Assembly (NCBI GenBank): GCA_017640725.1
Contig: JAEPQB010000001.1
Span: 434,001 to 498,000, forward strand
Direction of reading: 5' to 3'
Origin: Kordiimonadaceae bacterium
Lineage (GTDB): Bacteria; Pseudomonadota; Alphaproteobacteria; Sphingomonadales; Kordiimonadaceae
DNA length: 64,000 bases
Made by a program: the position numbers and the translations under genes. The notes under the pieces were generated by a model that was not told the origin of the DNA, made no database searches, and saw only the letters and a list, made by a program, of their open reading frames with translations. Positions within the stretch are counted from its first letter, which is position 1, and every line of letters begins with the position of its first letter. Shown in pieces: positions 1 to 64,000 of the stretch.

Positions 1-16
1 TTTGTATGTCGCGGTA

Positions 17-958
17 TCAGACATTAAGCGATTCTCGTTTCATCAAAAGCTCTGTTGTGACGGAAACTGCAATAGAGGCTGGGTCTTTGCCCGCAATTCC
101 TTCAAATCCGATCGGGCACCGAAGGCGCGCAATCAAGTCCTCAAGACATCCTAGTTTTTTCAAGCGGCTGCGAAAACGCTTGCCTTTGGTTTCAGACCCG
201 ATCACGCCAACGTATGAAAATCTGTCCTGTGTCAGCGCCTCATTGCACAGAGCAAAATCCAGATCATGGCTGTGCGTCATGATCAACACCATGGCGCCAG
301 ATGGTGCTGCGGCCAGAGAGGCCTCAGGCTTTTCTTCAGCCAAACACCGAAAATTTGATGGCACATGGGCTGGAAACATATCCGCGCGCTGATCGAACCA
401 ACTGACACGAAACGGCAGCGGTGCAAGCGAGAGCATCAGTGCCTTCGCCACATGACCTGCCCCATACAAATATAACTGGGAAAGCTGATCGCCGAATGCT
501 TCAAGATATTGACCATCGCCAATATCTGTGACCCTGTCCGCGCTCGCCTCACCAGAGATTGTGCGTTTGACGCGTCCATCTGTCAGAGATGTGGCGGTCG
601 AAAACACGCCCTTTTCTTCTGCCTTTGATAACAGCGCAACATCATGGACCTGCTCAATATCAAACGCCTCAATCAACACCTCTACCGAGCCACCACAACA
701 CTGGCCAAGGCTTGGACCAAGCGCGAATTTTTGCAGCTCGTAGCCATCTGTTTTGTCAGATAGCATTTTCTGAGCCGTTTTCAGGCAATCCCACTCCAAT
801 GTCCCGCCGCCAATGGTGCCTTTGAAGCTGCCATTTGGTGCAACGACCATGCGCGCACCTGCTTCGCGCGGAACGGAGCCCTTAACGGCGAGCACCGATA
901 CCATCGCTGCTGAACCATATTCGGCCAGAAACGCGCTTAGTGTTGACCAGGTTTTCAA
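17..958 (-). CDS. xdhC: XdhC-type xanthine dehydrogenase maturation factor
   Basis: 313 residues, the length of XdhC proteins. XdhC binds molybdenum cofactor and delivers its sulfurated form to the XdhB subunit in the cytoplasm. The N-terminal XdhC/CoxI domain (about 1-70) has the family signature GSVPREAG and then GTIGGGTLEW. The C-terminal Rossmann-like half (from about 163) begins LYLYGAGHVAKAL and ends with IGSETKGKRF and CPIGFEGIAGK, as in XdhC. It is the last gene of the minus-strand uraH-xdhA-xdhB-xdhC operon and overlaps xdhB by the 4-bp ATGA junction, so translation is probably coupled. The gene is complete: its stop lies 16 bp inside the window edge. Identification is by motif and context. 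Confidence 0.95.
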   Translation of the reverse strand: MKTWSTLSAFLAEYGSAAMVSVLAVKGSVPREAGARMVVAPNGSFKGTIGGGTLEWDCLKTAQKMLSDKTDGYELQKFALGPSLGQCCGGSVEVLIEAFDIEQVHDVALLSKAEEKGVFSTATSLTDGRVKRTISGEASADRVTDIGDGQYLEAFGDQLSQLYLYGAGHVAKALMLSLAPLPFRVSWFDQRADMFPAHVPSNFRCLAEEKPEASLAAAPSGAMVLIMTHSHDLDFALCNEALTQDRFSYVGVIGSETKGKRFRSRLKKLGCLEDLIARLRCPIGFEGIAGKDPASIAVSVTTELLMKRESLNV

Positions 959-3315
959 ACGCGCCTCTCCTCGCGAAGAGCGGTGATTGCCTTAAGGATT
1001 GCTTCCGGGGTGGCCGGTGCATTGAGCGGTGGCAGCGTCTTGGTGCCAGGTTTTGCCATGCTGGCAATAGCGTCAAAAATCGCTGAATAGACCGAAATCG
1101 CAAGCATTACGGGGGGTTCACCCACTGCCTTGGACTTATGGATAGTGTCAGCCTGATTGCCTTCAGATGGCATGAGCTCAACCCGGAAATCCTCCGGCAA
1201 ATCGAACGCCGTCGGAATTTTGTATGTGGACGGCGCATGCGTGCGCAAGATGCCTTTGTCGTCATACACAAGCTCTTCAGTCGTCAACCAGCCCATGCCC
1301 TGAACGAACCCGCCTTCGATCTGACCAATGTCGATGGCGTCGTTTAGCGAACGCCCGACGTCATGCAGAATGTCTACGCGGTCCACCTTCATCTCGCCCG
1401 TGAGCGTATCAATAGTCACTTCACTGCAGGCAGCTCCGTATGCAAAATACAGGAAAGGCTGGCCCGTTGCAGTTTCGCGTTCCCAAGTAATATTTGGGGT
1501 TGCGTAATAGCCAGTGGATGAGAGCGAAACCCGCTCCAGCACCGAGAGCCGCGCCAGCTCGGAAAAGGCGACTTTGCTTTCACCCGCCTGAACATGGTTT
1601 TTCGCAAAGACAACCTCGGCTGTCTGGCATTGATAAAGCCGCGCCGCGAGCTCTGCCATTCGGTCTCGAATGGTTGTCGCGGCAATCGATGCCGCCATAC
1701 CATTCAGGTCCGTGCCCGACGATGCGGCCGTCGGTGACGCATTGGGCACCTTGTCCGTGCGTGTGGACGTGATCTTGACCCGGTCAATATCAACGCCAAA
1801 AACGTCCGCCACAATCTGCGCGACTTTGATATAGAGGCCCTGGCCCATTTCCGTGCCGCCATGGTTGATTTGCACAGACCCATCGGCAAATACATTCACC
1901 AAGGCACCAGCCTGGTTTAGATGCTTGAGCGTGAAAGATATGCCGAATTTTACGGGCGTTAACGCGATGCCTTTGCGCAAATACGGATTGGCTTTGTTAA
2001 ATGCGCGAACTTGCTCACGCCGCGCGCGATAGTCGCTGGTTTTCTCAAGTCGCTCAATCACATCCGGCAGGATGTTATCTGTCACCTGCATCCCATACGG
2101 GGTTATGTCGCGACCTTCGCCATAAAAGTTGGCCTTGCGGACATCGAGCGGGTCTTTGCCAAGGTGAAATGCGATAGCGTCCATCATGCGCTCAGCGAAC
2201 AGCATACCTTGCGGGCCACCGAAGCCCCTGAAGGCCGTATTTGAAACCGTATGGGTGCGAATGCGTTCAGAATGGATGCGCACATGGGGGTAATAGTATG
2301 AGCTGTCCGCATGGAACATGGCACGGTCGACAACACCCGTTGAAAGGTCAGCTGAGTTGCCACAACGCGCAGCCAAATTTACATCAACCGCCTGCAATAC
2401 ACCATCGTCAGAGAACCCGGCTTTCCAGGTCACGTCAAAGTCGTGGCGCTTGCCGGTGAGGCGCATGTCGTCATCACGGTCGAGCCGCAGTTTCGCCGGT
2501 TTCCCGGTTTTATGGGCGGCCAATGCGGCAAGCGCAGCCCATTGTGCGGCCTGCGATTCCTTGCCGCCAAAACCGCCGCCCATGCGTCGGCATTCGCAGG
2601 TGATCGCAGCATCTGGCACTGCCAGCATTTTGGCCACGGTATGCTGTACCTCAGACGGGTGCTGCGACGAAGAATACACCAGCATTTCAGCGCCATCGCC
2701 CGGCACAGCCATCGCTACTTGACCCTCAAGGTAAAAATGCTCCTGCCCACCCACATGAAATGAGTCCCGGATGGATATGGGAGAGGACTTTATTTCTGTA
2801 TTCGGATCACCGCGCAGAAAGCTATAATCGGGCAGCACGCTCGATTGCGCCGCTTTTCCGTCAGCCACAGTAACGTGTGGGACCTGATCAGCCACTTCAA
2901 TGTGCGCCTTGCGTGCCGCCATGCGTGCTTGCTCGCGGGTTTCCGCAACCACCGCGAATAACACTTGCCCATGAAAAGTAATCACATCGGGTGACAGGAT
3001 AAGGTCATCACCAAGCGCCGGGCTGCAGTCATTGACGCCTGGAATGTCTGCGGACGTTAGTACAGCGACGACACCATCGCTGGCGGCTACTTCCGTCAGG
3101 TCCAGGTTTTTAAATTTGCCTGCAGAAATGTTTGCATAACCCGGCGCCACATGCAGTGTGCCGCGCGGTTCTGGCAGGTCGTCAATATAGGCAGCTGCGC
3201 CCTGCACATGAAGCTCAGCGCTGTCGTGCTTCAGTGGACGACCAACAGAACCATGACTTGCGGCCCGGGGCTCTTGCACTTCTGGCGGATTCAGTTTGAG
3301 GCCACGATGGGTCAT
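955..3315 (-). CDS. xdhB: Xanthine dehydrogenase, molybdopterin-binding large subunit
   Basis: 786 residues. This is the catalytic subunit that hydroxylates hypoxanthine and xanthine to urate at a molybdenum centre. Visible signatures are the pterin-binding glycine loop GGGFGGKES at about residue 246, AFRGFGGPQGM, GTEMGQGLYIKVAQ, and KAVGEPP near the C-terminus, in which Glu733 matches the catalytic base of the family. The N-terminal aldehyde-oxidase/xanthine-dehydrogenase a/b hammerhead region starts with VGRPLKHDSAELHVQGAA. The gene overlaps xdhA by 4 bp (ATGA) and xdhC by 4 bp, a tight co-translated trio. No signal peptide is present, so the protein is cytosolic. Family and neighbouring purine genes together make xanthine the most likely substrate. 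Confidence 0.96.
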   Translation of the reverse strand: MTHRGLKLNPPEVQEPRAASHGSVGRPLKHDSAELHVQGAAAYIDDLPEPRGTLHVAPGYANISAGKFKNLDLTEVAASDGVVAVLTSADIPGVNDCSPALGDDLILSPDVITFHGQVLFAVVAETREQARMAARKAHIEVADQVPHVTVADGKAAQSSVLPDYSFLRGDPNTEIKSSPISIRDSFHVGGQEHFYLEGQVAMAVPGDGAEMLVYSSSQHPSEVQHTVAKMLAVPDAAITCECRRMGGGFGGKESQAAQWAALAALAAHKTGKPAKLRLDRDDDMRLTGKRHDFDVTWKAGFSDDGVLQAVDVNLAARCGNSADLSTGVVDRAMFHADSSYYYPHVRIHSERIRTHTVSNTAFRGFGGPQGMLFAERMMDAIAFHLGKDPLDVRKANFYGEGRDITPYGMQVTDNILPDVIERLEKTSDYRARREQVRAFNKANPYLRKGIALTPVKFGISFTLKHLNQAGALVNVFADGSVQINHGGTEMGQGLYIKVAQIVADVFGVDIDRVKITSTRTDKVPNASPTAASSGTDLNGMAASIAATTIRDRMAELAARLYQCQTAEVVFAKNHVQAGESKVAFSELARLSVLERVSLSSTGYYATPNITWERETATGQPFLYFAYGAACSEVTIDTLTGEMKVDRVDILHDVGRSLNDAIDIGQIEGGFVQGMGWLTTEELVYDDKGILRTHAPSTYKIPTAFDLPEDFRVELMPSEGNQADTIHKSKAVGEPPVMLAISVYSAIFDAIASMAKPGTKTLPPLNAPATPEAILKAITALREERRV

Positions 3316-4796
3316 GCTGATGCCCTCTGCCGCATTCCCACCAGCCGCGTATCTGCGTGCGCGCCGTCGGCTTCAGCCCCGATTTCAAATAGTGACTTCA
3401 TCACCAAACCGTGGGCTGCCCGAAGACGATATTCAGCACTGGCCCGCATGTCTGAGATCGGCGCAAAGTCCTGTTTAAGGGCAACTCTAACGCCTTCCGA
3501 CAAACTTGACGGATTTTCGAGACTGGCCCCTTTCAGCCATGCCTCAAGATGTTTGGCGCGTTTAGGCGTTGCTGCCATGCCACCGAATGCAATGCGCCCT
3601 TTGGCGATCGTTGCACCATCTAAGGTCAGCTTTGAGCCGAGCAAGACAGCCGAGATGTCCTGGTCAAATCGTTTCGAGAGCTTGAAAGCGCGGAAATGGT
3701 CGTTTTCTGCGAGATTTGGCACAAATACGGATTTGACAAACTCGCCAGGCTTGCGGTCTTGCTTGCCATAGTCGATGAAGAAGTCTTCCAGCCTCATCTT
3801 TCGCTCACCTGCCGCTTTACGGAGCGTGAGCTCAGCATCAAGTGCGATCAACAGCGGCGGCGTATCGCCGATGGGAGAGCCATTCGCGATATTGCCGCCG
3901 ATCGTGCCAGCATTTCTGACTTGCTTGGAGCCAATGCGCCGCACCACTTCACCAATGTCAGGGTCAATATGCGCCAGCGCTTCTTCAGCGTCCGTGTAGG
4001 TGGCACCAGCGCTAATGGTTAGGCCGCTCCCATCAGTAGCCACGTCTCGGAAACCCTTCACCCGACCAACATAGATGATCTTCTGAAGCTTGTTCAGGTG
4101 CTTGGTGATCCAAAGACCTACATCGGTAGCACCAGCGACAATGATTGCGTCTGGGTGCTCAGCGTAGATTTGCGCGAGCTCATCTTCTGTCGCTGGTGCA
4201 GCGAAAAAGCTGTTTTCATTGCCAATGAATAACGATGTGGAAGTCTCTTTTTTCAGCTGGTCCAATACTTCAGTTTGGCCAAAAGCATCGCCCGCAGCTT
4301 TGCTATTGCAGGCAGCCAACCCCGCTTCAATGATCGGTCGGTAGCCGGTGCAACGACACAGGTTTCCTGCAAGCCCGTCAGTAATTGCCGTGCGATCAAC
4401 GCCAGCTGAAGCGTTTTCGTACAGTGCATACAGCGCCATAACAAACCCGGGCGTGCAAAAACCACACTGCGAAGCATGCTTGTCTGCCATTGCCTGCTGC
4501 ACAGGATGTAACTGACCGCTTGCGGCCAAATCATCCACCGTGATCAGATCGCGACCGTCAAGCGAACCAATCGGAGCAATGCAGCTGTTTATCGCTTCAT
4601 ATTTTGCTTTGCCATCTTGGAGCGACCGCACCACGACCGTGCAGGCCCCGCAATCCCCCTCACAGCACCCCTCTTTCGTGCCCATGGCCCCTTCACGAAG
4701 GCGCAGATAATCGAGCACAGTTTCATGCGGGCTCATTTCGGAAACCACAGTCCGCTTGCCGTTACGACCGAAAATCATATGGTCCCGCCTCACCAT
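3312..4796 (-). CDS. xdhA: Xanthine dehydrogenase small subunit (2Fe-2S and FAD)
   Basis: 494 residues. It passes electrons from the molybdenum subunit through two [2Fe-2S] clusters to FAD and NAD+. The first plant-type cluster motif is GCCEGDCGACT (Cys44, Cys49, Cys52); the second helical cluster is CGFCTPGF followed by GNLCRCTGYRPI. The FAD-binding domain (about 200-390) shows IIVAGATDVGLW and NAGTIGGNIANGSPIGD. The last hundred residues match the CO-dehydrogenase flavoprotein C-terminal domain. The start codon shares its A with the TGA stop of uraH (TGATG), so the two genes are translationally linked. The order [2Fe-2S]-FAD on one chain and Mo on the other is the usual bacterial XdhAB split. 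Confidence 0.96.
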   Translation of the reverse strand: MVRRDHMIFGRNGKRTVVSEMSPHETVLDYLRLREGAMGTKEGCCEGDCGACTVVVRSLQDGKAKYEAINSCIAPIGSLDGRDLITVDDLAASGQLHPVQQAMADKHASQCGFCTPGFVMALYALYENASAGVDRTAITDGLAGNLCRCTGYRPIIEAGLAACNSKAAGDAFGQTEVLDQLKKETSTSLFIGNENSFFAAPATEDELAQIYAEHPDAIIVAGATDVGLWITKHLNKLQKIIYVGRVKGFRDVATDGSGLTISAGATYTDAEEALAHIDPDIGEVVRRIGSKQVRNAGTIGGNIANGSPIGDTPPLLIALDAELTLRKAAGERKMRLEDFFIDYGKQDRKPGEFVKSVFVPNLAENDHFRAFKLSKRFDQDISAVLLGSKLTLDGATIAKGRIAFGGMAATPKRAKHLEAWLKGASLENPSSLSEGVRVALKQDFAPISDMRASAEYRLRAAHGLVMKSLFEIGAEADGAHADTRLVGMRQRASA

Positions 4797-5149
4797 CAGC
4801 TACCCCTGTATGTGGAGTAGCTGTATGGCGAGACCAAAAGCGGCACGTGATAGTGCGCCTCAGCATCTGCAACCCCAAAACGGATCGGCACAACATCCAA
4901 AAATGGCTGTTCTGGCAGGTCTACACCCGCGGCACGAAAATAAGCAGCGACATGGAAACGAAATTCATAAGAACCTACGGCCAACTCACCGTCGGCAATG
5001 GCTGGGCTGTCCAGCCTGCCGTCTTCATTCGTTTTGGCAGCATTAAGCTTGGACCATTGGCCGCCCACTTCCCGCCAAACTTCCAACACAAGACCACTTG
5101 CGGGCATGCCGCGCGCGGTATCCAAAACGTGTGTGGTTACTTTACCCAT
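4796..5149 (-). CDS. uraH: 5-hydroxyisourate hydrolase (transthyretin-like)
   Basis: 117 residues, the normal size for the family. The enzyme opens 5-hydroxyisourate, the product of urate oxidation, to OHCU. The N-terminal motif THVLDTARGMPASGL carries the conserved active-site His of transthyretin-like hydrolases, and the chain ends in the hallmark C-terminal tetrapeptide YRGS. It is the first gene of the minus-strand xdh operon, diverging from the LysR regulator at 5266. Its partner enzymes PuuD (upstream step) and UraD (downstream step) are on the plus strand a few kilobases away. Placing uraH with the xdh genes, rather than with puuD-uraD, means both strands must be expressed together for full urate breakdown. 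Confidence 0.95.
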   Translation of the reverse strand: MGKVTTHVLDTARGMPASGLVLEVWREVGGQWSKLNAAKTNEDGRLDSPAIADGELAVGSYEFRFHVAAYFRAAGVDLPEQPFLDVVPIRFGVADAEAHYHVPLLVSPYSYSTYRGS

Positions 5150-5182
5150 CGAGTTCGATCCCCTTCAGTCACGTCTCACCGG

Positions 5183-5199
5183 TATACTCAAAGAGTATA
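5183..5199. promoter_or_regulatory. Candidate LysR-type operator between uraH and the regulator
   Basis: A perfect inverted repeat TATACTC-AAA-GAGTATA lies in the 116-bp gap between divergent uraH and the LysR gene. It contains ATAC-N7-GTAT, and the inner part fits the general LysR-type box T-N11-A. LysR-family regulators usually bind such a site and control a divergent neighbour plus their own gene. Seen directly: the repeat and its place. Inferred: binding by the adjacent regulator. Confidence 0.7.
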
Positions 5200-5265
5200 A
5201 GGGGTTTTTGTTTGCTCTAAAAAGCATTATTGTTGCTTTGTTTTGACATCAAAAAGGCATCAATA

Positions 5266-6225
5266 ATGATTAACTACAAGCGCGCAATGATGTTCTATTC
5301 ACCCGCTTTGCGGTATTTTGTGGCGGTGGCGGAGCACGAGTCTGTTCGATCTGCCGCACGCCAACTTAATGTGGCTTCTTCTGCTGTTAACAGGCATCTG
5401 CTGAACTTGGAGCGAGAATTTGGCATCCAACTGTTTGAACGTGTTGGCAGACGGCTGCGCCTGTCCGAAGCAGGATACATATTGCAACGTCACGCAATCC
5501 GAGCTTTGGCTGATTTTGACGATGCTGTCGCCTGCATTGACGATCTGTCCGAATTGCGGCGCGGACAAGTTCGCATTGCATCCGTTGAAAGCATTGCAGA
5601 TAGCTTGCTGCCTGAAATTGTAAGTGAGTTTCAAAAGGACTATCCAGGCATAAACATTGATGTGCAGGTGGGAAGCGCCTCTGCGGTTGCCGAGGGCTTG
5701 TTAGCTTCAGAGTGCCATTTGGCTCTCACGTTTTCAAAAGCTGACGCCGGGTTGGGCGAAGAATTGTTTGGGGTTGAATTGCCACTGTGCGCAGCTGTGG
5801 GTGCAGATCACCCTTTGGCTTCCAACAAAAGCGTCACGATAGAAGACTGCGTGAAGTTTCCGCTTGTACTGCCAAAAAACAGCCTGTCGTTTGGTGATCA
5901 TATTCTCTCACTGCTTGAACGATCTGAGAGAGCTGGCCATCCGGCGGTGGAGCGTCAGGTGCGCACCAATTCGTTGCGGTTCATGCGAAGTTTGGTGGGC
6001 GACAATCAAACCATTGCGTTCCAAACGCAGCTCGGATTGCATTCATGGGAGGCCAAACCGGGTATTAAACTGTTGCCGGTTGAAGATATGGATCTGAAAC
6101 CCGACAAGTTGTCGCTGGTTTGCGTGAACAAAGCACAACTCCCCAAAGCACCACTAGCATTCGCGAATTATGCGGAAAAAACGTTTGATGAATTCACTAG
6201 GTCACACCCTATGATCTCAAATTGA
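5266..6225 (+). CDS. LysR-family transcriptional regulator, probable purine catabolism control
   Basis: 319 residues from the ATG at 5266. An upstream in-frame TTG at 5230 would add 12 residues with no family support. The N-terminal winged helix reads LRYFVAVAEHESVRSAARQLN, then SSAVNRHLLNLEREFG and LFERVGRRLRLSEAG, the standard LysR DNA-binding pattern. The remaining about 230 residues form the substrate-binding-like effector domain (RGQVRIASVESIADSLLPEIV onward). It lies between the divergent uraH-xdh operon and puuD, both urate-pathway genes, and a perfect LysR box sits just upstream. I infer that it senses a purine intermediate and controls both strands; the effector cannot be read from sequence. 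Confidence 0.9.
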   Translation: MINYKRAMMFYSPALRYFVAVAEHESVRSAARQLNVASSAVNRHLLNLEREFGIQLFERVGRRLRLSEAGYILQRHAIRALADFDDAVACIDDLSELRRGQVRIASVESIADSLLPEIVSEFQKDYPGINIDVQVGSASAVAEGLLASECHLALTFSKADAGLGEELFGVELPLCAAVGADHPLASNKSVTIEDCVKFPLVLPKNSLSFGDHILSLLERSERAGHPAVERQVRTNSLRFMRSLVGDNQTIAFQTQLGLHSWEAKPGIKLLPVEDMDLKPDKLSLVCVNKAQLPKAPLAFANYAEKTFDEFTRSHPMISN

Positions 6226-6338
6226 GAACATATGAGCAAAAGAATACCTCTTTATAGATCACAGTGAAGCGCTCATAATGCTCTGTGGAAAAGGTTGCTG
6301 GGTGCGTACCTTTCTAACAAGCGAAATAGGAAGCGAAG

Positions 6339-7547
6339 ATGGAAGTGTTTGCCATTGATTGGCTGAATCTCCTGTTCAGATGGGCGCATCTGATTGTTGG
6401 TGTCGGCTGGATTGGCACCAGTTTTTATTTCATCGCGCTCGACCTTTCGCTGCGCCGACGCGAAGGTCAAGCTGACGGCATTATGGGTTCTGCCTGGCTC
6501 GTACACGGTGGTGGCTTTTATAATGTTGAGAAGTTCACAGTTGCGCCAGACCATCTGCCCGACGATTTGGTTTGGTACAAATGGGAAGCCTATCTCACTT
6601 GGGTGACAGGCTTTGCGCTGATCATTCTGCAGTATTACCTGAAAGCCGAAAGCTACCTGATCGACCCTTCAGTAATGGCGCTGACAAATTTGCAGGCCAT
6701 TGGCATATCGCTCACGAGCCTCGCTGTTGGCTGGTTGGCCTACAATGGCATGTGCCGCTTGTTTCTGGGAAAAAGCACAATTGGCCTTGGCGCAACGCTA
6801 ACGGCTTTCATCATCCTTGCAGCATATGGCTATTCTCAGGTTTTCTCCGGTCGCGGAGCGCTTATCCACGTTGGGGCGCTTATTGGCACCATGATGGCGT
6901 TCAATGTGTTTCGCATCATTATCCCCAATCAAAAGAAGATTGTCGCCTCACTGCTGGCGGGTGAGAAACCAGACCCAACGCTCGGGCAAATTGGCAAGCA
7001 GCGCTCGGTTCACAACAACTATCTGACCCTGCCTGTATTGTTGATGATGATCAGCAATCACTATCCCTTCATCACCAACCATCCGCAAAGTTGGCTTGTT
7101 GTTGCGTTGATTATGGTGATCGGCGCTTCGTTCCGGCATTTCCTGAACAGCCACGAAGCCGCCCACGGCAAACCGAAGGAAGAAGTTGCAAGCTATGGTT
7201 GGGCGCTCGGCGTAACAGCCGTTGGCATCATTGCAGCTTTCTTTTTTACGGCCCCTGTCGAGCGAGACACCAGTAGCACTCAGCTGGTGAGTGATGCGCA
7301 AATCCTGGCGCTATCTGAAAAGCACTGCGTGTCATGCCATGCCGCCGAGCCGACCCACGAGTTTTTTGAAGTAGCACCTAACGGCACCATGTTTGAAACT
7401 ATCGCTGACCTCAAACGCCACCGGGATATCATCAAGGCCCAAGTGGTTGAAACAGACATCATGCCGCTTGGCAACGAAACGGGTATGACCGACGAGGAAC
7501 GCAACCAGCTTGCTGTGTGGATTGCTTCGCTTGAGGACAGCGAATGA
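6339..7547 (+). CDS. puuD: Membrane urate oxidase PuuD with C-terminal cytochrome c domain
   Basis: 402 residues. PuuD oxidises urate to 5-hydroxyisourate and passes the electrons through a haem c domain instead of making peroxide. The first about 300 residues are hydrophobic with roughly eight membrane segments, starting WLNLLFRWAHLIVGVGWIGT, and include the family stretch HNNYLTLPVLLMM. The C-terminal domain has a haem c site CVSCH (Cys330, Cys333, His334), with a likely axial Met375 in IMPLG. An AGGAAGCG ribosome site precedes the ATG. It starts the plus-strand operon puuD-uraD-puuE-alc-allA and overlaps uraD by ATGA. No soluble uricase or HpxO is present, so this is the only urate-oxidising enzyme visible here. 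Confidence 0.95.
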   Translation: MEVFAIDWLNLLFRWAHLIVGVGWIGTSFYFIALDLSLRRREGQADGIMGSAWLVHGGGFYNVEKFTVAPDHLPDDLVWYKWEAYLTWVTGFALIILQYYLKAESYLIDPSVMALTNLQAIGISLTSLAVGWLAYNGMCRLFLGKSTIGLGATLTAFIILAAYGYSQVFSGRGALIHVGALIGTMMAFNVFRIIIPNQKKIVASLLAGEKPDPTLGQIGKQRSVHNNYLTLPVLLMMISNHYPFITNHPQSWLVVALIMVIGASFRHFLNSHEAAHGKPKEEVASYGWALGVTAVGIIAAFFFTAPVERDTSSTQLVSDAQILALSEKHCVSCHAAEPTHEFFEVAPNGTMFETIADLKRHRDIIKAQVVETDIMPLGNETGMTDEERNQLAVWIASLEDSE

Positions 7548-8071
7548 CCGATGCGCAACAAATCAGCCTGTCTGACGTCAATACCATGAACGCAGAAGGG
7601 TTTGTCGCCCTTTACGGCGATGTGGCAGAGCATTCACCCTGGGTCGCACGGCAGGCGGAAGCCATGCGTCCCTTTGCTACCCGTGCAGAAATGATAGACG
7701 CTTTCGCAACAGCCGTTGGTGGTGCTAGCGTTGACCGGCAGCTGGAGCTTATTTGCGCGCACCCGGACCTGGCGGGCAAAGCGGCCATGCGCGGAGAGCT
7801 AACGGAAGATTCGCGTAGTGAGCAAGCTGGCGCAGGCCTTGATAGTTTGTTGCCCGAAGAATTTGAAGCTTTCACGCAGCTCAACAGTGACTATAAAACC
7901 AAGTTTGGGTTTCCGTTCATTTTCGCCGTAAAAGGCGCAACCAAACATATGATCCTTGCCGCGTTTGCTAAGCGCCTTAACAACGCACCCACCGACGAAT
8001 TTCAGGAAGCTATCAGCCAGATTTCCAACATTCTGCGGTTCCGGCTGGAGGAGCGCGTGAGCGATGAGTGA
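7544..8071 (+). CDS. uraD: OHCU decarboxylase
   Basis: 175 residues, usual for the family. The enzyme decarboxylates 2-oxo-4-hydroxy-4-carboxy-5-ureidoimidazoline to (S)-allantoin in the cytosol. The active-site His73 is in ICAHPDLAGKA, followed by EQAGAGL and the substrate-pocket stretch YKTKFGFPFIFAVKG, all diagnostic of OHCU decarboxylases. The gene starts inside the puuD stop (ATGA overlap) and itself overlaps puuE by 8 bp. With UraH it prevents the slow racemising decay of the urate oxidation product. Confidence 0.96.
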   Translation: MTDAQQISLSDVNTMNAEGFVALYGDVAEHSPWVARQAEAMRPFATRAEMIDAFATAVGGASVDRQLELICAHPDLAGKAAMRGELTEDSRSEQAGAGLDSLLPEEFEAFTQLNSDYKTKFGFPFIFAVKGATKHMILAAFAKRLNNAPTDEFQEAISQISNILRFRLEERVSDE

Positions 8072-8984
8072 TTATCCCCGCGATATGATTGGTTACGGTG
8101 AAAAACCCGTGCACGCCAAATGGCCGAGCGGCGCGCGAGTGGCTGTTCAATTTGTACTGAATTATGAGGAAGGCGGCGAAAACGCTGTGCTTCACGGCGA
8201 CCCAGCTTCAGAAACTTTTCTGTCAGAGATTATTGGGGCCCGGGCGTTTGAAGGGGCTCGCCATATGTCGATGGAGTCGATCTATGAGTATGGCTCCCGG
8301 TCTGGCGTATGGCGCATTCTTAACTTGTTTCGTGAGCGTAACATTCCAATCACGCTATTTGCGGTTGCCATGGCCATGGAACGCCACCCTGCAGTGATTG
8401 AGCGCGCACTTGCAGACGGGCACGAGATCGCAAGCCACGGGTATCGCTGGATTGATTATGATGGCATGCCTGTCGACCAAGAGCGGGCGCACATGGAACA
8501 GGCCATCGAAATTCACAAAAGAATTACAGGCAACCGGCCCCTTGGTTGGTACACCGGCCGCACATCAGAAAATACGCGGAACCTAGTGGTAGAAAATGGC
8601 GGTTTTCTTTATGATGCCGACGATTACTCGGATGACCTGCCGTTTTGGTCCAAGGTCACGTGCGATGCCCCGCACCTCATAGTTCCCTACACGCTAGATG
8701 CCAACGACATGCGGTTTGCAAGCCCTCAGGGTTTCAACACGGGCGATCATTTCTTCGCATACTTAAAGGATACGTTTGACACGCTTTATGAAGAGGGTGA
8801 CAGCGCACCCAAAATGATGTCGGTTGGTTTGCATTGCCGCCTTATCGGCAGACCCGGTCGTTTTCAGGGACTGAAGAAATTTGTCGACTATATTCAGCAA
8901 CATGACAAAGTTTGGTGCGCAAGACGCATCGATATCGCCAAACATTGGCGTACTCATCATCCATTTAGCGGGGAAACTGCATGA
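8064..8984 (+). CDS. puuE: Allantoinase PuuE (polysaccharide-deacetylase fold)
   Basis: 306 residues. PuuE hydrolyses allantoin to allantoate but belongs to the NodB/polysaccharide-deacetylase fold rather than to the metal amidohydrolases. The start MSDYPRDMIGYGEKP and the segments NYEEGGENAVLHGD, SRSGVWRILNLFRERNIP and EIASHGYRWIDYDGM match PuuE. The order uraD-puuE is the common bacterial arrangement, in some genomes even a fusion, and here the two overlap by 8 bp. It also overlaps alc by ATGA. The pathway neighbours on both sides make allantoin the substrate with little doubt. Confidence 0.95.
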   Translation: MSDYPRDMIGYGEKPVHAKWPSGARVAVQFVLNYEEGGENAVLHGDPASETFLSEIIGARAFEGARHMSMESIYEYGSRSGVWRILNLFRERNIPITLFAVAMAMERHPAVIERALADGHEIASHGYRWIDYDGMPVDQERAHMEQAIEIHKRITGNRPLGWYTGRTSENTRNLVVENGGFLYDADDYSDDLPFWSKVTCDAPHLIVPYTLDANDMRFASPQGFNTGDHFFAYLKDTFDTLYEEGDSAPKMMSVGLHCRLIGRPGRFQGLKKFVDYIQQHDKVWCARRIDIAKHWRTHHPFSGETA

Positions 8985-9982
8985 CTGTATCACTTGAGGC
9001 GATTGCGAAGCGCTCCGTTAACCTGGCGTCGCCCCGACTAGGTACCCAAGTTATCTTTGCAACAGATGATTTCTTTGCAGCCAAAGAACGCATGATCCAG
9101 GACAGTGATCCGGTATTTATCGCCGATAAATATGATGATCACGGCAAATGGATGGACGGCTGGGAAAGCCGCCGACGCCGCGATGGTGGCCGCGATCATG
9201 CCATCATCAAGCTTGGCACGGCGGGTGTTATCCATGCGGCCTCGATAGATACCAACCATTTTACCGGCAATTTTGCGCCAGCCGCCTCCATTGAAGGCTG
9301 CTTTAGCGAGACGGAACCTGGCGACCAAACCGAATGGCGGGAACTGTTGGCACCCTATACGCTCGGCCCGGACGCAGAACATTTAGTGGCTGTCGATTGT
9401 GACCAACCAGTGAACTGGATCAGACTAACCATGTTCCCGGATGGCGGTATCGCCCGCCTGCGGCTGTACGGCGAAACCCGTCCTGATTGGTCCGCAGTGG
9501 GCGCGAGCGAAACCGTTGAACTCAGTGCTCTCAAAAACGGTGGCCGCATTGTTGGGTATAACAATGCGCACTATGGCAGCACATGGACACTGCTGACCGA
9601 AGGTCGCGGCATCAACATGGGTGATGGTTGGGAAACCCGACGCCGCCGTGAGCCAGGGCATGACTGGATTGTTCTGGCACTGGGTCACGCCGGCACGATC
9701 GATGAGATTGAGATAGATACGGCTCATTTTAAAGGTAACTTCCCGGACAGTGCCTCAGTGCACGCGGCATTTGTCGACAAATCAACGGACGAAGCTCTCA
9801 TCACTCAGTCCATGTTTTGGCAACCACTTTTGCCGCAAGTGAAACTGCAGGCCGATCATATTCACCGGTTTGACAGCTCCACTATTGAGAAACTTGGGCC
9901 CGTGACCCATGTCCGCCTTAACATCTTCCCAGACGGCGGCGTTTCCCGCTTCCGGACGTTTGGCAAGCGGCATATTGACTGA
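8981..9982 (+). CDS. alc: Allantoicase
   Basis: 333 residues. Allantoicase splits allantoate to ureidoglycolate and urea. Two internal repeats of about 155 residues are plain: DGWESRRRRDGGRDHAIIKL with HFTGNFAP in the first half, and DGWETRRRREPGHDWIVLAL with HFKGNFPD in the second, the duplicated allantoicase domain. The spacing and both NFP-type loops are intact, so the enzyme looks functional. It overlaps puuE by ATGA and shares one base with allA. This route releases two ureas per purine, which fits the urease operon that follows. Confidence 0.96.
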   Translation: MTVSLEAIAKRSVNLASPRLGTQVIFATDDFFAAKERMIQDSDPVFIADKYDDHGKWMDGWESRRRRDGGRDHAIIKLGTAGVIHAASIDTNHFTGNFAPAASIEGCFSETEPGDQTEWRELLAPYTLGPDAEHLVAVDCDQPVNWIRLTMFPDGGIARLRLYGETRPDWSAVGASETVELSALKNGGRIVGYNNAHYGSTWTLLTEGRGINMGDGWETRRRREPGHDWIVLALGHAGTIDEIEIDTAHFKGNFPDSASVHAAFVDKSTDEALITQSMFWQPLLPQVKLQADHIHRFDSSTIEKLGPVTHVRLNIFPDGGVSRFRTFGKRHID

Positions 9983-10494
9983 TGAACCCGCACCCTAAGA
10001 TTCAACCGCTGACAAAAGAGGCCTTTGCACCCTTCGGTGACGTGATTGAAGCATCGGGCGACGCCGACTTTATGATCAATGACGGCGCAGCAGGCAGATA
10101 CCATGCGCTGTGCAAGGTGGACGCGGATTTTAAGGGCGGAACACCGGCAATCTCCATTTTTCGCGCCAAGCGACCAGCTTGGCCGGTTCGTCTGACGTTA
10201 CTCGAGAGACACCCGCTCGGCAGCCAGGCCTTCATGCCGCTTTCCAACCATGAGTGGCTGGCCGTTGTGGCAGACCCTGTGGACAAGCCGACAATTGATA
10301 ACATTCACATTTTTCGAGCGACCGGCAGCCAGGGTGTGCAGTATGCACGCGGCACCTGGCATCATCCATTGGTCATTGTGGAACCAAGTCAGGACTTTTT
10401 GGTTGTTGATCGATGTGTATTTGGGGATGGAGATACCAATAATCTTGAAGAGTGTGCACTGCCAAATGGTGGATTAGCTCTCGAACTTGGATAA
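9982..10494 (+). CDS. allA: Ureidoglycolate lyase (urea-releasing)
   Basis: 170 residues. It converts ureidoglycolate to glyoxylate and urea, the last purine-ring step. The sequence begins IQPLTKEAFAPFGDVIE, the family's opening motif, and continues with cupin-fold strands such as ISIFRAKRPAW, LLERHPLGSQAFMPL and YARGTWHHPLVIV. The start codon overlaps the alc stop by one base, so it closes the five-gene puuD operon. After it comes a 157-bp gap containing two palindromes before the urease genes. Confidence 0.94.
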   Translation: MNPHPKIQPLTKEAFAPFGDVIEASGDADFMINDGAAGRYHALCKVDADFKGGTPAISIFRAKRPAWPVRLTLLERHPLGSQAFMPLSNHEWLAVVADPVDKPTIDNIHIFRATGSQGVQYARGTWHHPLVIVEPSQDFLVVDRCVFGDGDTNNLEECALPNGGLALELG

Positions 10495-10507
10495 CCCCAG
10501 TTAATGC

Positions 10508-10538
10508 CAAACGTTTGCGGTTCTTGACTATTTAGTCA
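10508..10538. promoter_or_regulatory. Two adjacent palindromes before the urease cluster
   Basis: The gap between allA and the small membrane gene contains a perfect palindrome CAAACGTTTG (10508-10517) and, seven bases on, the inverted repeat TGACT-ATTT-AGTCA (10525-10538). They may be operator sites for the start of a separate urease transcript. No regulator can be assigned, and I could not place convincing -35/-10 boxes. Confidence 0.35.
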
Positions 10539-10651
10539 TGAATTGATTAGCTGTTAGAAATGAAGACCGGCAAGGAAACTTGCAAACTATAACGGCCAAA
10601 GAAGCCGGACACAGGGAAAGTTTAGAGCAGTCAAAACAAGGATTTTGTCGC

Positions 10652-10873
10652 ATGCTTAAAGCTGTCTCTATACTCATTTTTTCCGCTTTCATCAGCGCGC
10701 CTGCCTCTGCACATTCGGGCAGCCATCACTTCACGGACATTCTGACATCTCTGCTACATTTTTTTAGTGAACCTGTTCACGGCGGGGCGTTAGTTGTGCT
10801 GGGCGCGGGTGCCTTTGTACTGCGCATGACCAGAAAGCGTCACGCACCCGCAACCATACGCCGCCAGCGCTAA
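10652..10873 (+). CDS. Small secreted or membrane protein, His-rich, beside urease
   Basis: 73 residues from the ATG at 10652; the longer in-frame start at 10580 has no signal-like sequence. Residues 1-20 (MLKAVSILIFSAFISAPASA) form a signal peptide with an AxA cleavage site. The mature part opens HSGSHH, carries further histidines (FTDILTSLLHFF, EPVHGG), has one membrane segment GALVVLGAGAFVL, and ends with a basic tail RMTRKRH. I do not recognise a named family. The leading AHSG.HH and the urease neighbourhood recall the His-bearing first segment of HupE/UreJ nickel transporters, but the protein is far too short to be one. A role in nickel handling is only a guess from position and histidine content. 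Confidence 0.6.
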   Translation: MLKAVSILIFSAFISAPASAHSGSHHFTDILTSLLHFFSEPVHGGALVVLGAGAFVLRMTRKRHAPATIRRQR

Positions 10874-10879
10874 GTCCCG

Positions 10880-11746
10880 GTGAACGCGCCCGTCAAAAAT
10901 TTAGCAGCCCTTGAACGCTCTTCGGGCGAACTCGTGATCTGTACTCATAATAAAGGGCACGGCAATGCTCTTGCGCATTTGATGCAGGATGGCTGCCTGA
11001 AGGCGCGTTTCCCAAAAATGCATGATGACGGGCCGAAACGCGGCGTGTTGATCAACACGTCTGGCGGTATCGCAGACGGCGACGTTCTGACCACCCGGAT
11101 CGAAGTCAGAAAGTCGGCCAAACTCGCGCTTACTAGTCAGGCGGCGGAGCGGTTTTATCGTGCTCGACAACTCAATCGGCCCGCACAAATCCGAACCCAT
11201 TTAAGTGTTGAAGAAGATGCTACACTTTTTTGGCTACCCCAAGAGACAATCGCCTTTAATGGCAGTGCGGCTCATAGGCGATTTGATCTGAATATTGCTG
11301 AAGGCGGAACGTTCATCGGCGGCGAAACGATGGTATTGGGTCGCACAGCCATGAAAGAAGAGGTTACGCACTGCAACTTGTTCGATAGCTGGCGTATCCA
11401 GTATGCGAACAAGCTCATCTATGCCGATGGCATGAAACTGGCAGGCAAACTGGAAAACACCGGCAGATCGCCGTCGCAACTTGCCGACATGGTGGCGTAT
11501 GCCTCCATGTTTTTTGTGAGCGAAAACCTAGACCAACTTCAGGCCAACTTGCGGGACGTCATCGAAAACGAACCCACCGTGGTCGCCGGGACGAGCATGC
11601 GTAGACCCGTTCTCCTGTGCCGGTTCGCGGCAACAGATAGCAAAAAACTCATCGCATTGCTCAGCAAGGTTATCACCCGTGCAGAGCAAACAGTTACTGG
11701 AAGCCAGCGCGTATCAGACGCAATTTTACCGCGCTGGATTTTCTAA
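10880..11746 (+). CDS. ureD: Urease accessory protein UreD
   Basis: 288 residues from a GTG. UreD (UreH) is the scaffold that binds apo-urease and recruits UreF and UreG for nickel insertion. Family motifs visible are [44 protein letters not shown] and [11 protein letters not shown]. It lies 6 bp after the small membrane gene and 16 bp before ureA, at the head of ureDABCEFG. The layout is the common alphaproteobacterial order, and all known core genes are present. Confidence 0.95.
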
Positions 11747-11762
11747 GGAGGAAGGAACCAAC

Positions 11763-12065
11763 ATGAACCTGACCCCAAGAGAGAAAGACAAACTGCTTGT
11801 TAGCGTTGCTGCCATGGTGGCCGAACGTCGATTGGCGCGTGGTGTGAAATTGAATTACCCGGAAGCGGTTGCCTTGATCACGGACTTTGTTGTTGAGGGT
11901 GCACGCGACGGTCGTTCAGTTGCTGACCTAATGGCGGCCGGCGCTGAAGTCATCTCGCGTGACCAGGTAATGGAAGGCATCGCAGAGATGATCCCTGAGC
12001 TTCAGGTCGAGGCCACTTTCCCTGATGGCACCAAACTGGTGACTGTCCACGAGCCCATTCGATGA
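11763..12065 (+). CDS. ureA: Urease gamma subunit
   Basis: 100 residues from the ATG at 11763, preceded by the strong ribosome site AAGGAGGAAGG. An in-frame start 84 bases upstream lies within ureD and is rejected because the family starts [12 protein letters not shown]. The motif [15 protein letters not shown] is characteristic of urease gamma chains. Gamma is one of three structural subunits of nickel urease, which turns urea into ammonia and carbamate in the cytosol. Here gamma and beta are separate chains, not fused as in some species. Confidence 0.97.
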
Positions 12066-12075
12066 GGAGCTGATC

Positions 12076-12381
12076 ATGATCCCAGGAGAAATAATCACAG
12101 TGGAAGGTGACATCGTCATCAACGAAGGCCAGGAAACGGTAGACCTCACTGTCGCCAACACAGGTGACCGGCCCGTTCAAGTCGGCAGCCACTATCACTT
12201 TCTTGAGGTGAACAAAGCGCTTGAGTTTGACCGGGAAAAAGCCAAGGGAATGCGCCTAAATATTCCTGCGGGCACTGCCGTGCGCTTCGAGCCCGGCCAA
12301 TCGCGCGATATTCAGTTGGTGCGCGTACGTGGCGCAGAGGTGATTTACGGATTCCACCGCGAAATCATGGGGAAACTATAA
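12076..12381 (+). CDS. ureB: Urease beta subunit
   Basis: 101 residues with the start motif [18 protein letters not shown] and the stretch [17 protein letters not shown], which is nearly invariant in urease beta chains. The C-terminal part [17 protein letters not shown] is likewise typical. It follows ureA by 10 bp with a GAGGAGC ribosome site and precedes ureC by one base. Its length is normal for a free-standing beta subunit. Confidence 0.97.
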
Positions 12382-12382
12382 A

Positions 12383-14092
12383 ATGGCAAATTCAATCCCA
12401 CGCGCGGACTATGCAGCGATTTATGGACCAACCGTAGGCGATAAAATTCGCCTTGCCGATACTGAACTCTTTATTGAGGTCGAGAAGGATTTCACCACTT
12501 ACGGCGAAGAAGTAAAATTCGGGGGTGGCAAAGTTATTCGCGATGGCATGGGGCAAAGCCAACTGAGCCGGGCCCAAGGAGCGGTCGACACCGTCATTAC
12601 CAACGCGGTCATTTTGGATTCGACCGGCATCTATAAAGCGGACGTCGGCTTGCGGGGCGGTCGTATCACGGCAATTGGAAAGGCCGGTAACCCTGATATT
12701 CAACCCAATGTCGACATCATCATTGGTCCCGGCACCGAAGCGATCGCAGGCGAAGGCAAAATCCTTACAGCGGGTGGTTTTGATGCGCACATCCACTATA
12801 TCTGCCCGCAGCAGATTGATGAGGCCCTGAACTCTGGCATCACAACCATGCTGGGTGGGGGCACAGGACCAGCCCATGGCACACTTGCAACCACCTGCAC
12901 GCCAGGGCCTTGGCATATAGGCAAAATGATCCAATCAGCCGACGAATTTCCAATGAATCTGGCCTTTGCCGGTAAAGGCAACGCATCGCGCCCATTTGCG
13001 CTCGAGGAGATGGTGATGAACGGCGCGTGCGCTCTAAAGCTTCACGAGGATTGGGGCACTACACCTGCAGCAATAGACAATTGTTTGAGCGTGGCGGATG
13101 CAACTGATGTCCAGGTTATGATCCATACAGACACATTGAACGAGTCCGGGTTTGTGGAAACCACAATCGACGCAGTGAGGGGGCGTAGCATCCATGCTTT
13201 CCATACCGAAGGCGCAGGGGGCGGGCACGCACCGGACATTATTAAGGTATGCGGCAAAGCAAACTTTATTCCCTCCTCCACCAACCCGACACGCCCCTAC
13301 ACGGTGAATACAGTCGTGGAGCACCTGGACATGTTGATGGTGTGCCATCATTTGGATCCATCTATCCCGGAAGATATCGCTTTTGCTGAAAGTAGGATCA
13401 GAAAAGAGACCATCGCAGCCGAAGATATTCTGCATGATATGGGGGCATTTTCGATCATCGCATCTGACAGCCAAGCCATGGGACGTGTTGGCGAGGTGAT
13501 CATCAGAACCTGGCAAACAGCAGACAAAATGAAACGCCAGCGAGGTGCCCTGCCGGAGGAGCGTGGTGATAACGACAACTTCCGGGCGCGGCGTTATATT
13601 GCCAAATATACAATTAACCCTGCAATCGCCCATGGCATGGCGAAAGAAATTGGCTCCATCGAAATTGGCAAACGGGCAGACCTGGTGTTGTGGGACACCG
13701 CCTTTTTTGGGGTGAAACCAGCCATTGTGCTGATGGGCGGCATGATCGTCGCGAGCCTGATGGGGGACCCAAATGCCTCAATTCCTACACCTCAGCCAGT
13801 GCATTATCGCCCGATGTTCGGCGCCTTTGGCAAGGCACGTACCAACACATCGGTGACATTTGTCTCCCAAGGGGCATTTGAGAATGGGCTTGGTAACCAA
13901 CTGGGGGTAGAAAAACAGTTGCTTCCCGTTCAGAACACACGAGCCGTTTCTAAAGCGGACATGGTTCACAACAGCTTCCTTCCGAACATCGACGTCGACC
14001 CGGAAACCTATGAAGTACGTGCAGACGGTGAACTGTTGACTTGCGAACCTGCGGAAGAGCTTTCGATGGCTCAGCGCTATTTCATGTATTAG
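12383..14092 (+). CDS. ureC: Urease alpha (catalytic) subunit
   Basis: 569 residues, standard length. The chain carries the two-nickel centre: HIH at residues 136-138, the carbamylated bridging Lys219 in [12 protein letters not shown], the [13 protein letters not shown] segment and the mobile-flap cysteine in [13 protein letters not shown]. All metal ligands I can check are intact, so the enzyme should be active once nickel is inserted by UreDEFG. It gives the cell nitrogen from the urea released by allantoicase and ureidoglycolate lyase. No urea transporter gene is near, so endogenous urea from purines may be its main supply. Confidence 0.97.
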
Positions 14093-14103
14093 ATGAGGCC
14101 CAT

Positions 14104-14568
14104 ATGGCAGACTTAGTCGCACACACTATTAAGCCTAAAGGGCAATGGTCCGGCCTTGTCATAGACAGGGTTGTTCTGCCGTATGATGACCGTTTTCGGC
14201 GCCGCATACTCCTGACCAGCGAACAAGGCGCTAAAGTTCTTCTCAGCTTGAAAGAAGCCCAGCATTTGCACACCGGTGATGCCCTGGAAACACCAGACGG
14301 TGAGTTGGTTGAGGTGGTAGCCGCGCCAGAAAAACTGATTGAAATTCGCTGCACAAACCCAACGGAATTATTGCGAGTGGCTTGGCATCTAGGCAATCGG
14401 CATCTTCCAACTCAGATTGAAAAAGACGTGGTTTTCATTCGGTTTGACCAAGTCATCCTTGACATGGTGGATGGGCTGGGAGCCTCTACAAAAATAGTAA
14501 CTGCACCATTTGACCCGGAAGGCGGGGCATATGGCGGCCATTCAATGGTTCACAGTCATGAGCACTGA
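14104..14568 (+). CDS. ureE: Urease accessory protein UreE (nickel carrier)
   Basis: 154 residues from the ATG at 14104; the longer frame upstream lies inside ureC. UreE is a dimeric metallochaperone that hands nickel to UreG. The N-terminal domain has VLPYDDRFRRRILLTSEQG, and the C-terminal domain has LLRVAWHLGNRHLPTQI, the core metal-binding helix with its conserved His. The tail [10 protein letters not shown] is short and only modestly histidine-rich, unlike the long His tail of Klebsiella UreE, so storage capacity is probably low. It overlaps ureF by 11 bp. Confidence 0.95.
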   Translation: MADLVAHTIKPKGQWSGLVIDRVVLPYDDRFRRRILLTSEQGAKVLLSLKEAQHLHTGDALETPDGELVEVVAAPEKLIEIRCTNPTELLRVAWHLGNRHLPTQIEKDVVFIRFDQVILDMVDGLGASTKIVTAPFDPEGGAYGGHSMVHSHEH

Positions 14569-15250
14569 CTTGGGCATAACTGGCGGTGCGCTTTATCAGC
14601 TGATGAGCTGGCTTTCGCCATCTTATCCTGTGGGGGCTTACACCTATAGCCACGGGCTGGAGCACGCGGTGGAAAGTGGTTGGGTCACAGACGCCGCCAC
14701 AACCCGGGCCTGGGTAGAACAAATTGTTGCTGCAGGCGACGGGCACGTTGATGCCGTAACGCTTGCTCATGCATACCGCGGTGCCGGTTCTGTACAGCAG
14801 GTGGCACAAATTGTTGAATTTGCGAACGCTTTTATTCCCACGGCAGAACTCGAACTTGAAAGCACCATGCAAGGTGCCGCTTTCCTGGACATCACGGAAA
14901 AAGCATGGGCTACAAAAGCGCTAATCGAACTTCGGTCGGTCATAGTCGGTCCTATTCCTTACCCAGTTGCAGTTGGTATTGCCGCAGCCGGTCACAAAGT
15001 ACCTCTTGAAGCGACTTTGCACGCCTATCTGCATGCATTCGCTGCCAACATGGTTTCGGCGGCTGTGCGCTTGATCCCGCTTGGCCAAACAGATGGTCAG
15101 TTGATTACGGCCGCACTGGGGGATGTGATCCCTGCGGTTGTTAAACGCGCAGTTGATGCAGATTTAGACACACTTTCTACCAACACGCTTATGGCCGATA
15201 TCGGCTCCATGAAGCATGAAACTCAATATACGAGGTTGTTCCGGTCATGA
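14558..15250 (+). CDS. ureF: Urease accessory protein UreF
   Basis: 230 residues from the ATG at 14558, which overlaps the end of ureE. UreF is an all-helical protein that joins UreD and UreG in the urease activation complex. Typical motifs are [31 protein letters not shown] and the C-terminal [13 protein letters not shown], which inserts into the UreG/UreD interface in known structures. The stop overlaps the ureG start by ATGA. Confidence 0.94.
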
Positions 15251-15867
15251 CAAAAACACACACAGGCCCTTTAAGAGTTGGCATTGGCGGCCCGGTTGGA
15301 TCCGGTAAAACGGCCCTAACGGACGCGCTATGCAAGCATATGCGAGATACCTATTCGGTGGCTGCTATCACCAATGATATTTACACCAAAGAAGACGCTG
15401 AGTTTTTAACGCGGTCCGGCGCACTGCCGGTGGAGCGGATCATGGGCGTTGAAACCGGTGGCTGTCCCCATACGGCGATCCGGGAGGACGCGTCGATTAA
15501 TATGGCTGCTATACGTGAGATGAATGAACGCATCCCGGACCTTGACCTTGTCATCATTGAAAGTGGCGGCGACAATTTGGCAGCAACTTTTTCGCCCGAA
15601 CTCGCCGACATCACCATCTATGTGATCGATGTTTGTGCTGGTGACAAAATTCCGAGAAAAGGCGGACCCGGAATCACCAAATCCGACCTGCTTGTGATCA
15701 ACAAGATCGATCTGGCAAAATTTGTTGGGGCTAGCTTGGATGTTATGGACCGAGACAGCAAAATAATGCGCGGCGAGAAACCCTTTATCTTCACCAACAT
15801 CAAGGACGGTGATGGCGTCAAGGAAGTCGCCGACTTCATTGTGGAGGTGGGCGGCCTCAATACATAG
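15247..15867 (+). CDS. ureG: Urease accessory GTPase UreG
   Basis: 206 residues. UreG hydrolyses GTP to drive nickel delivery into urease. The P-loop GGPVGSGKT (residues 14-22), the metal-binding Cys-Pro-His motif in [32 protein letters not shown] and the base-recognition NKIDLA are all present. It closes the urease cluster. The convergent serine hydrolase gene ends 124 bp downstream. Between them I see only a long-looped GCCGAA/TTCGGC inverted repeat and no clear terminator. Confidence 0.97.
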
Positions 15868-15991
15868 GGCTAGAAAGAGCCGAAACACCGAGGATTGCCC
15901 TCACCCGCTTCGGCTTGTCGATAGCCGATATGATGGCCTATCAAATCGTAACGGTGGAGGCAGTCAGATCACTCACCCTGACACCGCTTTT

Positions 15992-17464
15992 TTATTCTTC
16001 GCGCTTGAAATTCAAGCCGCTTAAACGGACGCCAGTTACCTTGCCGTCACTGTCCAGTTCGATCCCCAAAACGTTCTGAGATGGGATGTGCGCTGTGTCA
16101 GGGTCAATCACCAAATAGGCGTTGTCGGCCTGCTTTTGCAGCTCCACTTTACCCGTTCCCAAAGAGGCAATGAGTGAGACACCATCTTGTTTGATGATCA
16201 GCGGGAAACTTCCGCTGAGCGCATAGGTGCCCGCCAAGGCCTCGGGTGAAACATCTGGGTGCGTTTCAGGGGCTGCATCGCTTGCTGCCGCCTCTGGGTG
16301 ATAAACGGCATAGAGCTTTTGTGACCAGTCTTCTTCTGGGTTCCCCAGCAAAAAATCGAAGACCTTATACATCAAAGCATGGCGGTACTCGATATGGTCA
16401 CTGTTGATGAACACATAAACCCCAATGTTTTCGTCAGGAATTAGCCCCACGATAGCGGACATGCCGTTGATGCTACCTGTGTGCATCGCAACTTTGTGAC
16501 CTTTATAGTCATGGGCGAACCAGGCGAGACCATAGGCATAATAGTTGTGGCTATAGGAAGCCGCAGCGGGGTAAATGCTGGCGGGTTCAAGCAAGATTTG
16601 CGGTGACATCATCTCGTTTATCAGGCTTTCTGAGACAAGCCGTTCACCGTTCCAAACCCCGCCAGCAAGCAGAAACTCAATCCAGTTCGCCATATCGCTC
16701 GGCGTCGAATTCATCATGCCTGCGGATTGACTGAATTCGATGTAGGGGTAGCCAATTTCATAGTCCTTTCCATCAAAGTACTGATGGGCTTCGGCTCGGT
16801 TGCCCGCATTGCGCACCTCATCATCCAGCATCAGGGTGTCGTCCATGCCAAGCGGGGTGAGGATGCGATCACGCACAAATTCATGGAAATCTTGACCTGT
16901 TACCTTTTCCACCACCAGACCAGAGAGACCAAACGTTGTGTTGTTATAATCCCAATTGTTACGGAAGCTGGCTTGTTGACCAATGTCGGCCATCATTTCC
17001 CAGGCGGTAGGCAGGCTTTCCCCAAGAAACATATTGATGTTGGATATCTGAGCAACACCGCTGCTGTGCCTTAGGGCGTCACGGATGGTGATGCTGTCCT
17101 GAACATACCGGTTACCCATCCGAAACTCTGGAATGTGTTTGATGATGGGATCATCCCAAGCGACTTTTCCTTCGTCAATCAGCATGGCAAGTGCCATCGA
17201 CGCGAATGCCTTCGTGGTGGACCCTGCCTGAAAGACTGTGCGCTCGTCCACCGGCGCATTCGTTTTGAAGGACTTTACGCCGTAGCCTTTAGCCAGAATG
17301 GTCTTGCCGTCTTTGACGATCGCGAGGCCGAGACCCGGCGCATGCCACCTTTTCATGTCCGTTTCGATCATCAGATCAAAATCATCTGGCAGTGCTCCGT
17401 CTGCGCTGGCGGGAGTTGCAAACAAGAACACAAGGAAGAAAAAGAACGGTAACTGTTTCATCAT
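15992..17464 (-). CDS. Secreted beta-lactamase-fold serine hydrolase
   Basis: 490 residues. A signal peptide MMKQLPFFFFLVFLFATPASA sends it to the periplasm. The beta-lactamase/D-Ala-D-Ala carboxypeptidase domain (about 28-375) has the S-x-x-K motif at Ser82-Lys85 (AGSTTKAF), the Y-x-N motif in WDYNNTTFG and the third box as HTGSINGMSA. A separate C-terminal domain of about 90 residues (PEALAGTYALSGSFPLIIK) looks like the DUF3471-type lipocalin-like domain often found on such hydrolases. Members act as esterases, peptidases or beta-lactamase-like enzymes, and substrate cannot be assigned from sequence. It is convergent with ureG and has no operon partner. Confidence 0.88.
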   Translation of the reverse strand: MMKQLPFFFFLVFLFATPASADGALPDDFDLMIETDMKRWHAPGLGLAIVKDGKTILAKGYGVKSFKTNAPVDERTVFQAGSTTKAFASMALAMLIDEGKVAWDDPIIKHIPEFRMGNRYVQDSITIRDALRHSSGVAQISNINMFLGESLPTAWEMMADIGQQASFRNNWDYNNTTFGLSGLVVEKVTGQDFHEFVRDRILTPLGMDDTLMLDDEVRNAGNRAEAHQYFDGKDYEIGYPYIEFSQSAGMMNSTPSDMANWIEFLLAGGVWNGERLVSESLINEMMSPQILLEPASIYPAAASYSHNYYAYGLAWFAHDYKGHKVAMHTGSINGMSAIVGLIPDENIGVYVFINSDHIEYRHALMYKVFDFLLGNPEEDWSQKLYAVYHPEAAASDAAPETHPDVSPEALAGTYALSGSFPLIIKQDGVSLIASLGTGKVELQKQADNAYLVIDPDTAHIPSQNVLGIELDSDGKVTGVRLSGLNFKREE

Positions 17465-17813
17465 ATTGCCTTTTTGAACGGCTGGTCTTGGCTCGGACCT
17501 GTGCGTCCGCTGAATACGCGCACCTTATGAGGCGCATAGTGAGATGGTATTGCGAGACTAGCGGTGAACGCAAGTAATGCGGAACCAGCTACCCCATACG
17601 CCTCTCAAATCATGGATAGCCAGCCGTATGGGCAATTGGACTGTTTCTTGACCTAGAGCATGTCCGAACCAAAAATCCATACGCCAGTCTATTGTCGTTT
17701 ATCGCCAAAAGTATGGCGCCGAGAGCCAAGATGTGCCTCATTTTGGCCTCTAATACTCAATGTGAATCGTATTGTTCAAAAATAGAATTTTCAATAAGGC
17801 GTGGAACTGAACA
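17465..17813. other. Intergenic region between divergent hydrolase and SDR genes
   Basis: 349 bp without a credible reading frame. It must contain promoters for both flanking genes. It becomes AT-rich towards the SDR start. I see no repeat, RNA gene or recognisable operator. Confidence 0.6.
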
Positions 17814-18605
17814 GTGGGACAGAGACTAGAGAAGAAATCAGCACTTATTACTGGCGCAGCCCGAGGAATTGGCGCAGCCATTGCGGACGCTTTTGTGAAT
17901 GAAGGCGCGCGCGTAATTGTAACCGACATCGATCAAGCCACTGGCGAAGCGTTTGCAAACTCAATTGGAGCAATTTTTGCCAAGCTCGATGTGGGCGATG
18001 AAGAAGATTGGCGAAAGATAGAACAATCTCATCCACAAATAGACATCATGGTCAACAACGCTGGTATTACCGGTTTTGAAGAAGGACCAGTGGCACATGA
18101 CCCAGAAAACGCCTCTCTATCCGATTGGCACAAAGTGCACCGCGTCAATCTGGATGGAACATTTTTGGGCTGCCGATATGCCATTCGCGCAATGAAAGCA
18201 AATAAGGCTGGCAGCATCATCAATATATCTTCCCGTTCAGGCATGGTCGGCATACCAGCAGCAGCGGCGTATGCCTCATCAAAGGCGGCCATCCGCAATC
18301 ACACCAAGACGGTAGCGCTCTACTGTGCGCAAAACGGGCTAGATATTCGCTGCAATTCAATTCATCCAGCCGCCATTTTCACCCCAATGTGGGAACCAAT
18401 GTTAGGTGATGGCCCAGACCGCGCGGCAAACATGGCCGCAATGGTGGCAGACACTCCGCAACAAAGATTTGGCCTTCCTCATGAGGTCGCTGCGCTTGCT
18501 GTAATGCTTGGCTCAGACGAAGCGCGTTACATGACAGGCTCTGAGATTACGATCGATGGCGGCATTCTTGCCGGTTCAGCGGCAAGCCCTCAGCAAGCAG
18601 ACTGA
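17814..18605 (+). CDS. SDR-family NAD(P)-dependent dehydrogenase
   Basis: 263 residues from a GTG with a weak ribosome site; the N-terminal strand and glycine loop follow at once, so the start is plausible. The cofactor motif TGAARGIG (residues 13-20), the NNAG motif, the catalytic Ser140, Tyr153 and Lys157 (SSRSG, YASSK) and the C-terminal ITIDGGILAG define a classical short-chain dehydrogenase. The acidic residue in VTDIDQA after the second strand favours NAD(H) over NADP(H). It stands alone between unrelated genes, so its alcohol or keto substrate is unknown. Confidence 0.9.
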   Translation: MGQRLEKKSALITGAARGIGAAIADAFVNEGARVIVTDIDQATGEAFANSIGAIFAKLDVGDEEDWRKIEQSHPQIDIMVNNAGITGFEEGPVAHDPENASLSDWHKVHRVNLDGTFLGCRYAIRAMKANKAGSIINISSRSGMVGIPAAAAYASSKAAIRNHTKTVALYCAQNGLDIRCNSIHPAAIFTPMWEPMLGDGPDRAANMAAMVADTPQQRFGLPHEVAALAVMLGSDEARYMTGSEITIDGGILAGSAASPQQAD

Positions 18606-18652
18606 ATATACAAGCGCTGGCATAATCACAATGCCTTTTGAACTCACAAAAA

Positions 18653-19276
18653 CTAGTTGGCTGTGGGTTCAAAAGGCTCGAACACATGCAGCCACAAATC
18701 GTCACCCGTGCCGTTGTCGTTGATGGCGTACTCAAACTCAGCGGCTGGATATTTTATTGATTGACCGGAAACAGAAGTATCGTAGGAATTTGCACCCCAT
18801 TTCTTCAAATTCCATCGGCCTGCGGGATCGTTTACGGTGTAACTCTCGCCATCAAATCCGGTGACCACCATAATGTGACCTGGTTTTGTGAACCAGCCAT
18901 GCACAATGACCGGATTGCCATTTGCCAGTTCGCCGCGCAATTGGGCTATTGTTCCCCGTTCGTAAAATACGTCACGCACGTTGGCGTTTGCCTCACGGGC
19001 AATAATGTTAAAGATCGCGGCCAGTTCCTCAGGATTATATTTAATGCCAAACCGATCATAGATTTTGTCTGGTGTGCGCGTAACGTTCGCTGAATCCAAA
19101 GCAATACCGAAATAATCGACCATCATGGCGACGGATGTGATGTTGCAAGCGCTGCCGCCTCGCTCAAGATTGTCATACTGTCTGTAGTAAGGCACGTCGC
19201 TCGCATCGCCAGCATAAACACTTTCAGTTGCCAGAACCAAAGCCAATAAGGTTGGGAAAATCAAGCGCATGGTCAC
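18653..19276 (-). CDS. Secreted C39-like cysteine peptidase
   Basis: 207 residues with a signal peptide (MRLIFPTLLALVLATESVYAG). The mature domain opens VPYYRQYDNLERGGSACNIT, the pattern of the peptidase C39-like family in which the Cys (Cys44 here) is the nucleophile. The probable catalytic His134 is in KPGHIMVVTG and the Asp150 in VNDPAGRW, in the expected order Cys-His-Asp. Families of this type act on peptides or peptide bonds in the envelope. There is no adjacent ABC exporter, so it is not a bacteriocin-leader protease domain. Function beyond protease fold is not assigned. Confidence 0.8.
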   Translation of the reverse strand: MTMRLIFPTLLALVLATESVYAGDASDVPYYRQYDNLERGGSACNITSVAMMVDYFGIALDSANVTRTPDKIYDRFGIKYNPEELAAIFNIIAREANANVRDVFYERGTIAQLRGELANGNPVIVHGWFTKPGHIMVVTGFDGESYTVNDPAGRWNLKKWGANSYDTSVSGQSIKYPAAEFEYAINDNGTGDDLWLHVFEPFEPTAN

Positions 19277-19363
19277 ACTCCTGTTTCGTCAACGCGGCGC
19301 CACAATTGCGGCAAACCACAATAATGTTAAGCTATTGCCTAAGGCAATCTCAAAGGGGGCACG

Positions 19364-20236
19364 ATGAAATACGTTGTTTTGATAATGGGCGGGCTCGCGG
19401 CCTCGGTGTTTTTGCTCCCCTATGCAGCCGCACAGTCTGATTTTGCGATCCAACAAGAGAGACTGTTGGAAGAAGCGAAGGCACAGCTTGCCAACGACCC
19501 CGCAAATGCGGACGCCGTCATTTGGGTTGGCCGGCGGCTTGGGTATCTGGGCCGTTACGCGGAAGCGATCGCCACCTATCAACGAGGCGAAATATTGCAC
19601 CCTAATGATGCAAGGTTTGCCCGTCACATCGGTCATCGACTGATCAGTTTGAAAAGATACAAGGAAGCTGAAGCGGCCTTCGAGCGCGCCGTCAGAATTA
19701 CTGCTGCCCAGCCCGACACAGTCGAACCAGATGGCTTGCCGAATGACGCAGGCATTCCAACATCCACGTTAAAAGGAAACATCTGGTATCACTTGGGCCT
19801 TGCGCGCTATCTGCAAGGTGATTTCGCAGGTGCTGCCATCGCGTATGAAGGGGCGTCAGCCTTGGCTCACAACCCCGATGCAGCGGCGGCGGCTCGCTAT
19901 TGGCTTTACTTGTCGCTCAAGCGGTCAGGACAGGATGAAAAAGCTGCTGAGACGCTTTTGGGAGTCGACGCGAGTTGGAAACTGATGGAAAACGGTGTGT
20001 ACCACGCGCTGTCGCTTTGTCTTAGAGGCGACGAAAACTGTGAAGGAATCCTTGACCAAGCGAGGGGTAGCGAAGGTGTTTTGTATGCAACGCCTGCATA
20101 TGGCGTTGCGATGGCCAGATTATTAGATGGTGATGCGTCAGGCGCAAAAGTGCTCCTGATGGAGATTGCGGCAAAAGACACCGGCGCTTCTTTCGGCAGA
20201 CTAGCGGCGGAAGCTGATCTGACGCGGCTAAACTAA
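19364..20236 (+). CDS. Periplasmic tetratricopeptide-repeat protein
   Basis: 290 residues with a signal peptide ending YAAAQ at about residue 24. Helical repeats follow: DAVIWVGRRLGYLGRYAEAIATY, ARFARHIGHRLISLKRYKEAEAAFE, and NIWYHLGLARYLQGDFAGAAIAYE, each with TPR spacing of small and aromatic residues. TPR domains mediate protein contacts, and no enzymatic motif is visible. It diverges from the C39 peptidase gene with an 87-bp gap. No partner is evident, so the role is unknown. Confidence 0.8.
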   Translation: MKYVVLIMGGLAASVFLLPYAAAQSDFAIQQERLLEEAKAQLANDPANADAVIWVGRRLGYLGRYAEAIATYQRGEILHPNDARFARHIGHRLISLKRYKEAEAAFERAVRITAAQPDTVEPDGLPNDAGIPTSTLKGNIWYHLGLARYLQGDFAGAAIAYEGASALAHNPDAAAAARYWLYLSLKRSGQDEKAAETLLGVDASWKLMENGVYHALSLCLRGDENCEGILDQARGSEGVLYATPAYGVAMARLLDGDASGAKVLLMEIAAKDTGASFGRLAAEADLTRLN

Positions 20237-20278
20237 GCTTGTACGGCGTGCGCCGGTAACGGGATATGGTCTCGGTAC

Positions 20279-22168
20279 CTAGTTTTGGTACGTGAGGCCA
20301 TAACCAAGTGGCAGGCGCTCTTTTGATCCGGAGCTTTCATTTCCTACCCACGAAAATGGCAGCTTGCCTTTAAAGTCGTACCCTGCAGCCCCATCAGCAC
20401 CAGACAATAAAACGTCAGCCACGCCTGCTCCTTCGCTACCGGGTAGCCAGGCAACAACCACGGCATCTGCAAGCTCCAACACTTCGTCGATTCCTCTTGG
20501 CCGACCAGTCAAAAATACGGCCACAACCGGAACACCCTTTGCCTTCATTGCCCGCATTAAGTCTAAATCGCCACTGTCGCCGAAGTTGAAGTCAGTCCCT
20601 TGCAAATCACCCTGAAATTCAGCGTAAGGCGTTTCACCAAACGCGATAACTGCTGCGTCAACTGGCGTTTCGTCACTTTTGACCACGGAACCTCCAACGG
20701 CATCCATGGCTTGCTCGAATCCCTGCAACAATGTGCTGAACCCTTTATAGTCGGATCGTTTGTTATCGCGCCCTTGCCAACTTACGGTCCAACCGCCTGC
20801 CTGAATGGCCGGATCATCTGCTGCAGAACCGCCTACAAACAGATTGGTTGAGGGATTCAACGGCAAAACAGACTCGTTTTTCAACAAAACAAGCGACTCT
20901 CTAACCGCTTGGCGTGCTACCGCCCTGTGGTCCGCATGTCCAACCACGTCCACACGGCCAGCGAGCGCATGGTCGCTTGGACGACCATCATCAAACATGC
21001 CGGCACGAAGCTTCACCCGCAAAATACGCCGCACTGCATCATCGATGCGTTCCATCGGAATATCGCCGTTTTCAACTTGACCGATTGTGCTGTTTTGAAA
21101 GGCTTGCCACTCCTCGGGCACCATAATCAGATCAACGCCAGCATTAATGATGACGGTGCACCATTTTTCTGCACACCCGGCAAGCTGCATATGAGCATTC
21201 CAGTCAGAAACGATGAGACCATCAAACCCCATGCGATCTTTCAGAATGTCGGTAAGCAGGTATTTGTTTGCTGACATGCGGCGGCCATTCCAGCTGGAAA
21301 AACTCGCCATGACTGACTGCACACCGGCATCCAGCGCAGGAACATAAGGTTGCCCATGCAGCCGGAAAAATTCGTCCTCGGGCAACACCGTGTCGCCCTG
21401 GTCAATGCCCTGCATGGTACCGCCATCGCCAACAAAGTGTTTTGCCGTTGCTAGAACATGGTTGACCGAGAGAAACTCGGTTGAATTTGGCACACCCTGA
21501 ATGCCCAGAACCATCTGGTCACCAAGCCGCGAGACAATTTCAGGGTTCGCAGAATAGCTTTCGTAGGTTCTGCCCCACCGGAGGTTTTGCGCAACCGCGA
21601 GCGTGGGAGCAAATGTCCAGTCTATGCCCGTCGCTGCCACTTCACGAGCCGTTGCCGCCCCGATCTGTCGCATAAGCTCGGGGTTGTTTGCGGCACCCAA
21701 ACCAATATTGTGCGGGAACACCGTTGCCCCCCAAACATTATTGTGTCCATGAACAGCGTCAGTGCCCCAAATGATGGGAATGGCCAGGCGGCCATTGCTG
21801 GTATCCATGGAGGCGTCGTAAAAAGCGTCTGCCATCTCAAGCCATGCTGACACAGGTGCGTCGGACCGGCCACCGGGCCAACTACCGCCACCATTGAGAA
21901 TTGAGCCAATATGGTGCTCAGCCGCTTGTTCGGGTGTAATGAAGTTCCGTTCAGCCTGGATCATTTGGCCGACTTTCTGCTTCAAAGTCATGCGGCTCAT
22001 GATCTCATCAATTCTGGCTTCGATGGCATCCTGGTTTTGAAGCGGCGATTGCAATTCAGGCCATGGGGAGGCGGAATTTTCGGCCGCAGCGACTGGGGCC
22101 AGCGCAAACAATAAACCCGCAACAGCAGCCGCGCACAGGCCTTTTCTAGGGGTACGCCATGTGTTCAT
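20279..22168 (-). CDS. Secreted GH3 exo-beta-glucosidase
   Basis: 629 residues. The signal peptide ends in APVAAAEN. The GH3 N-terminal barrel contains WGTDAVHGHNNV, the KHFVGDGG motif and the catalytic nucleophile Asp322 in LIVSDWNAH. The C-terminal alpha/beta sandwich contains LKNESVLPLNP and ends with PFSWVG and LPLGYGLTY. Its length and two-domain layout, without the fibronectin-like third domain, match barley-exoglucanase-like or ExoP-like enzymes that release glucose from beta-1,3/1,4-glucans. It is the last gene of a minus-strand series with the halogenase-like gene and the TonB receptor, so it likely acts in the periplasm on imported glucan. Confidence 0.92.
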   Translation of the reverse strand: MNTWRTPRKGLCAAAVAGLLFALAPVAAAENSASPWPELQSPLQNQDAIEARIDEIMSRMTLKQKVGQMIQAERNFITPEQAAEHHIGSILNGGGSWPGGRSDAPVSAWLEMADAFYDASMDTSNGRLAIPIIWGTDAVHGHNNVWGATVFPHNIGLGAANNPELMRQIGAATAREVAATGIDWTFAPTLAVAQNLRWGRTYESYSANPEIVSRLGDQMVLGIQGVPNSTEFLSVNHVLATAKHFVGDGGTMQGIDQGDTVLPEDEFFRLHGQPYVPALDAGVQSVMASFSSWNGRRMSANKYLLTDILKDRMGFDGLIVSDWNAHMQLAGCAEKWCTVIINAGVDLIMVPEEWQAFQNSTIGQVENGDIPMERIDDAVRRILRVKLRAGMFDDGRPSDHALAGRVDVVGHADHRAVARQAVRESLVLLKNESVLPLNPSTNLFVGGSAADDPAIQAGGWTVSWQGRDNKRSDYKGFSTLLQGFEQAMDAVGGSVVKSDETPVDAAVIAFGETPYAEFQGDLQGTDFNFGDSGDLDLMRAMKAKGVPVVAVFLTGRPRGIDEVLELADAVVVAWLPGSEGAGVADVLLSGADGAAGYDFKGKLPFSWVGNESSGSKERLPLGYGLTYQN

Positions 22169-22211
22169 TTAACCGCTCCTCAACGAAGTTCTGTCGGCTT
22201 GAGCTACCTGT

Positions 22212-23714
22212 TTAAGCAGCAACACCCGGACAGTATTTTTGTAGATAATCGCCATGCGATGGCATGTGGTAGACCAGATATTTGATTGATTTTTCGATCT
22301 CAGACACTTCCTTGCGCAGGCTTTCCTGATCAAGCACATCCGCGAGCGGATTGTAGCCATCTGGCGCAATACCCTGCCCGAGCATCACCGCTGTCCAACT
22401 CGTTGAAGTAAACAGTTCGTCTTCCTCACGGAAAATCTGACCATTCCACTTGAACAGGTCGATCTTTTCCTTGAGCGTGTCAGGAATATCCATGGTGCGA
22501 CAGTGGTTCCAAAAGTCGCTGTCATCCCGCTGTGTCGCGTTATAATGGAGGATCAGGAAGTCGCGTATCCGCGTATATTCCTTTAGTGTCAGCCGGTTAT
22601 ACGTGTTTTGCTGGACTTCCGTTACGCCGCGCAATGAGAATGTTGCCAAAAGCTTGGCTACGCCTGTGCTGATGAGGTGAATGGAAGTCGACTCAAGTGG
22701 CTCCATAAAGCCAGACGCCAAACCAATCGAGACCACATTCTTGTTCCAGAATTTCTTCCGGTGTCCAGTGACAAACCTAAGCAGCTTTGGGTCTGCAGCA
22801 GGTTTGCCATCGAGATTATTCATCAGGATGTCCTGGGCTTCCTGGTCTTCCATAAAGCTTGAGCAGAACACATGACCATTACCCAAACGGTGCTGCAAAG
22901 GCACACGCCATTGCCAACCAGCTGAATGGGCCGTGGCACGCGTGTACGGTAGCGGCTCTTCAGGTTGCTCACACGGCACTGCCCAGGCACGGTCACACGG
23001 CAGCCACTGTGTCCAGTCTTCGTAGCCTGTTTTCAGCGCTTGCTCTATCAGCAGGCCCCGGAAACCAGTGCAATCAATAAAAAAGTCGCCCTCGATGGTC
23101 TGGCCATCTTTTAGCGTCAGGCCAGTCACGTGACCGTTTTCAGGGTTTAAGGCAACGTCATCCACCATTCCCTCGATGCGTTCAACACCGCGGGCCTCTG
23201 AGAATTTTCTCAGGAATTCTGCATACTTAACCGCATCCAAATGGTAGGCGTAATTGATAGGCGGGAGGTCGTCACGGCCACTGTCTTGCATGCGGCCAAA
23301 CTTGCGATATTGAGCTGCGATGGTTTCTGCGTTGAACAAAAACAGCGGCCTTGGGTCACCGCTCTTACGGTACTTCATCCAGATATGGTGGAAGGCAACA
23401 CCATCAATTTGGTAGCCATAGTCGCCAAACGGGTGGAAATAACTGTCGTTCTGCTTGCCCCAATTTACAAACTGAATACCCAGTTTGAAGGTGCCGCCAA
23501 CAAACGAGAGCATTTCGGCTTCGCTGATACCCAGCATCTCATTGAATTGAACAAACGGCGGTATAGTAGCTTCACCTACACCAACCGTACCAATCGCCTC
23601 GGATTCAACAAGAATGACCCGAGCCTCTTTGTTCTGCGCGAATTTTGCGAATGCTGCAGCCGACATCCAGCCAGCCGTGCCGCCCCCAACAATAACGATA
23701 GTTTTGATTGCCAT
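22212..23714 (-). CDS. Tryptophan-halogenase-family flavoprotein
   Basis: 500 residues. The FAD loop GGGTAGW (residues 10-16), the halogenase motif in GWQWRVPLQ (W-x-W-x-I/V-P) and Lys77 in GTFKLGIQF, which aligns with the catalytic lysine of PrnA/RebH, mark it as a flavin-dependent tryptophan-halogenase homologue. Such genes are common beside TonB receptors and glycoside hydrolases in marine and Caulobacter-like bacteria, where their true substrate is unknown. It sits between the TonB receptor and a GH3 gene on the same strand. It needs a flavin reductase, and none is in the window. Calling it a halogenase is by family only. Confidence 0.88.
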   Translation of the reverse strand: MAIKTIVIVGGGTAGWMSAAAFAKFAQNKEARVILVESEAIGTVGVGEATIPPFVQFNEMLGISEAEMLSFVGGTFKLGIQFVNWGKQNDSYFHPFGDYGYQIDGVAFHHIWMKYRKSGDPRPLFLFNAETIAAQYRKFGRMQDSGRDDLPPINYAYHLDAVKYAEFLRKFSEARGVERIEGMVDDVALNPENGHVTGLTLKDGQTIEGDFFIDCTGFRGLLIEQALKTGYEDWTQWLPCDRAWAVPCEQPEEPLPYTRATAHSAGWQWRVPLQHRLGNGHVFCSSFMEDQEAQDILMNNLDGKPAADPKLLRFVTGHRKKFWNKNVVSIGLASGFMEPLESTSIHLISTGVAKLLATFSLRGVTEVQQNTYNRLTLKEYTRIRDFLILHYNATQRDDSDFWNHCRTMDIPDTLKEKIDLFKWNGQIFREEDELFTSTSWTAVMLGQGIAPDGYNPLADVLDQESLRKEVSEIEKSIKYLVYHMPSHGDYLQKYCPGVAA

Positions 23715-23854
23715 GCCTACCCTCCAAACACGCCCAGCTTACACAGCGGGATATTGGCTATCAAGAGATCGAGACCCGTTCCAGGTTACGCCTGCACAAT
23801 TTTGGCGGCGAGCTGGGCTGGACCAAAAAAGTCGACGCGGTAACCGAGGAAAGA

Positions 23855-23895
23855 TATGGCGAGCGCTGATCAATTTCTGACCAGAACTCGCCATA
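23855..23895 (-). terminator. Hairpin after the TonB receptor gene
   Basis: A 9-bp perfect inverted repeat TATGGCGAG/CTCGCCATA with a 23-base loop starts 8 bp beyond the TonB receptor stop. On the minus strand it is followed by TCTTTCC, a weak T-rich tail. It may act as a partial terminator or mRNA-stabilising stem that keeps receptor expression above that of the downstream halogenase and GH3 genes. Confidence 0.5.
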
Positions 23896-23902
23896 GTATT
23901 TG

Positions 23903-26900
23903 CTAAAAGTTGAAGCGTGCCAAGAAGGTGAATCGCCTATCGTTTCTGAAGGCTGTACGCGGCAGTCGCGTGCCATCAAAGTCAATAAGCTGTGTCGTCC
24001 GCGTCACTTCATCCAAGAGGTTCACTGCCTGGATACCAACCTTAATATTGTCAGTAACACTGTAGAATATTGAGCCATCAAGCTGCCCTGTGGACTCGCC
24101 AAAGATGGGCGAGAACGGGAAGATGTCGTCCCTTGGTGTCAGAAGGAAGTCTGATCGCCAATTGTACGCAAACCTTACCGACAGTTTGGGATCTTCATAG
24201 AAGGTCGTGATGTTGTAGGTGTGCTTAGAAATCCCAGGGAAGCCAAGGTCATCAGCAAAAGCCGATCTTCGCACATCGTCCTCAGGGGCTCCCAAATCAC
24301 CGCCATCAACATACGTGTAAGTGCCTTGCAAACCGAGATATTTGAGTGGGCCTGGCAGGAAGTCAAAGGTCTGCTGGTAGCCAACTTCAAAGCCCTTAAT
24401 CGTTGCACTGTCTTGGTTTGTCGGGCCGTCGATCCGGACTTCGGCAGTTGCGCCCGTGTCGCTGGTGAACGTCCTGATTGTCGAGTTGTCGGTTATCAAG
24501 CCATTGATATCTTTGACAAAAAAGGCTGCGGTTAAAGAACCAACTCGATCAAAATACCACTCGACAGATAGGTCATAGTTCCAAGCTGTAACTGGTCTCA
24601 ACAGCCGGTTACCTGTTCGGAGTGCAAAGAGTGGCCCTGTTTCCAAGGTACCATCCGCTTGGAGCGCACCCAGGTTGCTGCCAATCACACCACCCGTTCG
24701 GAAATTGGCCAGGTCGGGCCGCGACATACCTTTCGAAACCGCTGCCCTGACGAGCAGGTCTGGCGTTAGACCAAACTTGATGTTGAAGCTTGGCAGCCAG
24801 TGTTCGAACTCAATATCCGCACTGTCATCCAGTAATTCGCCTGTGAAGCCCGATACGAATTCTTGCTGCCTACCAGTAGACAAGAAACAGAAAGGTGGTA
24901 GTTCGGCATCCGGTCGACCCGGGATGACGACACAACTTGATGCAGCATCAGGGGCATTCTCAGGCAATCCAAACTGGATTTCCCCTCCGGCCTCGATCGT
25001 CGTCTTCACGTATCGAAGGCCAATGTTACCCTCAATGGCAATGCCGTCACCGGCAATTTCGTTGTTGCCGAAGTCAACACGCGCATAGAAGGCTTGTGTT
25101 TTCTCCGTCACGTCCGAAATTTCACCCGGCAGATAAACAGAGTCACCAACAAGTCCGGCACGATCACTTACGGGACCCCAAGTCTCCGCGATACGCGCGC
25201 CCCAGGCCTCAATGATGTCTTCCGCCTGTGCTTGCACAATACCGTCGCGGTAATCTTGAACCAGGTTATCCCCGCCCCAGAAAAAACCCGTTCCACCAGG
25301 TACAGGAATTGGCGCGTTGCCTCGCTGGAAGTCAGCGAACGGTGTTCTCAAGCCGTTAACACCCTGAGCCGCTGGGTTACTCGCATAAACCGGATTTTTC
25401 GGCGTATCCGTCCATGTCCACGCGTTTGAGAGGTTACCCCAGTTACCGAAGTTGTTGTCCCTTGTGATCCGAGAGCGGTCCGACCAACGTGCACCAAATT
25501 TCACACGTTTGAAGAAGCCGTCCTCGTTCAAGTCATAGTCCACATCAGCGCGGAAAGTGTTCATGTCACCTTCGTTATCGATGAAGCTGTCAATCAGGAA
25601 CCAGTTGTAGAAACGGTCCGGATTGCTGAAATGCGCCGTAGAATCAGCTCCCAGAGGAGCTCTAAACTCTACCAGTGGCGTTTGGCCGGCACCCAGATCC
25701 AGGAATATGTCAGACCGACCATTCATGGCAGCCAACACACCGTCTTCTGTGCGACGGCTTTCCACACGCTGCGCTTCCAGGTTTATGTGTATGCGATCTG
25801 TTGGAGACCACTGAATATCCAGCGAGTAGTCCTCTGTAACCGCTTGGTCTTCCCGTTGGAAACGCAAGAACTCTGTTGGAACACCATCCTGAATATCGCA
25901 AGGCTGATCTGCAGGGAATGGGAACGCCGTTTCGCCCGAAGGCACGTCCAAAGTGCCTGCCACACAGTTGTTAAATCCGTGCCAAGCCGTTTGCGAAAGA
26001 ACGCCGGACTGGAAAACGCCGTTTTGATCGAAGTTCCAAGGGCTTCCGTCTGGTTGCACAGGGAACAGGGCATCGTCGTTCACCAGCGCCAGAATGGCGT
26101 GCTCGTCGAAGAACAAGTCAGCTTCTGCCCGCAGATACTCTGCAGTTACGAGAAGGTTTTTGTCATTGTTTTCGAACTGAGCAACAGCTGAGAATGCATT
26201 CCGGTCACGCTCGTAACCAGTTGTGCGCACACCAGCGCCTTTTGGCACCACGACAGATCCAGCAGGCGGGAAGTTTGTCGCATCAAAGCCAGTGTCTTCA
26301 CCGACACCAGCTGAGCTAACCGACCGCGCCCGAATACAGGGCCCGTCAAGCGTTGGAGCACGATAACAAGGGTCCGTCACTTGCGACGCGTCTGAACGGG
26401 TAATCAATTCTGACTGCGAGTAACCGAGTTGCAAGCCAAAGCGACCTTTTGAGCCTTCCCAGGTGTTAGCGGCTACAAGCGAAAACCCAGGTGACCACTC
26501 TTCAGCCAAATCCCCATAGTTCGCCTCAATTGCACCGGCTACCCTGAAGCCATCTGAGTCAAGCGGCTTACGGGTTCCAAGGTCAACGGTGCCGGAGATT
26601 GCACCCTCAATCATATCAGCAGATGTTGCTTTGAAAACCTGCACCCTGCCGAGCAATTCGGGAGAGACATCGTTAAAACTCAGAACGCGTCCACCCGTTG
26701 CTGAGAAAACGTCTCTCCCGTTCAGTTCAGAACGTACAAACGGCAATCCGCGGATAACAACATCAGCGCCCTCTACCGCAAAGCGGTCCGGGTCACTGGT
26801 TTTTTGGAAACGTCCAATGTTAATGCCTGGCACACGCTGCAGTGCTTCCGCCACAGACCGGTCTGGCAGCGCGCCAATATCTTCCGCGGTAATCGCATCT

Positions 26901-27082
26901 ACGAATGTATCTGCGTTTTCCTTAAGCGACTGGGCACTTCTAAGCGACGCCTTAAAACCGGTAACTACAATTTCTTCTAAGGTGTCCTCTTCGTCTTCGC
27001 TGTTTTGGTCTTGCGCATTGACGATGGAACTAAAAGACGTGGCCGCGAGCATAGCAACCAGACTGGTGCTCATCTTGAACAT
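23903..27082 (-). CDS. TonB-dependent receptor, glucan-uptake type
   Basis: 1059 residues from the ATG at 27082, chosen over a start 87 bp upstream because GGAGAGGGGAAA sits just before it and a signal peptide (LVAMLAATSFSSIVNAQ) then follows. After a TonB-box-like segment EEIVVTGF comes the plug domain (DIGALPDRSVAEALQRVPG) and a large 22-strand barrel ending ...RFNF with a terminal aromatic residue. The stretch KASLRSAQSLKENADTFVDAI marks the Caulobacter/Xanthomonas class of carbohydrate receptors. It is transcribed away from two LacI operators and lies in a glycoside-hydrolase locus, so I infer uptake of beta-glucan oligosaccharides across the outer membrane. Confidence 0.93.
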   Translation of the reverse strand: MFKMSTSLVAMLAATSFSSIVNAQDQNSEDEEDTLEEIVVTGFKASLRSAQSLKENADTFVDAITAEDIGALPDRSVAEALQRVPGINIGRFQKTSDPDRFAVEGADVVIRGLPFVRSELNGRDVFSATGGRVLSFNDVSPELLGRVQVFKATSADMIEGAISGTVDLGTRKPLDSDGFRVAGAIEANYGDLAEEWSPGFSLVAANTWEGSKGRFGLQLGYSQSELITRSDASQVTDPCYRAPTLDGPCIRARSVSSAGVGEDTGFDATNFPPAGSVVVPKGAGVRTTGYERDRNAFSAVAQFENNDKNLLVTAEYLRAEADLFFDEHAILALVNDDALFPVQPDGSPWNFDQNGVFQSGVLSQTAWHGFNNCVAGTLDVPSGETAFPFPADQPCDIQDGVPTEFLRFQREDQAVTEDYSLDIQWSPTDRIHINLEAQRVESRRTEDGVLAAMNGRSDIFLDLGAGQTPLVEFRAPLGADSTAHFSNPDRFYNWFLIDSFIDNEGDMNTFRADVDYDLNEDGFFKRVKFGARWSDRSRITRDNNFGNWGNLSNAWTWTDTPKNPVYASNPAAQGVNGLRTPFADFQRGNAPIPVPGGTGFFWGGDNLVQDYRDGIVQAQAEDIIEAWGARIAETWGPVSDRAGLVGDSVYLPGEISDVTEKTQAFYARVDFGNNEIAGDGIAIEGNIGLRYVKTTIEAGGEIQFGLPENAPDAASSCVVIPGRPDAELPPFCFLSTGRQQEFVSGFTGELLDDSADIEFEHWLPSFNIKFGLTPDLLVRAAVSKGMSRPDLANFRTGGVIGSNLGALQADGTLETGPLFALRTGNRLLRPVTAWNYDLSVEWYFDRVGSLTAAFFVKDINGLITDNSTIRTFTSDTGATAEVRIDGPTNQDSATIKGFEVGYQQTFDFLPGPLKYLGLQGTYTYVDGGDLGAPEDDVRRSAFADDLGFPGISKHTYNITTFYEDPKLSVRFAYNWRSDFLLTPRDDIFPFSPIFGESTGQLDGSIFYSVTDNIKVGIQAVNLLDEVTRTTQLIDFDGTRLPRTAFRNDRRFTFLARFNF

Positions 27083-27173
27083 AAATTTCCCCTCTCCAAT
27101 GACCCCCACCTTGCCTAAACAGCTACCTCCCCGGAAGCTGGGTGACCCTGTGTTACTCGGTAGGGTCAAATTG

Positions 27174-27240
27174 TGACAAGGTTGTCATTCGATCTCAGGC
27201 GTACCGCGAACAGGGTCAAAAGTCAATGACAAGGTTGTCA
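27174..27240. promoter_or_regulatory. Two LacI-type operators upstream of the TonB receptor
   Basis: Two identical 14-base sites TGACAAGGTTGTCA lie at 27174-27187 and 27227-27240. Their spacing is 53 bp, close to five helical turns, so a tetrameric or paired repressor could bind both on one face. They sit between the TonB receptor start (27082) and the end of the LacI gene (27267). A close match occurs in front of the GH16 gene. Confidence 0.8.
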
Positions 27241-27266
27241 TTTTTAGCAAGATTATGAAAAAACGG

Positions 27267-28286
27267 CTAGTTCGCAGGCGCAGTGCACGAGCTTCTAACA
27301 ATGATTTTATGCGGCACAACCACTAATTCTGGCGCGGGTCTGGAAGAATCATCTGACGACGCATTTCGAAGAATTCGGATGCATTCTGCGGCCATATCGT
27401 CAAACGGTTGCGCGACGGTGGTTAGCGAAGGCCAAATAGTTCCCGCAATGGAAATGTTGTCGAAACCAACTACCGACACATCATCAGGCACTGCCAGTCC
27501 AAGCCGGCCCGCAGCCATGTAGGCAGCCGCGGCCATATCATCACTGGCGGCAAAAATCGCAGTTGGCGGATTATCGCCCGACAACATGGTTTCGGCAGCC
27601 GCCAACGCACGCCGGAAATCAAATTGACCGTCAATAACAAGATCGTTGCCAGGCCGCGGCAACCCCATTGAAACGATGGCCTCCTCGTATCCTCTTCGGC
27701 GTAAAAACGATGCGATGTGTGCAGGGTCGCCGGCAATATGCCCAATCCGTTTGTGGCCTTGATCCAAAAGGTGCTGGGTCATTTCGCGCGCTGCCATTTG
27801 ATCATCCATCGATACGGAAGACACCTTGGGAGCTGTGTGAGAAGGCGACATGAGCACAAACTGGATGCCACGATTAAAAAGATACTCCTGCAAAATGGAC
27901 GAGTCGCACATAGGTGGCACCAGGATAATGTTGTTCACCTTGGTGCGCTCAATAAATGCCTCAAGCTGCTGTTGCCAGGAGCCGCCGTGTTCCTCGAACA
28001 GTCCCACCACCAAATACCGCCCGGCATCCGAGCAGGCCTGCATCATCGCGTGATTAAGCCGCGACTGGTATCCACTGCTGGGGTCACTGTACAGCATTCC
28101 AATGGCAAGCGACTTGCCCGTGCGCAGCTGCCTTGCCGCATCACTGGGGCTATAGTCCAACTGCTCCATTGCCAGGTGCACGCGCTCGCGCGTGGTTTCT
28201 TTCACATTGGTCTGATTATTCATGACCCGTGACACTGTCTTTATGGACACGCCAGCTTTTTTGGCGACGTCAATAATCGTAGGCAT
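27267..28286 (-). CDS. LacI-family regulator of the beta-glucan locus
   Basis: 339 residues. The N-terminal helix-turn-helix and hinge read TIIDVAKKAGVSIKTVSRVM, then NVKETTRERVHLAMEQLDY and SDAARQLRTGKSLAIG, the standard LacI/GalR pattern. The C-terminal sugar-binding domain includes HIAGDPAHIASFLRRRGYEEA and DDVSVVGFDNISIAGTIWPSLTTV. It is flanked on both sides by matching palindromes of LacI-operator type and sits between the TonB receptor and the GH16 gene. I infer that it represses the locus until a glucan breakdown product binds. It probably also controls itself, since one operator lies in its own upstream gap. Confidence 0.93.
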   Translation of the reverse strand: MPTIIDVAKKAGVSIKTVSRVMNNQTNVKETTRERVHLAMEQLDYSPSDAARQLRTGKSLAIGMLYSDPSSGYQSRLNHAMMQACSDAGRYLVVGLFEEHGGSWQQQLEAFIERTKVNNIILVPPMCDSSILQEYLFNRGIQFVLMSPSHTAPKVSSVSMDDQMAAREMTQHLLDQGHKRIGHIAGDPAHIASFLRRRGYEEAIVSMGLPRPGNDLVIDGQFDFRRALAAAETMLSGDNPPTAIFAASDDMAAAAYMAAGRLGLAVPDDVSVVGFDNISIAGTIWPSLTTVAQPFDDMAAECIRILRNASSDDSSRPAPELVVVPHKIIVRSSCTAPAN

Positions 28287-28370
28287 TAGTTTTCTCGCTT
28301 CCCATTAGGCGCTGTAAAACGCCCAGACGGGATAATAGCGACAAGACGCCTTGCAAAAAAGGACAAATTA

Positions 28371-28384
28371 TGACAACGTTGTCT
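28371..28384. promoter_or_regulatory. LacI-type operator between lacI and GH16 genes
   Basis: TGACAACGTTGTCT contains the perfect 12-base palindrome GACAACGTTGTC with the central CG typical of LacI-family operators. It lies in the divergent gap, 85 bp from the lacI start and 54 bp before the GH16 start. It differs from the two receptor-side operators at the centre (CG for GG) and at the last base (T for A), which supports a shared regulon. Confidence 0.8.
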
Positions 28385-28437
28385 TTATCAGAGTCGCAAG
28401 CTGAGGTTTGCGTCGGGGAGAGTCTGGGGAACCTGTC

Positions 28438-29397
28438 ATGTCAAATCAACGCCGCCGCTTGAGGCAGTCGGCACCTATTATTTTATGCTCAGCTTTGCTG
28501 TCAGTGGTGCCGCTTTTTTCTGCAAATTCAATTAGTTCGGACGCCGAAAAGGCGAACTGGACGCTTGTGTGGTCTGACGAATTTGAAGGCCAAACAATCG
28601 ACCCTGACAAATGGCAGTTTGAAACCAATTGTTGGGGTGGCGGCAACAACGAGAAGCAGTGCTATACTGACTTGCCAGAGAATGCGTCGGTATCAGATGG
28701 CGTGCTAACGATCACCGCATTGCAAAAAGAAACCACCGGGTTTGCCCTGCCTGGCCAAATGCGCGGCGAGGGCAATCCGGAAATGGCTACCCTACCCTAT
28801 TCTTCAGCTCGACTGATCACAAAAGACAAAGCCGCCTGGCAATATGGGCGATTTGAAATTCGTGCCAAATTGCCGACGGGACAGGGAACGTGGCCAGCAA
28901 TCTGGATGCTGCCAAGCGATGAGTATTACGGCGCCTGGGCGGCATCGGGAGAAATCGACATCCTTGAAGCAGTTAATCTTGGCACGCAGTGTGACACGTG
29001 TGAAGGCGGCAAAGAAAACAAGATTTTGGGCACTCTCCATTTCGGAGGCACTTGGCCAAAGAACCATCACAAAGGCAACGCCACCGTTCTGCCGACAACC
29101 GAAGACGGGTTCAACGTTTTTGGTGTCGAGTGGGAAGAAGGTGAAGTGCGCTGGTATGTGGATGGCAAGCATTATGCGACCTTGACACCGAAGGACTGGA
29201 GCACGACCAGTGAGCTGGCGAAAGAAAGGCCGGCCGCGCCGTTCGACCGGCCATTTTATATGATCCTGAACCTTGCGATTGGTGGGCATCTGTCCGAAGA
29301 CCTCAATGAAAAAGGCATTGACCCAACAGGTTATCCCAAACACCTGGAAGTTGATTGGGTACGTGTTTACCAGCAAGCAGACGGTGAAAGTCAATGA
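28438..29397 (+). CDS. Secreted GH16 endo-beta-glucanase, laminarinase type
   Basis: 319 residues from the ATG at 28438. Residues 1-30 form a signal peptide with a basic start (MSNQRRRLRQ) and a hydrophobic core. The domain begins LVWSDEFEGQTIDPDKW, and the GH16 catalytic motif GEIDILEA supplies Glu172 (nucleophile), Asp174 and Glu177 (acid/base). The extra residue in E-I-D-I-L-E is the beta-bulge form found in laminarinases and lichenases. TWPAIWMLP and the final LEVDWVRVYQ are also typical. It starts a plus-strand operon with the transporter and cytoplasmic GH3 and overlaps the transporter by ATGA. Endo-cleavage of beta-1,3-glucan is the likely role. Confidence 0.93.
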   Translation: MSNQRRRLRQSAPIILCSALLSVVPLFSANSISSDAEKANWTLVWSDEFEGQTIDPDKWQFETNCWGGGNNEKQCYTDLPENASVSDGVLTITALQKETTGFALPGQMRGEGNPEMATLPYSSARLITKDKAAWQYGRFEIRAKLPTGQGTWPAIWMLPSDEYYGAWAASGEIDILEAVNLGTQCDTCEGGKENKILGTLHFGGTWPKNHHKGNATVLPTTEDGFNVFGVEWEEGEVRWYVDGKHYATLTPKDWSTTSELAKERPAAPFDRPFYMILNLAIGGHLSEDLNEKGIDPTGYPKHLEVDWVRVYQQADGESQ

Positions 29398-30866
29398 GTG
29401 ATACGGGCGCTTTTGCGACAGCCCCAGAAGATCGCATTCCGGTACTGCAGCGGGTCATTTATGGCGCAGGTGCGTTTGTAAACAACCTTTTGGCTGGTTC
29501 CATCGGAGCCATGATGATTGTCCTCAACCTGGGATTGGGCATGAACCCGGCGCTTGTGGGTCTTTTGGGCATGTTACCGCGCCTGTTCGACGCCATCACG
29601 GATCCGTTGATGGGCTATATTTCAGATAACACAAAATCCCGTTGGGGACGGCGCCGACCTTATATCTTTATCGGCGCCATCGGCGTTGGACTTGCCTACA
29701 TGTTTTTGTGGCAACTGCCACGCGGAGAGAGCGAGTCATATCTTTTCTGGTACTTCCTATTTGGCTCCCTGATTTTTTTCCTAGCCTACACGATTTTCGC
29801 AACGCCTTGGGTGGCTCTGGGCTATGAAATGACGCCTGACTACAACGAGCGGACACGGCTGATGGGTACACAATTTTTCATTGGTCAGTTCGCATACTTT
29901 GTATACCCATGGCTTCTGCTGATTATGCAGGATGAAACCATGTTTGATGACATGGTCGACGGGGCTGCGAGTGTTGGGTTGGTTATTGGGTTGTTTGCCA
30001 TCGTGTTTGGCATGCTGCCCGCCCTATTCCTGCGGGAGCGCATTGCGATAACACCAGAAAGCACGAACGAGCCCGTTGAAGTCGAGGGTCAATCCAAGTG
30101 GCAAGCCATGAGCAGTAACGTGAGTGGTTTCGTGACAGGCTTCGTGACCACTTTGAAATTCATGCCGTTTTTGAAACTTTGCCTTGCAACTTTCCTGATT
30201 TTCAACGGGTTCCAGCTGGTCGCCGCTATTCAGACTTATGTGATTATTTATTATATCTTTGCTGGCGATACGGCACTAGGCGCCGAGTATTTCGGCTATG
30301 TCGGCACCGCAATGACGGCATCCACATTTGCGATCATTGTGTTTGTCACCTGGCTGGGAACAAAAATTGGCAAACGGCGCGCCTTTGCTATTTCCACAAT
30401 ACTTTCCATGATCGGCTTTGGGCTGAAATGGTTTTGCTACACGCCTGATAACCCTTGGCTTGTCCTTATTCCGGCTCCGCTCATCGCGTTTGGATATGGC
30501 GGTTTGTTCACGCTCATGCCTTCAATGATGGCAGACGTTGTGGATATGGACGAACTGAACACAGGCGAAAGACGCGAAGGTATGTATGGCTCGATCTATT
30601 GGTGGGTCGTCAAACTGGGTCAAGCCGCAGCCCTCGCCGGTGGTGGCATACTTCTCAATGTCTCTGGGTTTGATGTTGAACTGGGTGGAAATCAAACTGA
30701 AGAAACGCTGACGTTGCTGCGGCTGTTTGATGCCTTTATCCCACTGCTTGCGTCCGGGTTTGCCATATGGTGTGTTGCCTCGTTCGGGATAACGCAGGAA
30801 AAAGCACGCGAGGTCCGAGAGAAGCTTGAATCTATCCGCGGCAAACTGAATCCGGCTGCGGCCTAA
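29394..30866 (+). CDS. GPH-family sugar:cation symporter (MFS)
   Basis: 490 residues with about twelve membrane segments. The loop motif DPLMGYISDNTKSRWGRRRPY after the second segment is diagnostic of the glycoside-pentoside-hexuronide cation symporters, such as MelB-like proteins. ATPWVALGYEMTPDYNERTRL, in the next cytoplasmic loop, is also typical of that family. It is translationally coupled to the GH16 gene by an ATGA overlap and followed 30 bp later by a cytoplasmic GH3. This points to import of beta-glucan disaccharides or oligosaccharides across the inner membrane for final cleavage inside the cell. Confidence 0.92.
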   Translation: MSDTGAFATAPEDRIPVLQRVIYGAGAFVNNLLAGSIGAMMIVLNLGLGMNPALVGLLGMLPRLFDAITDPLMGYISDNTKSRWGRRRPYIFIGAIGVGLAYMFLWQLPRGESESYLFWYFLFGSLIFFLAYTIFATPWVALGYEMTPDYNERTRLMGTQFFIGQFAYFVYPWLLLIMQDETMFDDMVDGAASVGLVIGLFAIVFGMLPALFLRERIAITPESTNEPVEVEGQSKWQAMSSNVSGFVTGFVTTLKFMPFLKLCLATFLIFNGFQLVAAIQTYVIIYYIFAGDTALGAEYFGYVGTAMTASTFAIIVFVTWLGTKIGKRRAFAISTILSMIGFGLKWFCYTPDNPWLVLIPAPLIAFGYGGLFTLMPSMMADVVDMDELNTGERREGMYGSIYWWVVKLGQAAALAGGGILLNVSGFDVELGGNQTEETLTLLRLFDAFIPLLASGFAIWCVASFGITQEKAREVREKLESIRGKLNPAAA

Positions 30867-30896
30867 GAATTTCTGGTACTGAGTGAGACTAAATCG

Positions 30897-33116
30897 ATGA
30901 ACAAGGTTCTAAATCGCATGGATTTGCAGTCAGAATCGAACGCAATTGATCAAAAAGTGCAGGACCTGCTTGCCCGAATGACCCTCGCCGAGAAAATCGG
31001 TCAGATGAACCAGCAGGATGCAACAGGGGACACGGTATCCGCCGACATGGCAGAAGCAATCCGCGCAGGTCGACTGGGTTCTGTCATCAACCTATCCAAT
31101 GCCGCGGTTGGCAATGAACTTCAGAAAATTGCTGTTGAAGAATCGCGCTTGGGCATCCCATTGGTTGCGGCCCGAGATGTAATTCATGGTTTTAAAACCA
31201 TTCAACCCATACCCCTTGGTCAAGCGGCCACATGGAATCCTGACCTGGTTCAGGAGGGGGCACGTGTCGCGGCGCTAGAGGCTCGCAAAAATGGCATTCA
31301 TTGGACATTTGCGCCAATGATCGACATTTCCCGCGACGCCCGCTGGGGCCGCATTGCCGAAAGCTTTGGTGAAGACCCATTCCTGACAACCCAAATGGGC
31401 GTTGCGATGGTCATGGGCTTTCAAGGAGATGACCTGTCAGATAATGGCTCGATCGCAGCATGCGCCAAACATTTTGCTGGGTATGGTGCATCTGAAACCG
31501 GCAGGGATTACAACACCACCAATATTCCTGAAAATGAACTTAGAAACGTTTATCTTCCACCGTTCAAAGCGGCTGCAGACGCTGGTGTCGCGACCTTTAT
31601 GGCGTCTTTCAGTGACATCGATGGTATTCCTGCATCAGCTAACGAGTTCTTGTTCCAGCAAGTTCTGCGCGGTGAATGGCGCTATGAAGGGATGACAATC
31701 AGTGATTGGGACTCGATCCGCCAATTGTCGGATCATGGGTTAACAGATGGCGACCGCGATGCGGCGCATCAGGCACTGATTGCTGGCTTAGATATGGAAA
31801 TGGCGGGTGACGCTTACCTCAACCATATTGAAGGTTTGATCGACGAAGGGCTTGTTTCTGAGCATCGTATCGATCAGATGGTCGGCAATATTTTGCGGTT
31901 AAAGTTCCAATTAGGATTGTTCGAAAATCCATATACTGACCCGGATGATTTTGAAGAGTACGGCAATCCGGCGGCGATGGCAGTTGCACGGCAGATGGCC
32001 GACGAAAGTCTGGTGCTTTTGAAAAACGATAACGCTGCCTTACCGCTGGACAAACAAAAACTGTCAGACATTGCCATCATTGGGCCGATGGCAGACGAAC
32101 CATACGAACAATTGGGTACGTGGATTTTCGATGGCGACCCCGATTTAAGCATCACGCCAAAGTCTGCAATTGAAGCACTGGTTGGCAACAGTGCGCGACT
32201 GCACTATTCGCGCGCTCTGGAGTGCACAAGGAACTGCGGCTGGGAAGATATCGACTCTGCTGTTCTGACCGCTGAGAAAGCGGATGTAGCCCTTCTGTTC
32301 CTTGGGGAAGAATCTATCCTGTCTGGGGAGGCCCATAGCCGCGCCAACATTAACCTGCCCGGCCGGCAAGAAGAGCTGATACAAAAAGTAAAAGCGACCG
32401 GCACGCCTATTGTTGCCGTCATCCAGGCTGGAAGGCCGTTGACATTGACCAATATTCTGGATGATTGCGATGCTGTGCTTTACGCTTGGCACCCTGGGTC
32501 CATGGGCGGGCCTGCAATAGCGGACACGCTGTTTGGGGTCCGGCCTCCAACAGGTCGCCTGCCAGTCAGTTTCCCAAGGGCTGTGGGGCAACTACCCCTC
32601 TACTACAATCACAAGAACACCGGTCGTCCAGCAACAGACGACACAGTAATTGCCATCGACGATATTCCAATCGGTTCGACACAGACCTCACTAGGAATGA
32701 CAGCATTTCATCTTGACGCCGGGTACCGACCGTTATTCCCATTTGGTTTCGGCTTGAGCTACACCGAGTTCGAATACGCGAACCTTACGCTCGACCGACC
32801 TGAGTTGACGGACGGTCAAACACTGACAGTCACAGTGGACATCACCAATACCGGAAAGCGTGACGGTACAGAAATCGCACAGCTTTATGTGCGCGACCAT
32901 GTAGGCAGCATCACGCGTCCCATTAAAGAGCTTAAAGGGTTCCAAAGCGTTGATGTTAGAGCTGGAGAAACAAAAACCGCATCGTTCGAATTGAAAAGCG
33001 AGCAACTGGCTTTTTACCGCCGGAACAAATCGTTTGGGACAGAACCCGGCAAATTCTCAGTGTGGGTGGGCCCAAATGCAGACGAAGGTATTGAGCTGCA
33101 GTTTCAGCTGATTTAA
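30897..33116 (+). CDS. GH3 beta-glucosidase, BglX-like, apparently cytoplasmic
   Basis: 739 residues in the usual three-domain GH3 layout: (beta/alpha)8 barrel with IPLVAARDVIHGF, KHFAGYG and nucleophile Asp270 (MTISDWDS); alpha/beta sandwich with LLKNDNAALPL and VLYAWHPGSMGG; and C-terminal fibronectin-like domain (LTVTVDITNTGKRDGTEIAQLYV). No signal peptide is visible at the N-terminus, unlike the secreted GH3 at 20279, so it should act in the cytoplasm on sugars brought in by the symporter just upstream. The pair of GH3 enzymes, one exported and one not, gives stepwise glucan breakdown. It ends the plus-strand operon. Confidence 0.93.
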   Translation: MNKVLNRMDLQSESNAIDQKVQDLLARMTLAEKIGQMNQQDATGDTVSADMAEAIRAGRLGSVINLSNAAVGNELQKIAVEESRLGIPLVAARDVIHGFKTIQPIPLGQAATWNPDLVQEGARVAALEARKNGIHWTFAPMIDISRDARWGRIAESFGEDPFLTTQMGVAMVMGFQGDDLSDNGSIAACAKHFAGYGASETGRDYNTTNIPENELRNVYLPPFKAAADAGVATFMASFSDIDGIPASANEFLFQQVLRGEWRYEGMTISDWDSIRQLSDHGLTDGDRDAAHQALIAGLDMEMAGDAYLNHIEGLIDEGLVSEHRIDQMVGNILRLKFQLGLFENPYTDPDDFEEYGNPAAMAVARQMADESLVLLKNDNAALPLDKQKLSDIAIIGPMADEPYEQLGTWIFDGDPDLSITPKSAIEALVGNSARLHYSRALECTRNCGWEDIDSAVLTAEKADVALLFLGEESILSGEAHSRANINLPGRQEELIQKVKATGTPIVAVIQAGRPLTLTNILDDCDAVLYAWHPGSMGGPAIADTLFGVRPPTGRLPVSFPRAVGQLPLYYNHKNTGRPATDDTVIAIDDIPIGSTQTSLGMTAFHLDAGYRPLFPFGFGLSYTEFEYANLTLDRPELTDGQTLTVTVDITNTGKRDGTEIAQLYVRDHVGSITRPIKELKGFQSVDVRAGETKTASFELKSEQLAFYRRNKSFGTEPGKFSVWVGPNADEGIELQFQLI

Positions 33117-33198
33117 TGGCTTTCATCGGCTGACCTTCAACTTGGGGCCAAAACGCCCCAAGCTCGTCAATTCGCAAACATCGCGGAAGATTTTGCGC

Positions 33199-34452
33199 CT
33201 AAAATTTGGCCGTCAGCGTGAACCAAAAACGGGTTGAATCGTTGACAAAACTGTCCGCGTTGAAAAACGCAGCTTTGACAGATCCGCTGAGATAGCTGTT
33301 GATTTTTTTGGTCACCAAGAAATCCCATTCTGTACCGTAATCGATGTCGCCAACATCAGAATTGAAATCATGGTATATGGTTTTCAGTAGCATTCCCGCG
33401 AGCGGCCCGTTGCCAGGAACTTTATAAGCGAGTGACGCAGATACGTCTGACAGTCCAGTGCCGGGTGTCGCCAGAAAACGGTCTGCCCAGCCATTGAACT
33501 TATGGAGCGTTGCAAGAGGTGTGCTGAAGCCTACACCATTATCAGATCCAAGCAGCTCATACTGTACACCGGCGGTAAAGCCGTTAGATGAAGCTGTCAG
33601 TTGCCCCTGCAGATAGTCGGCCCGATAGTTATTGGGGTTGTCTTTATAGTCCGATTGAGAGGCATAGGAGGCAGAATAGCCAAGACTTAAACTATCGGAC
33701 ACTTTGCTTTTACCATTGAACCGAACCCCGACAGTGCTGGTCGAAAGGCCAAGAGCACCAGGGTTATTTATGTCGAGCAAATAGGCAAAGCCAGTCAGTG
33801 TGCCAAATGGCAAACCGGTGTAGCTTGCATTGAAAATGTGTGTATTGGTATCGAACTCTCCAGCCGGATTATCGCGTCCAAAAATTCGCTTAATGTTTGC
33901 AACATAGCCGTAGGTCGCCTTCACATTGCCGGATTTGTATTCGGCTGTAATGGAGTCATATGTTTGGTCATTCTGGCGGAAATCTACGCTACCAATGAAA
34001 CGTTGATCATCCAGGTTTATTGCCCTGCGGCCCCCTTTGAGAGTTAGTCCTCCAACTTTGTAGGACAGATAGGCTTGGTTGAGCTCGGTTAATTCGGGGT
34101 CGGCAACAACGGGCCTGTTGGTATTCCCGTTTGTGGTGCTATTGAATTTTTGAGATCCGATTGATGTGGTGTTGGTAAACTCCAGAAATCCTGAAAAGCC
34201 GTTCATTGTCGCCGTTGTAAAATTGAGACGTGTACGAAGGGTAGAAGCCGCTGCATTGAGGGCAAAATTGTCCTGATCAACAGTTTCAAGGCGGTACCGG
34301 CTCTCCAATGCGAGCTTACCTTTGGAGAATAGCTCTTCAATGTTTGCTGCTTCCTCAGCGCTGACTGTCGTTGACCAAGACATTGCTGCAATAACTGAAT
34401 AAATGACGGGGCTAGAACAAACGGACCCCTTAGAATGCATCACGCGTTGCAT
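33199..34452 (-). CDS. Outer-membrane porin, alginate-export-like family
   Basis: 417 residues from the ATG at 34452, preceded by GGGAGGAA; the frame is open further upstream but without a ribosome site. A signal peptide ends near TVSAEE. The body shows alternating beta-barrel strands and ends with an aromatic residue (LTAKF). The stretch GRRAINLDDQRFIGSVDFRQ followed by QTYDSI matches the alginate-export porin family, which also includes general solute porins. It lies 121 bp downstream of nasS on the same strand, so it may carry nitrate or nitrite across the outer membrane. A paralogue lies at 52450-53682. Substrate is inferred from place only. Confidence 0.82.
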   Translation of the reverse strand: MQRVMHSKGSVCSSPVIYSVIAAMSWSTTVSAEEAANIEELFSKGKLALESRYRLETVDQDNFALNAAASTLRTRLNFTTATMNGFSGFLEFTNTTSIGSQKFNSTTNGNTNRPVVADPELTELNQAYLSYKVGGLTLKGGRRAINLDDQRFIGSVDFRQNDQTYDSITAEYKSGNVKATYGYVANIKRIFGRDNPAGEFDTNTHIFNASYTGLPFGTLTGFAYLLDINNPGALGLSTSTVGVRFNGKSKVSDSLSLGYSASYASQSDYKDNPNNYRADYLQGQLTASSNGFTAGVQYELLGSDNGVGFSTPLATLHKFNGWADRFLATPGTGLSDVSASLAYKVPGNGPLAGMLLKTIYHDFNSDVGDIDYGTEWDFLVTKKINSYLSGSVKAAFFNADSFVNDSTRFWFTLTAKF

Positions 34453-34548
34453 GGCATTTCCTCCCAAGAAGAATAGATTATTTGGATTGAATAAACCGGA
34501 CTTGCCCAGCAGCTTTGCCAAAGCAGTTGATCCGTAGTGCTATTGTCC

Positions 34549-34564
34549 GCGCCGCCGTTGGCGC
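34549..34564 (-). promoter_or_regulatory. Hexaloop hairpin between nasS and the porin gene
   Basis: On the minus strand, GCGCC-AACGGC-GGCGC forms a 5-bp GC stem with a six-base loop that has A first and G fourth, the pattern of ANTAR-protein targets. It begins 10 bp after the nasS stop. No T-run follows, so it is not a convincing terminator. It could be an RNA element for the porin or a chance stem. Confidence 0.35.
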
Positions 34565-34573
34565 AGTTGTAAT

Positions 34574-35764
34574 TCAGGACGCTTTCAAAGCGCCGCCAAT
34601 TGGGAAACTTCGCCAGTAATCCTCAATGTTTTCACCATCAAAGTTGATCCCATCAAATGCGTTGTCCCCAGGACCCACATCTTTTCGAAACTTAGATTCC
34701 ACCGAATAACGCACATTTTTCTCGATCAAAGATGGATCACATAGCTTGCCTGCGTATTCCTCAAGCCCTGCTGGTGCCTGTCCCCATCTGCGCATTTGTG
34801 CCAAAAGCCATAGTGCCGACGACTGTTGCGGATACGCGAACCCGGGTCCGTCAAAAGACATATAGTGCCGTATCGGCATACGGTCCTGGCCGGGGGTCAG
34901 CCGAGGCATGCACATCAGGCCATGCAGGATTACATCTTGATCCACACCAAGATATTCACTGCGCGAAAGCATATAGGCCAGATCTTCATGATTGCCTGGC
35001 ACGGATGCCCATGTCATGGCACCAGCTACTGCATCAACAACAGCTGCAGCCTCATCGCCATGACCTGAGACCCAGGCTCGGCGAAAAGCCAGCACTTTTT
35101 CGGGACTCTGCGGAAAAAGATCTGCTTTTGTAGCGACGATACAACCAATTCCTGCTTCTACAGCCAATTGGCTCCATGGTTCACCGACGCAGTAGCCATC
35201 GATTTCGCCTTTCATCATCGCGCCAACCATGGCTGGCGGTGGCACCACAGTAAGTTGGACATCTTTATCGGGGTCTATGCCACCGTGTGCCAACCACGCA
35301 CGAAGTTCATAATTGTGACTTGAGAAGGCATGCACGGTTGCGAAACGCAGAGGAGGCAAGCCTTTCTCCTTTCGCCCTTCCACAATCGGCGCAATCAATG
35401 ACGCGCTATTGGCACGATTTCCAATGTAAGAACCGCCTTTTGCTTCCAATGCCTTCTCATGAACCGACTTGGATATGGTGATAGAATTGCCGCCCCGTCC
35501 CATCAAAAGGGGAACTACCATTTCTGTCTTCACACCACTCAGGCCCAGATGCATGGCAAGAGAAAGACCACCAAGCATGTGGGCGCATTCCAACTTTTCG
35601 AAAGCGATATGGTCTCGCATTGCTGACCAGGAGGGCAACCGTACAGGTTCAATCTGAACGCCCGCGCGTTCATCAAAACCAAGTTCACGGGCAACCACTA
35701 AGGGTGCGCAATCTGTAAGCGCAACAAACCCTGCTCTTACCATAGGTTTGACCAAACTAACCAT
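34574..35764 (-). CDS. nasS: Nitrate/nitrite sensor NasS
   Basis: 396 residues. The ATG at 35764 overlaps the nasT stop by 8 bp and has GGAGGGGCAG before it; an earlier in-frame start lies inside nasT. The protein is an NrtA-like solute-binding fold (LTDCAPLVVARELGF, CVGEPWSQLAVEAGIGCIV, LWLLAQMRRWGQ) but lacks a signal peptide, so it stays in the cytoplasm. That, and its overlap with nasT, marks it as NasS, which holds NasT inactive until nitrate or nitrite binds, rather than as a transporter subunit. The true NrtA in this locus (39195-40643) has an export signal. Confidence 0.9.
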   Translation of the reverse strand: MVSLVKPMVRAGFVALTDCAPLVVARELGFDERAGVQIEPVRLPSWSAMRDHIAFEKLECAHMLGGLSLAMHLGLSGVKTEMVVPLLMGRGGNSITISKSVHEKALEAKGGSYIGNRANSASLIAPIVEGRKEKGLPPLRFATVHAFSSHNYELRAWLAHGGIDPDKDVQLTVVPPPAMVGAMMKGEIDGYCVGEPWSQLAVEAGIGCIVATKADLFPQSPEKVLAFRRAWVSGHGDEAAAVVDAVAGAMTWASVPGNHEDLAYMLSRSEYLGVDQDVILHGLMCMPRLTPGQDRMPIRHYMSFDGPGFAYPQQSSALWLLAQMRRWGQAPAGLEEYAGKLCDPSLIEKNVRYSVESKFRKDVGPGDNAFDGINFDGENIEDYWRSFPIGGALKAS

Positions 35765-36371
35765 GATCTGCCCCTCCAAACAATTGGGCATCAAGTTCGA
35801 AAGCAGTGATGATACTCTCTGCGATATCAAACAGACGACGGCTCTGCTGCATGGCCGTTTGCCGCATCATGCGGTAAGCTTCGTCCTCCGATATCTGCCT
35901 TCGATCCATGAGCAGACCCTTTGCTTTGTCGATCGTTTTGCGTTCCGCAAGCGCCGTGCGCGCTTCGTCTCTTTCTCGAACAATCCGGCTGAAGGACTCG
36001 AACCGGCTGACAGCCAGCTCCACAACCGGTTTAACTCTGTCTTTTTTCAGACCATCAACAACATAGGCGCTAACGCCTGCGTTCACGGCGCGGCGAATGG
36101 AGTCGTCGTCAGATTGATCTACAAACATCGCAATTGGCTTTTGAACGGCGCGACTAACCTGAAACATGCTCTCCAACGTGTCGCGGTCAGGATTCTGCAG
36201 GTCAATAATCACCACGTCAGGTTCTAAGGCCATAATCCTTTGATGAAGATTTGAGTTCGTCCGAAGCGTTACGGAATGAGTATAGCCAGCCTCAACAAGT
36301 GCACCCTCCAGGACAGCCGCCCGTCCTGGGTCTTCGTCAATCACCAGTATTTTGAGGTTGCTTCCCAACAT
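35757..36371 (-). CDS. nasT: Nitrate-responsive antiterminator NasT (ANTAR)
   Basis: 204 residues. The N-terminal pseudo-receiver domain (about 5-125) keeps Asp57 in VVIIDLQNPD. The C-terminal ANTAR RNA-binding domain spans about 145-195 with AERKTIDKAKGLLMDRRQ and AYRMMRQTAMQQSRRLFDIA. NasT binds paired hexaloop hairpins in leader RNA and blocks termination when released by NasS. Candidate hairpins of that type occur in both divergent nitrate operons of this window. It abuts the double-ATPase gene by zero bases and overlaps nasS by 8 bp, so nrt transport and sensing are co-expressed. Confidence 0.94.
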   Translation of the reverse strand: MLGSNLKILVIDEDPGRAAVLEGALVEAGYTHSVTLRTNSNLHQRIMALEPDVVIIDLQNPDRDTLESMFQVSRAVQKPIAMFVDQSDDDSIRRAVNAGVSAYVVDGLKKDRVKPVVELAVSRFESFSRIVRERDEARTALAERKTIDKAKGLLMDRRQISEDEAYRMMRQTAMQQSRRLFDIAESIITAFELDAQLFGGADHG

Positions 36372-38105
36372 CTATGCCGCCGACTTTGCCTTTTCTTTCG
36401 GCTTCTCCTCAACAGGGTCGCCATGTTCATAGTCCTCAAGGAATGTCAGTAACTCTTCCCTGTATTCATAGTATTTTGGGTGATTGACCATCTCTGCTCG
36501 GTGGCGCGGATAGGGCATATCCACTTCCATGATGTTGCCAATCTTTGCGTGCGGCCCGTTGGTCATCATGACACATCGGCTCGCGAGCAAAATGGCTTCA
36601 TCTACATCATGCGTCACACAGATGGCTGTCACCTTGGTGCGGCTCCACACTTCCATCAGCACTTCCTGCAAACTCCAGCGCGTTAGGCTATCGAGCATGC
36701 CAAATGGCTCATCCAACAAAAGAAGCTTTGGGGATAGGGCGAATGCCCTGGCAATACCGACACGCTGGCGCATGCCGTTTGACAGATCGCCTGCTAGTTT
36801 GTGCATGGCGTCACCCAGACCTACCCGTTCAAGATAGTATTCAATGACGTCACGACGCTCGCTCAAGGCAGCGTGCGGATAAACCCGCTCAACACCCAGG
36901 GCGACATTTTGATAAGCGGTTAGCCACGGCATGAGGCTTGGTGACTGAAAAACTACTGCTCGCTCCGGCCCTGTGGTCACGACTTCTCGGTTGTCGAGAA
37001 TGATGCCGCCTTTAGACGTTGGAAGTAATCCGGCGGCCATGTTCAGCGCCGTTGACTTGCCGCATCCAGAGTGGCCAATCAATGTGATGAATTCGCCTTT
37101 TTTGATCTTAAGATCAAAACCGTCCACAACAGTCAGCGGTCCTTTTGGTGTCGGGAAGGTTTTTGACACCTGAGAAAATTCGACATAGCGATCCGTCTGC
37201 GGGCCGCTCGCTGCTTCGCGGTATGCTTTTGGTGTCCGGCCAATTTCAATGGGTTTAATGTCCGGCAATGTCTGGCTGGCTTCGCCACGTTCCGTTTCGG
37301 CAGACTTGCCCGCCTCTATCAGAAAGTTCGTCACACCAGCCCGCAGGCTCTTAAAGGCAACATCCTGGTTCATGGCAGAACGAAGCCGAGGTCGAGGAAT
37401 GTTAACCTCGAACGAGTCACCGAGCGTGGCCTGTGGGCCAGGCGTAAGAGGAATGATCCGGTCCGCCAGCAATATGGCTTCATCCACGTCGTTGGTAATC
37501 AAAACCACCGTTTTTTTGTCCTGGGCTCTGATGGCGTCCAGCTCATCCTGCAATTTGGCGCGAGTGAGAGCGTCTAACGCAGACAGAGGTTCATCCAACA
37601 ACAAAATGTCCGGGTTCATCGAAAGCGCCCGCGCCACAGCCACACGCTGGCGCATGCCGCCTGACAGTTCATGTGGCCGCCGGTCTCTGGCGTGGGATAG
37701 GCCTACCATATCAATGTAGCGATCAACCCGGGCTGTTCTTTCCTTCTGTGTTTCTGAAGCGAAAACGGTGTCGACTGCGAGGGCGATGTTCCCTGCCACG
37801 GTTAGCCATGGCATCAGCGAGTAATTTTGGAATACAACGCCGCGATCTGGTGCGGGACCCGTGACAGGCTTGCCATTGAGCAAAACACGCCCTGTGTCAG
37901 GTTTTACCAGCCCAGCCATGATAGAAATCAGCGAAGTTTTGCCTGCGCCAGAGAAGCCAACGATAGCGACAAATTCACCCTCGTTGATAGACAGGTTTAT
38001 GTCGCCAAGCACTTCTGTTTGCTCTTTGCCTTTACCATAGGCGAGCGAGACATCGGAAAGCTCAAGATGCGGTTGATCTGAAAAATTCATAACATCCCCC
38101 ATCAT
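36372..38105 (-). CDS. Nitrate ABC transporter, two ATPase domains fused
   Basis: 577 residues holding two full ABC ATPase domains. Domain 1 (about 10-250) has Walker A GFSGAGKTS, signature LSGGMRQRV and Walker B ILLLDEPLSALD. Domain 2 (about 310-550) has GHSGCGKST, LSNGMRQRV and LLLLDEPFGMLD. In cyanobacterial nitrate transporters these are separate proteins, and NrtC carries an NrtA-like tail; here both ATPases are on one chain and no solute-binding tail is present. The second signature, LSNGM, has N for the usual G. The frame begins at 38105, overlapping the nrtB stop, but GGGGGAT ahead of the ATG at 38090 makes that internal start more likely. Confidence 0.92.
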   Translation of the reverse strand: MMGDVMNFSDQPHLELSDVSLAYGKGKEQTEVLGDINLSINEGEFVAIVGFSGAGKTSLISIMAGLVKPDTGRVLLNGKPVTGPAPDRGVVFQNYSLMPWLTVAGNIALAVDTVFASETQKERTARVDRYIDMVGLSHARDRRPHELSGGMRQRVAVARALSMNPDILLLDEPLSALDALTRAKLQDELDAIRAQDKKTVVLITNDVDEAILLADRIIPLTPGPQATLGDSFEVNIPRPRLRSAMNQDVAFKSLRAGVTNFLIEAGKSAETERGEASQTLPDIKPIEIGRTPKAYREAASGPQTDRYVEFSQVSKTFPTPKGPLTVVDGFDLKIKKGEFITLIGHSGCGKSTALNMAAGLLPTSKGGIILDNREVVTTGPERAVVFQSPSLMPWLTAYQNVALGVERVYPHAALSERRDVIEYYLERVGLGDAMHKLAGDLSNGMRQRVGIARAFALSPKLLLLDEPFGMLDSLTRWSLQEVLMEVWSRTKVTAICVTHDVDEAILLASRCVMMTNGPHAKIGNIMEVDMPYPRHRAEMVNHPKYYEYREELLTFLEDYEHGDPVEEKPKEKAKSAA

Positions 38106-39190
38106 TGATGTGCTCTGCTGGTTGCAAGGGTTTCAAGGGCCATCATCAACCGGTCCAATAGGAAACCAATCACTCCAATTGTCAGAACAGCAACCATGAT
38201 TTTTGCCAGTGAGCTTGAGGAGCCGTTTTGGAATTCATCCCAAACAAATTTCCCAAGGCCGGGGTTTTGAGCCAGCATTTCCGCCGCAATCAGAACCATC
38301 CAACCCACACCCAAGGACAATCGCATGCCTGTAAAAATAAAAGGCAGCGCTGAAGGCAGGATGAGTTTGCGAATTTGTACCGGCGTCGATAGGCGCAGAA
38401 CACGTCCAACATTCATCAGGTCTCGGTCTATTGAAGAAACCCCCATGGATGTGTTGATCAGCGTGGGCCACAGGGAACAGAGCATCACCGTGATTGCTGA
38501 CGTCAGGAAGGACTTTTCAAACATAGGGTCGTCTGACACGTAAAGCGCGCTAACCACCATTGTTACAATAGGCAGCCAAGCAAGTGGCGAGACCGGTTTA
38601 AATATTTGCACCAGCGGGTTGACCGCCGCATCTACTGTGGGAGAAAGCCCTCCCAAAACACCTATTGGTACCGCAATTAGTGTCGCAAGAGCAAAGCCCA
38701 TAAAGACGGTCTGCAGGCTTGTCCAGATTTGATCGAAGTATGTTGGCTTGCCGGTATAGTTGCGCACTTTAACGACCGCATCCGGGTTTTTCGCCAGCTT
38801 TTTCTCATTGCGGACGCGTTGCCGCTCATAGAATGCAGCGGCTTTTTCGCGCTCCACATAGTGGTCGTCGATAAGCTTGCCGAATTCTTCAGCAACCTGC
38901 ACGGGGCCAGGAATGGTACCCAAACTCGTGACAACTTTGGGCGCCAAACTACCCCACGCAACAAGAAACAAGCCTATCGATACGAGCGGGATGCCAAGGC
39001 CGCGCCATAGCTCGCGGCCCTGAATTGCAGGATCTTCACCATTGGCTAGGCGCAAAAGCGTTGCTATCCAGCCGAGGCCAATAATTTTTATGTAGCCGTC
39101 CAGACGGTTAATGAGGATACCCCGATGCGCCTGGCGTGCCTTTTTGTCAGCTGCCAGGGCTACATCTTCATTTTTAGCTGCTGCCTCCAT
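38102..39190 (-). CDS. nrtB: Nitrate ABC transporter permease
   Basis: 362 residues from the ATG at 39190, 4 bp after the nrtA stop with GGGGG in front; the longer frame lies within nrtA. It has an N-terminal cytoplasmic part, a single membrane segment near 80-105, then the ABC inner-membrane permease domain of about 200 residues with the EAA-like loop LSTPVQIRKLILPSALPFIFTG. The long stretch between the first segment and the main domain (RQRVRNEKKLAKNPDAV) is seen in NrtB/NasE proteins. It forms the membrane channel for nitrate or nitrite import. Confidence 0.92.
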   Translation of the reverse strand: MEAAAKNEDVALAADKKARQAHRGILINRLDGYIKIIGLGWIATLLRLANGEDPAIQGRELWRGLGIPLVSIGLFLVAWGSLAPKVVTSLGTIPGPVQVAEEFGKLIDDHYVEREKAAAFYERQRVRNEKKLAKNPDAVVKVRNYTGKPTYFDQIWTSLQTVFMGFALATLIAVPIGVLGGLSPTVDAAVNPLVQIFKPVSPLAWLPIVTMVVSALYVSDDPMFEKSFLTSAITVMLCSLWPTLINTSMGVSSIDRDLMNVGRVLRLSTPVQIRKLILPSALPFIFTGMRLSLGVGWMVLIAAEMLAQNPGLGKFVWDEFQNGSSSSLAKIMVAVLTIGVIGFLLDRLMMALETLATSRAHQ

Positions 39191-39194
39191 CAGA

Positions 39195-40643
39195 TCAATC
39201 CCCCGCCACAGCGGCAGATGCAGTTTCAGAGTCAGCTGTAGTTGCACCCTTCAAGCCAATTGGAAATTTAGCGAGGTATCCGTTTGGCTGCTTTGCATCA
39301 AAGACAATGTCATCGATGAAATGAGTTTGGGGTGCACGGTAGCCATCAGATGCCCAAGGAAAGTCCGCCTCGTCGGCCATGCCTTCCTCCACGAGCAAAC
39401 GCGCTGCCTTCAGGTAAATGTCTGGGCGGTAAACCTTTTTGGCGACGTCCGCATACCACTCGTCAGACTTTGACTCACCAATCTGCCCCCAGCGACGCAT
39501 CTGAGTAAGGTACCAAATTGCATCGGAATAATATGGATAGGTGGCATAGTAGCGGTAGAACACATTGAAATCTGGAACGTCGCGCTTGTCGCCTTTTTCA
39601 TATTCAAATGTTCCTGTCATGGAATTGGCGATCACTTCTGCATCGGCCCCGACATATGAAGAACTGGCGAGAATTTCGACCGCCTCAGGGCGATTGGCAT
39701 TATTGTTCTCATCCAGCCATTTTGCTGCACGGATAAGCGCCTTAACCATGGCCAGATGAGTGTTCGGATTTTCTTCAGCCCATTCCGAAGACACGCCAAA
39801 GACCTTTTCGGGGTTGTTTTTCCAGATCTCATAGTCGGTCACGACCGGCACGCCGATACCTTTAAAGACGGCCTGCTGGTTCCATGGCTCACCAACGCAG
39901 TAACCATAAATCGTCCCCGCCTCTAAAGTCGCAGGCATCTGTGGAGGTGGTGTAACAGACAACAGTACGTCGGCATCAATCTGGCCGGTGATGTTGTCTG
40001 CCGAATAATAGCCAGGGTGGAGACCACCCGCGGCCAGCCAATATCTCAGTTCATAGTTGTGGGTAGACACTGGGAACACCATGCCCATATTGAATGGCTT
40101 GCCCTCGGCGCGGTATTTTTCAACAACTGGTTTTAAGTAGTCAGCCTTGATTGGGTGAACGGGTTTTCCGTCGTCACCAATTGGAATGTTCTTTTTCATT
40201 TCAGCCCAAACATCATTGGAAACGGTGATACCATTGCCATTCAGGTCCATCGAAAAGGCTGTAATGATGTGAGCCTCAGTTCCGAAGCCGATGGTTGCAC
40301 CTAGTGGTTGCCCTGCCAACATGTGGGCGCCGTCCAACTCGCCGGAAATTACGCCGTCCAGCAACACTTTCCAATTGGCTTGGGCTTCGAGAGTGACGTA
40401 AAGGCCCTCATCTTCAAAGAACCCCTTTTCGTATGCGATCGCCAGTGGGGCCATGTCTGTGAGCTTGATGAAGCCAAGCTTCAGCTCGTCTTTCTCCAGT
40501 TCCAGCTCTTGCGCACTAGACCCGACAGAAATCAAACTGATCGACAAAATACCAATACTAAATAATAACTTACGCAAAACCAAAACAGGAACAAACAATC
40601 GAATTTTTGAATATGTCATAACCAAAGCATCCTCTGAAACCAT
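39195..40643 (-). CDS. nrtA: Nitrate/nitrite ABC transporter substrate-binding protein
   Basis: 482 residues if started at the ATG at 40643, which has GGAGG nine bases before it; an ATG at 40619, also with a GAGG nearby, would give a cleaner signal peptide, and the choice is open. The signal ends near VGSSAQE. The mature protein matches CmpA/Nrt[40 protein letters not shown] and [17 protein letters not shown]. It binds nitrate or nitrite in the periplasm for NrtB. It is the first gene of nrtA-nrtB-ATPase-nasT-nasS, read from a candidate sigma-54 promoter. Confidence 0.93.
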
Positions 40644-40710
40644 TGATCCAAGCCTCCGACGATGCAAACCCGATCGCATGGAAGCCAAAAAACATCCGCA
40701 ACTAAGAACG

Positions 40711-40789
40711 AAAAAGTGTCCTTTGAAATGTTGCAGTCGTGCCTTTCGACCCCTCATTGGATCGGACAATTCAAGCCGCCCACTGCGGC
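40711..40789 (-). promoter_or_regulatory. Candidate NasT-responsive leader of the nrt operon
   Basis: On the minus strand, within the predicted leader, a first hairpin GCCGC-AGTGG-GCGGC (40789-40775) is followed 10 bases later by CGATCC-AATGAG-GGGTCG (40764-40747). The second has a six-base loop with A first and G fourth, the ANTAR target pattern. Its 3' arm could instead pair as GTCG-N7-CGAC. Further on, GGACAC is followed by five T residues (40715-40711), a possible termination point. The structure is read by eye, not folded. Confidence 0.6.
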
Positions 40790-40805
40790 GACCTAACCCA
40801 AAAAC

Positions 40806-40822
40806 AGCAAGGTCTATGCCAA
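40806..40822 (-). promoter_or_regulatory. Sigma-54-type promoter for nrtA operon
   Basis: The minus strand reads TTGGCATAGACCTTGCT, with GG and GC separated by 10 bases, the required -24/-12 geometry, and with both TGGCA and TTGCT blocks intact. Transcription would begin near 40795, giving a leader of about 150 bases before nrtA that contains the ANTAR-like hairpins. Confidence 0.72.
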
Positions 40823-41305
40823 AGTGTTTCTAAACATAGGCGTCGCTGTGCCCAACGCCGCTTCGGCCATTTTCAGATTCTTTGGCATCTCTTTGATTCC
40901 CCTGCACTTACTCCCAAACCAGAATCAAATTCATAGGCAGGCCGAGGGGTGAGCAACGCCTCGATCAACGATTTTCGACATATTCCAGACACAAACTGCC
41001 CAACGATTCTTCACAAATAATGATGTATTTTTGTGCACTGTCTATTTTTTAACCAAATAATGTATGCGCTGAGCGCAATTCAGTCGAGCACAGGTTTTCC
41101 ATAGGCCAGGTATCACCACTAAACGATGCTCTCGGTTGCGAGGAATGGCGCGTGTATTCAATTGGGCCGACCCCACTTAAAAGCGCAATAATTCAGGGAC
41201 TTATTAGGTTTTTGGGAAAACATTTCACCTTTTTTCCAAGGAATGTGTACCAGCCTTAATGGACTCTGGCTTGGACAGGCCTAACAATTCGCTCACGCAC
41301 GCTTA
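40823..41305. other. Control region between divergent nitrate operons
   Basis: About 480 bp without a gene, lying between two opposed sigma-54-type promoters. It is where activator (NtrC-like) and bending-protein sites would be expected. I see an inverted repeat TGCGC-TGA-GCGCA at 41065-41077, a GTGCAC at about 41032 next to a T-tract, and AT-rich runs, but no full copy of the classical NtrC site. Confidence 0.5.
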
Positions 41306-41322
41306 CTGGCATACTGCTTGCT
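41306..41322 (+). promoter_or_regulatory. Sigma-54-type promoter for nirB operon
   Basis: CTGGCATACTGCTTGCT has GG-N10-GC spacing and the conserved TGGCA and TTGCT blocks of sigma-54 promoters. It has the same TGGCATA-N5-TTGCT form as the promoter of the divergent nrt operon. Transcription would start near 41333, leaving a leader of about 136 bases before nirB. Confidence 0.75.
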
Positions 41323-41349
41323 TATTCGAAGCCAAGGGGAAACCCAATC

Positions 41350-41416
41350 GGCCCAAAGAAGGGTCATTTTTCAGGATAACGGTGTCCAGTTGGAGCGACA
41401 ATCAGGTCGGGACGCC
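41350..41416 (+). promoter_or_regulatory. Candidate NasT-responsive leader of the nirB operon
   Basis: The predicted leader contains the hairpin GGCCC-AAAGAA-GGGTC (41350-41365), a six-base loop with A first and G fourth; its 3' arm GGGTC also occurs in the nrt leader hairpin. Downstream, GGTGTCC (41381-41387) can pair with GGACGCC (41410-41416) around an inner stem CGAC-AATCAG-GTCG (41396-41409). A T-rich stretch (41428-41436) follows. These elements fit an antitermination switch bound by NasT; folding is inferred by eye. Confidence 0.62.
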
Positions 41417-41432
41417 ATGAATCCCATCTTTA

Positions 41433-41463
41433 TTTTGCTCTGCTGGATGTAAGTGGAGCAAAA
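41433..41463 (+). promoter_or_regulatory. Hairpin covering the nirB ribosome site
   Basis: A perfect 8-bp inverted repeat TTTTGCTC/GAGCAAAA with a 15-base loop. The 3' arm overlaps the GGAG ribosome-binding sequence (41455-41458), which ends 10 bases before the nirB ATG. Folding would hide that site, so the stem may limit translation. No T-run follows it, so it is not a terminator for nirB. Confidence 0.55.
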
Positions 41464-41468
41464 CGTCC

Positions 41469-43913
41469 ATGAGCCATCACACCAAACCCAAGCTTGTCGT
41501 AGTTGGAAACGGCATGGCCGGCATGCGTACTGTGGAAGAGCTATTGAAACGCGCGCCAAACAAGTACGACATTTCAGTCTATGGGGCTGAACCACGCGTC
41601 AATTACAACCGAATTATGCTGTCGCCTCTGTTAGCGGGCGAAAAGAGTTATGAAGACATCATTCTCAATGACTGGGATTGGTATCAGGACAATAGCATCA
41701 CGCTTCATGCTGGTGACCCCATCATAAGCGTGCACCCCCAAACCAAAACGTTGGTCGCACAGTCTGGATCAACTGAGAAGTATGACAAACTTCTGCTCGC
41801 AACTGGTTCCGACCCCATCATCATTCCGGTGCCCGGTCACAAACTGGACGGCGTCATCAGCTTTCGGGATGTAACCGACGTCGAAACAATGATGGAAACT
41901 GCAAAGCACAAGAAAAGTGCGGTTGTCATAGGCGGTGGACTATTGGGGCTGGAGGCTGCGTATGGCCTTTCCACACTTGGCATGAAAGTCACAGTTCTTC
42001 ATCTTGCACCCCACCTAATGGAACGACAGCTAGATTCCGCTGCGGGTCACCTACTGCAAAAAGAGTTAGAGTCGCGAGGCATCGACATTGTTACAGGTGC
42101 CGACACACGCGAGTTGGTTGGTGACAAAACCGTTGAAGCGGTGAACCTGAAAGACGGTCAGTCATTTGCGGCTGATCTGGTTGTGATGGCTGTTGGCATC
42201 CGACCAAACATCTCACTCGCCAAATCTGGCGGCATCGCCTGCGGGCGAGGTGTGTTGGTGGATGACAATATGCTCACGTCAGACGACGATATTTTTGCCA
42301 TTGGTGAATGTGTTGAGCACAGAGGCACATGTTACGGCCTTGTGGCACCAATCTGGGATATGGCCAAAGCACTCGCAGAGAAACTTGCCGCCACAGAATC
42401 CAACGGTTTTCAGGGTTCTCTATTGTCCACAAAGCTCAAAGTCACGGGCGTTGATCTATTTTCTGCTGGTGCTTTTGAAGGCGACGATGAAACCGAAGAT
42501 ATTGTGTTTAGGGACGCCTCTCGCGGCGTCTATAAGCGCATTGTTCTCCGAGACAATAAAGTTGACGGATTAGTCCTTTACGGCGACACAGCCGACGGTC
42601 CCTGGTACTTCCAGATGCTGAAAGACGGCACAGACGTCTCGGAGTTCCGCGACACCATGATTTTTGGTCAAAACCTGGAAGCAGGGGCAGATCTGGACCC
42701 TTTTAAGGCCGTTGCAGACCTCTCCGCAGAAGCTGAAATCTGCGGCTGCAACGGCGTGTGCAAAGGGGACATCCAAAATGCCATTTTGGACAACGAACTC
42801 ACAAATCTAGATCAAGTTCGTCAACATACAAAAGCATCTTCGTCCTGCGGTTCCTGTACCGGACTGGTTGAAAAACTGCTTGGTCATACCCTTGGCGACA
42901 CGTTTGTAGCCAACGAAGGGCCAAAACCGATGTGTGGCTGCACGGATTGGACGCACGACGAAGTTCGCCGACTGATAGTTGCAAAGGGATTGAAAACCAT
43001 TCCTGAGGTGTTTCAGGCGCTGGAATGGAAAACGCCAGACGGCTGCCATTCCTGCCGGCCCGCCACAAACTACTATCTGCTGTGCGCTTGGCCCGGTGAC
43101 TATGTGGATGATAGCCGCTCCCGTTTCATCAACGAACGAGTTCACGCCAACATCCAAAAGGATGGAACATATTCTGTTATTCCGCGCATGTGGGGCGGCC
43201 AAACCTCGTCAAAAGAACTACGTGCAATCGCAGATGTGGTCGACAAATTCGACATTCCAACAGTCAAAGTAACCGGCGGCCAACGCCTAGACCTTCTGGG
43301 CGTAAAAAAAGAGCAACTACCAGCTGTTTGGGCCGACCTCAATGCGGCTGGCATGGTCTCAGGCCATGCCTATGGAAAGTCTCTCCGCACAGTCAAAACC
43401 TGCGTAGGTTCGGATTGGTGCCGTTTCGGTACCCAAGACAGTACTGGTTTGGGCGTGAAGCTTGAGGAAGAAACCTGGGGCAGCTGGATGCCTCACAAAT
43501 TCAAGATGGCCGTTTCCGGGTGCCCACGCAACTGCGCTGAGGCCACAATCAAAGACTTTGGCATCGTCTGCGTGGAGTCTGGCTATGAGCTTCATGTCGG
43601 CGGCAATGGTGGCATCAAGGTGAGAGCTACAGATCTCTTGTGCAAAGTAGAAACGGAAGAAGAAGCCATCGATTATTGCATGGCCTTCATTCAACTGTAC
43701 CGCGAAGACGCTCATTATCTAGAACGCACAGCGCCTTGGATCGAGCGCGTAGGTCTCGAATATGTCAAAAAACGTCTCCTGGATGACGCCACCGAGCGAA
43801 ATGAGCTGAGAGCTCGCTTCATTGAAAGCCAGGAAGACAGCCAGACTGACCCTTGGGCTGAGCGCGCAGCTGGCGTCGACAATCATGAATTCAAGTCACT
43901 TGAGAGGGTCTAA
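41469..43913 (+). CDS. nirB: Assimilatory nitrite reductase [NAD(P)H], large subunit
   Basis: 814 residues. It reduces nitrite to ammonium with NAD(P)H through FAD, [2Fe-2S], [4Fe-4S] and sirohaem. Domains in order are the FAD loop GNGMAG (13-18), the NADH loop VIGGGLLGLEAA (near 155), the BFD-like [2Fe-2S] segment EICGCNGVCKGD with SSCGSCTGLVE, and the sirohaem/[4Fe-4S] half with CVGSDWC and SGCPRNC. All cysteines look intact. It heads the nirB-nirD-nasA-cysG operon, transcribed from a candidate sigma-54 promoter with a NasT-type leader. This is the assimilatory NirB (NasB) form, given its pairing with NasA. Confidence 0.96.
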   Translation: MSHHTKPKLVVVGNGMAGMRTVEELLKRAPNKYDISVYGAEPRVNYNRIMLSPLLAGEKSYEDIILNDWDWYQDNSITLHAGDPIISVHPQTKTLVAQSGSTEKYDKLLLATGSDPIIIPVPGHKLDGVISFRDVTDVETMMETAKHKKSAVVIGGGLLGLEAAYGLSTLGMKVTVLHLAPHLMERQLDSAAGHLLQKELESRGIDIVTGADTRELVGDKTVEAVNLKDGQSFAADLVVMAVGIRPNISLAKSGGIACGRGVLVDDNMLTSDDDIFAIGECVEHRGTCYGLVAPIWDMAKALAEKLAATESNGFQGSLLSTKLKVTGVDLFSAGAFEGDDETEDIVFRDASRGVYKRIVLRDNKVDGLVLYGDTADGPWYFQMLKDGTDVSEFRDTMIFGQNLEAGADLDPFKAVADLSAEAEICGCNGVCKGDIQNAILDNELTNLDQVRQHTKASSSCGSCTGLVEKLLGHTLGDTFVANEGPKPMCGCTDWTHDEVRRLIVAKGLKTIPEVFQALEWKTPDGCHSCRPATNYYLLCAWPGDYVDDSRSRFINERVHANIQKDGTYSVIPRMWGGQTSSKELRAIADVVDKFDIPTVKVTGGQRLDLLGVKKEQLPAVWADLNAAGMVSGHAYGKSLRTVKTCVGSDWCRFGTQDSTGLGVKLEEETWGSWMPHKFKMAVSGCPRNCAEATIKDFGIVCVESGYELHVGGNGGIKVRATDLLCKVETEEEAIDYCMAFIQLYREDAHYLERTAPWIERVGLEYVKKRLLDDATERNELRARFIESQEDSQTDPWAERAAGVDNHEFKSLERV

Positions 43914-43914
43914 C

Positions 43915-44271
43915 ATGACCACCCATACTCACATGAACTTTGTTAAAGTCTGCAAACTGGAAGATATCCCGTCACAAGGTGCTCGGCGAATTGAAACACC
44001 AATGGGCGAAGTCGCCTTATTCAAAACGTCCGATGGTCAAGTATTTGCCCTCAGAAACCAATGCCCACACAAGCACGGACCACTTTCGGAGGGAATTGTA
44101 CACGGTCATGCCGTGACCTGTCCGTTGCATAACTGGGTGATTGACCTGAAGACTGGCGAAGCGATGGGAGCCGACAAGGGCTGCACCCCTAAATTACCCG
44201 TAGATGTGTGCCGCGACGGCCAAGTCTATTTGGGGCTTACTCTTGACACTGAAGAGAAGATCCCAGCGTGA
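43915..44271 (+). CDS. nirD: Nitrite reductase small subunit (Rieske)
   Basis: 118 residues from the ATG at 43915, directly after the nirB stop; the longer frame lies in nirB. A Rieske-type [2Fe-2S] site is complete, with Cys50-x-His52 (CPHKHGPLSEG) and Cys69-x-x-His72 (CPLHNW). It is the short partner of NirB. It overlaps the nasA start by 4 bp (GTGA). Confidence 0.95.
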   Translation: MTTHTHMNFVKVCKLEDIPSQGARRIETPMGEVALFKTSDGQVFALRNQCPHKHGPLSEGIVHGHAVTCPLHNWVIDLKTGEAMGADKGCTPKLPVDVCRDGQVYLGLTLDTEEKIPA

Positions 44272-46925
44272 AAGAAGTCAAAACAACCTGCGCCTACTGC
44301 GGTGTGGGATGCGGGGTAATCGCAACCGTCGATGCGGGCAAGCCTATCAAAATCGAAGGTGACCCCGAGCATCCCGCAAACTATGGAAAGCTGTGTTCCA
44401 AAGGCTATGCGCTTGGGGAGACCCTTGGATATACTGGTAGGCTGAGCAAACCCCGGGTTGGTGACGCTGACGTGGACTGGGCAACAGCCACGCAAGCTGT
44501 CGCATACGGCTTGAAAAACACCATCGAACAACACGGGCCCAACTCGGTGGCATTTTATGTCTCTGGGCAACTGCTCACAGAAGACTATTACGTTGCCAAT
44601 AAACTGATGAAAGGCTTCATTGGCTCCGCAAACATCGACACAAATTCGAGACTTTGCATGGCGTCCACGGTCGCCGGTCACAAGCGCGCATTCGGCGCTG
44701 ACACTGTTCCCGGTGACTATTCCGATCTGGAGCAAGCTGACTTGGTTGTACTGGTAGGTTCCAACCTCGCATGGTGTCATCCCGTTCTATTTCAAAGGCT
44801 CAAGGCAGCGAAACAGGAACGCGGAACCAAAGTTGTCGTGATTGATCCACGCAGGACCGAAACGTGCGACATCGCAGATTTGTTTGTGCCAATCCCACCA
44901 GATGGTGACACACTATTGTTTGGAGGGCTGCTAGCTTATCTGAATGACAATGAACATGCGCCCGCAGCCTATACAAACGCACACGTTAACGGTTTTGAGG
45001 CCGCTTTGGCAGCGGCTCGCAATTCAGCACAGCACCTCCAAGAAAGCCATGAATTCGCTGACATAAAACAAGAGGTCTCCGAATTTTACGAGCTGTTCAG
45101 TGAAACGGAAAAAGTTGTCACTGTCTTTTCGCAAGGCGTGAACCAAGCTCATGATGGTACCGACCGGGTCAACGCCATTATCAACTGTCACTTAGCCACT
45201 GGTCGCATCGGACGTCCCGGCATGGGCCCTTTTTCAGTGACTGGCCAACCCAATGCAATGGGCGGGCGAGAAGTGGGGGGCTTAGCCAATATGCTGGCCT
45301 GCCACATGGGCTTTTCGACCAAAGACAAACAGATTGTTGGCGATTTTTGGAATGCACCGAACCTGGCCCAGCACGAGGGACTACGGGCCGTAGACCTATT
45401 CGAAGCTATGCACTCGGGTGAGATCAAAGCCGTGTGGATCATGGCGACCAACCCCGCCGTCAGCATGCCAAACGCGTCGCGTGTGCGCGAAGCACTGGAA
45501 AAATGCCCGTTGGTTATTGTTTCTGACTGTGTCGAAGAAACCGACACATTGTCCTACGCTGATATTCGTCTACCCGCCGCGGGATGGGGCGAAAAAGATG
45601 GTATGGTGACCAATTCGGACAGAACGCTGTCCAGACAACGTGCCTTTTTGCCCTTATACGCGGACGCCAGACCGGACTGGCGCATAATCTGCGATGTCGC
45701 GCAAGCCATGGGATGGAAAGAGGCCTTTGACTACAAAACACCTGCAGACATTTTTAAGGAATATGCAGCCCTTACGGGTTACAAAAATGACGGGAGGCGG
45801 GCGCTAGACCTTAGCGGCCTTAGCCAAATCACCACAAATGACTATGAAACCCAGAAGCCGCAGCAATGGCCGGTCAGATCAGGCGCAATAGACATAAGCC
45901 CTCGGGGGCACCGGTATTATGCAGACGGACAATTTTACACGGCCGACCAAAAAGCCAACATGGTTGCGGTTGAGTATCGCCCGAGTTCCACACATCAGGA
46001 TACTGACCGCGCTTTCATGCTCAATACAGGGCGGTACCGCGACCAATGGCATACCATGACACGCACCGGCCTTGCCGCAAAACTGAACACCCACCGCCCA
46101 GAACCTCTATTGGATATAAACCCGTCAGATGCCGCAAAGCTTTCGCTTGTCGATGGTGATTTTGTGGAGGTCAAAAGTGACCTTGGCACTGTTGTAGTTC
46201 GGGCACGCATTACGGCAGACCAAAAGCCAAAAGAGGTGTTTTTGCCTATGCATTGGTCGGACACTCACAGTCTTACCGGCGGCATTGACGCACTGGTTCA
46301 ACCCATGCTCGACCCGGTTTCAGCCCAACCAGCATTCAAAAGCACAGCAGTTGCAATCCAACAAATCGATATGCGTTGGCGCGGCATGCTGTTGTCACGC
46401 AACAAATTCGAATATTCGGGCGCCGACTATCTGACCCATCAGAAGATGGACAATTGCTTTTTGTCCCGTGTGGCTGGCAGGCGTTGGTTGTCGCATCAGC
46501 AGATGCAGGAACATTTGTCTGTTCTAGTGGGAGAATGGTTGGAGTTTGAGGACCCAGGCAAAAGGTTTTTCCGCAAGGCCCTTTTGGTGAACGGTCAATT
46601 GGAACTTGTGCTGTTTTCCGGTCCCTCCGTCAAAGGTATAAGCGTGCCTTGGCTCGATCAGTTGTTCGCGCAGGAAACTCTATCCACATCCGACAGACAG
46701 GCGCTTCTGGCTGGCAAACCGCCTGGCCCAATCGAAGATATCGGTGACATTATCTGTTCATGCCACGGCATTGGTCAAAACCAGATTGAAGCTTGTGTTC
46801 GATCCCTGGATTACGCAACTGCAGACCTGGTTGGACAAAATACGTTGGCGGGAACCAATTGCGGTTCCTGCGTCCCCGAAATCAATGCCATCATTCATCG
46901 AAAGGCGAGCGCCAATGCAGCATGA
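44268..46925 (+). CDS. nasA: Assimilatory nitrate reductase catalytic subunit
   Basis: 885 residues from a GTG that overlaps the nirD stop. It reduces nitrate to nitrite in the cytoplasm at a bis-molybdopterin centre. The N-terminal [4Fe-4S] ligands are Cys8, Cys11, Cys15 and Cys43 (CAYCGVGC, KLCSKG). Molybdopterin-domain motifs follow: NTGRYRDQWHTMTRTG and PLLDINPSDAAKL. The last about 60 residues form a BFD-like [2Fe-2S] domain (IICSCHGIGQ, GTNCGSCVPEI), as in NasA enzymes that take electrons from NADH or ferredoxin without a separate NarG-type iron-sulfur subunit. No twin-arginine signal is present. No separate NasB/NasC electron-transfer gene is seen, so the electron donor is unclear. Confidence 0.95.
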   Translation: MKEVKTTCAYCGVGCGVIATVDAGKPIKIEGDPEHPANYGKLCSKGYALGETLGYTGRLSKPRVGDADVDWATATQAVAYGLKNTIEQHGPNSVAFYVSGQLLTEDYYVANKLMKGFIGSANIDTNSRLCMASTVAGHKRAFGADTVPGDYSDLEQADLVVLVGSNLAWCHPVLFQRLKAAKQERGTKVVVIDPRRTETCDIADLFVPIPPDGDTLLFGGLLAYLNDNEHAPAAYTNAHVNGFEAALAAARNSAQHLQESHEFADIKQEVSEFYELFSETEKVVTVFSQGVNQAHDGTDRVNAIINCHLATGRIGRPGMGPFSVTGQPNAMGGREVGGLANMLACHMGFSTKDKQIVGDFWNAPNLAQHEGLRAVDLFEAMHSGEIKAVWIMATNPAVSMPNASRVREALEKCPLVIVSDCVEETDTLSYADIRLPAAGWGEKDGMVTNSDRTLSRQRAFLPLYADARPDWRIICDVAQAMGWKEAFDYKTPADIFKEYAALTGYKNDGRRALDLSGLSQITTNDYETQKPQQWPVRSGAIDISPRGHRYYADGQFYTADQKANMVAVEYRPSSTHQDTDRAFMLNTGRYRDQWHTMTRTGLAAKLNTHRPEPLLDINPSDAAKLSLVDGDFVEVKSDLGTVVVRARITADQKPKEVFLPMHWSDTHSLTGGIDALVQPMLDPVSAQPAFKSTAVAIQQIDMRWRGMLLSRNKFEYSGADYLTHQKMDNCFLSRVAGRRWLSHQQMQEHLSVLVGEWLEFEDPGKRFFRKALLVNGQLELVLFSGPSVKGISVPWLDQLFAQETLSTSDRQALLAGKPPGPIEDIGDIICSCHGIGQNQIEACVRSLDYATADLVGQNTLAGTNCGSCVPEINAIIHRKASANAA

Positions 46926-48342
46926 CCCTTATCTACCAATATCCCTCAACCTGAAAGACCGCGCGTGTTTGGTTCTGGGTGGCGGCCCCATCGCGCTCGC
47001 AAAACTGAGACCCCTCGTAGAAGCGGGCAGCACCGTCTTGCTAGCGGCACATAACCCGATCAAAGAGATTGCGGACCTATTGGACAACAACAAGGTCATC
47101 CAAGCTTCGCTGCCTTTTGGCAGCAGAGATTTTGAGGGCATTTTGTTAGCGATAGACAGCGGCGAGGAACCTGCTCACTCCCAGTCGCTGAGAAGCCTCG
47201 CAAAGACAAACAACATATTATTGAACACGGTGGATCAGCCGGAATTTTGCGACTATTTCACGCCGGCGGTTGTGCGCCGCGGGCCATTGAAAATCGCATT
47301 CTCAACCGGCGGCGCCGCCCCTGCGCTTGCCCGCAATCTGCGCCAAAAACTTGAAAGACTATTGCCACATAGGCTTGGAGAATTGGTTGAAAGCGCACGA
47401 AAGTGGCGGCCAGAAGTCCAACGCCGACTGTCACCTACCGCGCAGAAAGAGTTCTGGAATCGCCTGTTTGCGGACACATCCCTTCAAAACATCTGCGACG
47501 AAGGCACACACATTGACGACTGCATTGAACACCTAATTTCATCGCAATCGACCAGTGTCGAGGCCAAAGGAAAAGTGTGGCTGGTCGGTGCAGGTTCCGG
47601 CAACGCAGATACCATCACATTGCAAGCGCTGAAGCTCCTTGAAGCCGCTGATGTGGTTCTGCACGATGCACTTCTTGACCCAACGCTTCTTGAGTATGCG
47701 CGGAGAGACGCGAGATTAATCGCAGTTGGTAAACGGTGCGGAAAAGCCTCGACAACGCAGACGTTCATCAACAAGTCTTTGGCCAACTTTGCGGAGCAAG
47801 GGCACAGAGTTGTTCGTCTGAAGTGCGGCGATCCTTTTATTTTTGGCCGTGGCGGCGAAGAACTCAAATACCTTCAGGCGCGGCAGGTGCCGGTTGAAGT
47901 GGTAGCGGGCGTGACAACTGCTGCGCAAGCAGCCGCTGAGGAACTCGTACCGCTCACATACCGTGGCAAGGCTCGGCGCATCACCTTTATGACTGGGGCA
48001 ACGTCAAAAAGCCTGCCGGAAGATCGACCCCAGTGGAAAGCGCTTCTGGATGGCGGAACGGTCGCGATTTACATGGCGCGCCTTGGCCTTCAGGAAAATA
48101 TGGACAGTATGATTGAGGCAGGCTTGGCACCCGACATGCCGGCAATGTTGGTTGCAGGGCTCGGCTCCTCTGAACGGGTGTCGATCAAAGCTACCATTTC
48201 CACTTTGGCGATCCAATCAGCCAATGTCCCCAATCATTTGCCAACACTGGTTTTGGTCGGTGATGCGCTTGCTGAATGTGCGTCGCAAAATGAATTTGCG
48301 CCATGTCCTGCAGAGAGCAGCAGTCTTCGCCAATGGGCTTGA
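46915..48342 (+). CDS. cysG: Siroheme synthase CysG
   Basis: 475 residues from the ATG at 46915, which overlaps nasA by 11 bp. CysG makes the sirohaem needed by NirB. The N-terminal half (precorrin-2 dehydrogenase/ferrochelatase) has LVLGGGPIALAK and NTVDQPEFCDYFTPAVVRRG. The C-terminal uroporphyrinogen-III methyltransferase has VWLVGAGSGNADTITLQALK, VGKRCGK and RLKCGDPFIFGRGGEE. Two family residues differ from the usual form: GAGPGD is GAGSGN and RLKGGDP is RLKCGDP, both in the cofactor-binding part. The enzyme is still expected to be active given its operon with nirB, but those changes merit a check. Confidence 0.93.
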   Translation: MQHDPYLPISLNLKDRACLVLGGGPIALAKLRPLVEAGSTVLLAAHNPIKEIADLLDNNKVIQASLPFGSRDFEGILLAIDSGEEPAHSQSLRSLAKTNNILLNTVDQPEFCDYFTPAVVRRGPLKIAFSTGGAAPALARNLRQKLERLLPHRLGELVESARKWRPEVQRRLSPTAQKEFWNRLFADTSLQNICDEGTHIDDCIEHLISSQSTSVEAKGKVWLVGAGSGNADTITLQALKLLEAADVVLHDALLDPTLLEYARRDARLIAVGKRCGKASTTQTFINKSLANFAEQGHRVVRLKCGDPFIFGRGGEELKYLQARQVPVEVVAGVTTAAQAAAEELVPLTYRGKARRITFMTGATSKSLPEDRPQWKALLDGGTVAIYMARLGLQENMDSMIEAGLAPDMPAMLVAGLGSSERVSIKATISTLAIQSANVPNHLPTLVLVGDALAECASQNEFAPCPAESSSLRQWA

Positions 48343-48400
48343 GGGTGGCGTTAGGCAGGTCGATCATTACCGCTTAATATGCGCTGGGTAGAAAAGGAGC

Positions 48401-48433
48401 GGCAGCGGCTCCGAGGGTCGCGGAGCCGCTGCC
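48401..48433. terminator. Strong hairpin between convergent cysG and RTX genes
   Basis: A perfect 12-bp inverted repeat GGCAGCGGCTCC/GGAGCCGCTGCC with a 9-base loop lies 58 bp after the cysG stop and 23 bp after the RTX gene stop. On the minus strand it is followed by GCTCCTTTTC, a T-rich tail that fits termination of the RTX gene. The plus-strand side has no T-run, so for cysG it may act only as a stem or a rho-type end. Confidence 0.75.
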
Positions 48434-48456
48434 TAAGGCTGGGCCTGTGGTGGGCC

Positions 48457-51021
48457 CTACAGGATCAGATACTCTGAACTCAGATCCTGCGCCTCGACAC
48501 CTTGCAGGAGCACGCTATCGCCAGCGCCAAGGTCAATCAAAAGACCGTCTGTTGTCTCAGTGGCTGCCGCCAACACATCCTCCAGAGAGGTAAAGTCGGT
48601 AGCAGTGGAGCTGAGATCGAGCCAGTCACGGTCATAGTCTGTGATGACATCGTCGCCTGAACCTTCACCAAATACGAAGGTGTCAGACCGGGCACCGCCT
48701 GTGAGCGTGTCGTCGCCCGCGTTACCACGTATCCAGTTGGCCTGGCTGTTCCCGGTGAGAACATCATCAAACGCACTGCCATCAAGATTGTTGATACGCA
48801 GCAGAGTATCGCCTTCGGCATAACCGCCAGATGCGGTACCAGCCGCCAGATCCACTTGAACGCCTGCGTCTGACATGCGGTAATCAGCTTCATCAACACC
48901 GCGGCCGCCGTTGAGCACATCAGCACCTTCACTGCCATACAGTGTGTCATTGCCATTGCCACCAGCGAGCGTGTCATCGCCTCCACGGCCCCAGAGCTTG
49001 TCATCGCCACCAGCGCCCGACAGACGGCTGCCAGTGTCGATTGCCCACAGGGTGTCATCGCCCGTGCCAGATGTTACACTTTCGATGTTGATGAGCGTAT
49101 CACCCTCAGCAAATCCACCGCGGGCTTCGCCGGTTTGCAGGTCGACAAAAATATCGGCGTCGTCACGGACATAATTGGCACTATCTGCACCGCCACCGCC
49201 ATTAAGCGTGTCGGCACCGTCGTCGCCAAACAGGACATCACCGCGAGCGCCACCGTTTAGGACATCGTCACCAAGGCTACCCAACAGCACATCGTTGCCA
49301 GCGCCGCCGTCAAGAACATCATCACCGCGTCCACCGCGCAGTTCATCATCGCCTTCGCCGCCGTTGATCACGTCATCATCACGGCCGCCGACGAGGAAAT
49401 CGTTGCCGGCAGCACCATTGATGCTGTCGTCACCTCGGTCGCCAATGAGTGTGTCATCACCAGCAGTGCCATTGATGGCTTCTGCAGTGTTGTCGCCGTT
49501 GACCGTGATGTCGGTGAAGACAAAGTTGTCAGCAGAAAAGTCAGCCAAAGCGTCGGCAGCGTCCGTTCCGGTCAAGTCTGTATGACGGGCAATAATGCTC
49601 AGGTCAGCATTGGCGTCTGACAAATCCGACGAGTAAACCAAGCGGTTTACGCCGAGGTTCGAATTCAAATACACAAACACGCCTGGGCCAGGCTCGCTGA
49701 CCAAATCGGCGATTTGGCTTGCCGCTGTTCCCGCCAGGAATGGTGTTTCGCTGTCACCGTCGTTGTCCGTATTGAGAAGGACGATTACATTTGCGCCTTC
49801 TGGAATTTCGGCAAAGTCTGACGACAGATCGACAGCAGCAAAGCTGACATCACCTTCAATGCCAAAGTCTGCTGCATTCAGTGAAAACACATCAATGTTG
49901 GTGTCACTCTCAATGGAGCCGTTTGCCCGTGCGTCAGCGAGGATATCGACTACGACGCCGCCATTTTCACCTTCTGGTGCATTGTGCAAGTGACCAACTG
50001 TCAATCGCGCTTCGTTAAAGTTTTCAAGCTCGATAGAAGTGGTGTACGTCACGTCGCCATTGGTGGCCACGTCAAACGTGATTGTTGCAAAACCTTCTGC
50101 ATCGGTTTCAACGGCTGGGTCTTGCACTTCAGCTTCACCTGTTAACTCTGCACGGAATGAGACGGTGCCGTAGCCATTGGCGTCACGATCATCCGAAACC
50201 AACTCAAGTTGGCCGCGCAGTTCACCCGCCGGGAAGTCAGTGGAATGAATGTTGAAGTAGATGTTGCCGTCTACAGCCTCTGACAACACTTCTGAAGTTG
50301 TGTCTGCTTCATCAACGGTGATTTCCACCGTTGGGACACCAAAGCTGTTACCTACTGAGCCATCAACTGCAGCATCCGCCAGCAGGTCAACAACCACCGG
50401 GCCGTTTTCGCCTTCAGGCGCATTGTGCAAGTGGCCCACAGTGAGACGATCTTCATCAAAGTCTGCAACGTCGATGCTTGTCGTGTATGTCACATCGCCG
50501 TTTTCTGCCACGGTAAAGGTAATGCTGGCTGTGCCCTCAGCATCAGTCTCAACTGCTGGGTCTTGCACTTCATTCGCACCGTTCAGCACAGCAGAAAAAG
50601 TGACATCGCCGTATCCATTTTCATCACGGTCGTCAGAAACCAAAGTCAATTGGCCACGTACTTCACCCGCCGGGAAATCTGTTGAGTGCAAATTGTAGTA
50701 AATGTTGCCGGCAACGGCTTCTGCGAGCACTTCGCTGGTTGTGGCCGCGTCATTCACTTCAATCTCGAGGATTGGAACACCGATCGTAAAATCCGTCAGA
50801 AAATCTTCGTTTCCGATAACCTGGCGGCCTTCAGCAGAAACGTCACCACCGTCAAATGGGTCACCCTCATATGCGATGGTATCGTCGCCAATACCGCTCG
50901 TGATTGTATCGGCTCCGCCCAGACCTGTAATGCGATCGTCTTCATTTGTACCATTAAGCACTTCTGCATCGCCGCTACCGCTTATGGTCGCCGCCCGTGT
51001 GCTTTCAAACTTATCAAACAT
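48457..51021 (-). CDS. Secreted RTX protein with tandem CHRD repeats
   Basis: 854 residues, very acidic and without cysteine. After an RTX-like N-terminus (GSGDAEVLNG, GLGGADTI) come two tandem units of 147 residues (about 94-240 and 241-371) with CHRD-domain signatures: HSTDFPAGE.RGQL, EVQDPAVETDAEG and LTVGHLHNAPEGENG. The units also repeat in the DNA. A linker domain (about 372-520) precedes many calcium-binding nonapeptides of the form GGxGxDxLx (about 525-800), and the C-terminus (SSEYLIL) fits a type I secretion signal. AAGGAGAG precedes the ATG. No ABC exporter, HlyD or TolC gene is nearby. Its role is probably a surface or released adhesin or matrix protein; this is inference. Confidence 0.88.
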   Translation of the reverse strand: MFDKFESTRAATISGSGDAEVLNGTNEDDRITGLGGADTITSGIGDDTIAYEGDPFDGGDVSAEGRQVIGNEDFLTDFTIGVPILEIEVNDAATTSEVLAEAVAGNIYYNLHSTDFPAGEVRGQLTLVSDDRDENGYGDVTFSAVLNGANEVQDPAVETDAEGTASITFTVAENGDVTYTTSIDVADFDEDRLTVGHLHNAPEGENGPVVVDLLADAAVDGSVGNSFGVPTVEITVDEADTTSEVLSEAVDGNIYFNIHSTDFPAGELRGQLELVSDDRDANGYGTVSFRAELTGEAEVQDPAVETDAEGFATITFDVATNGDVTYTTSIELENFNEARLTVGHLHNAPEGENGGVVVDILADARANGSIESDTNIDVFSLNAADFGIEGDVSFAAVDLSSDFAEIPEGANVIVLLNTDNDGDSETPFLAGTAASQIADLVSEPGPGVFVYLNSNLGVNRLVYSSDLSDANADLSIIARHTDLTGTDAADALADFSADNFVFTDITVNGDNTAEAINGTAGDDTLIGDRGDDSINGAAGNDFLVGGRDDDVINGGEGDDELRGGRGDDVLDGGAGNDVLLGSLGDDVLNGGARGDVLFGDDGADTLNGGGGADSANYVRDDADIFVDLQTGEARGGFAEGDTLINIESVTSGTGDDTLWAIDTGSRLSGAGGDDKLWGRGGDDTLAGGNGNDTLYGSEGADVLNGGRGVDEADYRMSDAGVQVDLAAGTASGGYAEGDTLLRINNLDGSAFDDVLTGNSQANWIRGNAGDDTLTGGARSDTFVFGEGSGDDVITDYDRDWLDLSSTATDFTSLEDVLAAATETTDGLLIDLGAGDSVLLQGVEAQDLSSEYLIL
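49909..50742 (-). repeat. Tandem 441-bp CHRD coding repeats
   Basis: Two in-frame units encode near-identical 147-residue blocks starting TTSEVLAEAV and TTSEVLSEAV (unit 1 about 50742-50302, unit 2 about 50301-49909). The block boundaries fall inside a CHRD domain, so the first unit follows a bare C-terminal half. Confidence 0.8.
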
Positions 51022-51179
51022 GTTAGCTCTCCTTCATTGAGACAGTTCGCGCAAGCTCCATATCGGCAAGCAATGCCGCCCTGCACGTAAGTCAGTCGGC
51101 TGCACCCGGCTGGCGGTTCAAAAAAAGAGAAAAAAAATTCTAACGGTAGAATTATCGACGGGAAAACCGCCAAAAAAGA

Positions 51180-52373
51180 TCAGGAAATTTTGCACGCAGA
51201 ATGTTTGAACAGACCGGCGCCAAATGTTTCATCGTGCCCTTGTGGACCAAGGTCCCGGCTGGAAGCAGACAACATCGCTTTTGCATTGTTGATCGAAGGA
51301 ATATCGTTTGGGTTCACAGTTGCTGCCAACTGAGCCGTAACGAACGGAGCGGCAAAAGATGTGCCTGTGATGTATCGACCAGTGCCTGTGCCCGCGACAA
51401 AAACATCGACGCCAGGAGCAGAAATATCGATATGATCGCCCTGGACGGCCTTGCGATAAATCGCACCGCGAGCGTCAACAGCTGTAACTGCAATCACTTC
51501 GGGAAAGGCTGCCGGGAATTTTTGGGAAGACTCTGGGCCGCCATTGCCTGCAGCGGCCACCATAATCACGCCTTGGTCAGAGGCGTATTGAATTCCCTGG
51601 TCAAGAATCTTGTTGTAGGGGCCAGCAAGGCTGATGTTCACAACCATCACACCTTCGGATACCAGCCAGTCCAGGGCTCTCAAAATATCCGAAACACCGG
51701 CAGAGGCTTGACCATTCACGTCGTGGCTTACCACCGCAGCACTGAAGAGTTTGGCATTGTTGAGACGACCGCCACCCACCAACAGCTCTGCCACGGCAGT
51801 TCCATGCCAGTCCGTTTCCTGGCTTGGCCTGCTACTGAATTGTTTTTGGGTGATATGGGCTTGTTGCAAAACCAAAGCATCAAGGTCAACCGAGGCATCA
51901 ATGATGCCTAATGGCAACTGTGCCGGGCAACCTGCAGCCGGCCAACCAATAAGCCGGCTCGCATACGTGCGCCTGAAAACGGCTTCATTATTAATCTCTT
52001 GCGCGGTCAACGGCTCTGTCTGATAGGTATAGCGGTGATTGACACCAGCCGTTGCGCCTGGTTCCAGGGCTTCAACCTCGTTGATGGCAAGGCCGCCTTC
52101 GAGGCCTTCTGGAAGTTCGAACACCATCATGATTGTGCCTAGGCCACCTAGTGGTTCCTGCGTTTTCAGTCGGTATCCTCTGGTATAGGTTTGTGTATCC
52201 AGCCACACAGCTGCGTCTGTGGTCCCAACGAGCACAACAAGTTCGCGCCGATCAATCACCGCGTTTTCGTCGCCTTCGATCTCACTCACAGGCGCGAGTC
52301 TGAGGGACGGCTGTGTGCAAGCCGCCAACACAAAAAGCGCCGCAATCGAAAGGCTTTTTAAGCTATGGGTCAT
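51180..52373 (-). CDS. Lipoprotein subtilase (S8 serine protease)
   Basis: 397 residues from the ATG at 52373; the longer frame lacks a signal. A lipoprotein signal ends in LAAC (Cys19 lipidated), so the enzyme is anchored to a membrane in the periplasm. Residues about 45-115 (TRGYRLKTQEPL, VFELPEGLEGGLA) resemble the propeptide-like domain of subtilases. The S8 triad is Asp159 (GIIDAS), His190 (WHGTAVAELL) and Ser339 (GTSFAAPF). It lies between the RTX gene and a porin on the same strand, near the ECF sigma/anti-sigma pair. Such S8 genes are often found beside sigma/anti-sigma genes, so a link to signalling is possible but not shown. Confidence 0.87.
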   Translation of the reverse strand: MTHSLKSLSIAALFVLAACTQPSLRLAPVSEIEGDENAVIDRRELVVLVGTTDAAVWLDTQTYTRGYRLKTQEPLGGLGTIMMVFELPEGLEGGLAINEVEALEPGATAGVNHRYTYQTEPLTAQEINNEAVFRRTYASRLIGWPAAGCPAQLPLGIIDASVDLDALVLQQAHITQKQFSSRPSQETDWHGTAVAELLVGGGRLNNAKLFSAAVVSHDVNGQASAGVSDILRALDWLVSEGVMVVNISLAGPYNKILDQGIQYASDQGVIMVAAAGNGGPESSQKFPAAFPEVIAVTAVDARGAIYRKAVQGDHIDISAPGVDVFVAGTGTGRYITGTSFAAPFVTAQLAATVNPNDIPSINNAKAMLSASSRDLGPQGHDETFGAGLFKHSACKIS

Positions 52374-52449
52374 CAGGTCATTTCTCGCATCTGCAGGGAC
52401 AGTTGCTGGTATGTCGTAACAACGCGCTCTTCGGTTCAATTTTTGCCAA

Positions 52450-53682
52450 CTAAAATCTCCGGGAAACAGTCAGCCACAATCTTTCTGTATCTGCACCAAA
52501 GCCGGAGGCATCATAATAGGCATACTGCACAGACCATTGAGTTGAATTGAACAGCTTGCCCGAAAGAGACAAATTGATTTCGTCGCCATATTCGGCGTTT
52601 GTTCGTTCGGCTTCGAAGTGATGATACTTTGCAGCGAACTGCAACCCGCGCAGCCAATCCCAGGACCCAATCCGCCAATTAAGCCTTACTGATTGATCTA
52701 TTATGCCATCCACCGGCGTTGTCAGGAACACGTCTGCATCACCCTGGAAAATATGCAACATGCCGAAAGGAGTTTGAAACGCCTGTGTACCGTCTCCTTC
52801 CAGTGCCTCATAACGCGCAGTTAAAGTCACATCGCCCAAACGCGCACTCGCACTGCCCATTGCGTAATAGAGGGAGTCGTCGGTTTCAGGCCGTTGAGAC
52901 TGTTGCTGCGCCACGCTGGCTTCCCAAGTAACTCCAACGTCATCGCGCTGCCACCGACCGTTAAGCCTGACACCCGTACTGGACGCATCAAAGCGCTGCG
53001 CTGGCTGAGCATCTTTAACGAGGTCAGTTTCAATGTCGTAATGAAAGCCAGTTATCTGACCCACAGGCGTGGGGAGCGAGATGTTGAGGAGCCAACTATC
53101 AGACGATAGTCCGCCAGCACGTTCACGAATGCCGAACCGGCGGTTAAACTTCCATATGTAACCCACATCGAACTGCAATGGCCCAAGCCAGCGCCCTTGA
53201 GCCCGGACCGCGTCAAAGGTGACATCACTCTGCCTAAAGTCGCTGATGCCAACAAAACGCATGTCATCAAGCGACACCCTTTGACGACCAAGCGTAAGTT
53301 GAGTTTTGGGTATCACGGATGTCGATATTTGAAAGCGATTGAGTTCCGCATTTTGGAAATCCGCGATTACAGGAGCATTGCCATCCGGCGGCCCATCGGA
53401 TTGGTTAGCACCCTCAAGGGAAAGGATGCCCTCGCCTTCAAGCAGAAAATGCCATTTCGGCGATAGTTCCGTCTCAAAACCACTTTTCAGTCGGGCTGTG
53501 ATTGCGTCCGCACTATTTTCAAACGCGCCAATATCGGCAAACTCGTATCTAATTTTCAGGTCATGAAAAAAAACTGTTTGCTGAACGGCATTGTTGGCCT
53601 CTTGTGCACCCGCATTTATTGACTGCAACGGCACAATCGAGAACAGCACTAGCGCTTGCCAGTTCTTTATCTGATGCCCCAT
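52450..53682 (-). CDS. Outer-membrane porin, paralogue of the nitrate-locus porin
   Basis: 410 residues from the ATG at 53682; a longer frame exists but this start gives a clean signal peptide (LVLFSIVPLQSINAGAQ). The body is a beta-barrel with the family stretch GRQRVSLDDMRFVGISDFRQ and VTFDAV and a C-terminal aromatic (VSRRF). It clearly shares ancestry with the porin at 33199, including the DD.RFVG.DFRQ block and the F(N/R)RRFGIRE region. Its solute is unknown. It is divergent from the anti-sigma gene and shares a promoter gap with it. Confidence 0.8.
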   Translation of the reverse strand: MGHQIKNWQALVLFSIVPLQSINAGAQEANNAVQQTVFFHDLKIRYEFADIGAFENSADAITARLKSGFETELSPKWHFLLEGEGILSLEGANQSDGPPDGNAPVIADFQNAELNRFQISTSVIPKTQLTLGRQRVSLDDMRFVGISDFRQSDVTFDAVRAQGRWLGPLQFDVGYIWKFNRRFGIRERAGGLSSDSWLLNISLPTPVGQITGFHYDIETDLVKDAQPAQRFDASSTGVRLNGRWQRDDVGVTWEASVAQQQSQRPETDDSLYYAMGSASARLGDVTLTARYEALEGDGTQAFQTPFGMLHIFQGDADVFLTTPVDGIIDQSVRLNWRIGSWDWLRGLQFAAKYHHFEAERTNAEYGDEINLSLSGKLFNSTQWSVQYAYYDASGFGADTERLWLTVSRRF

Positions 53683-53758
53683 ATGCCATAGCCCCCTTAT
53701 AGCGCTTAAGCTGTTTGACAGAAAAATTCTGAACAAAGAATGAACCACTCAACGAGTC

Positions 53759-53794
53759 TTGCCGACTTACATAATGTTATTGCTATAATAGCAA
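53759..53794 (+). promoter_or_regulatory. Extended -10 promoter inside a palindrome, before anti-sigma gene
   Basis: TGCTATAAT at 53781-53789 is a perfect extended -10 element. It sits within the inverted repeat TTGCTA-TAA-TAGCAA (53780-53794), so a repressor bound there would block it directly. A weak TTGCCG lies 19 bp upstream as a possible -35. The anti-sigma start is about 75 bp downstream. Confidence 0.5.
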
Positions 53795-53865
53795 CGGCAG
53801 TGTGGTTTTGGATCATTCAACAAAGCGTGATCAGCAAAGTGCGCTGGTAGCTTATGGAGAAAGAA

Positions 53866-54456
53866 ATGCCTCAGGACGAAGGCCTGACAATTCGGTTAGC
53901 TGACTATGTTCGCGGGACATTGACGGACGAAGAACGCGCCCAGGTAGAGGCTGACGCGGCGGCTGACCCTATGGTCGCGGCTGAACTCGCGACCCTAAAA
54001 GGTGTCGCGTCTGCTCTCAAATCGGACACCCCTCCCATTGCAGGCAAAGAGTTTGGGTGGGCACGCCTGTCGCGGGCAATTGATGCAGAGGCGGCAAGCT
54101 CGGCTGCCTCTTCAAATATTGTAAAGTGGCAAATCGCTGCAGCGATTTTTGGATTTTTGGCGGTTGGACAGACCCTTGTATATACATCGGGCTTTTTTGA
54201 CTCCGCGGAAGATCAGTTTGGTCTTGCTGGTGAGCAATCTGTAGCTCAGTCTTGGAGTATTCAGGTTTCGTTTGCTCAGAACGCTCCCATTGCGGAAATC
54301 GAGCAGCTGTTGCAGGAAAACGGCGGCCGTATTTCTGACGGTCCTTCTGCGATTGGGTTGTACCGCATCACCTTTGACAGTGAAGAATCTCGCAATGCAG
54401 CGCAACAAGCATTCCAGGATGCCTCAATCGTTCTTGAATCCACCATCAGCGACTAA
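53866..54456 (+). CDS. Transmembrane anti-sigma factor
   Basis: 196 residues from the ATG at 53866, preceded by GGAGAAAG; an in-frame ATG 12 bp upstream is also possible. The cytoplasmic N-terminus RLADYVRGTLTDEERAQVEA resembles a sigma-binding domain, but it has no Cys/His zinc motif. One membrane segment follows (IAAAIFGFLAVGQTLVYTSGFF), then a periplasmic domain of about 70 residues (IQVSFAQNAPIAEIEQLLQE, GGRISDGPSAIGLYRITF) with a ferredoxin-like strand-helix-strand pattern similar to I9 propeptides. It is tail-to-tail with the ECF sigma gene, 12 bp apart, the likely partner. The odd convergent layout is noted in the findings. Confidence 0.78.
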   Translation: MPQDEGLTIRLADYVRGTLTDEERAQVEADAAADPMVAAELATLKGVASALKSDTPPIAGKEFGWARLSRAIDAEAASSAASSNIVKWQIAAAIFGFLAVGQTLVYTSGFFDSAEDQFGLAGEQSVAQSWSIQVSFAQNAPIAEIEQLLQENGGRISDGPSAIGLYRITFDSEESRNAAQQAFQDASIVLESTISD

Positions 54457-54468
54457 GCAATCCAAATA

Positions 54469-55014
54469 CTACAAATGAAAGCTTCCCAAACATTGCATCA
54501 GTAGTTTTTTAGCGTGAAAAATGCGGGTCTTGATGGTCCCAACCGCAGCATTCTCAATATCACCGATTTCTCCGTATGGCAGGTCCTCAAAAAAAGCGAA
54601 GTGAACCACGCGGCGGTGGCTGTCGCTAAGTTTGTCAATACAGGCTCGCACGCGTTCGGCATCCTGGCTTGCGGCCACAATTGACTGGGCATCTGGCGCA
54701 TCGTCAACTTGTTCATGCTGTTGATCGGTTAAATCCATCCGCCCAAGTTTGCGCCTCAAGTCTATCGCCTTGTTTCGTGCAATGCTGAACATCCATGACC
54801 GCACAGCCGACCGACCAGAGAACTTATCGGCGGTTTGCCAAACTGCGACCATTGTTTCCTGAACAATGTCAGAGGCCTCGTGTTCATCTTTACAGTGTGA
54901 GTAGGCGAACCTGTAAAGCGTATCATAGTGACGGTGATAAAGCTCCTTAAGCGCCGCTTTATCTTTGCGGGCCACCGAGGCTAAGAGCTCACTATCAGTC
55001 TTGGAAGAAACCAT
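54469..55014 (-). CDS. ECF-type RNA polymerase sigma factor
   Basis: 181 residues. Region 2 is LYRFAYSHCKDEHEASDIVQ with the promoter-melting part SVVRSW-like sequence (AVRSWMFSIARNKAIDLRRK), and region 4 is KLSDSHRRVVHFAFFEDLPY with GEIGDIENAAVGTIKTRIFH. There is no sigma region 3, as in ECF factors. It faces the anti-sigma gene tail-to-tail instead of sharing an operon. The heme oxygenase and phytochrome genes lie just beyond. Regulon and stimulus cannot be read from sequence. Confidence 0.92.
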   Translation of the reverse strand: MVSSKTDSELLASVARKDKAALKELYHRHYDTLYRFAYSHCKDEHEASDIVQETMVAVWQTADKFSGRSAVRSWMFSIARNKAIDLRRKLGRMDLTDQQHEQVDDAPDAQSIVAASQDAERVRACIDKLSDSHRRVVHFAFFEDLPYGEIGDIENAAVGTIKTRIFHAKKLLMQCLGSFHL

Positions 55015-55148
55015 GGCCCAACTTTATGTCGCTTCATGTCAAAGGAACAAACGCTTTTTTCAAGAACCAATAGCGCCCTTTTTTGAACTGGCCTATTCCC
55101 TATCGAAGGCTGAAGGCAATGTGGTCAAATTCGGCCAATAAGACAGGC

Positions 55149-55772
55149 CTAAAGAATGATTTCTGCGATTGCCGCGAATGTGTTCCTGGCTCCCTGGACA
55201 ATTTCGTCCTCTGGTTCACCACTGTCTTTGAATTCTTCGAGGCACTCACAGAAGGAACGCCACTCCTGCGCATCCGTCGAACGCGACAAATACTGGCACG
55301 GCCATTTTTCGTCATCAATCTGAGACGACATGGCCTTGAAAATTTGTCGATTTCCATTTGAAGATCCAGCCAAAACATACAGGCCACCAAGCGCCTGATA
55401 GCTGTTGGCATATGCAAAATTGGCAGTAGTTGCATCGCCTAAAAACTCAGAGGCGTCAGACTGAACAAAGCAATTCAGGTCAAGCCGCAACAATGGCGCA
55501 TATTCATATTTATGGAGGTCAACAATATCCTGAAGTTCGGATTTGAAGGCAGAAAGAGCCGCTTCACATGCGGATCGATAATTGAATGTATGCCGCAAAA
55601 ATCCAGCGTAGTGCTCAACATTAGCTGCCCCAGTGATTAATATAGATACCAAGGGCCACTGGTTGAGTTGCTCATGTACATCATGAGTAGATTTTTGTAG
55701 GCGCTTCCTAAGCGAAACTTCGCCAAAATCTGTGTCTGTCACAAGCATGGTGTTTAGGCCGCGTACCATCAT
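55149..55772 (-). CDS. bphO: Heme oxygenase, biliverdin-forming, phytochrome-associated
   Basis: 207 residues from the ATG at 55772, preceded by GGGAGGGGGCG; longer in-frame starts lack this. Heme oxygenase opens haem to biliverdin, the bilin chromophore used by bacteriophytochromes. The proximal-His motif is LRKRLQKSTHDVHEQLN, and the rest has the all-helical length and layout of bacterial heme oxygenases (YQALGGLYVLAGSSNG forms the distal helix glycine region). It is divergent from the phytochrome gene, 90 bp apart, the common BphO-BphP pairing. The product would fill the phytochrome part of the adjacent receptor. Confidence 0.88.
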   Translation of the reverse strand: MMVRGLNTMLVTDTDFGEVSLRKRLQKSTHDVHEQLNQWPLVSILITGAANVEHYAGFLRHTFNYRSACEAALSAFKSELQDIVDLHKYEYAPLLRLDLNCFVQSDASEFLGDATTANFAYANSYQALGGLYVLAGSSNGNRQIFKAMSSQIDDEKWPCQYLSRSTDAQEWRSFCECLEEFKDSGEPEDEIVQGARNTFAAIAEIIL

Positions 55773-55862
55773 TAACGGCCACGCCCCCTCCCTGGTCACA
55801 TTTGCCAAAACCACTGAAGCAGTTTAGGCTGATCATTCCTCACCGGGGAATGTAGAGGATAT

Positions 55863-58800
55863 ATGCCAGGGACCACAACAGTTTTAACCAACCCCACTTC
55901 TGTGGTCGCGTTGGATAAAATAAATCGTTTGAGCAATGATGAACTCGATCAAGTACCGATTGGTGTGATCGAGCTTGATGCCAATGGCACCATTTGTTTT
56001 TACAACGCGACCGAAGCCAAAATGAGCGGCCGCGACGCCAAAAAGGTGGTTGGCAAAAACTTTTTCCATGAAATCGCGCCTTGCACAAACATTCCCCAGT
56101 TTAATGGACGGTTTGTTACTGGCGTGCAGTCAGGCAAACTCCAAGAGCAGTTCGTTTTCAACTTTGATTTTGAAATGACACCGCCGGTAAAAGTCGTGGT
56201 GGAATTGCATGATGGTCGTCAACCTGGCAAATATTGGCTGTTTACAAAAGTAATCCAGCAGCATGACGATAGTGTTCCAGACCTCAGCGTAAGTGACTTG
56301 ATCGTCTCAAAAACCAGCGGCGCAAGTGCGGAAGAATTTTGCGCGAGTGAGCCAATTGCCACGCCAGATAAAGTTCAGTCCTGGGGCGCGTTGGTCACCA
56401 TTAACCTGGACAAAGAGTGTATCATCGGGCGCTCAGAGAATTTCTGGGAAATCCTCTCTTACCAGAAAGCAGATGATATTCTGGATGAACCGCTAACTGC
56501 GGTTTTCCAAGAAGAAGACATCCTTTTGTGCCGTGCATTATCAAAAGATTCGTCAAAGGAGCAACCTGTCGTCCAACATAAACTGACGAAACTCAATGTT
56601 TCTGATGAATATGTCGATCTCCGGTTTGTGGCCAAAGGCAATATTGTTTTTGTGGAAATCACAATCGCCGAGCAATCGGGGCGGGTCAGTATTCTCCCAA
56701 GAGAAATCCTTGATTTCAACACGCATTTGTCTTCTCGGGCAACAGTCGAAGACTTGTGCCAAGAATTGGTTCGATTGCTGCAAAAAATAACCGGGTTTGA
56801 ACGGGTAGTTGCTTACAGGTTTTCCCCAAACTGGGAAGGCCAAACAATTGCGGAAGCAATGCGCGCCGACAGCAAGCTGCCAAGCTTTCAAGACCTGTAT
56901 TTTCCTGCAAGTGACATCCCGCCCCAGGCGCGCGCCATGCACGAACGCATCCTGACTTCCTTCACCCCAAGTCGGGACTATGTGGCAAGCGACATGGCCC
57001 TTGCGAGCGGTGCGCCAGCAGAAGCGCGCAACCTTGAAGGCGTGCACTTGAGGTCGGTTTCACCTGTAAGGGCGGTGTATCACAAAACTATTGGAGTGAA
57101 CGGCTCCGCGACATGTTCCCTCAAAGTCGGCGGCAAACTATGGGGCATGGTTATTCTGCATGATAGCTTGCCTCATCATTTGAATTATAGCCAGAAAGTC
57201 GCCCTCGCCACACTGACACAAACAGCCTCCAGCAGGCTCGAATTGTTAATCGCTCAAGATAAGAAACAGCGCCAGATCGGTGCAAGGAAGACGCTAAAAG
57301 TAATACTCGACGCGATCTCAGCCTCAGACAGTTTGACCGACGCCACCCTTGGCAAGGGTCAGACAAATGTCATGAGTATATTCAACTGCAGTGGCGCGGC
57401 TATTTGGATCGACGATGAATGGAGAACAGTTGGCTCGACGCCACCGCCACACCTTATCAACAAGCTTGCGACAAAAGTCTCCAATGACGAATCTGTTACT
57501 GTCTGGGGCAATGATTGCCTTTCGGAATTTATTGCAGACTTTAAAGAGTACGCTACAGAGGCCTCTGGGGCGGTTTTTGCTGCACCAATTCCCGGGGACA
57601 AGCGACACGCCATAATATGGTTTTTTCCTGAGCGGGTGATCAAAAAGGACTGGGCAGGCAACCCAACAGAAAAACTCCATTTTGAAAATGTCTCTGGCAA
57701 GGAAATGGTCCTGCCGCGCCTGTCATTTGCAAAATGGACAGAGTTTACGTCATATCGTTCTTTACCAATTGGTGATGATCTATTGGAAATTGCCGAAGAC
57801 CTGCGTGTGGCGTTAGGCGGATATTTAGCGCGGCGAAGCCGGCAATTGGCAGACCTCTCAACCCAATTGCAGAACAGAAATTCCTTCCTTTCTGCAGTTT
57901 TAGACTCGCTTACATCAGCAATTTTCACTTTCGAAACAGACGGCACGATTTTGAGCGCCAATGTGGTAGCGGGCAAGATGTTTGGGTGCGCTGAAGATGA
58001 TTTTGTGGGCACGAATTTTCGGGATTTGTTTGATGAAGAAAACATCTCGGAGCTTGCCGAGGCCCGTGCAGACCTGGACGCAGGCAAGCTTGTCCGGGCC
58101 ATGTTCACAAAAACGGACAAAACCAAATTTTTGGGTGCGCTGTCGACTGGTAAGTGGGTGCGGTCTTCAGTTGAGATGAGAGTAGCAACAATCCGTGATA
58201 TTTCGGATATGGAGTTGCTCGAACAAAATGCCTACCGTCAGAGCAAATTGGAGGCAATCGGGCAAATCACCAGTTCCATTGCCCACGATTACAACAATTT
58301 TCTCGCAATAATTTCAGGTAACCTTGAACTTATTTCGATGCTGTCGTCAGACGACAAAGTAACAGCCCGCGTGACACCAGCTCTAAACGCGGTGCAGCGT
58401 GCCAGTGGTTTGACAGACAAACTTTTGTCGTTGGTACGAACCCGAACCCCAAAAACCGAGGTCGTCAATATTTCGCGCACCATCGACGACTGCCGCGATT
58501 TATTGCATTCCACTTTGGGCGCGGCGCATGATCTGGAAATTTCATACGCTGACAATGAGACGCAGGTTTTGGCTGAGCGCGGCCAGATTGAGAACTCTTT
58601 GGTCAACCTGCTTAATAACGCGCGCGACGCCATGCACGGCGAAGGCTGTGTACAAATTGACGTCCTGCCACTGGACCCATTGACTGGATTGGTGCCCGTT
58701 GTTGTGCGTGACAATGGTGAGGGGATGAGTGATGACCAAGTCAAAAACGCTACAGAACCCTTCTTTACAACGAAAGACCCAGGTTCAGGGAGTGGTTTGG

Positions 58801-59345
58801 GTCTAAGCGCCGTGCAAAGAGACCTGAATGCCATCGGCGGGCAACTGGACTTAAAAAGTGAAGAAGGTACTGGCACGGCTATTACCATGAAATTCCCTGG
58901 CTCGGATCTCGCGCCCCAAAGCAGGCAGGCTGATACTTCAGGTATTTTTGAACCATCCATCTTTCAAGGCAAACGACTTCTGCTTGTTGACGACGAGCAG
59001 TCACTTCATGACACTCTGCATGCATTGCTAAATCACCTTGGACTTGACGTTACAACAGTGTCGTCTCAGGCGGCTGCCTTAAAAGAATCTGACAAACCTG
59101 GAACGATTGACTTTGTTCTTTCAGATGTGAACTTGAAAGAGGGCCCCGTTGGATTTGACCTTGTGCAAAGCCTGGTGCGAAAAATGCCAAATACTGTTGG
59201 CATGTGCATGAGCGGCAGTGACTGCAGCAAAATCAGTGAGGCAAACCGGCACGGCATTCCTTTACTCAATAAGCCTTTCCAGGTTGACACATTTGTTAAA
59301 ATCGCGACCGAAGCGCAAACTAGTCAATCTGATAAAGAAGGTTAA
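55863..59345 (+). CDS. ppr: PYP-bacteriophytochrome hybrid histidine kinase
   Basis: 1160 residues. Residues about 20-132 are a photoactive yellow protein domain with the chromophore Cys74 (IAPCTN) and pocket residues Tyr47, Glu51, Ser55 and Arg57, matching Tyr42, Glu46, Thr50 and Arg52 of Halorhodospira PYP. A phytochrome core follows: PAS with biliverdin Cys160 (CASEPIATP), GAF (about 295-460, PASDIP with Asp351, Tyr318, Tyr406, His433) and PHY with PRLSF at 618-622. Then come a PAS (about 675-775), a HisKA with His808, an ATPase domain (NLLNNARDAM, DNGEGM, GSGLGL) and a C-terminal receiver with Asp1088 and Lys1137. This is the architecture of Rhodospirillum centenum Ppr plus a receiver. 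Neighbouring bphO supplies biliverdin; no tyrosine ammonia lyase for p-coumarate is visible. Confidence 0.93.
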   Translation: MPGTTTVLTNPTSVVALDKINRLSNDELDQVPIGVIELDANGTICFYNATEAKMSGRDAKKVVGKNFFHEIAPCTNIPQFNGRFVTGVQSGKLQEQFVFNFDFEMTPPVKVVVELHDGRQPGKYWLFTKVIQQHDDSVPDLSVSDLIVSKTSGASAEEFCASEPIATPDKVQSWGALVTINLDKECIIGRSENFWEILSYQKADDILDEPLTAVFQEEDILLCRALSKDSSKEQPVVQHKLTKLNVSDEYVDLRFVAKGNIVFVEITIAEQSGRVSILPREILDFNTHLSSRATVEDLCQELVRLLQKITGFERVVAYRFSPNWEGQTIAEAMRADSKLPSFQDLYFPASDIPPQARAMHERILTSFTPSRDYVASDMALASGAPAEARNLEGVHLRSVSPVRAVYHKTIGVNGSATCSLKVGGKLWGMVILHDSLPHHLNYSQKVALATLTQTASSRLELLIAQDKKQRQIGARKTLKVILDAISASDSLTDATLGKGQTNVMSIFNCSGAAIWIDDEWRTVGSTPPPHLINKLATKVSNDESVTVWGNDCLSEFIADFKEYATEASGAVFAAPIPGDKRHAIIWFFPERVIKKDWAGNPTEKLHFENVSGKEMVLPRLSFAKWTEFTSYRSLPIGDDLLEIAEDLRVALGGYLARRSRQLADLSTQLQNRNSFLSAVLDSLTSAIFTFETDGTILSANVVAGKMFGCAEDDFVGTNFRDLFDEENISELAEARADLDAGKLVRAMFTKTDKTKFLGALSTGKWVRSSVEMRVATIRDISDMELLEQNAYRQSKLEAIGQITSSIAHDYNNFLAIISGNLELISMLSSDDKVTARVTPALNAVQRASGLTDKLLSLVRTRTPKTEVVNISRTIDDCRDLLHSTLGAAHDLEISYADNETQVLAERGQIENSLVNLLNNARDAMHGEGCVQIDVLPLDPLTGLVPVVVRDNGEGMSDDQVKNATEPFFTTKDPGSGSGLGLSAVQRDLNAIGGQLDLKSEEGTGTAITMKFPGSDLAPQSRQADTSGIFEPSIFQGKRLLLVDDEQSLHDTLHALLNHLGLDVTTVSSQAAALKESDKPGTIDFVLSDVNLKEGPVGFDLVQSLVRKMPNTVGMCMSGSDCSKISEANRHGIPLLNKPFQVDTFVKIATEAQTSQSDKEG

Positions 59346-59733
59346 AGAGCGCCTTAAAATTAACCGGCTTGGAAAACGATCCGCAGCAGTTCAAACCGTA
59401 TCCGACGGCCAGGTCCTGCATCGATTTCATTGTCGCTTCGCTGCATGAAGATATGAAACACACGTGGCCGGTAAAATCTAACTCTTTAAGAAACCCAAGC
59501 GCGTTAACGCCGTCATACTCAGGCATGTAAACATCCAGAAAGACTAGCGACGGGCTGTGCTTGTTTATCGCGGATTCAAAATCCTGTTTGTTGTTTACCG
59601 CGTACGCATCCCAGCCACAAATTTCAGCAAAATCAGCCAGCAGACTGGCCAGATCACGCAGGTCATCCAATACCACCAACGTTTTGGGGTTGGAGAGGGG
59701 AAACAAACTGCGCCTCATGGGAAGTTCCGTCAT
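59320..59733 (-). CDS. Stand-alone response-regulator receiver protein
   Basis: 137 residues and no output domain. The receiver has the acidic pair in VVLDDLRDL, the phosphoacceptor Asp in LVFLDVYMPEYDG and Lys in FSKPVNF. Its 3' end overlaps the end of the photoreceptor gene on the opposite strand by 26 bp. It may receive phosphate from that kinase or pass it to another protein. No other kinase is nearby. The start could be 59733 or 59718. Confidence 0.85.
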   Translation of the reverse strand: MTELPMRRSLFPLSNPKTLVVLDDLRDLASLLADFAEICGWDAYAVNNKQDFESAINKHSPSLVFLDVYMPEYDGVNALGFLKELDFTGHVCFISSCSEATMKSMQDLAVGYGLNCCGSFSKPVNFKALFNLLYQID

Positions 59734-59885
59734 TGAGAAATTCCATAATCTTGCGGTGTATAAGGGTTTTTTTTACATTTTCGTGCTATCGACATTGATG
59801 TTAATGACAAATTTACCACTAGTCTGATATTGAAAGCAGGTTCGTTCAGAGTATCCAATTTCGTCAAAGCCATGCAGGGGGTTAT

Positions 59886-60605
59886 GTGACGATCCACAAG
59901 ATACTCATCGTCGATGACGAGCCAGATTTGCGCAACGCAGTCCGGGGAATCTTTGAACTCAATAGTTTCGAAGTTTTCGAGGCCCATACCCTTGCCCAGA
60001 TGTGGATCACGCTTCGGGAAAAGCCAGACATTGATGTGGTTCTGCTCGACCTCAATCTGCCTGATGGTGATGGCCTGCAAACCTGCGGAAAAATTCGCAA
60101 CGAGTTTGATTGCGGCATCATAATCACCACCGGGCGAAACGATCATATCGACAAGATTATTGGCCTTGAATCCGGGGCTGACGATTATGTTTGCAAACCG
60201 GTTGAACTGCGCGAACTGGTAGCGCGAGCGAGGTCGGTTATCCGGCGATCCAGTCCGCCTGAGGATTTGACGCAAAAAACGCTTTATCGATTCTCGGATT
60301 GGACGTTTGACCCGGCCATCTGGAAGGCCGAAAACCGACGGTCTGGATCTGTCACGATGACACGTTTTGAAAGCCTGTTGTTGCAAATCCTGCTTGAACA
60401 TGCGGGCGCCCCCGTCAGCCGAGACAAATTGACGTCGAGCCTGTCGGGCCATAGTGCGCAAGCTTTTGATCGCAGCATTGATAACCTTGTTAGCAGAGTG
60501 CGCAAAAAACTGTCTCTGACAATGGACGGTGATGTGGCGATCAAGTCCGTACGCGGCATTGGCTATCAATTCTCCGGTGACGTTCATGCAGAAGTCCAGA
60601 ATTGA
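59886..60605 (+). CDS. OmpR-family DNA-binding response regulator
   Basis: 239 residues from a GTG preceded by AGGGGG. The receiver domain (about 5-115) has DDEP, the phosphoacceptor Asp in VVLLDLNLPDGDG and Lys in VCKPVELRE. The C-terminal winged helix (about 140-230) has TRFESLLLQILLEHAGAPVSRDKL and RSIDNLVSRVRKKL, ending IKSVRGIGYQF. It lies just after the photoreceptor kinase and lone receiver on the plus strand, so I infer that it is their transcriptional output. Its DNA targets are unknown. Confidence 0.93.
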   Translation: MTIHKILIVDDEPDLRNAVRGIFELNSFEVFEAHTLAQMWITLREKPDIDVVLLDLNLPDGDGLQTCGKIRNEFDCGIIITTGRNDHIDKIIGLESGADDYVCKPVELRELVARARSVIRRSSPPEDLTQKTLYRFSDWTFDPAIWKAENRRSGSVTMTRFESLLLQILLEHAGAPVSRDKLTSSLSGHSAQAFDRSIDNLVSRVRKKLSLTMDGDVAIKSVRGIGYQFSGDVHAEVQN

Positions 60606-60913
60606 GAAGTCCCTGGCACTATTGTTTGCGCACGCAAGAAACACAGCAAGCATCCCACAGTGGGTTTCAATCACTCTAGGCTAGTTGCAAAATTGTAATC
60701 AAACTGGTGAAACTGTAACGAATTGTAGCTCAGCAGGCCCGGAATTCGTCAAAAAGCGCGCCCCTGAATGAATAATTTGATCACCGCAATCATTAGCCTT
60801 TTAGTTTCAATGCATTAAGCGCATTACACTTTATTACAATTTTCCACTTTGCATCACATTTGAGCTCGTACCCTGCAAGAAATCAGCAACTTTTGGGGTA
60901 CGAGGAACCTGCT
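60606..60913 (+). promoter_or_regulatory. Region upstream of the PAS chemoreceptor gene, with leader hairpin
   Basis: 308 bp without a gene, AT-rich in its second half. Just before the start codon, CGTACCC (60867-60873) pairs with GGGTACG (60896-60902), a perfect 7-bp stem with a 22-base loop. It abuts the AGGA ribosome site at 60903, so it may affect translation. No clear promoter boxes were found. Confidence 0.45.
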
Positions 60914-62851
60914 ATGAATATGCAATCCAACTTAGACCTTCAGGCAATTGAAGAAGATGCCAATACCGCCGCTTTAAAATCCTCCACTGGGCTCGCTGGC
61001 TTGTTTGGCGGTGTATTCGCCAATGATTCAAGCGCGAAGCTCGCTGCACTTGATTCAGCCATGGCAACGATCGAATTCAAGCCTGACGGAACGATCCTGA
61101 AGGCAAATCGCAATTTCCTGATGGCAACTGGTTACCAGGAACATGAAATCATTGGTCAACATCACAGCATATTTGTTTCAAAAGTGGAAAAAAACAGCCC
61201 CGAGTACCAAAGCTTCTGGGCTGACCTGGCGAGTGGACGGTCACATGTTTCCAGTTTCAAGCGCGTTGGCAAAGATGGCGGCGACATATGGATACAGGCT
61301 GCTTACACGCCCATAAAAAACTCCGTGGGCAAGGTCGTAAAAGTCTTCAAGGTTTGCTCTGACATTACAGCGGCGAAGCAAGAGGCCGAAGCAAGCCAAA
61401 GGGATGTTGTTGCTATCAGTAAATCTCTCGCCATGATCGAATTTACCCCTGACGGGATTATTAGACATGCAAACGAAAACTTCCTGAACGTTATGGAGTA
61501 CTCGCTGGACGAAATTGTTGGTCAGCACCACCGGATGTTCGTAGATAAAAAATATGGCACCAGCGACGAATACAAAGAATTCTGGGATCACCTTAAGTCG
61601 GGCCAAGACCATGTCTCTGAATTCCAACGATTTACCAAATCAGGCAAGCCGGTTTGGATTCAGGCGAGCTATAGCGCTGTTGTAGACGCGCAGGGCAATG
61701 TCGCGAAGGTCGTCAAAGTTGCTTCTGATATTACAGCCGCAAAAACGACGGCAGCAGACCATCAAGGGCAGATAGAAGCCATCAACCGGTCACAAGCGGT
61801 TATTCACTTTGAATTGGACGGCACCATAATTGAAGCCAATGATGCCTTCAACCAGGCTGTTGGATACGATCTCGAAGAAATTGTTGGCCAGCACCACAAA
61901 ATTTTTATGCCTTCGGCGGAGAGAGATTCGGTCGAGTATAAAAACTTCTGGGAAGACCTTCGAAAAGGCAAATTCCAGCAAGGTGAATTCTGTCGGGTCA
62001 ACAAAGCTGGCGAAGATCTTTGGATCCAGGCGACATACAACCCAATTCTGGATGCGGAAGGCAATCCAATCAAAGTTGTCAAGTTCGCAACTGATATCAC
62101 TGATATGGTTCAGCGGCGGCACAACAGACAGAACGCCCAGAAAAAAATAGCTCGGGACCTTGGCTCTGTGTCTGAGGCTGTAGCAACCGCTAAAAACAGT
62201 TCTGCAGAAGCAGCTGCTGCTTCGTCGCAGGCCTCAAATAATCTGCAGGCGGTGGCGTCAGGCGCGGAAGAGATGAATTCTGCTATCCAAGAGATTGCCA
62301 CCAGCATGACCCGCTCTCGCGAAACCGCTGACGCGGCAGCTGATAAAGTTCGCATGGCCAACAAAGCCAGTGAACAGTTTCTCGAAGCGGCCCGCGCCAT
62401 GGGACAAATCGTGGAACTAATTCGCGGCATTGCAGGCCAAATCAACTTGCTGTCCTTAAATGCAACGATCGAATCCGCCCGCGCTGGCGAAGCCGGAAAA
62501 GGGTTTGCAGTAGTTGCAAGCGAAGTCAAAAGTCTTGCCCGCCAAGCGGCCGACGCAACAGACCGCGTTGCCGCCGAGATTGAAGGCGTGCAATCCGCTT
62601 CTGAAGAAGTTGATCAGTCCCTCAATGTCATTTCTGAATCGCTCGAGTCAGTACGTGAATATGTGGTCGGCACTTCCAGCGCTGTTGAAGAACAAAGCGC
62701 GGTGGCCAGAGAAATTTCAGCAAACATGCAAGAAGCCACCAGCGGTGTGGAAAATGTAACTGACCTTATGCAGAAAATCGCAGAACAAACAGCGCTTGCA
62801 GATACTTCAGTTGAAAGCGTCGCGGAACAAAGCCAACGAATGGCCAACTAA
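60914..62851 (+). CDS. Soluble triple-PAS methyl-accepting chemotaxis protein
   Basis: 645 residues from the ATG at 60914, preceded by GAGGA. Three PAS domains of about 120 residues (about 45-170, 170-290, 295-415) share the pattern [20 protein letters not shown] and [10 protein letters not shown] signalling domain follows with the hairpin tip [23 protein letters not shown]. No membrane segment, HAMP domain or periplasmic part is visible, so the receptor is cytoplasmic. PAS domains can bind haem, FAD or other cofactors; none is named by sequence. It stands alone after the photosensor cluster, with no che genes nearby. Aer-like redox or light-related taxis is possible. Confidence 0.92.
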
Positions 62852-62900
62852 TATAAGAATAATAATATATTCCAACCCACCCCAACCCTTGGAGCCCTTA

Positions 62901-62936
62901 ACGCCGCATTTTTCCTCAATGCGGCGTCTTTTATTT
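62901..62936 (+). terminator. Rho-independent terminator after the chemoreceptor gene
   Basis: A perfect 10-bp stem ACGCCGCATT/AATGCGGCGT with a 7-base loop is followed by CTTTTATTT. It lies 50 bp after the chemoreceptor stop. On the other strand it precedes few T residues, so it mainly serves the plus strand. Confidence 0.88.
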
Positions 62937-62973
62937 AGCCTACTATAAATTTCAACCGGATAACTCGCCGTCC

Positions 62974-63894
62974 CTAGTCCTGAGACAAAATGAATTCGAT
63001 CATTTCATCCCTTGCCGGGCTACCTTGCTGGCTCAAAGTTCCAAGCAAGGAAGCATGCGTTTCCTCTTCATAATAGCTGAAACGGATCAAGTCCGATTTC
63101 TCGCTTTCAGCAACAGCATTGTCAAAGACCCGTGTGTACTCAATTGTTTGACCTTCGGTCAAAACAAGCATTGGAACGGAAGCCCGTTGCAAATACGTCA
63201 TGGGTGATGCGTCTGCCAGTCCGTCACGCGGCCCAAACACACCCAACACGTGACCAATAGCAACATCTTTGCCGAGGCCCTCCTCAATCGCGAGATAATA
63301 GTCATCCAGATCATATCCGCCAGCCACGGGCAAAGCCCCGCGAATGTTCGCAGGAGTTAGGCCATGTGCGGCAAGGTATTGATCATCCATAGCAAGCAAA
63401 GCCGAGAGGTGACCGCCCGCAGAAAACCCGCCGACAAATAACCGGCTCACATCAAGACCATATTGGCTGCCGTTATTGTGCAACCATGCGAATGCCCGGG
63501 CGACATCCTTTATATGCTCTGGATGCTGTACACCGGTCGACGGGAATTGCTCACCTCGCCAGTCACCGCGGCTCAACCGATAGGACATCGCAGCTACTGC
63601 CACACCTTCACGAGCGAAGGCGCGGGCCAGTTCCAGATCATCTTTGCGGTCACCAAACGCCCAGGCACCGCCATGAATCCACAACATGGTAGCGCGAATG
63701 GGTTGGCCGTCAGGAACAACCAGGTCGAGCCTGTGTTTCTGATCACTAAAACCTTCACCCTCATAATATGCCAAATCAAGGTGTTCTATGCCCTCTTGGG
63801 CGACAGTAGGCGACAAGGCGGAAAGGCCAAATAATAATAGGCTCACCCCAACGGCAACGCGCACTCGCTCAAATGTGTTTTTTGGCTTCGCCAT
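62974..63894 (-). CDS. Secreted alpha/beta-hydrolase esterase
   Basis: 306 residues from the ATG at 63894, preceded by AGGAGAAAACA; longer in-frame starts lack that site. A signal peptide ends near SPTVAQEG. The hydrolase domain has the oxyanion motif WIHGGAWAFGD, the nucleophile elbow GGFSAGGHLSALL and a late His in EEETHASLLG as the likely third triad member. Such HGG-type esterases cleave short-chain or feruloyl-like esters in the periplasm. No neighbour suggests a specific substrate. The gene is complete, with 106 bp left to the window edge. Confidence 0.88.
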   Translation of the reverse strand: MAKPKNTFERVRVAVGVSLLLFGLSALSPTVAQEGIEHLDLAYYEGEGFSDQKHRLDLVVPDGQPIRATMLWIHGGAWAFGDRKDDLELARAFAREGVAVAAMSYRLSRGDWRGEQFPSTGVQHPEHIKDVARAFAWLHNNGSQYGLDVSRLFVGGFSAGGHLSALLAMDDQYLAAHGLTPANIRGALPVAGGYDLDDYYLAIEEGLGKDVAIGHVLGVFGPRDGLADASPMTYLQRASVPMLVLTEGQTIEYTRVFDNAVAESEKSDLIRFSYYEEETHASLLGTLSQQGSPARDEMIEFILSQD

Positions 63895-64000
63895 TGTTTT
63901 CTCCTGTAGTTTCATGATCCGGGCGAATGGGCCCTGCATCACCTCAGGTATCACTAAATGCTTAGGTCTCAAAGCAACAGCATGGTCTGCAGGGGGCTAA

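Follow-up and report, generated by a model that had tools for sequence, protein, structure and literature searches.

A photoactive yellow protein-bacteriophytochrome hybrid histidine kinase from a Kordiimonadaceae bacterium, on a branch beside Ppr and next to a candidate OmpR-type partner

What a protein that joins a photoactive yellow protein (PYP) to a bacteriophytochrome and a hybrid histidine kinase would sense, and where its signal would go, are the questions raised by a gene in a 64,000 nucleotide stretch of a Kordiimonadaceae genome, referred to here as the window. The gene occupies positions 55863..59345 of the forward strand, with an ATG at 55863 and a stop codon ending at 59345, and encodes 1160 residues in a single uninterrupted open reading frame. 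Pfam and NCBIfam searches gave the domain order PYP, PAS/GAF/PHY, PAS, HisKA, HATPase and receiver, as an earlier note on this DNA had described it, with the HisKA match lying under its cut-off. The same note saw no photosynthesis genes in the window, and the whole genome likewise gave no match to a reaction centre (PF00124, 0 matches). Its description of PYP-phytochrome fusions as rare was overstated; the tally in PMC12826048 is 52 PYP-PHY proteins, 37 of which include a kinase.

The PYP domain spans residues 20-129 (55920..56249, +; photo_yellow, TIGR02373, E 1.7e-36, 125 bits). In a sequence search against solved structures the best match of residues 1-135 was 1mzu, a PYP domain named PPR (E 1.4e-32), and the solved-structure alignment sets the window numbering at that of Halorhodospira plus 5. 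The pocket residues Tyr42, Glu46, Arg52 and Cys69 are kept as Y47, E51, R57 and C74, in line with the earlier note, and comparison of the pocket residues places the chromophore cysteine, Cys74, at 56082-56084 (+). Of the positions discussed in section 5 of PMC12826048, 23 of the 27 compared are identical in the window protein, a set that leaves aside Leu15, Asp24 and the section 5 positions after 100. Thr50 is replaced by Ser, and two PYPs with Ser50 absorb near 434 nm (PMC12826048, section 5). The score of the window PYP is below the TIGR02373 equivalog cut-off of 143.05 bits, as are those of three cysteine-bearing Ppr-type PYPs (G189, 133; G363, 129; G918, 123 bits), so this cut-off fails to separate the window branch from Ppr. 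A single-sequence AlphaFold model of residues 1-148 had a pLDDT of 38.

The phytochrome core has the marks of a bacteriophytochrome: the PAS-GAF-PHY arrangement, a cysteine in the N-terminal PAS, the aspartate of the DIP motif and a PRxSF motif in the tongue. The N-terminal PAS (residues 160-239, 56340..56579, +; PAS_2, PF08446, E 1.3e-14) begins with Cys160, the putative biliverdin-binding residue, at a position that is cysteine in all 18 sequences compared. The GAF domain (residues 295-454, 56745..57224, +; PF01590) keeps the Asp of the DIP motif in a column comparison of the 18 sequences, and the PHY domain (residues 477-658, 57291..57836, +; PF00360, E 6.5e-31) has the tongue motif PRLSF. 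Within the GAF domain, Arg403 (codon AGG, 57069-57071, +) replaces a near-invariant histidine, presumably the counterpart of His260 in DrBphP; the other 17 of the 18 sequences have His in this column, which was assigned by motif. A recent single-base error can be ruled out, since AGG differs from CAT and CAC at all three bases. The conserved histidine is a usual but non-indispensable feature of biliverdin-binding bacteriophytochromes, and its replacement makes ordinary red/far-red conversion doubtful. In Agp1, the substitutions H250A and D197A each lead to a bleached photoproduct, and by analogy Arg403 probably predicts such a product instead of Pfr. Bleaching does not need Arg403, as the Ppr of Rhodospirillum centenum bleaches and the examined Ppr types keep the histidine. 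The natural His-to-Arg change in a bilin pocket offers a chance to test this residue in a native protein.

The output half consists of a third PAS (PAS_9, residues 687-782, 57921..58208, +; PF13426, E 1.5e-13), a HisKA dimerisation domain (residues 800-860, 58260..58442, +; PF00512, 20.8 bits, below the cut-off of 26.9), a HATPase_c domain (residues 912-1012, 58596..58898, +; PF02518, E 5e-17) and a C-terminal receiver (Response_reg, residues 1040-1146, 58980..59300, +; PF00072, E 7.7e-9, 36.1 bits against a cut-off of 30.2). By motif position, His808 in the HDYNNF of HisKA and Asp1088 in the LSDVNL of the receiver are the putative phospho-acceptors. The motifs that we take to mark a hybrid histidine kinase are present: an H box, what are presumably the N, G1 and G2 boxes in the HATPase_c domain, and the acid pocket, Asp, Ser/Thr and Lys of the receiver. 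The third PAS was also considered as a LOV domain, which was ruled out, the cysteine motif that we assume to be typical of LOV not being seen by eye. The output half matches the NCBIfam models PRK13557 and CckA, of PAS-HisKA-HATPase-receiver hybrid kinases, at scores far below the cut-offs (184 bits where 631 are required, and about 150 where 1000 are) and, unlike these kinases, sits behind a PYP-phytochrome. The 12 plasmid matches listed are 29-31% identical to it over 96-99% of its length. Scanning a collection of genome contigs with the full protein gave seven loci, covering at most residues 661-1151 (PAS-kinase-receiver), and no PYP-phytochrome.

A PYP-phytochrome kinase with the same domain order is encoded by a second genome of the same family, G024. 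The gene is split by contig ends: C111 ends with the PYP piece, and C169 opens with the remainder, from the PAS-GAF-PHY (PGP) core through PAS, HisKA and HATPase to the receiver. Both its HisKA (24.0 against 26.9 bits) and its receiver (27.1 against 30.2 bits, profile positions 1-60 of 111) are below the Pfam cut-offs. The two PYPs are 46% identical and keep all four pocket residues, the kinase parts are 36% and the receivers 30% identical, and these last two values suggest that the output module may be old or partly exchanged. In a tree of 18 PGP cores the eight PYP-fused cores stood apart from the ten PYP-less ones with support of 100/99, as one side of a branch in a sample without Ppd-type proteins and with rooting left aside. 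The window and G024 form a pair (100/100) beside six Ppr types with HWE kinases (99/98), in a tree with long branches and an unusual composition of the window row.

Ppr, from R. centenum and its relatives, resembles the window protein in combining an N-terminal PYP, PAS-GAF-PHY with the PAS cysteine and a histidine kinase in one chain, and the PGP cores of the sampled members group with that of the window. Judged by this tree of PGP cores, the sensing halves of the two are of common descent. The six examined Ppr types (five sampled genomes and Indioceanicola profundi; R. centenum Ppr was compared as a 129-residue PDB chain) have a HisKA_2/HWE kinase with neither a third PAS nor a receiver, whereas the window protein has HisKA, under its cut-off, with HATPase_c and a receiver. 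Ppd of Thermochromatium tepidum (PYP-phytochrome-GGDEF/EAL) also has, by the literature, a PYP and phytochrome sensing half; PMC9664959 gives its output as c-di-GMP turnover and reports an E46Q change in Ppd-PYP, where the window PYP has Glu. Hybrid bacteriophytochromes from G010, of the same genus, and from a Methylobacterium radiotolerans plasmid share PAS-GAF-PHY, kinase and C-terminal receiver (just below the cut-off in the plasmid protein), but they have no PYP and their cores lie among the PYP-less ones in the tree. The window protein is a known type of protein, a PYP-phytochrome kinase, on a new branch. With G024 it forms a separate, well-supported branch, set apart by its output module, by a heme oxygenase gene that is divergent and by an OmpR-type regulator next to the kinase.

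The heme oxygenase gene is divergent to the kinase gene (55149..55814, -; PF01126, E 5.7e-10); by eye, the ATG at 55748 is its more likely start. A heme oxygenase adjoins all seven PYP-PHY genes of the window, G024 and five Ppr types, divergent in the window and G024 only and downstream in the five Ppr types. The Indioceanicola stretch, 13.9 kb long, gave none, which counts against a general heme oxygenase neighbourhood. The window and G024 enzymes are only 26% identical, so they are not necessarily orthologues. On the other side of the kinase gene is an OmpR-type response regulator (59886..60605, +; PF00072 and PF00486), a neighbour common to the window and G024 that the earlier note missed. 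It is 46% identical to the regulator that lies 112 bases after the stop of the G024 kinase, and it is the best match of that protein among the 31 in the window genome (208 against 104 bits). We found no matching counterpart beside the five Ppr types, and the Indioceanicola neighbourhood offers no more than a short receiver, matched over 59 residues. In the window and G024 this regulator is the candidate cognate output of the kinase and may supply its missing partner. In the window 540 bases separate its start from the kinase stop, and a convergent receiver gene lies in between, which makes co-transcription doubtful. This gene (59320..59733, -; PF00072, E 2.4e-9) encodes a single-domain receiver and overlaps the 3' end of the kinase gene; the compared PYP-PHY loci gave no counterpart of it, and its membership of the kinase system is uncertain.

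The supply of p-coumarate is a further question. Searches of the host genome and of G024, which is 93% complete, gave neither an aromatic ammonia-lyase (TAL/HAL/PAL, PF00221) nor a PYP-type p-coumarate:CoA ligase. The earlier note had suggested this search and had named, as a finding against its claim, a host with no route to p-coumarate together with a protein that binds no blue-absorbing chromophore; the result bears on the first half of this and goes against the known endogenous route. The host has 12 PF00501 proteins, or general CoA ligases (at E 1e-10). Nine match the PYP-type ligase model, with a best score of 66.9 bits against at least 307 bits for 12 ligase ORFs in PYP loci (seven of these by construction), and they were rejected as PYP-type ligases. 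The nearest NCBIfam families of all 12, judged for eight of them from the best 25 families each and for the other four in a further scan, are fatty-acid and other acyl-CoA ligases, the acetate, methylthiopropionate and steroid-24-oyl types, and a fatty acyl-AMP ligase. The PYP-type ligase was found in 14 of 19 genomes with other PYPs but in none of the seven PYP-phytochrome genomes sampled; five of these seven nevertheless keep the chromophore cysteine, which is lost in two of five Ppr types (Indioceanicola profundi being outside this count). This pattern raises the questions of where the chromophore originates and whether the blue half is in use. Alternative sources may be external p-coumarate, a CoA ligase of general type or an unknown route.

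We consider it reasonably probable that the protein works in the cytoplasm as a light-regulated hybrid histidine kinase, from a sister branch of Ppr with a different output, and that it feeds the adjacent OmpR-type regulator. From the domains, residues, neighbourhood, the branch common with G024 and the unmatched lyase and PYP-type ligase we infer how the kinase would bind chromophores, respond to light, pass on phosphate and reach its target genes. Biliverdin from the adjacent heme oxygenase would attach to Cys160, and red light would isomerise it, probably to a bleached, deprotonated photoproduct instead of stable Pfr in view of Arg403. Cys74 could carry a p-coumaroyl thioester, with absorbance probably near 434 nm given the Ser at position 50. 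As the known making and loading enzymes were not found, the blue input probably either needs external p-coumarate plus a general CoA ligase or stays silent. Through the PAS linker, both inputs would control autophosphorylation of His808, from which phosphate would pass to Asp1088 and then, directly or via an HPt protein, to the OmpR-type regulator, altering transcription. How PYP passes on its signal is described in PMC12826048 as an important gap, and a DNA-binding regulator beside a PYP-phytochrome kinase, as seen in two genera, would offer a chain that can be tested.

Other readings of the light input have to be weighed against this. The two-colour switch of the earlier note, in its classical form, has p-coumarate made by the cell routinely loading PYP and the phytochrome converting between Pr and Pfr. 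Part of that claim stands, as the window and G024 have kept an intact PYP pocket despite their divergence and the biliverdin cysteine and heme oxygenase are both present, but the lyase and the PYP-type ligase were not found and the conserved GAF histidine is replaced, and we regard this form as unlikely. The failure to find these enzymes would suit a PYP that is an empty or re-purposed PAS module, serving dimerisation, redox or another ligand, with red light the only light sensed. The cysteine losses among Ppr types, and redox sensing as proposed for some methylobacterial Ppr in PMC9664959, point the same way. However, long disuse would not explain why both proteins keep the equivalents of Tyr42, Glu46, Arg52 and Cys69, and we find this reading doubtful. 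We also offer, as a speculation of low probability, that PYP in PYP-phytochromes is a conditional sensor: the cell keeps the pocket but neither makes p-coumarate nor retains the dedicated ligase, and a general CoA ligase loads p-coumarate, a phenolic of plants or algae, when it arrives from the surroundings. Such a kinase would signal both light and the presence of the phenolic and, in this branch, address a dedicated OmpR-type regulator.

For the output, the C-terminal receiver may instead be a phosphate sink or gate, with the OmpR-type regulator serving another system and the signal leaving elsewhere, for example through the convergent receiver or a PAS-MCP protein whose gene (60860) adjoins the regulator. 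The gap and convergent gene between kinase and regulator would fit this arrangement, as would the binding of CheW by the R. centenum Ppr kinase domain described in PMC2993699. Against it, the regulator adjoins the G024 kinase as well, while the G024 stretches gave no match to the PAS-MCP protein, and we see this arrangement as a possibility some way short of likely. For the preferred chain from kinase to OmpR-type regulator we propose no regulator site, as the short direct repeats that precede the kinase gene in the window and G024 had no common motif by eye. Between 55000 and 60900, promoter-like sites showed no excess (6 against 6.0 expected), and 13 terminator-like sites were found against 7.1 expected (sd 2.9).

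The open reading frame at 55863-59345 (+) is unbroken and encodes 1160 residues. Profile scans placed a PYP domain at residues 20-129, followed by phytochrome PAS_2 (160-239), GAF (295-454) and PHY (477-658) domains, an additional PAS (687-782), HisKA (800-860, scoring below the cut-off), HATPase_c (912-1012) and a receiver (1040-1146), and the histidine kinase and receiver motifs were present at their positions. Residues 1-135 matched 33 distinct PDB sequences at E <= 0.001, the top solved structure being 1mzu, a PYP domain named PPR (E 1.4e-32); for the entire kinase, phytochrome photosensory cores came out on top (best 60 of 170 distinct sequences). The profile scans and the 1mzu match agree with the earlier note, which had read a PYP domain, a full phytochrome core, a PAS, a histidine kinase and a receiver in one protein. 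The p-coumarate pocket is complete, and the proposed chromophore cysteine, Cys74, and pocket residues Tyr47, Glu51 and Arg57 are all in place. The domain scored 125 bits against the NCBI PYP equivalog model, below the cut-off of 143, as similarly did three PYPs of the Ppr type (Rhodospirillum centenum Ppr and relatives). The G+C content of the gene was 0.489 (0.458 in the PYP part) against 0.519 for the window, within the spread of the window's 3.5-kb stretches (0.482-0.556).

In the red-sensing half the phytochrome cysteine, the DIP aspartate, the equivalents of Tyr176 and Tyr263 and the PRxSF motif are kept. Two residues after SP, the window kinase has Arg403, where the other 17 of 18 sequences, including that of G024, a genome from another genus of the same family, have histidine; the AGG codon differs from the histidine codons at all three bases. 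With the column set by the motif, we take this position to be that of DrBphP His260 and Agp1 His250. PMC8570541 treats these two histidines as equivalent, and PMC3197147 reports that Agp1 H250A and D197A halt at bleached photoproducts and that Ppr of R. centenum bleaches as well. By analogy, the window phytochrome would be expected to give bleaching rather than Pfr. Bleaching may instead be general to PYP-phytochromes and not caused by Arg403, because the Ppr types keep the histidine.

Among the PYP-phytochromes compared, the window's domain order was found only in G024. The G024 gene is broken by contig ends, with the PYP domain at the end of contig C111 and the remainder from the start of C169, pieces that we infer to form a single gene; its HisKA and receiver both scored below the Pfam cut-offs. 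Identity between the two proteins is 46% in PYP, 38% in the PAS-GAF-PHY core, 36% in the kinase and 30% in the receiver. In contrast, six Ppr types, from Indioceanicola and the comparison genomes G189, G363, G918, G897 and G1013, are PYP-PAS-GAF-PHY-HisKA_2/HWE-HATPase proteins of 865-891 aa, without the third PAS and the receiver. We built a tree of 18 PAS-GAF-PHY cores, 8 PYP-fused and 10 not, with an outgroup taken from the window's relatives and plasmid matches and with Ppd-type proteins absent. The eight PYP-fused cores lay together on one side of a branch (support 100/99), where the pair of window and G024 (100/100) neighbours the group of six Ppr types (99/98), in a tree with long branches and an odd composition of the window row. 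The simplest reading of these sequences would be a single PYP-phytochrome fusion whose output half was swapped later. This half resembles the common PAS-HisKA-HATPase-REC hybrid kinases, with PRK13557 and CckA model scores below the cut-offs; it matched 2,229 plasmid records at E 1e-5, and 12 among the matches listed were 29-31% identical over 96-99%.

PMC12826048 puts the number of PYP-PHY proteins at 52, of which 37 have kinases; Table 2 of that paper gives 37 HWE-HK fusions as well as 5 with REC, which it describes as Rec-PYP. We found no published description of a PYP-phytochrome hybrid kinase with a receiver in the titles and abstract openings of the open PMC papers listed. We therefore take it as a variant on a known type, useful for questions of signal chain and chromophore, rather than a new class.

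The host genome comprises 4.04 Mb in 14 contigs and is rated 100% complete. The reaction-centre profile PF00124 had no match in it and was matched in 7 of 59 relatives. TIGR02373 matched 6 of the 59 relatives (E <= 1e-10), and within the genus the window's own was the one genome in 19 with a PYP match. Draws at E 1e-12, own genome included, gave 14/396 genomes for the order, 9/385 for the class and 5/398 for the phylum, or 26 distinct PYP genomes. Seven carry a PYP-phytochrome fusion (the window, G024 and the five Ppr-type genomes); the remainder were classed by frame length (mostly <200 aa), the longer proteins of G739, G413 and G207 by Pfam, and that of G544 without a Pfam scan, being 72% identical to the G413 protein. 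Among 72,556 plasmids, the sole match covering 80% of residues 1-660 was the PYP-phytochrome of Indioceanicola profundi plasmid NZ_CP030128.1, beside which lie SIR2 and TIR-domain genes (L102:8858-11955). Other architectures were also met. A G739 protein (L091:6924-8852) is a PAS-PAS-HisKA-HATPase with a C-terminal PYP and adjoins a PYP-type ligase frame. Long proteins of G413 (L092:4884-6770, also with an MCP signalling domain) and G544 (L093:7505-9259) end in a PYP with Gln at the Glu46 position; both genomes are small, G413 at 1.6 Mb (91% complete) and G544 at 1.3 Mb (79%).

The lyase and p-coumarate ligase route sought in the host did not appear: PF00221 (TAL, HAL, PAL) had no match in its genome, and no PYP-type ligase was found there. 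PF00221 was also unmatched in G024 (93% complete) and was present in 39 of 59 relatives. Within the window's genus just 11 of 19 genomes have it, so its absence is not unusual there. Three of four relatives with single-domain PYPs (G054, G029, G030) have such a lyase nearby on the same contig, and the fourth, G039, has none genome-wide. Our short ligase model was made from seven sequences adjoining PYP genes; the G054 member, the only one scanned with NCBIfam, scored 263.6 bits against TIGR02372 (4-coumarate-CoA ligase), below the cut-off of 334.7. Run on the 26 PYP genomes and two PYP-less controls, which gave no strong match, it exceeded 300 bits in 14 of the 19 PYP genomes lacking a fusion (7 of the 14 by construction; the exceptions were G206, G207, G385, G413 and G544) and in none of the seven with one (best about 60 bits; Fisher p 0.0012, the genomes being related and not independent). 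In this sample, then, genomes with PYP-phytochromes generally yielded no match to the usual loading enzyme at that level, the window's genome being no exception. The accessible text of PMC12826048 gives TAL in 5% and p-coumarate:CoA ligase in 32% of pyp operons and considers p-coumarate uptake from the environment possible; it held no statement on PYP-phytochrome genomes lacking the ligase. The chromophore cysteine is lost in two of the seven fusions (G897, G1013) and kept in five, which argues that the pocket of the cysteine-keeping proteins may still be used.

A heme oxygenase gene adjoins the PYP-phytochrome gene in all seven genomes. It is upstream and divergent in the window and G024; the remaining five have it downstream, on the strand of the PYP-phytochrome gene. 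Three of the seven heme oxygenases, all passing PF01126, made the model by which the other four were recognised (model match only, E <= 1e-19). PYP-phytochrome neighbourhoods are reported always to include heme oxygenase (PMC9664959); none was found in 13.9 kb around the Indioceanicola plasmid gene. An OmpR-type regulator lies downstream of the kinase, 540 bases past the stop in the window and 112 bases in G024. The two are 46% identical, and the G024 regulator found the window's as best of 31 matches in the window's genome (208 bits, next 104). No matching regulator was seen near the other five genes, in stretches with 3-7 kb flanks; G182, which has a PYP but lacks the fusion, showed one match of 31% at its locus. 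The adjacent regulator is likely the output of the window kinase. Immediately after it, 60860-62851 encodes a triple-PAS chemoreceptor. Binding of a chemotaxis protein by the kinase domain of R. centenum Ppr (PMC2993699) makes a functional link between kinase and chemoreceptor possible. Upstream of the kinase, within 53854-55014, an ECF sigma factor gene (54469-55014) is convergent with a 200-aa frame without a Pfam match that, judged by eye, may encode its anti-sigma factor. Further upstream, the product of 48457-51021 combines CHRD domains with RTX calcium-binding repeats, and its gene adjoins one for a subtilase (51180-52439).
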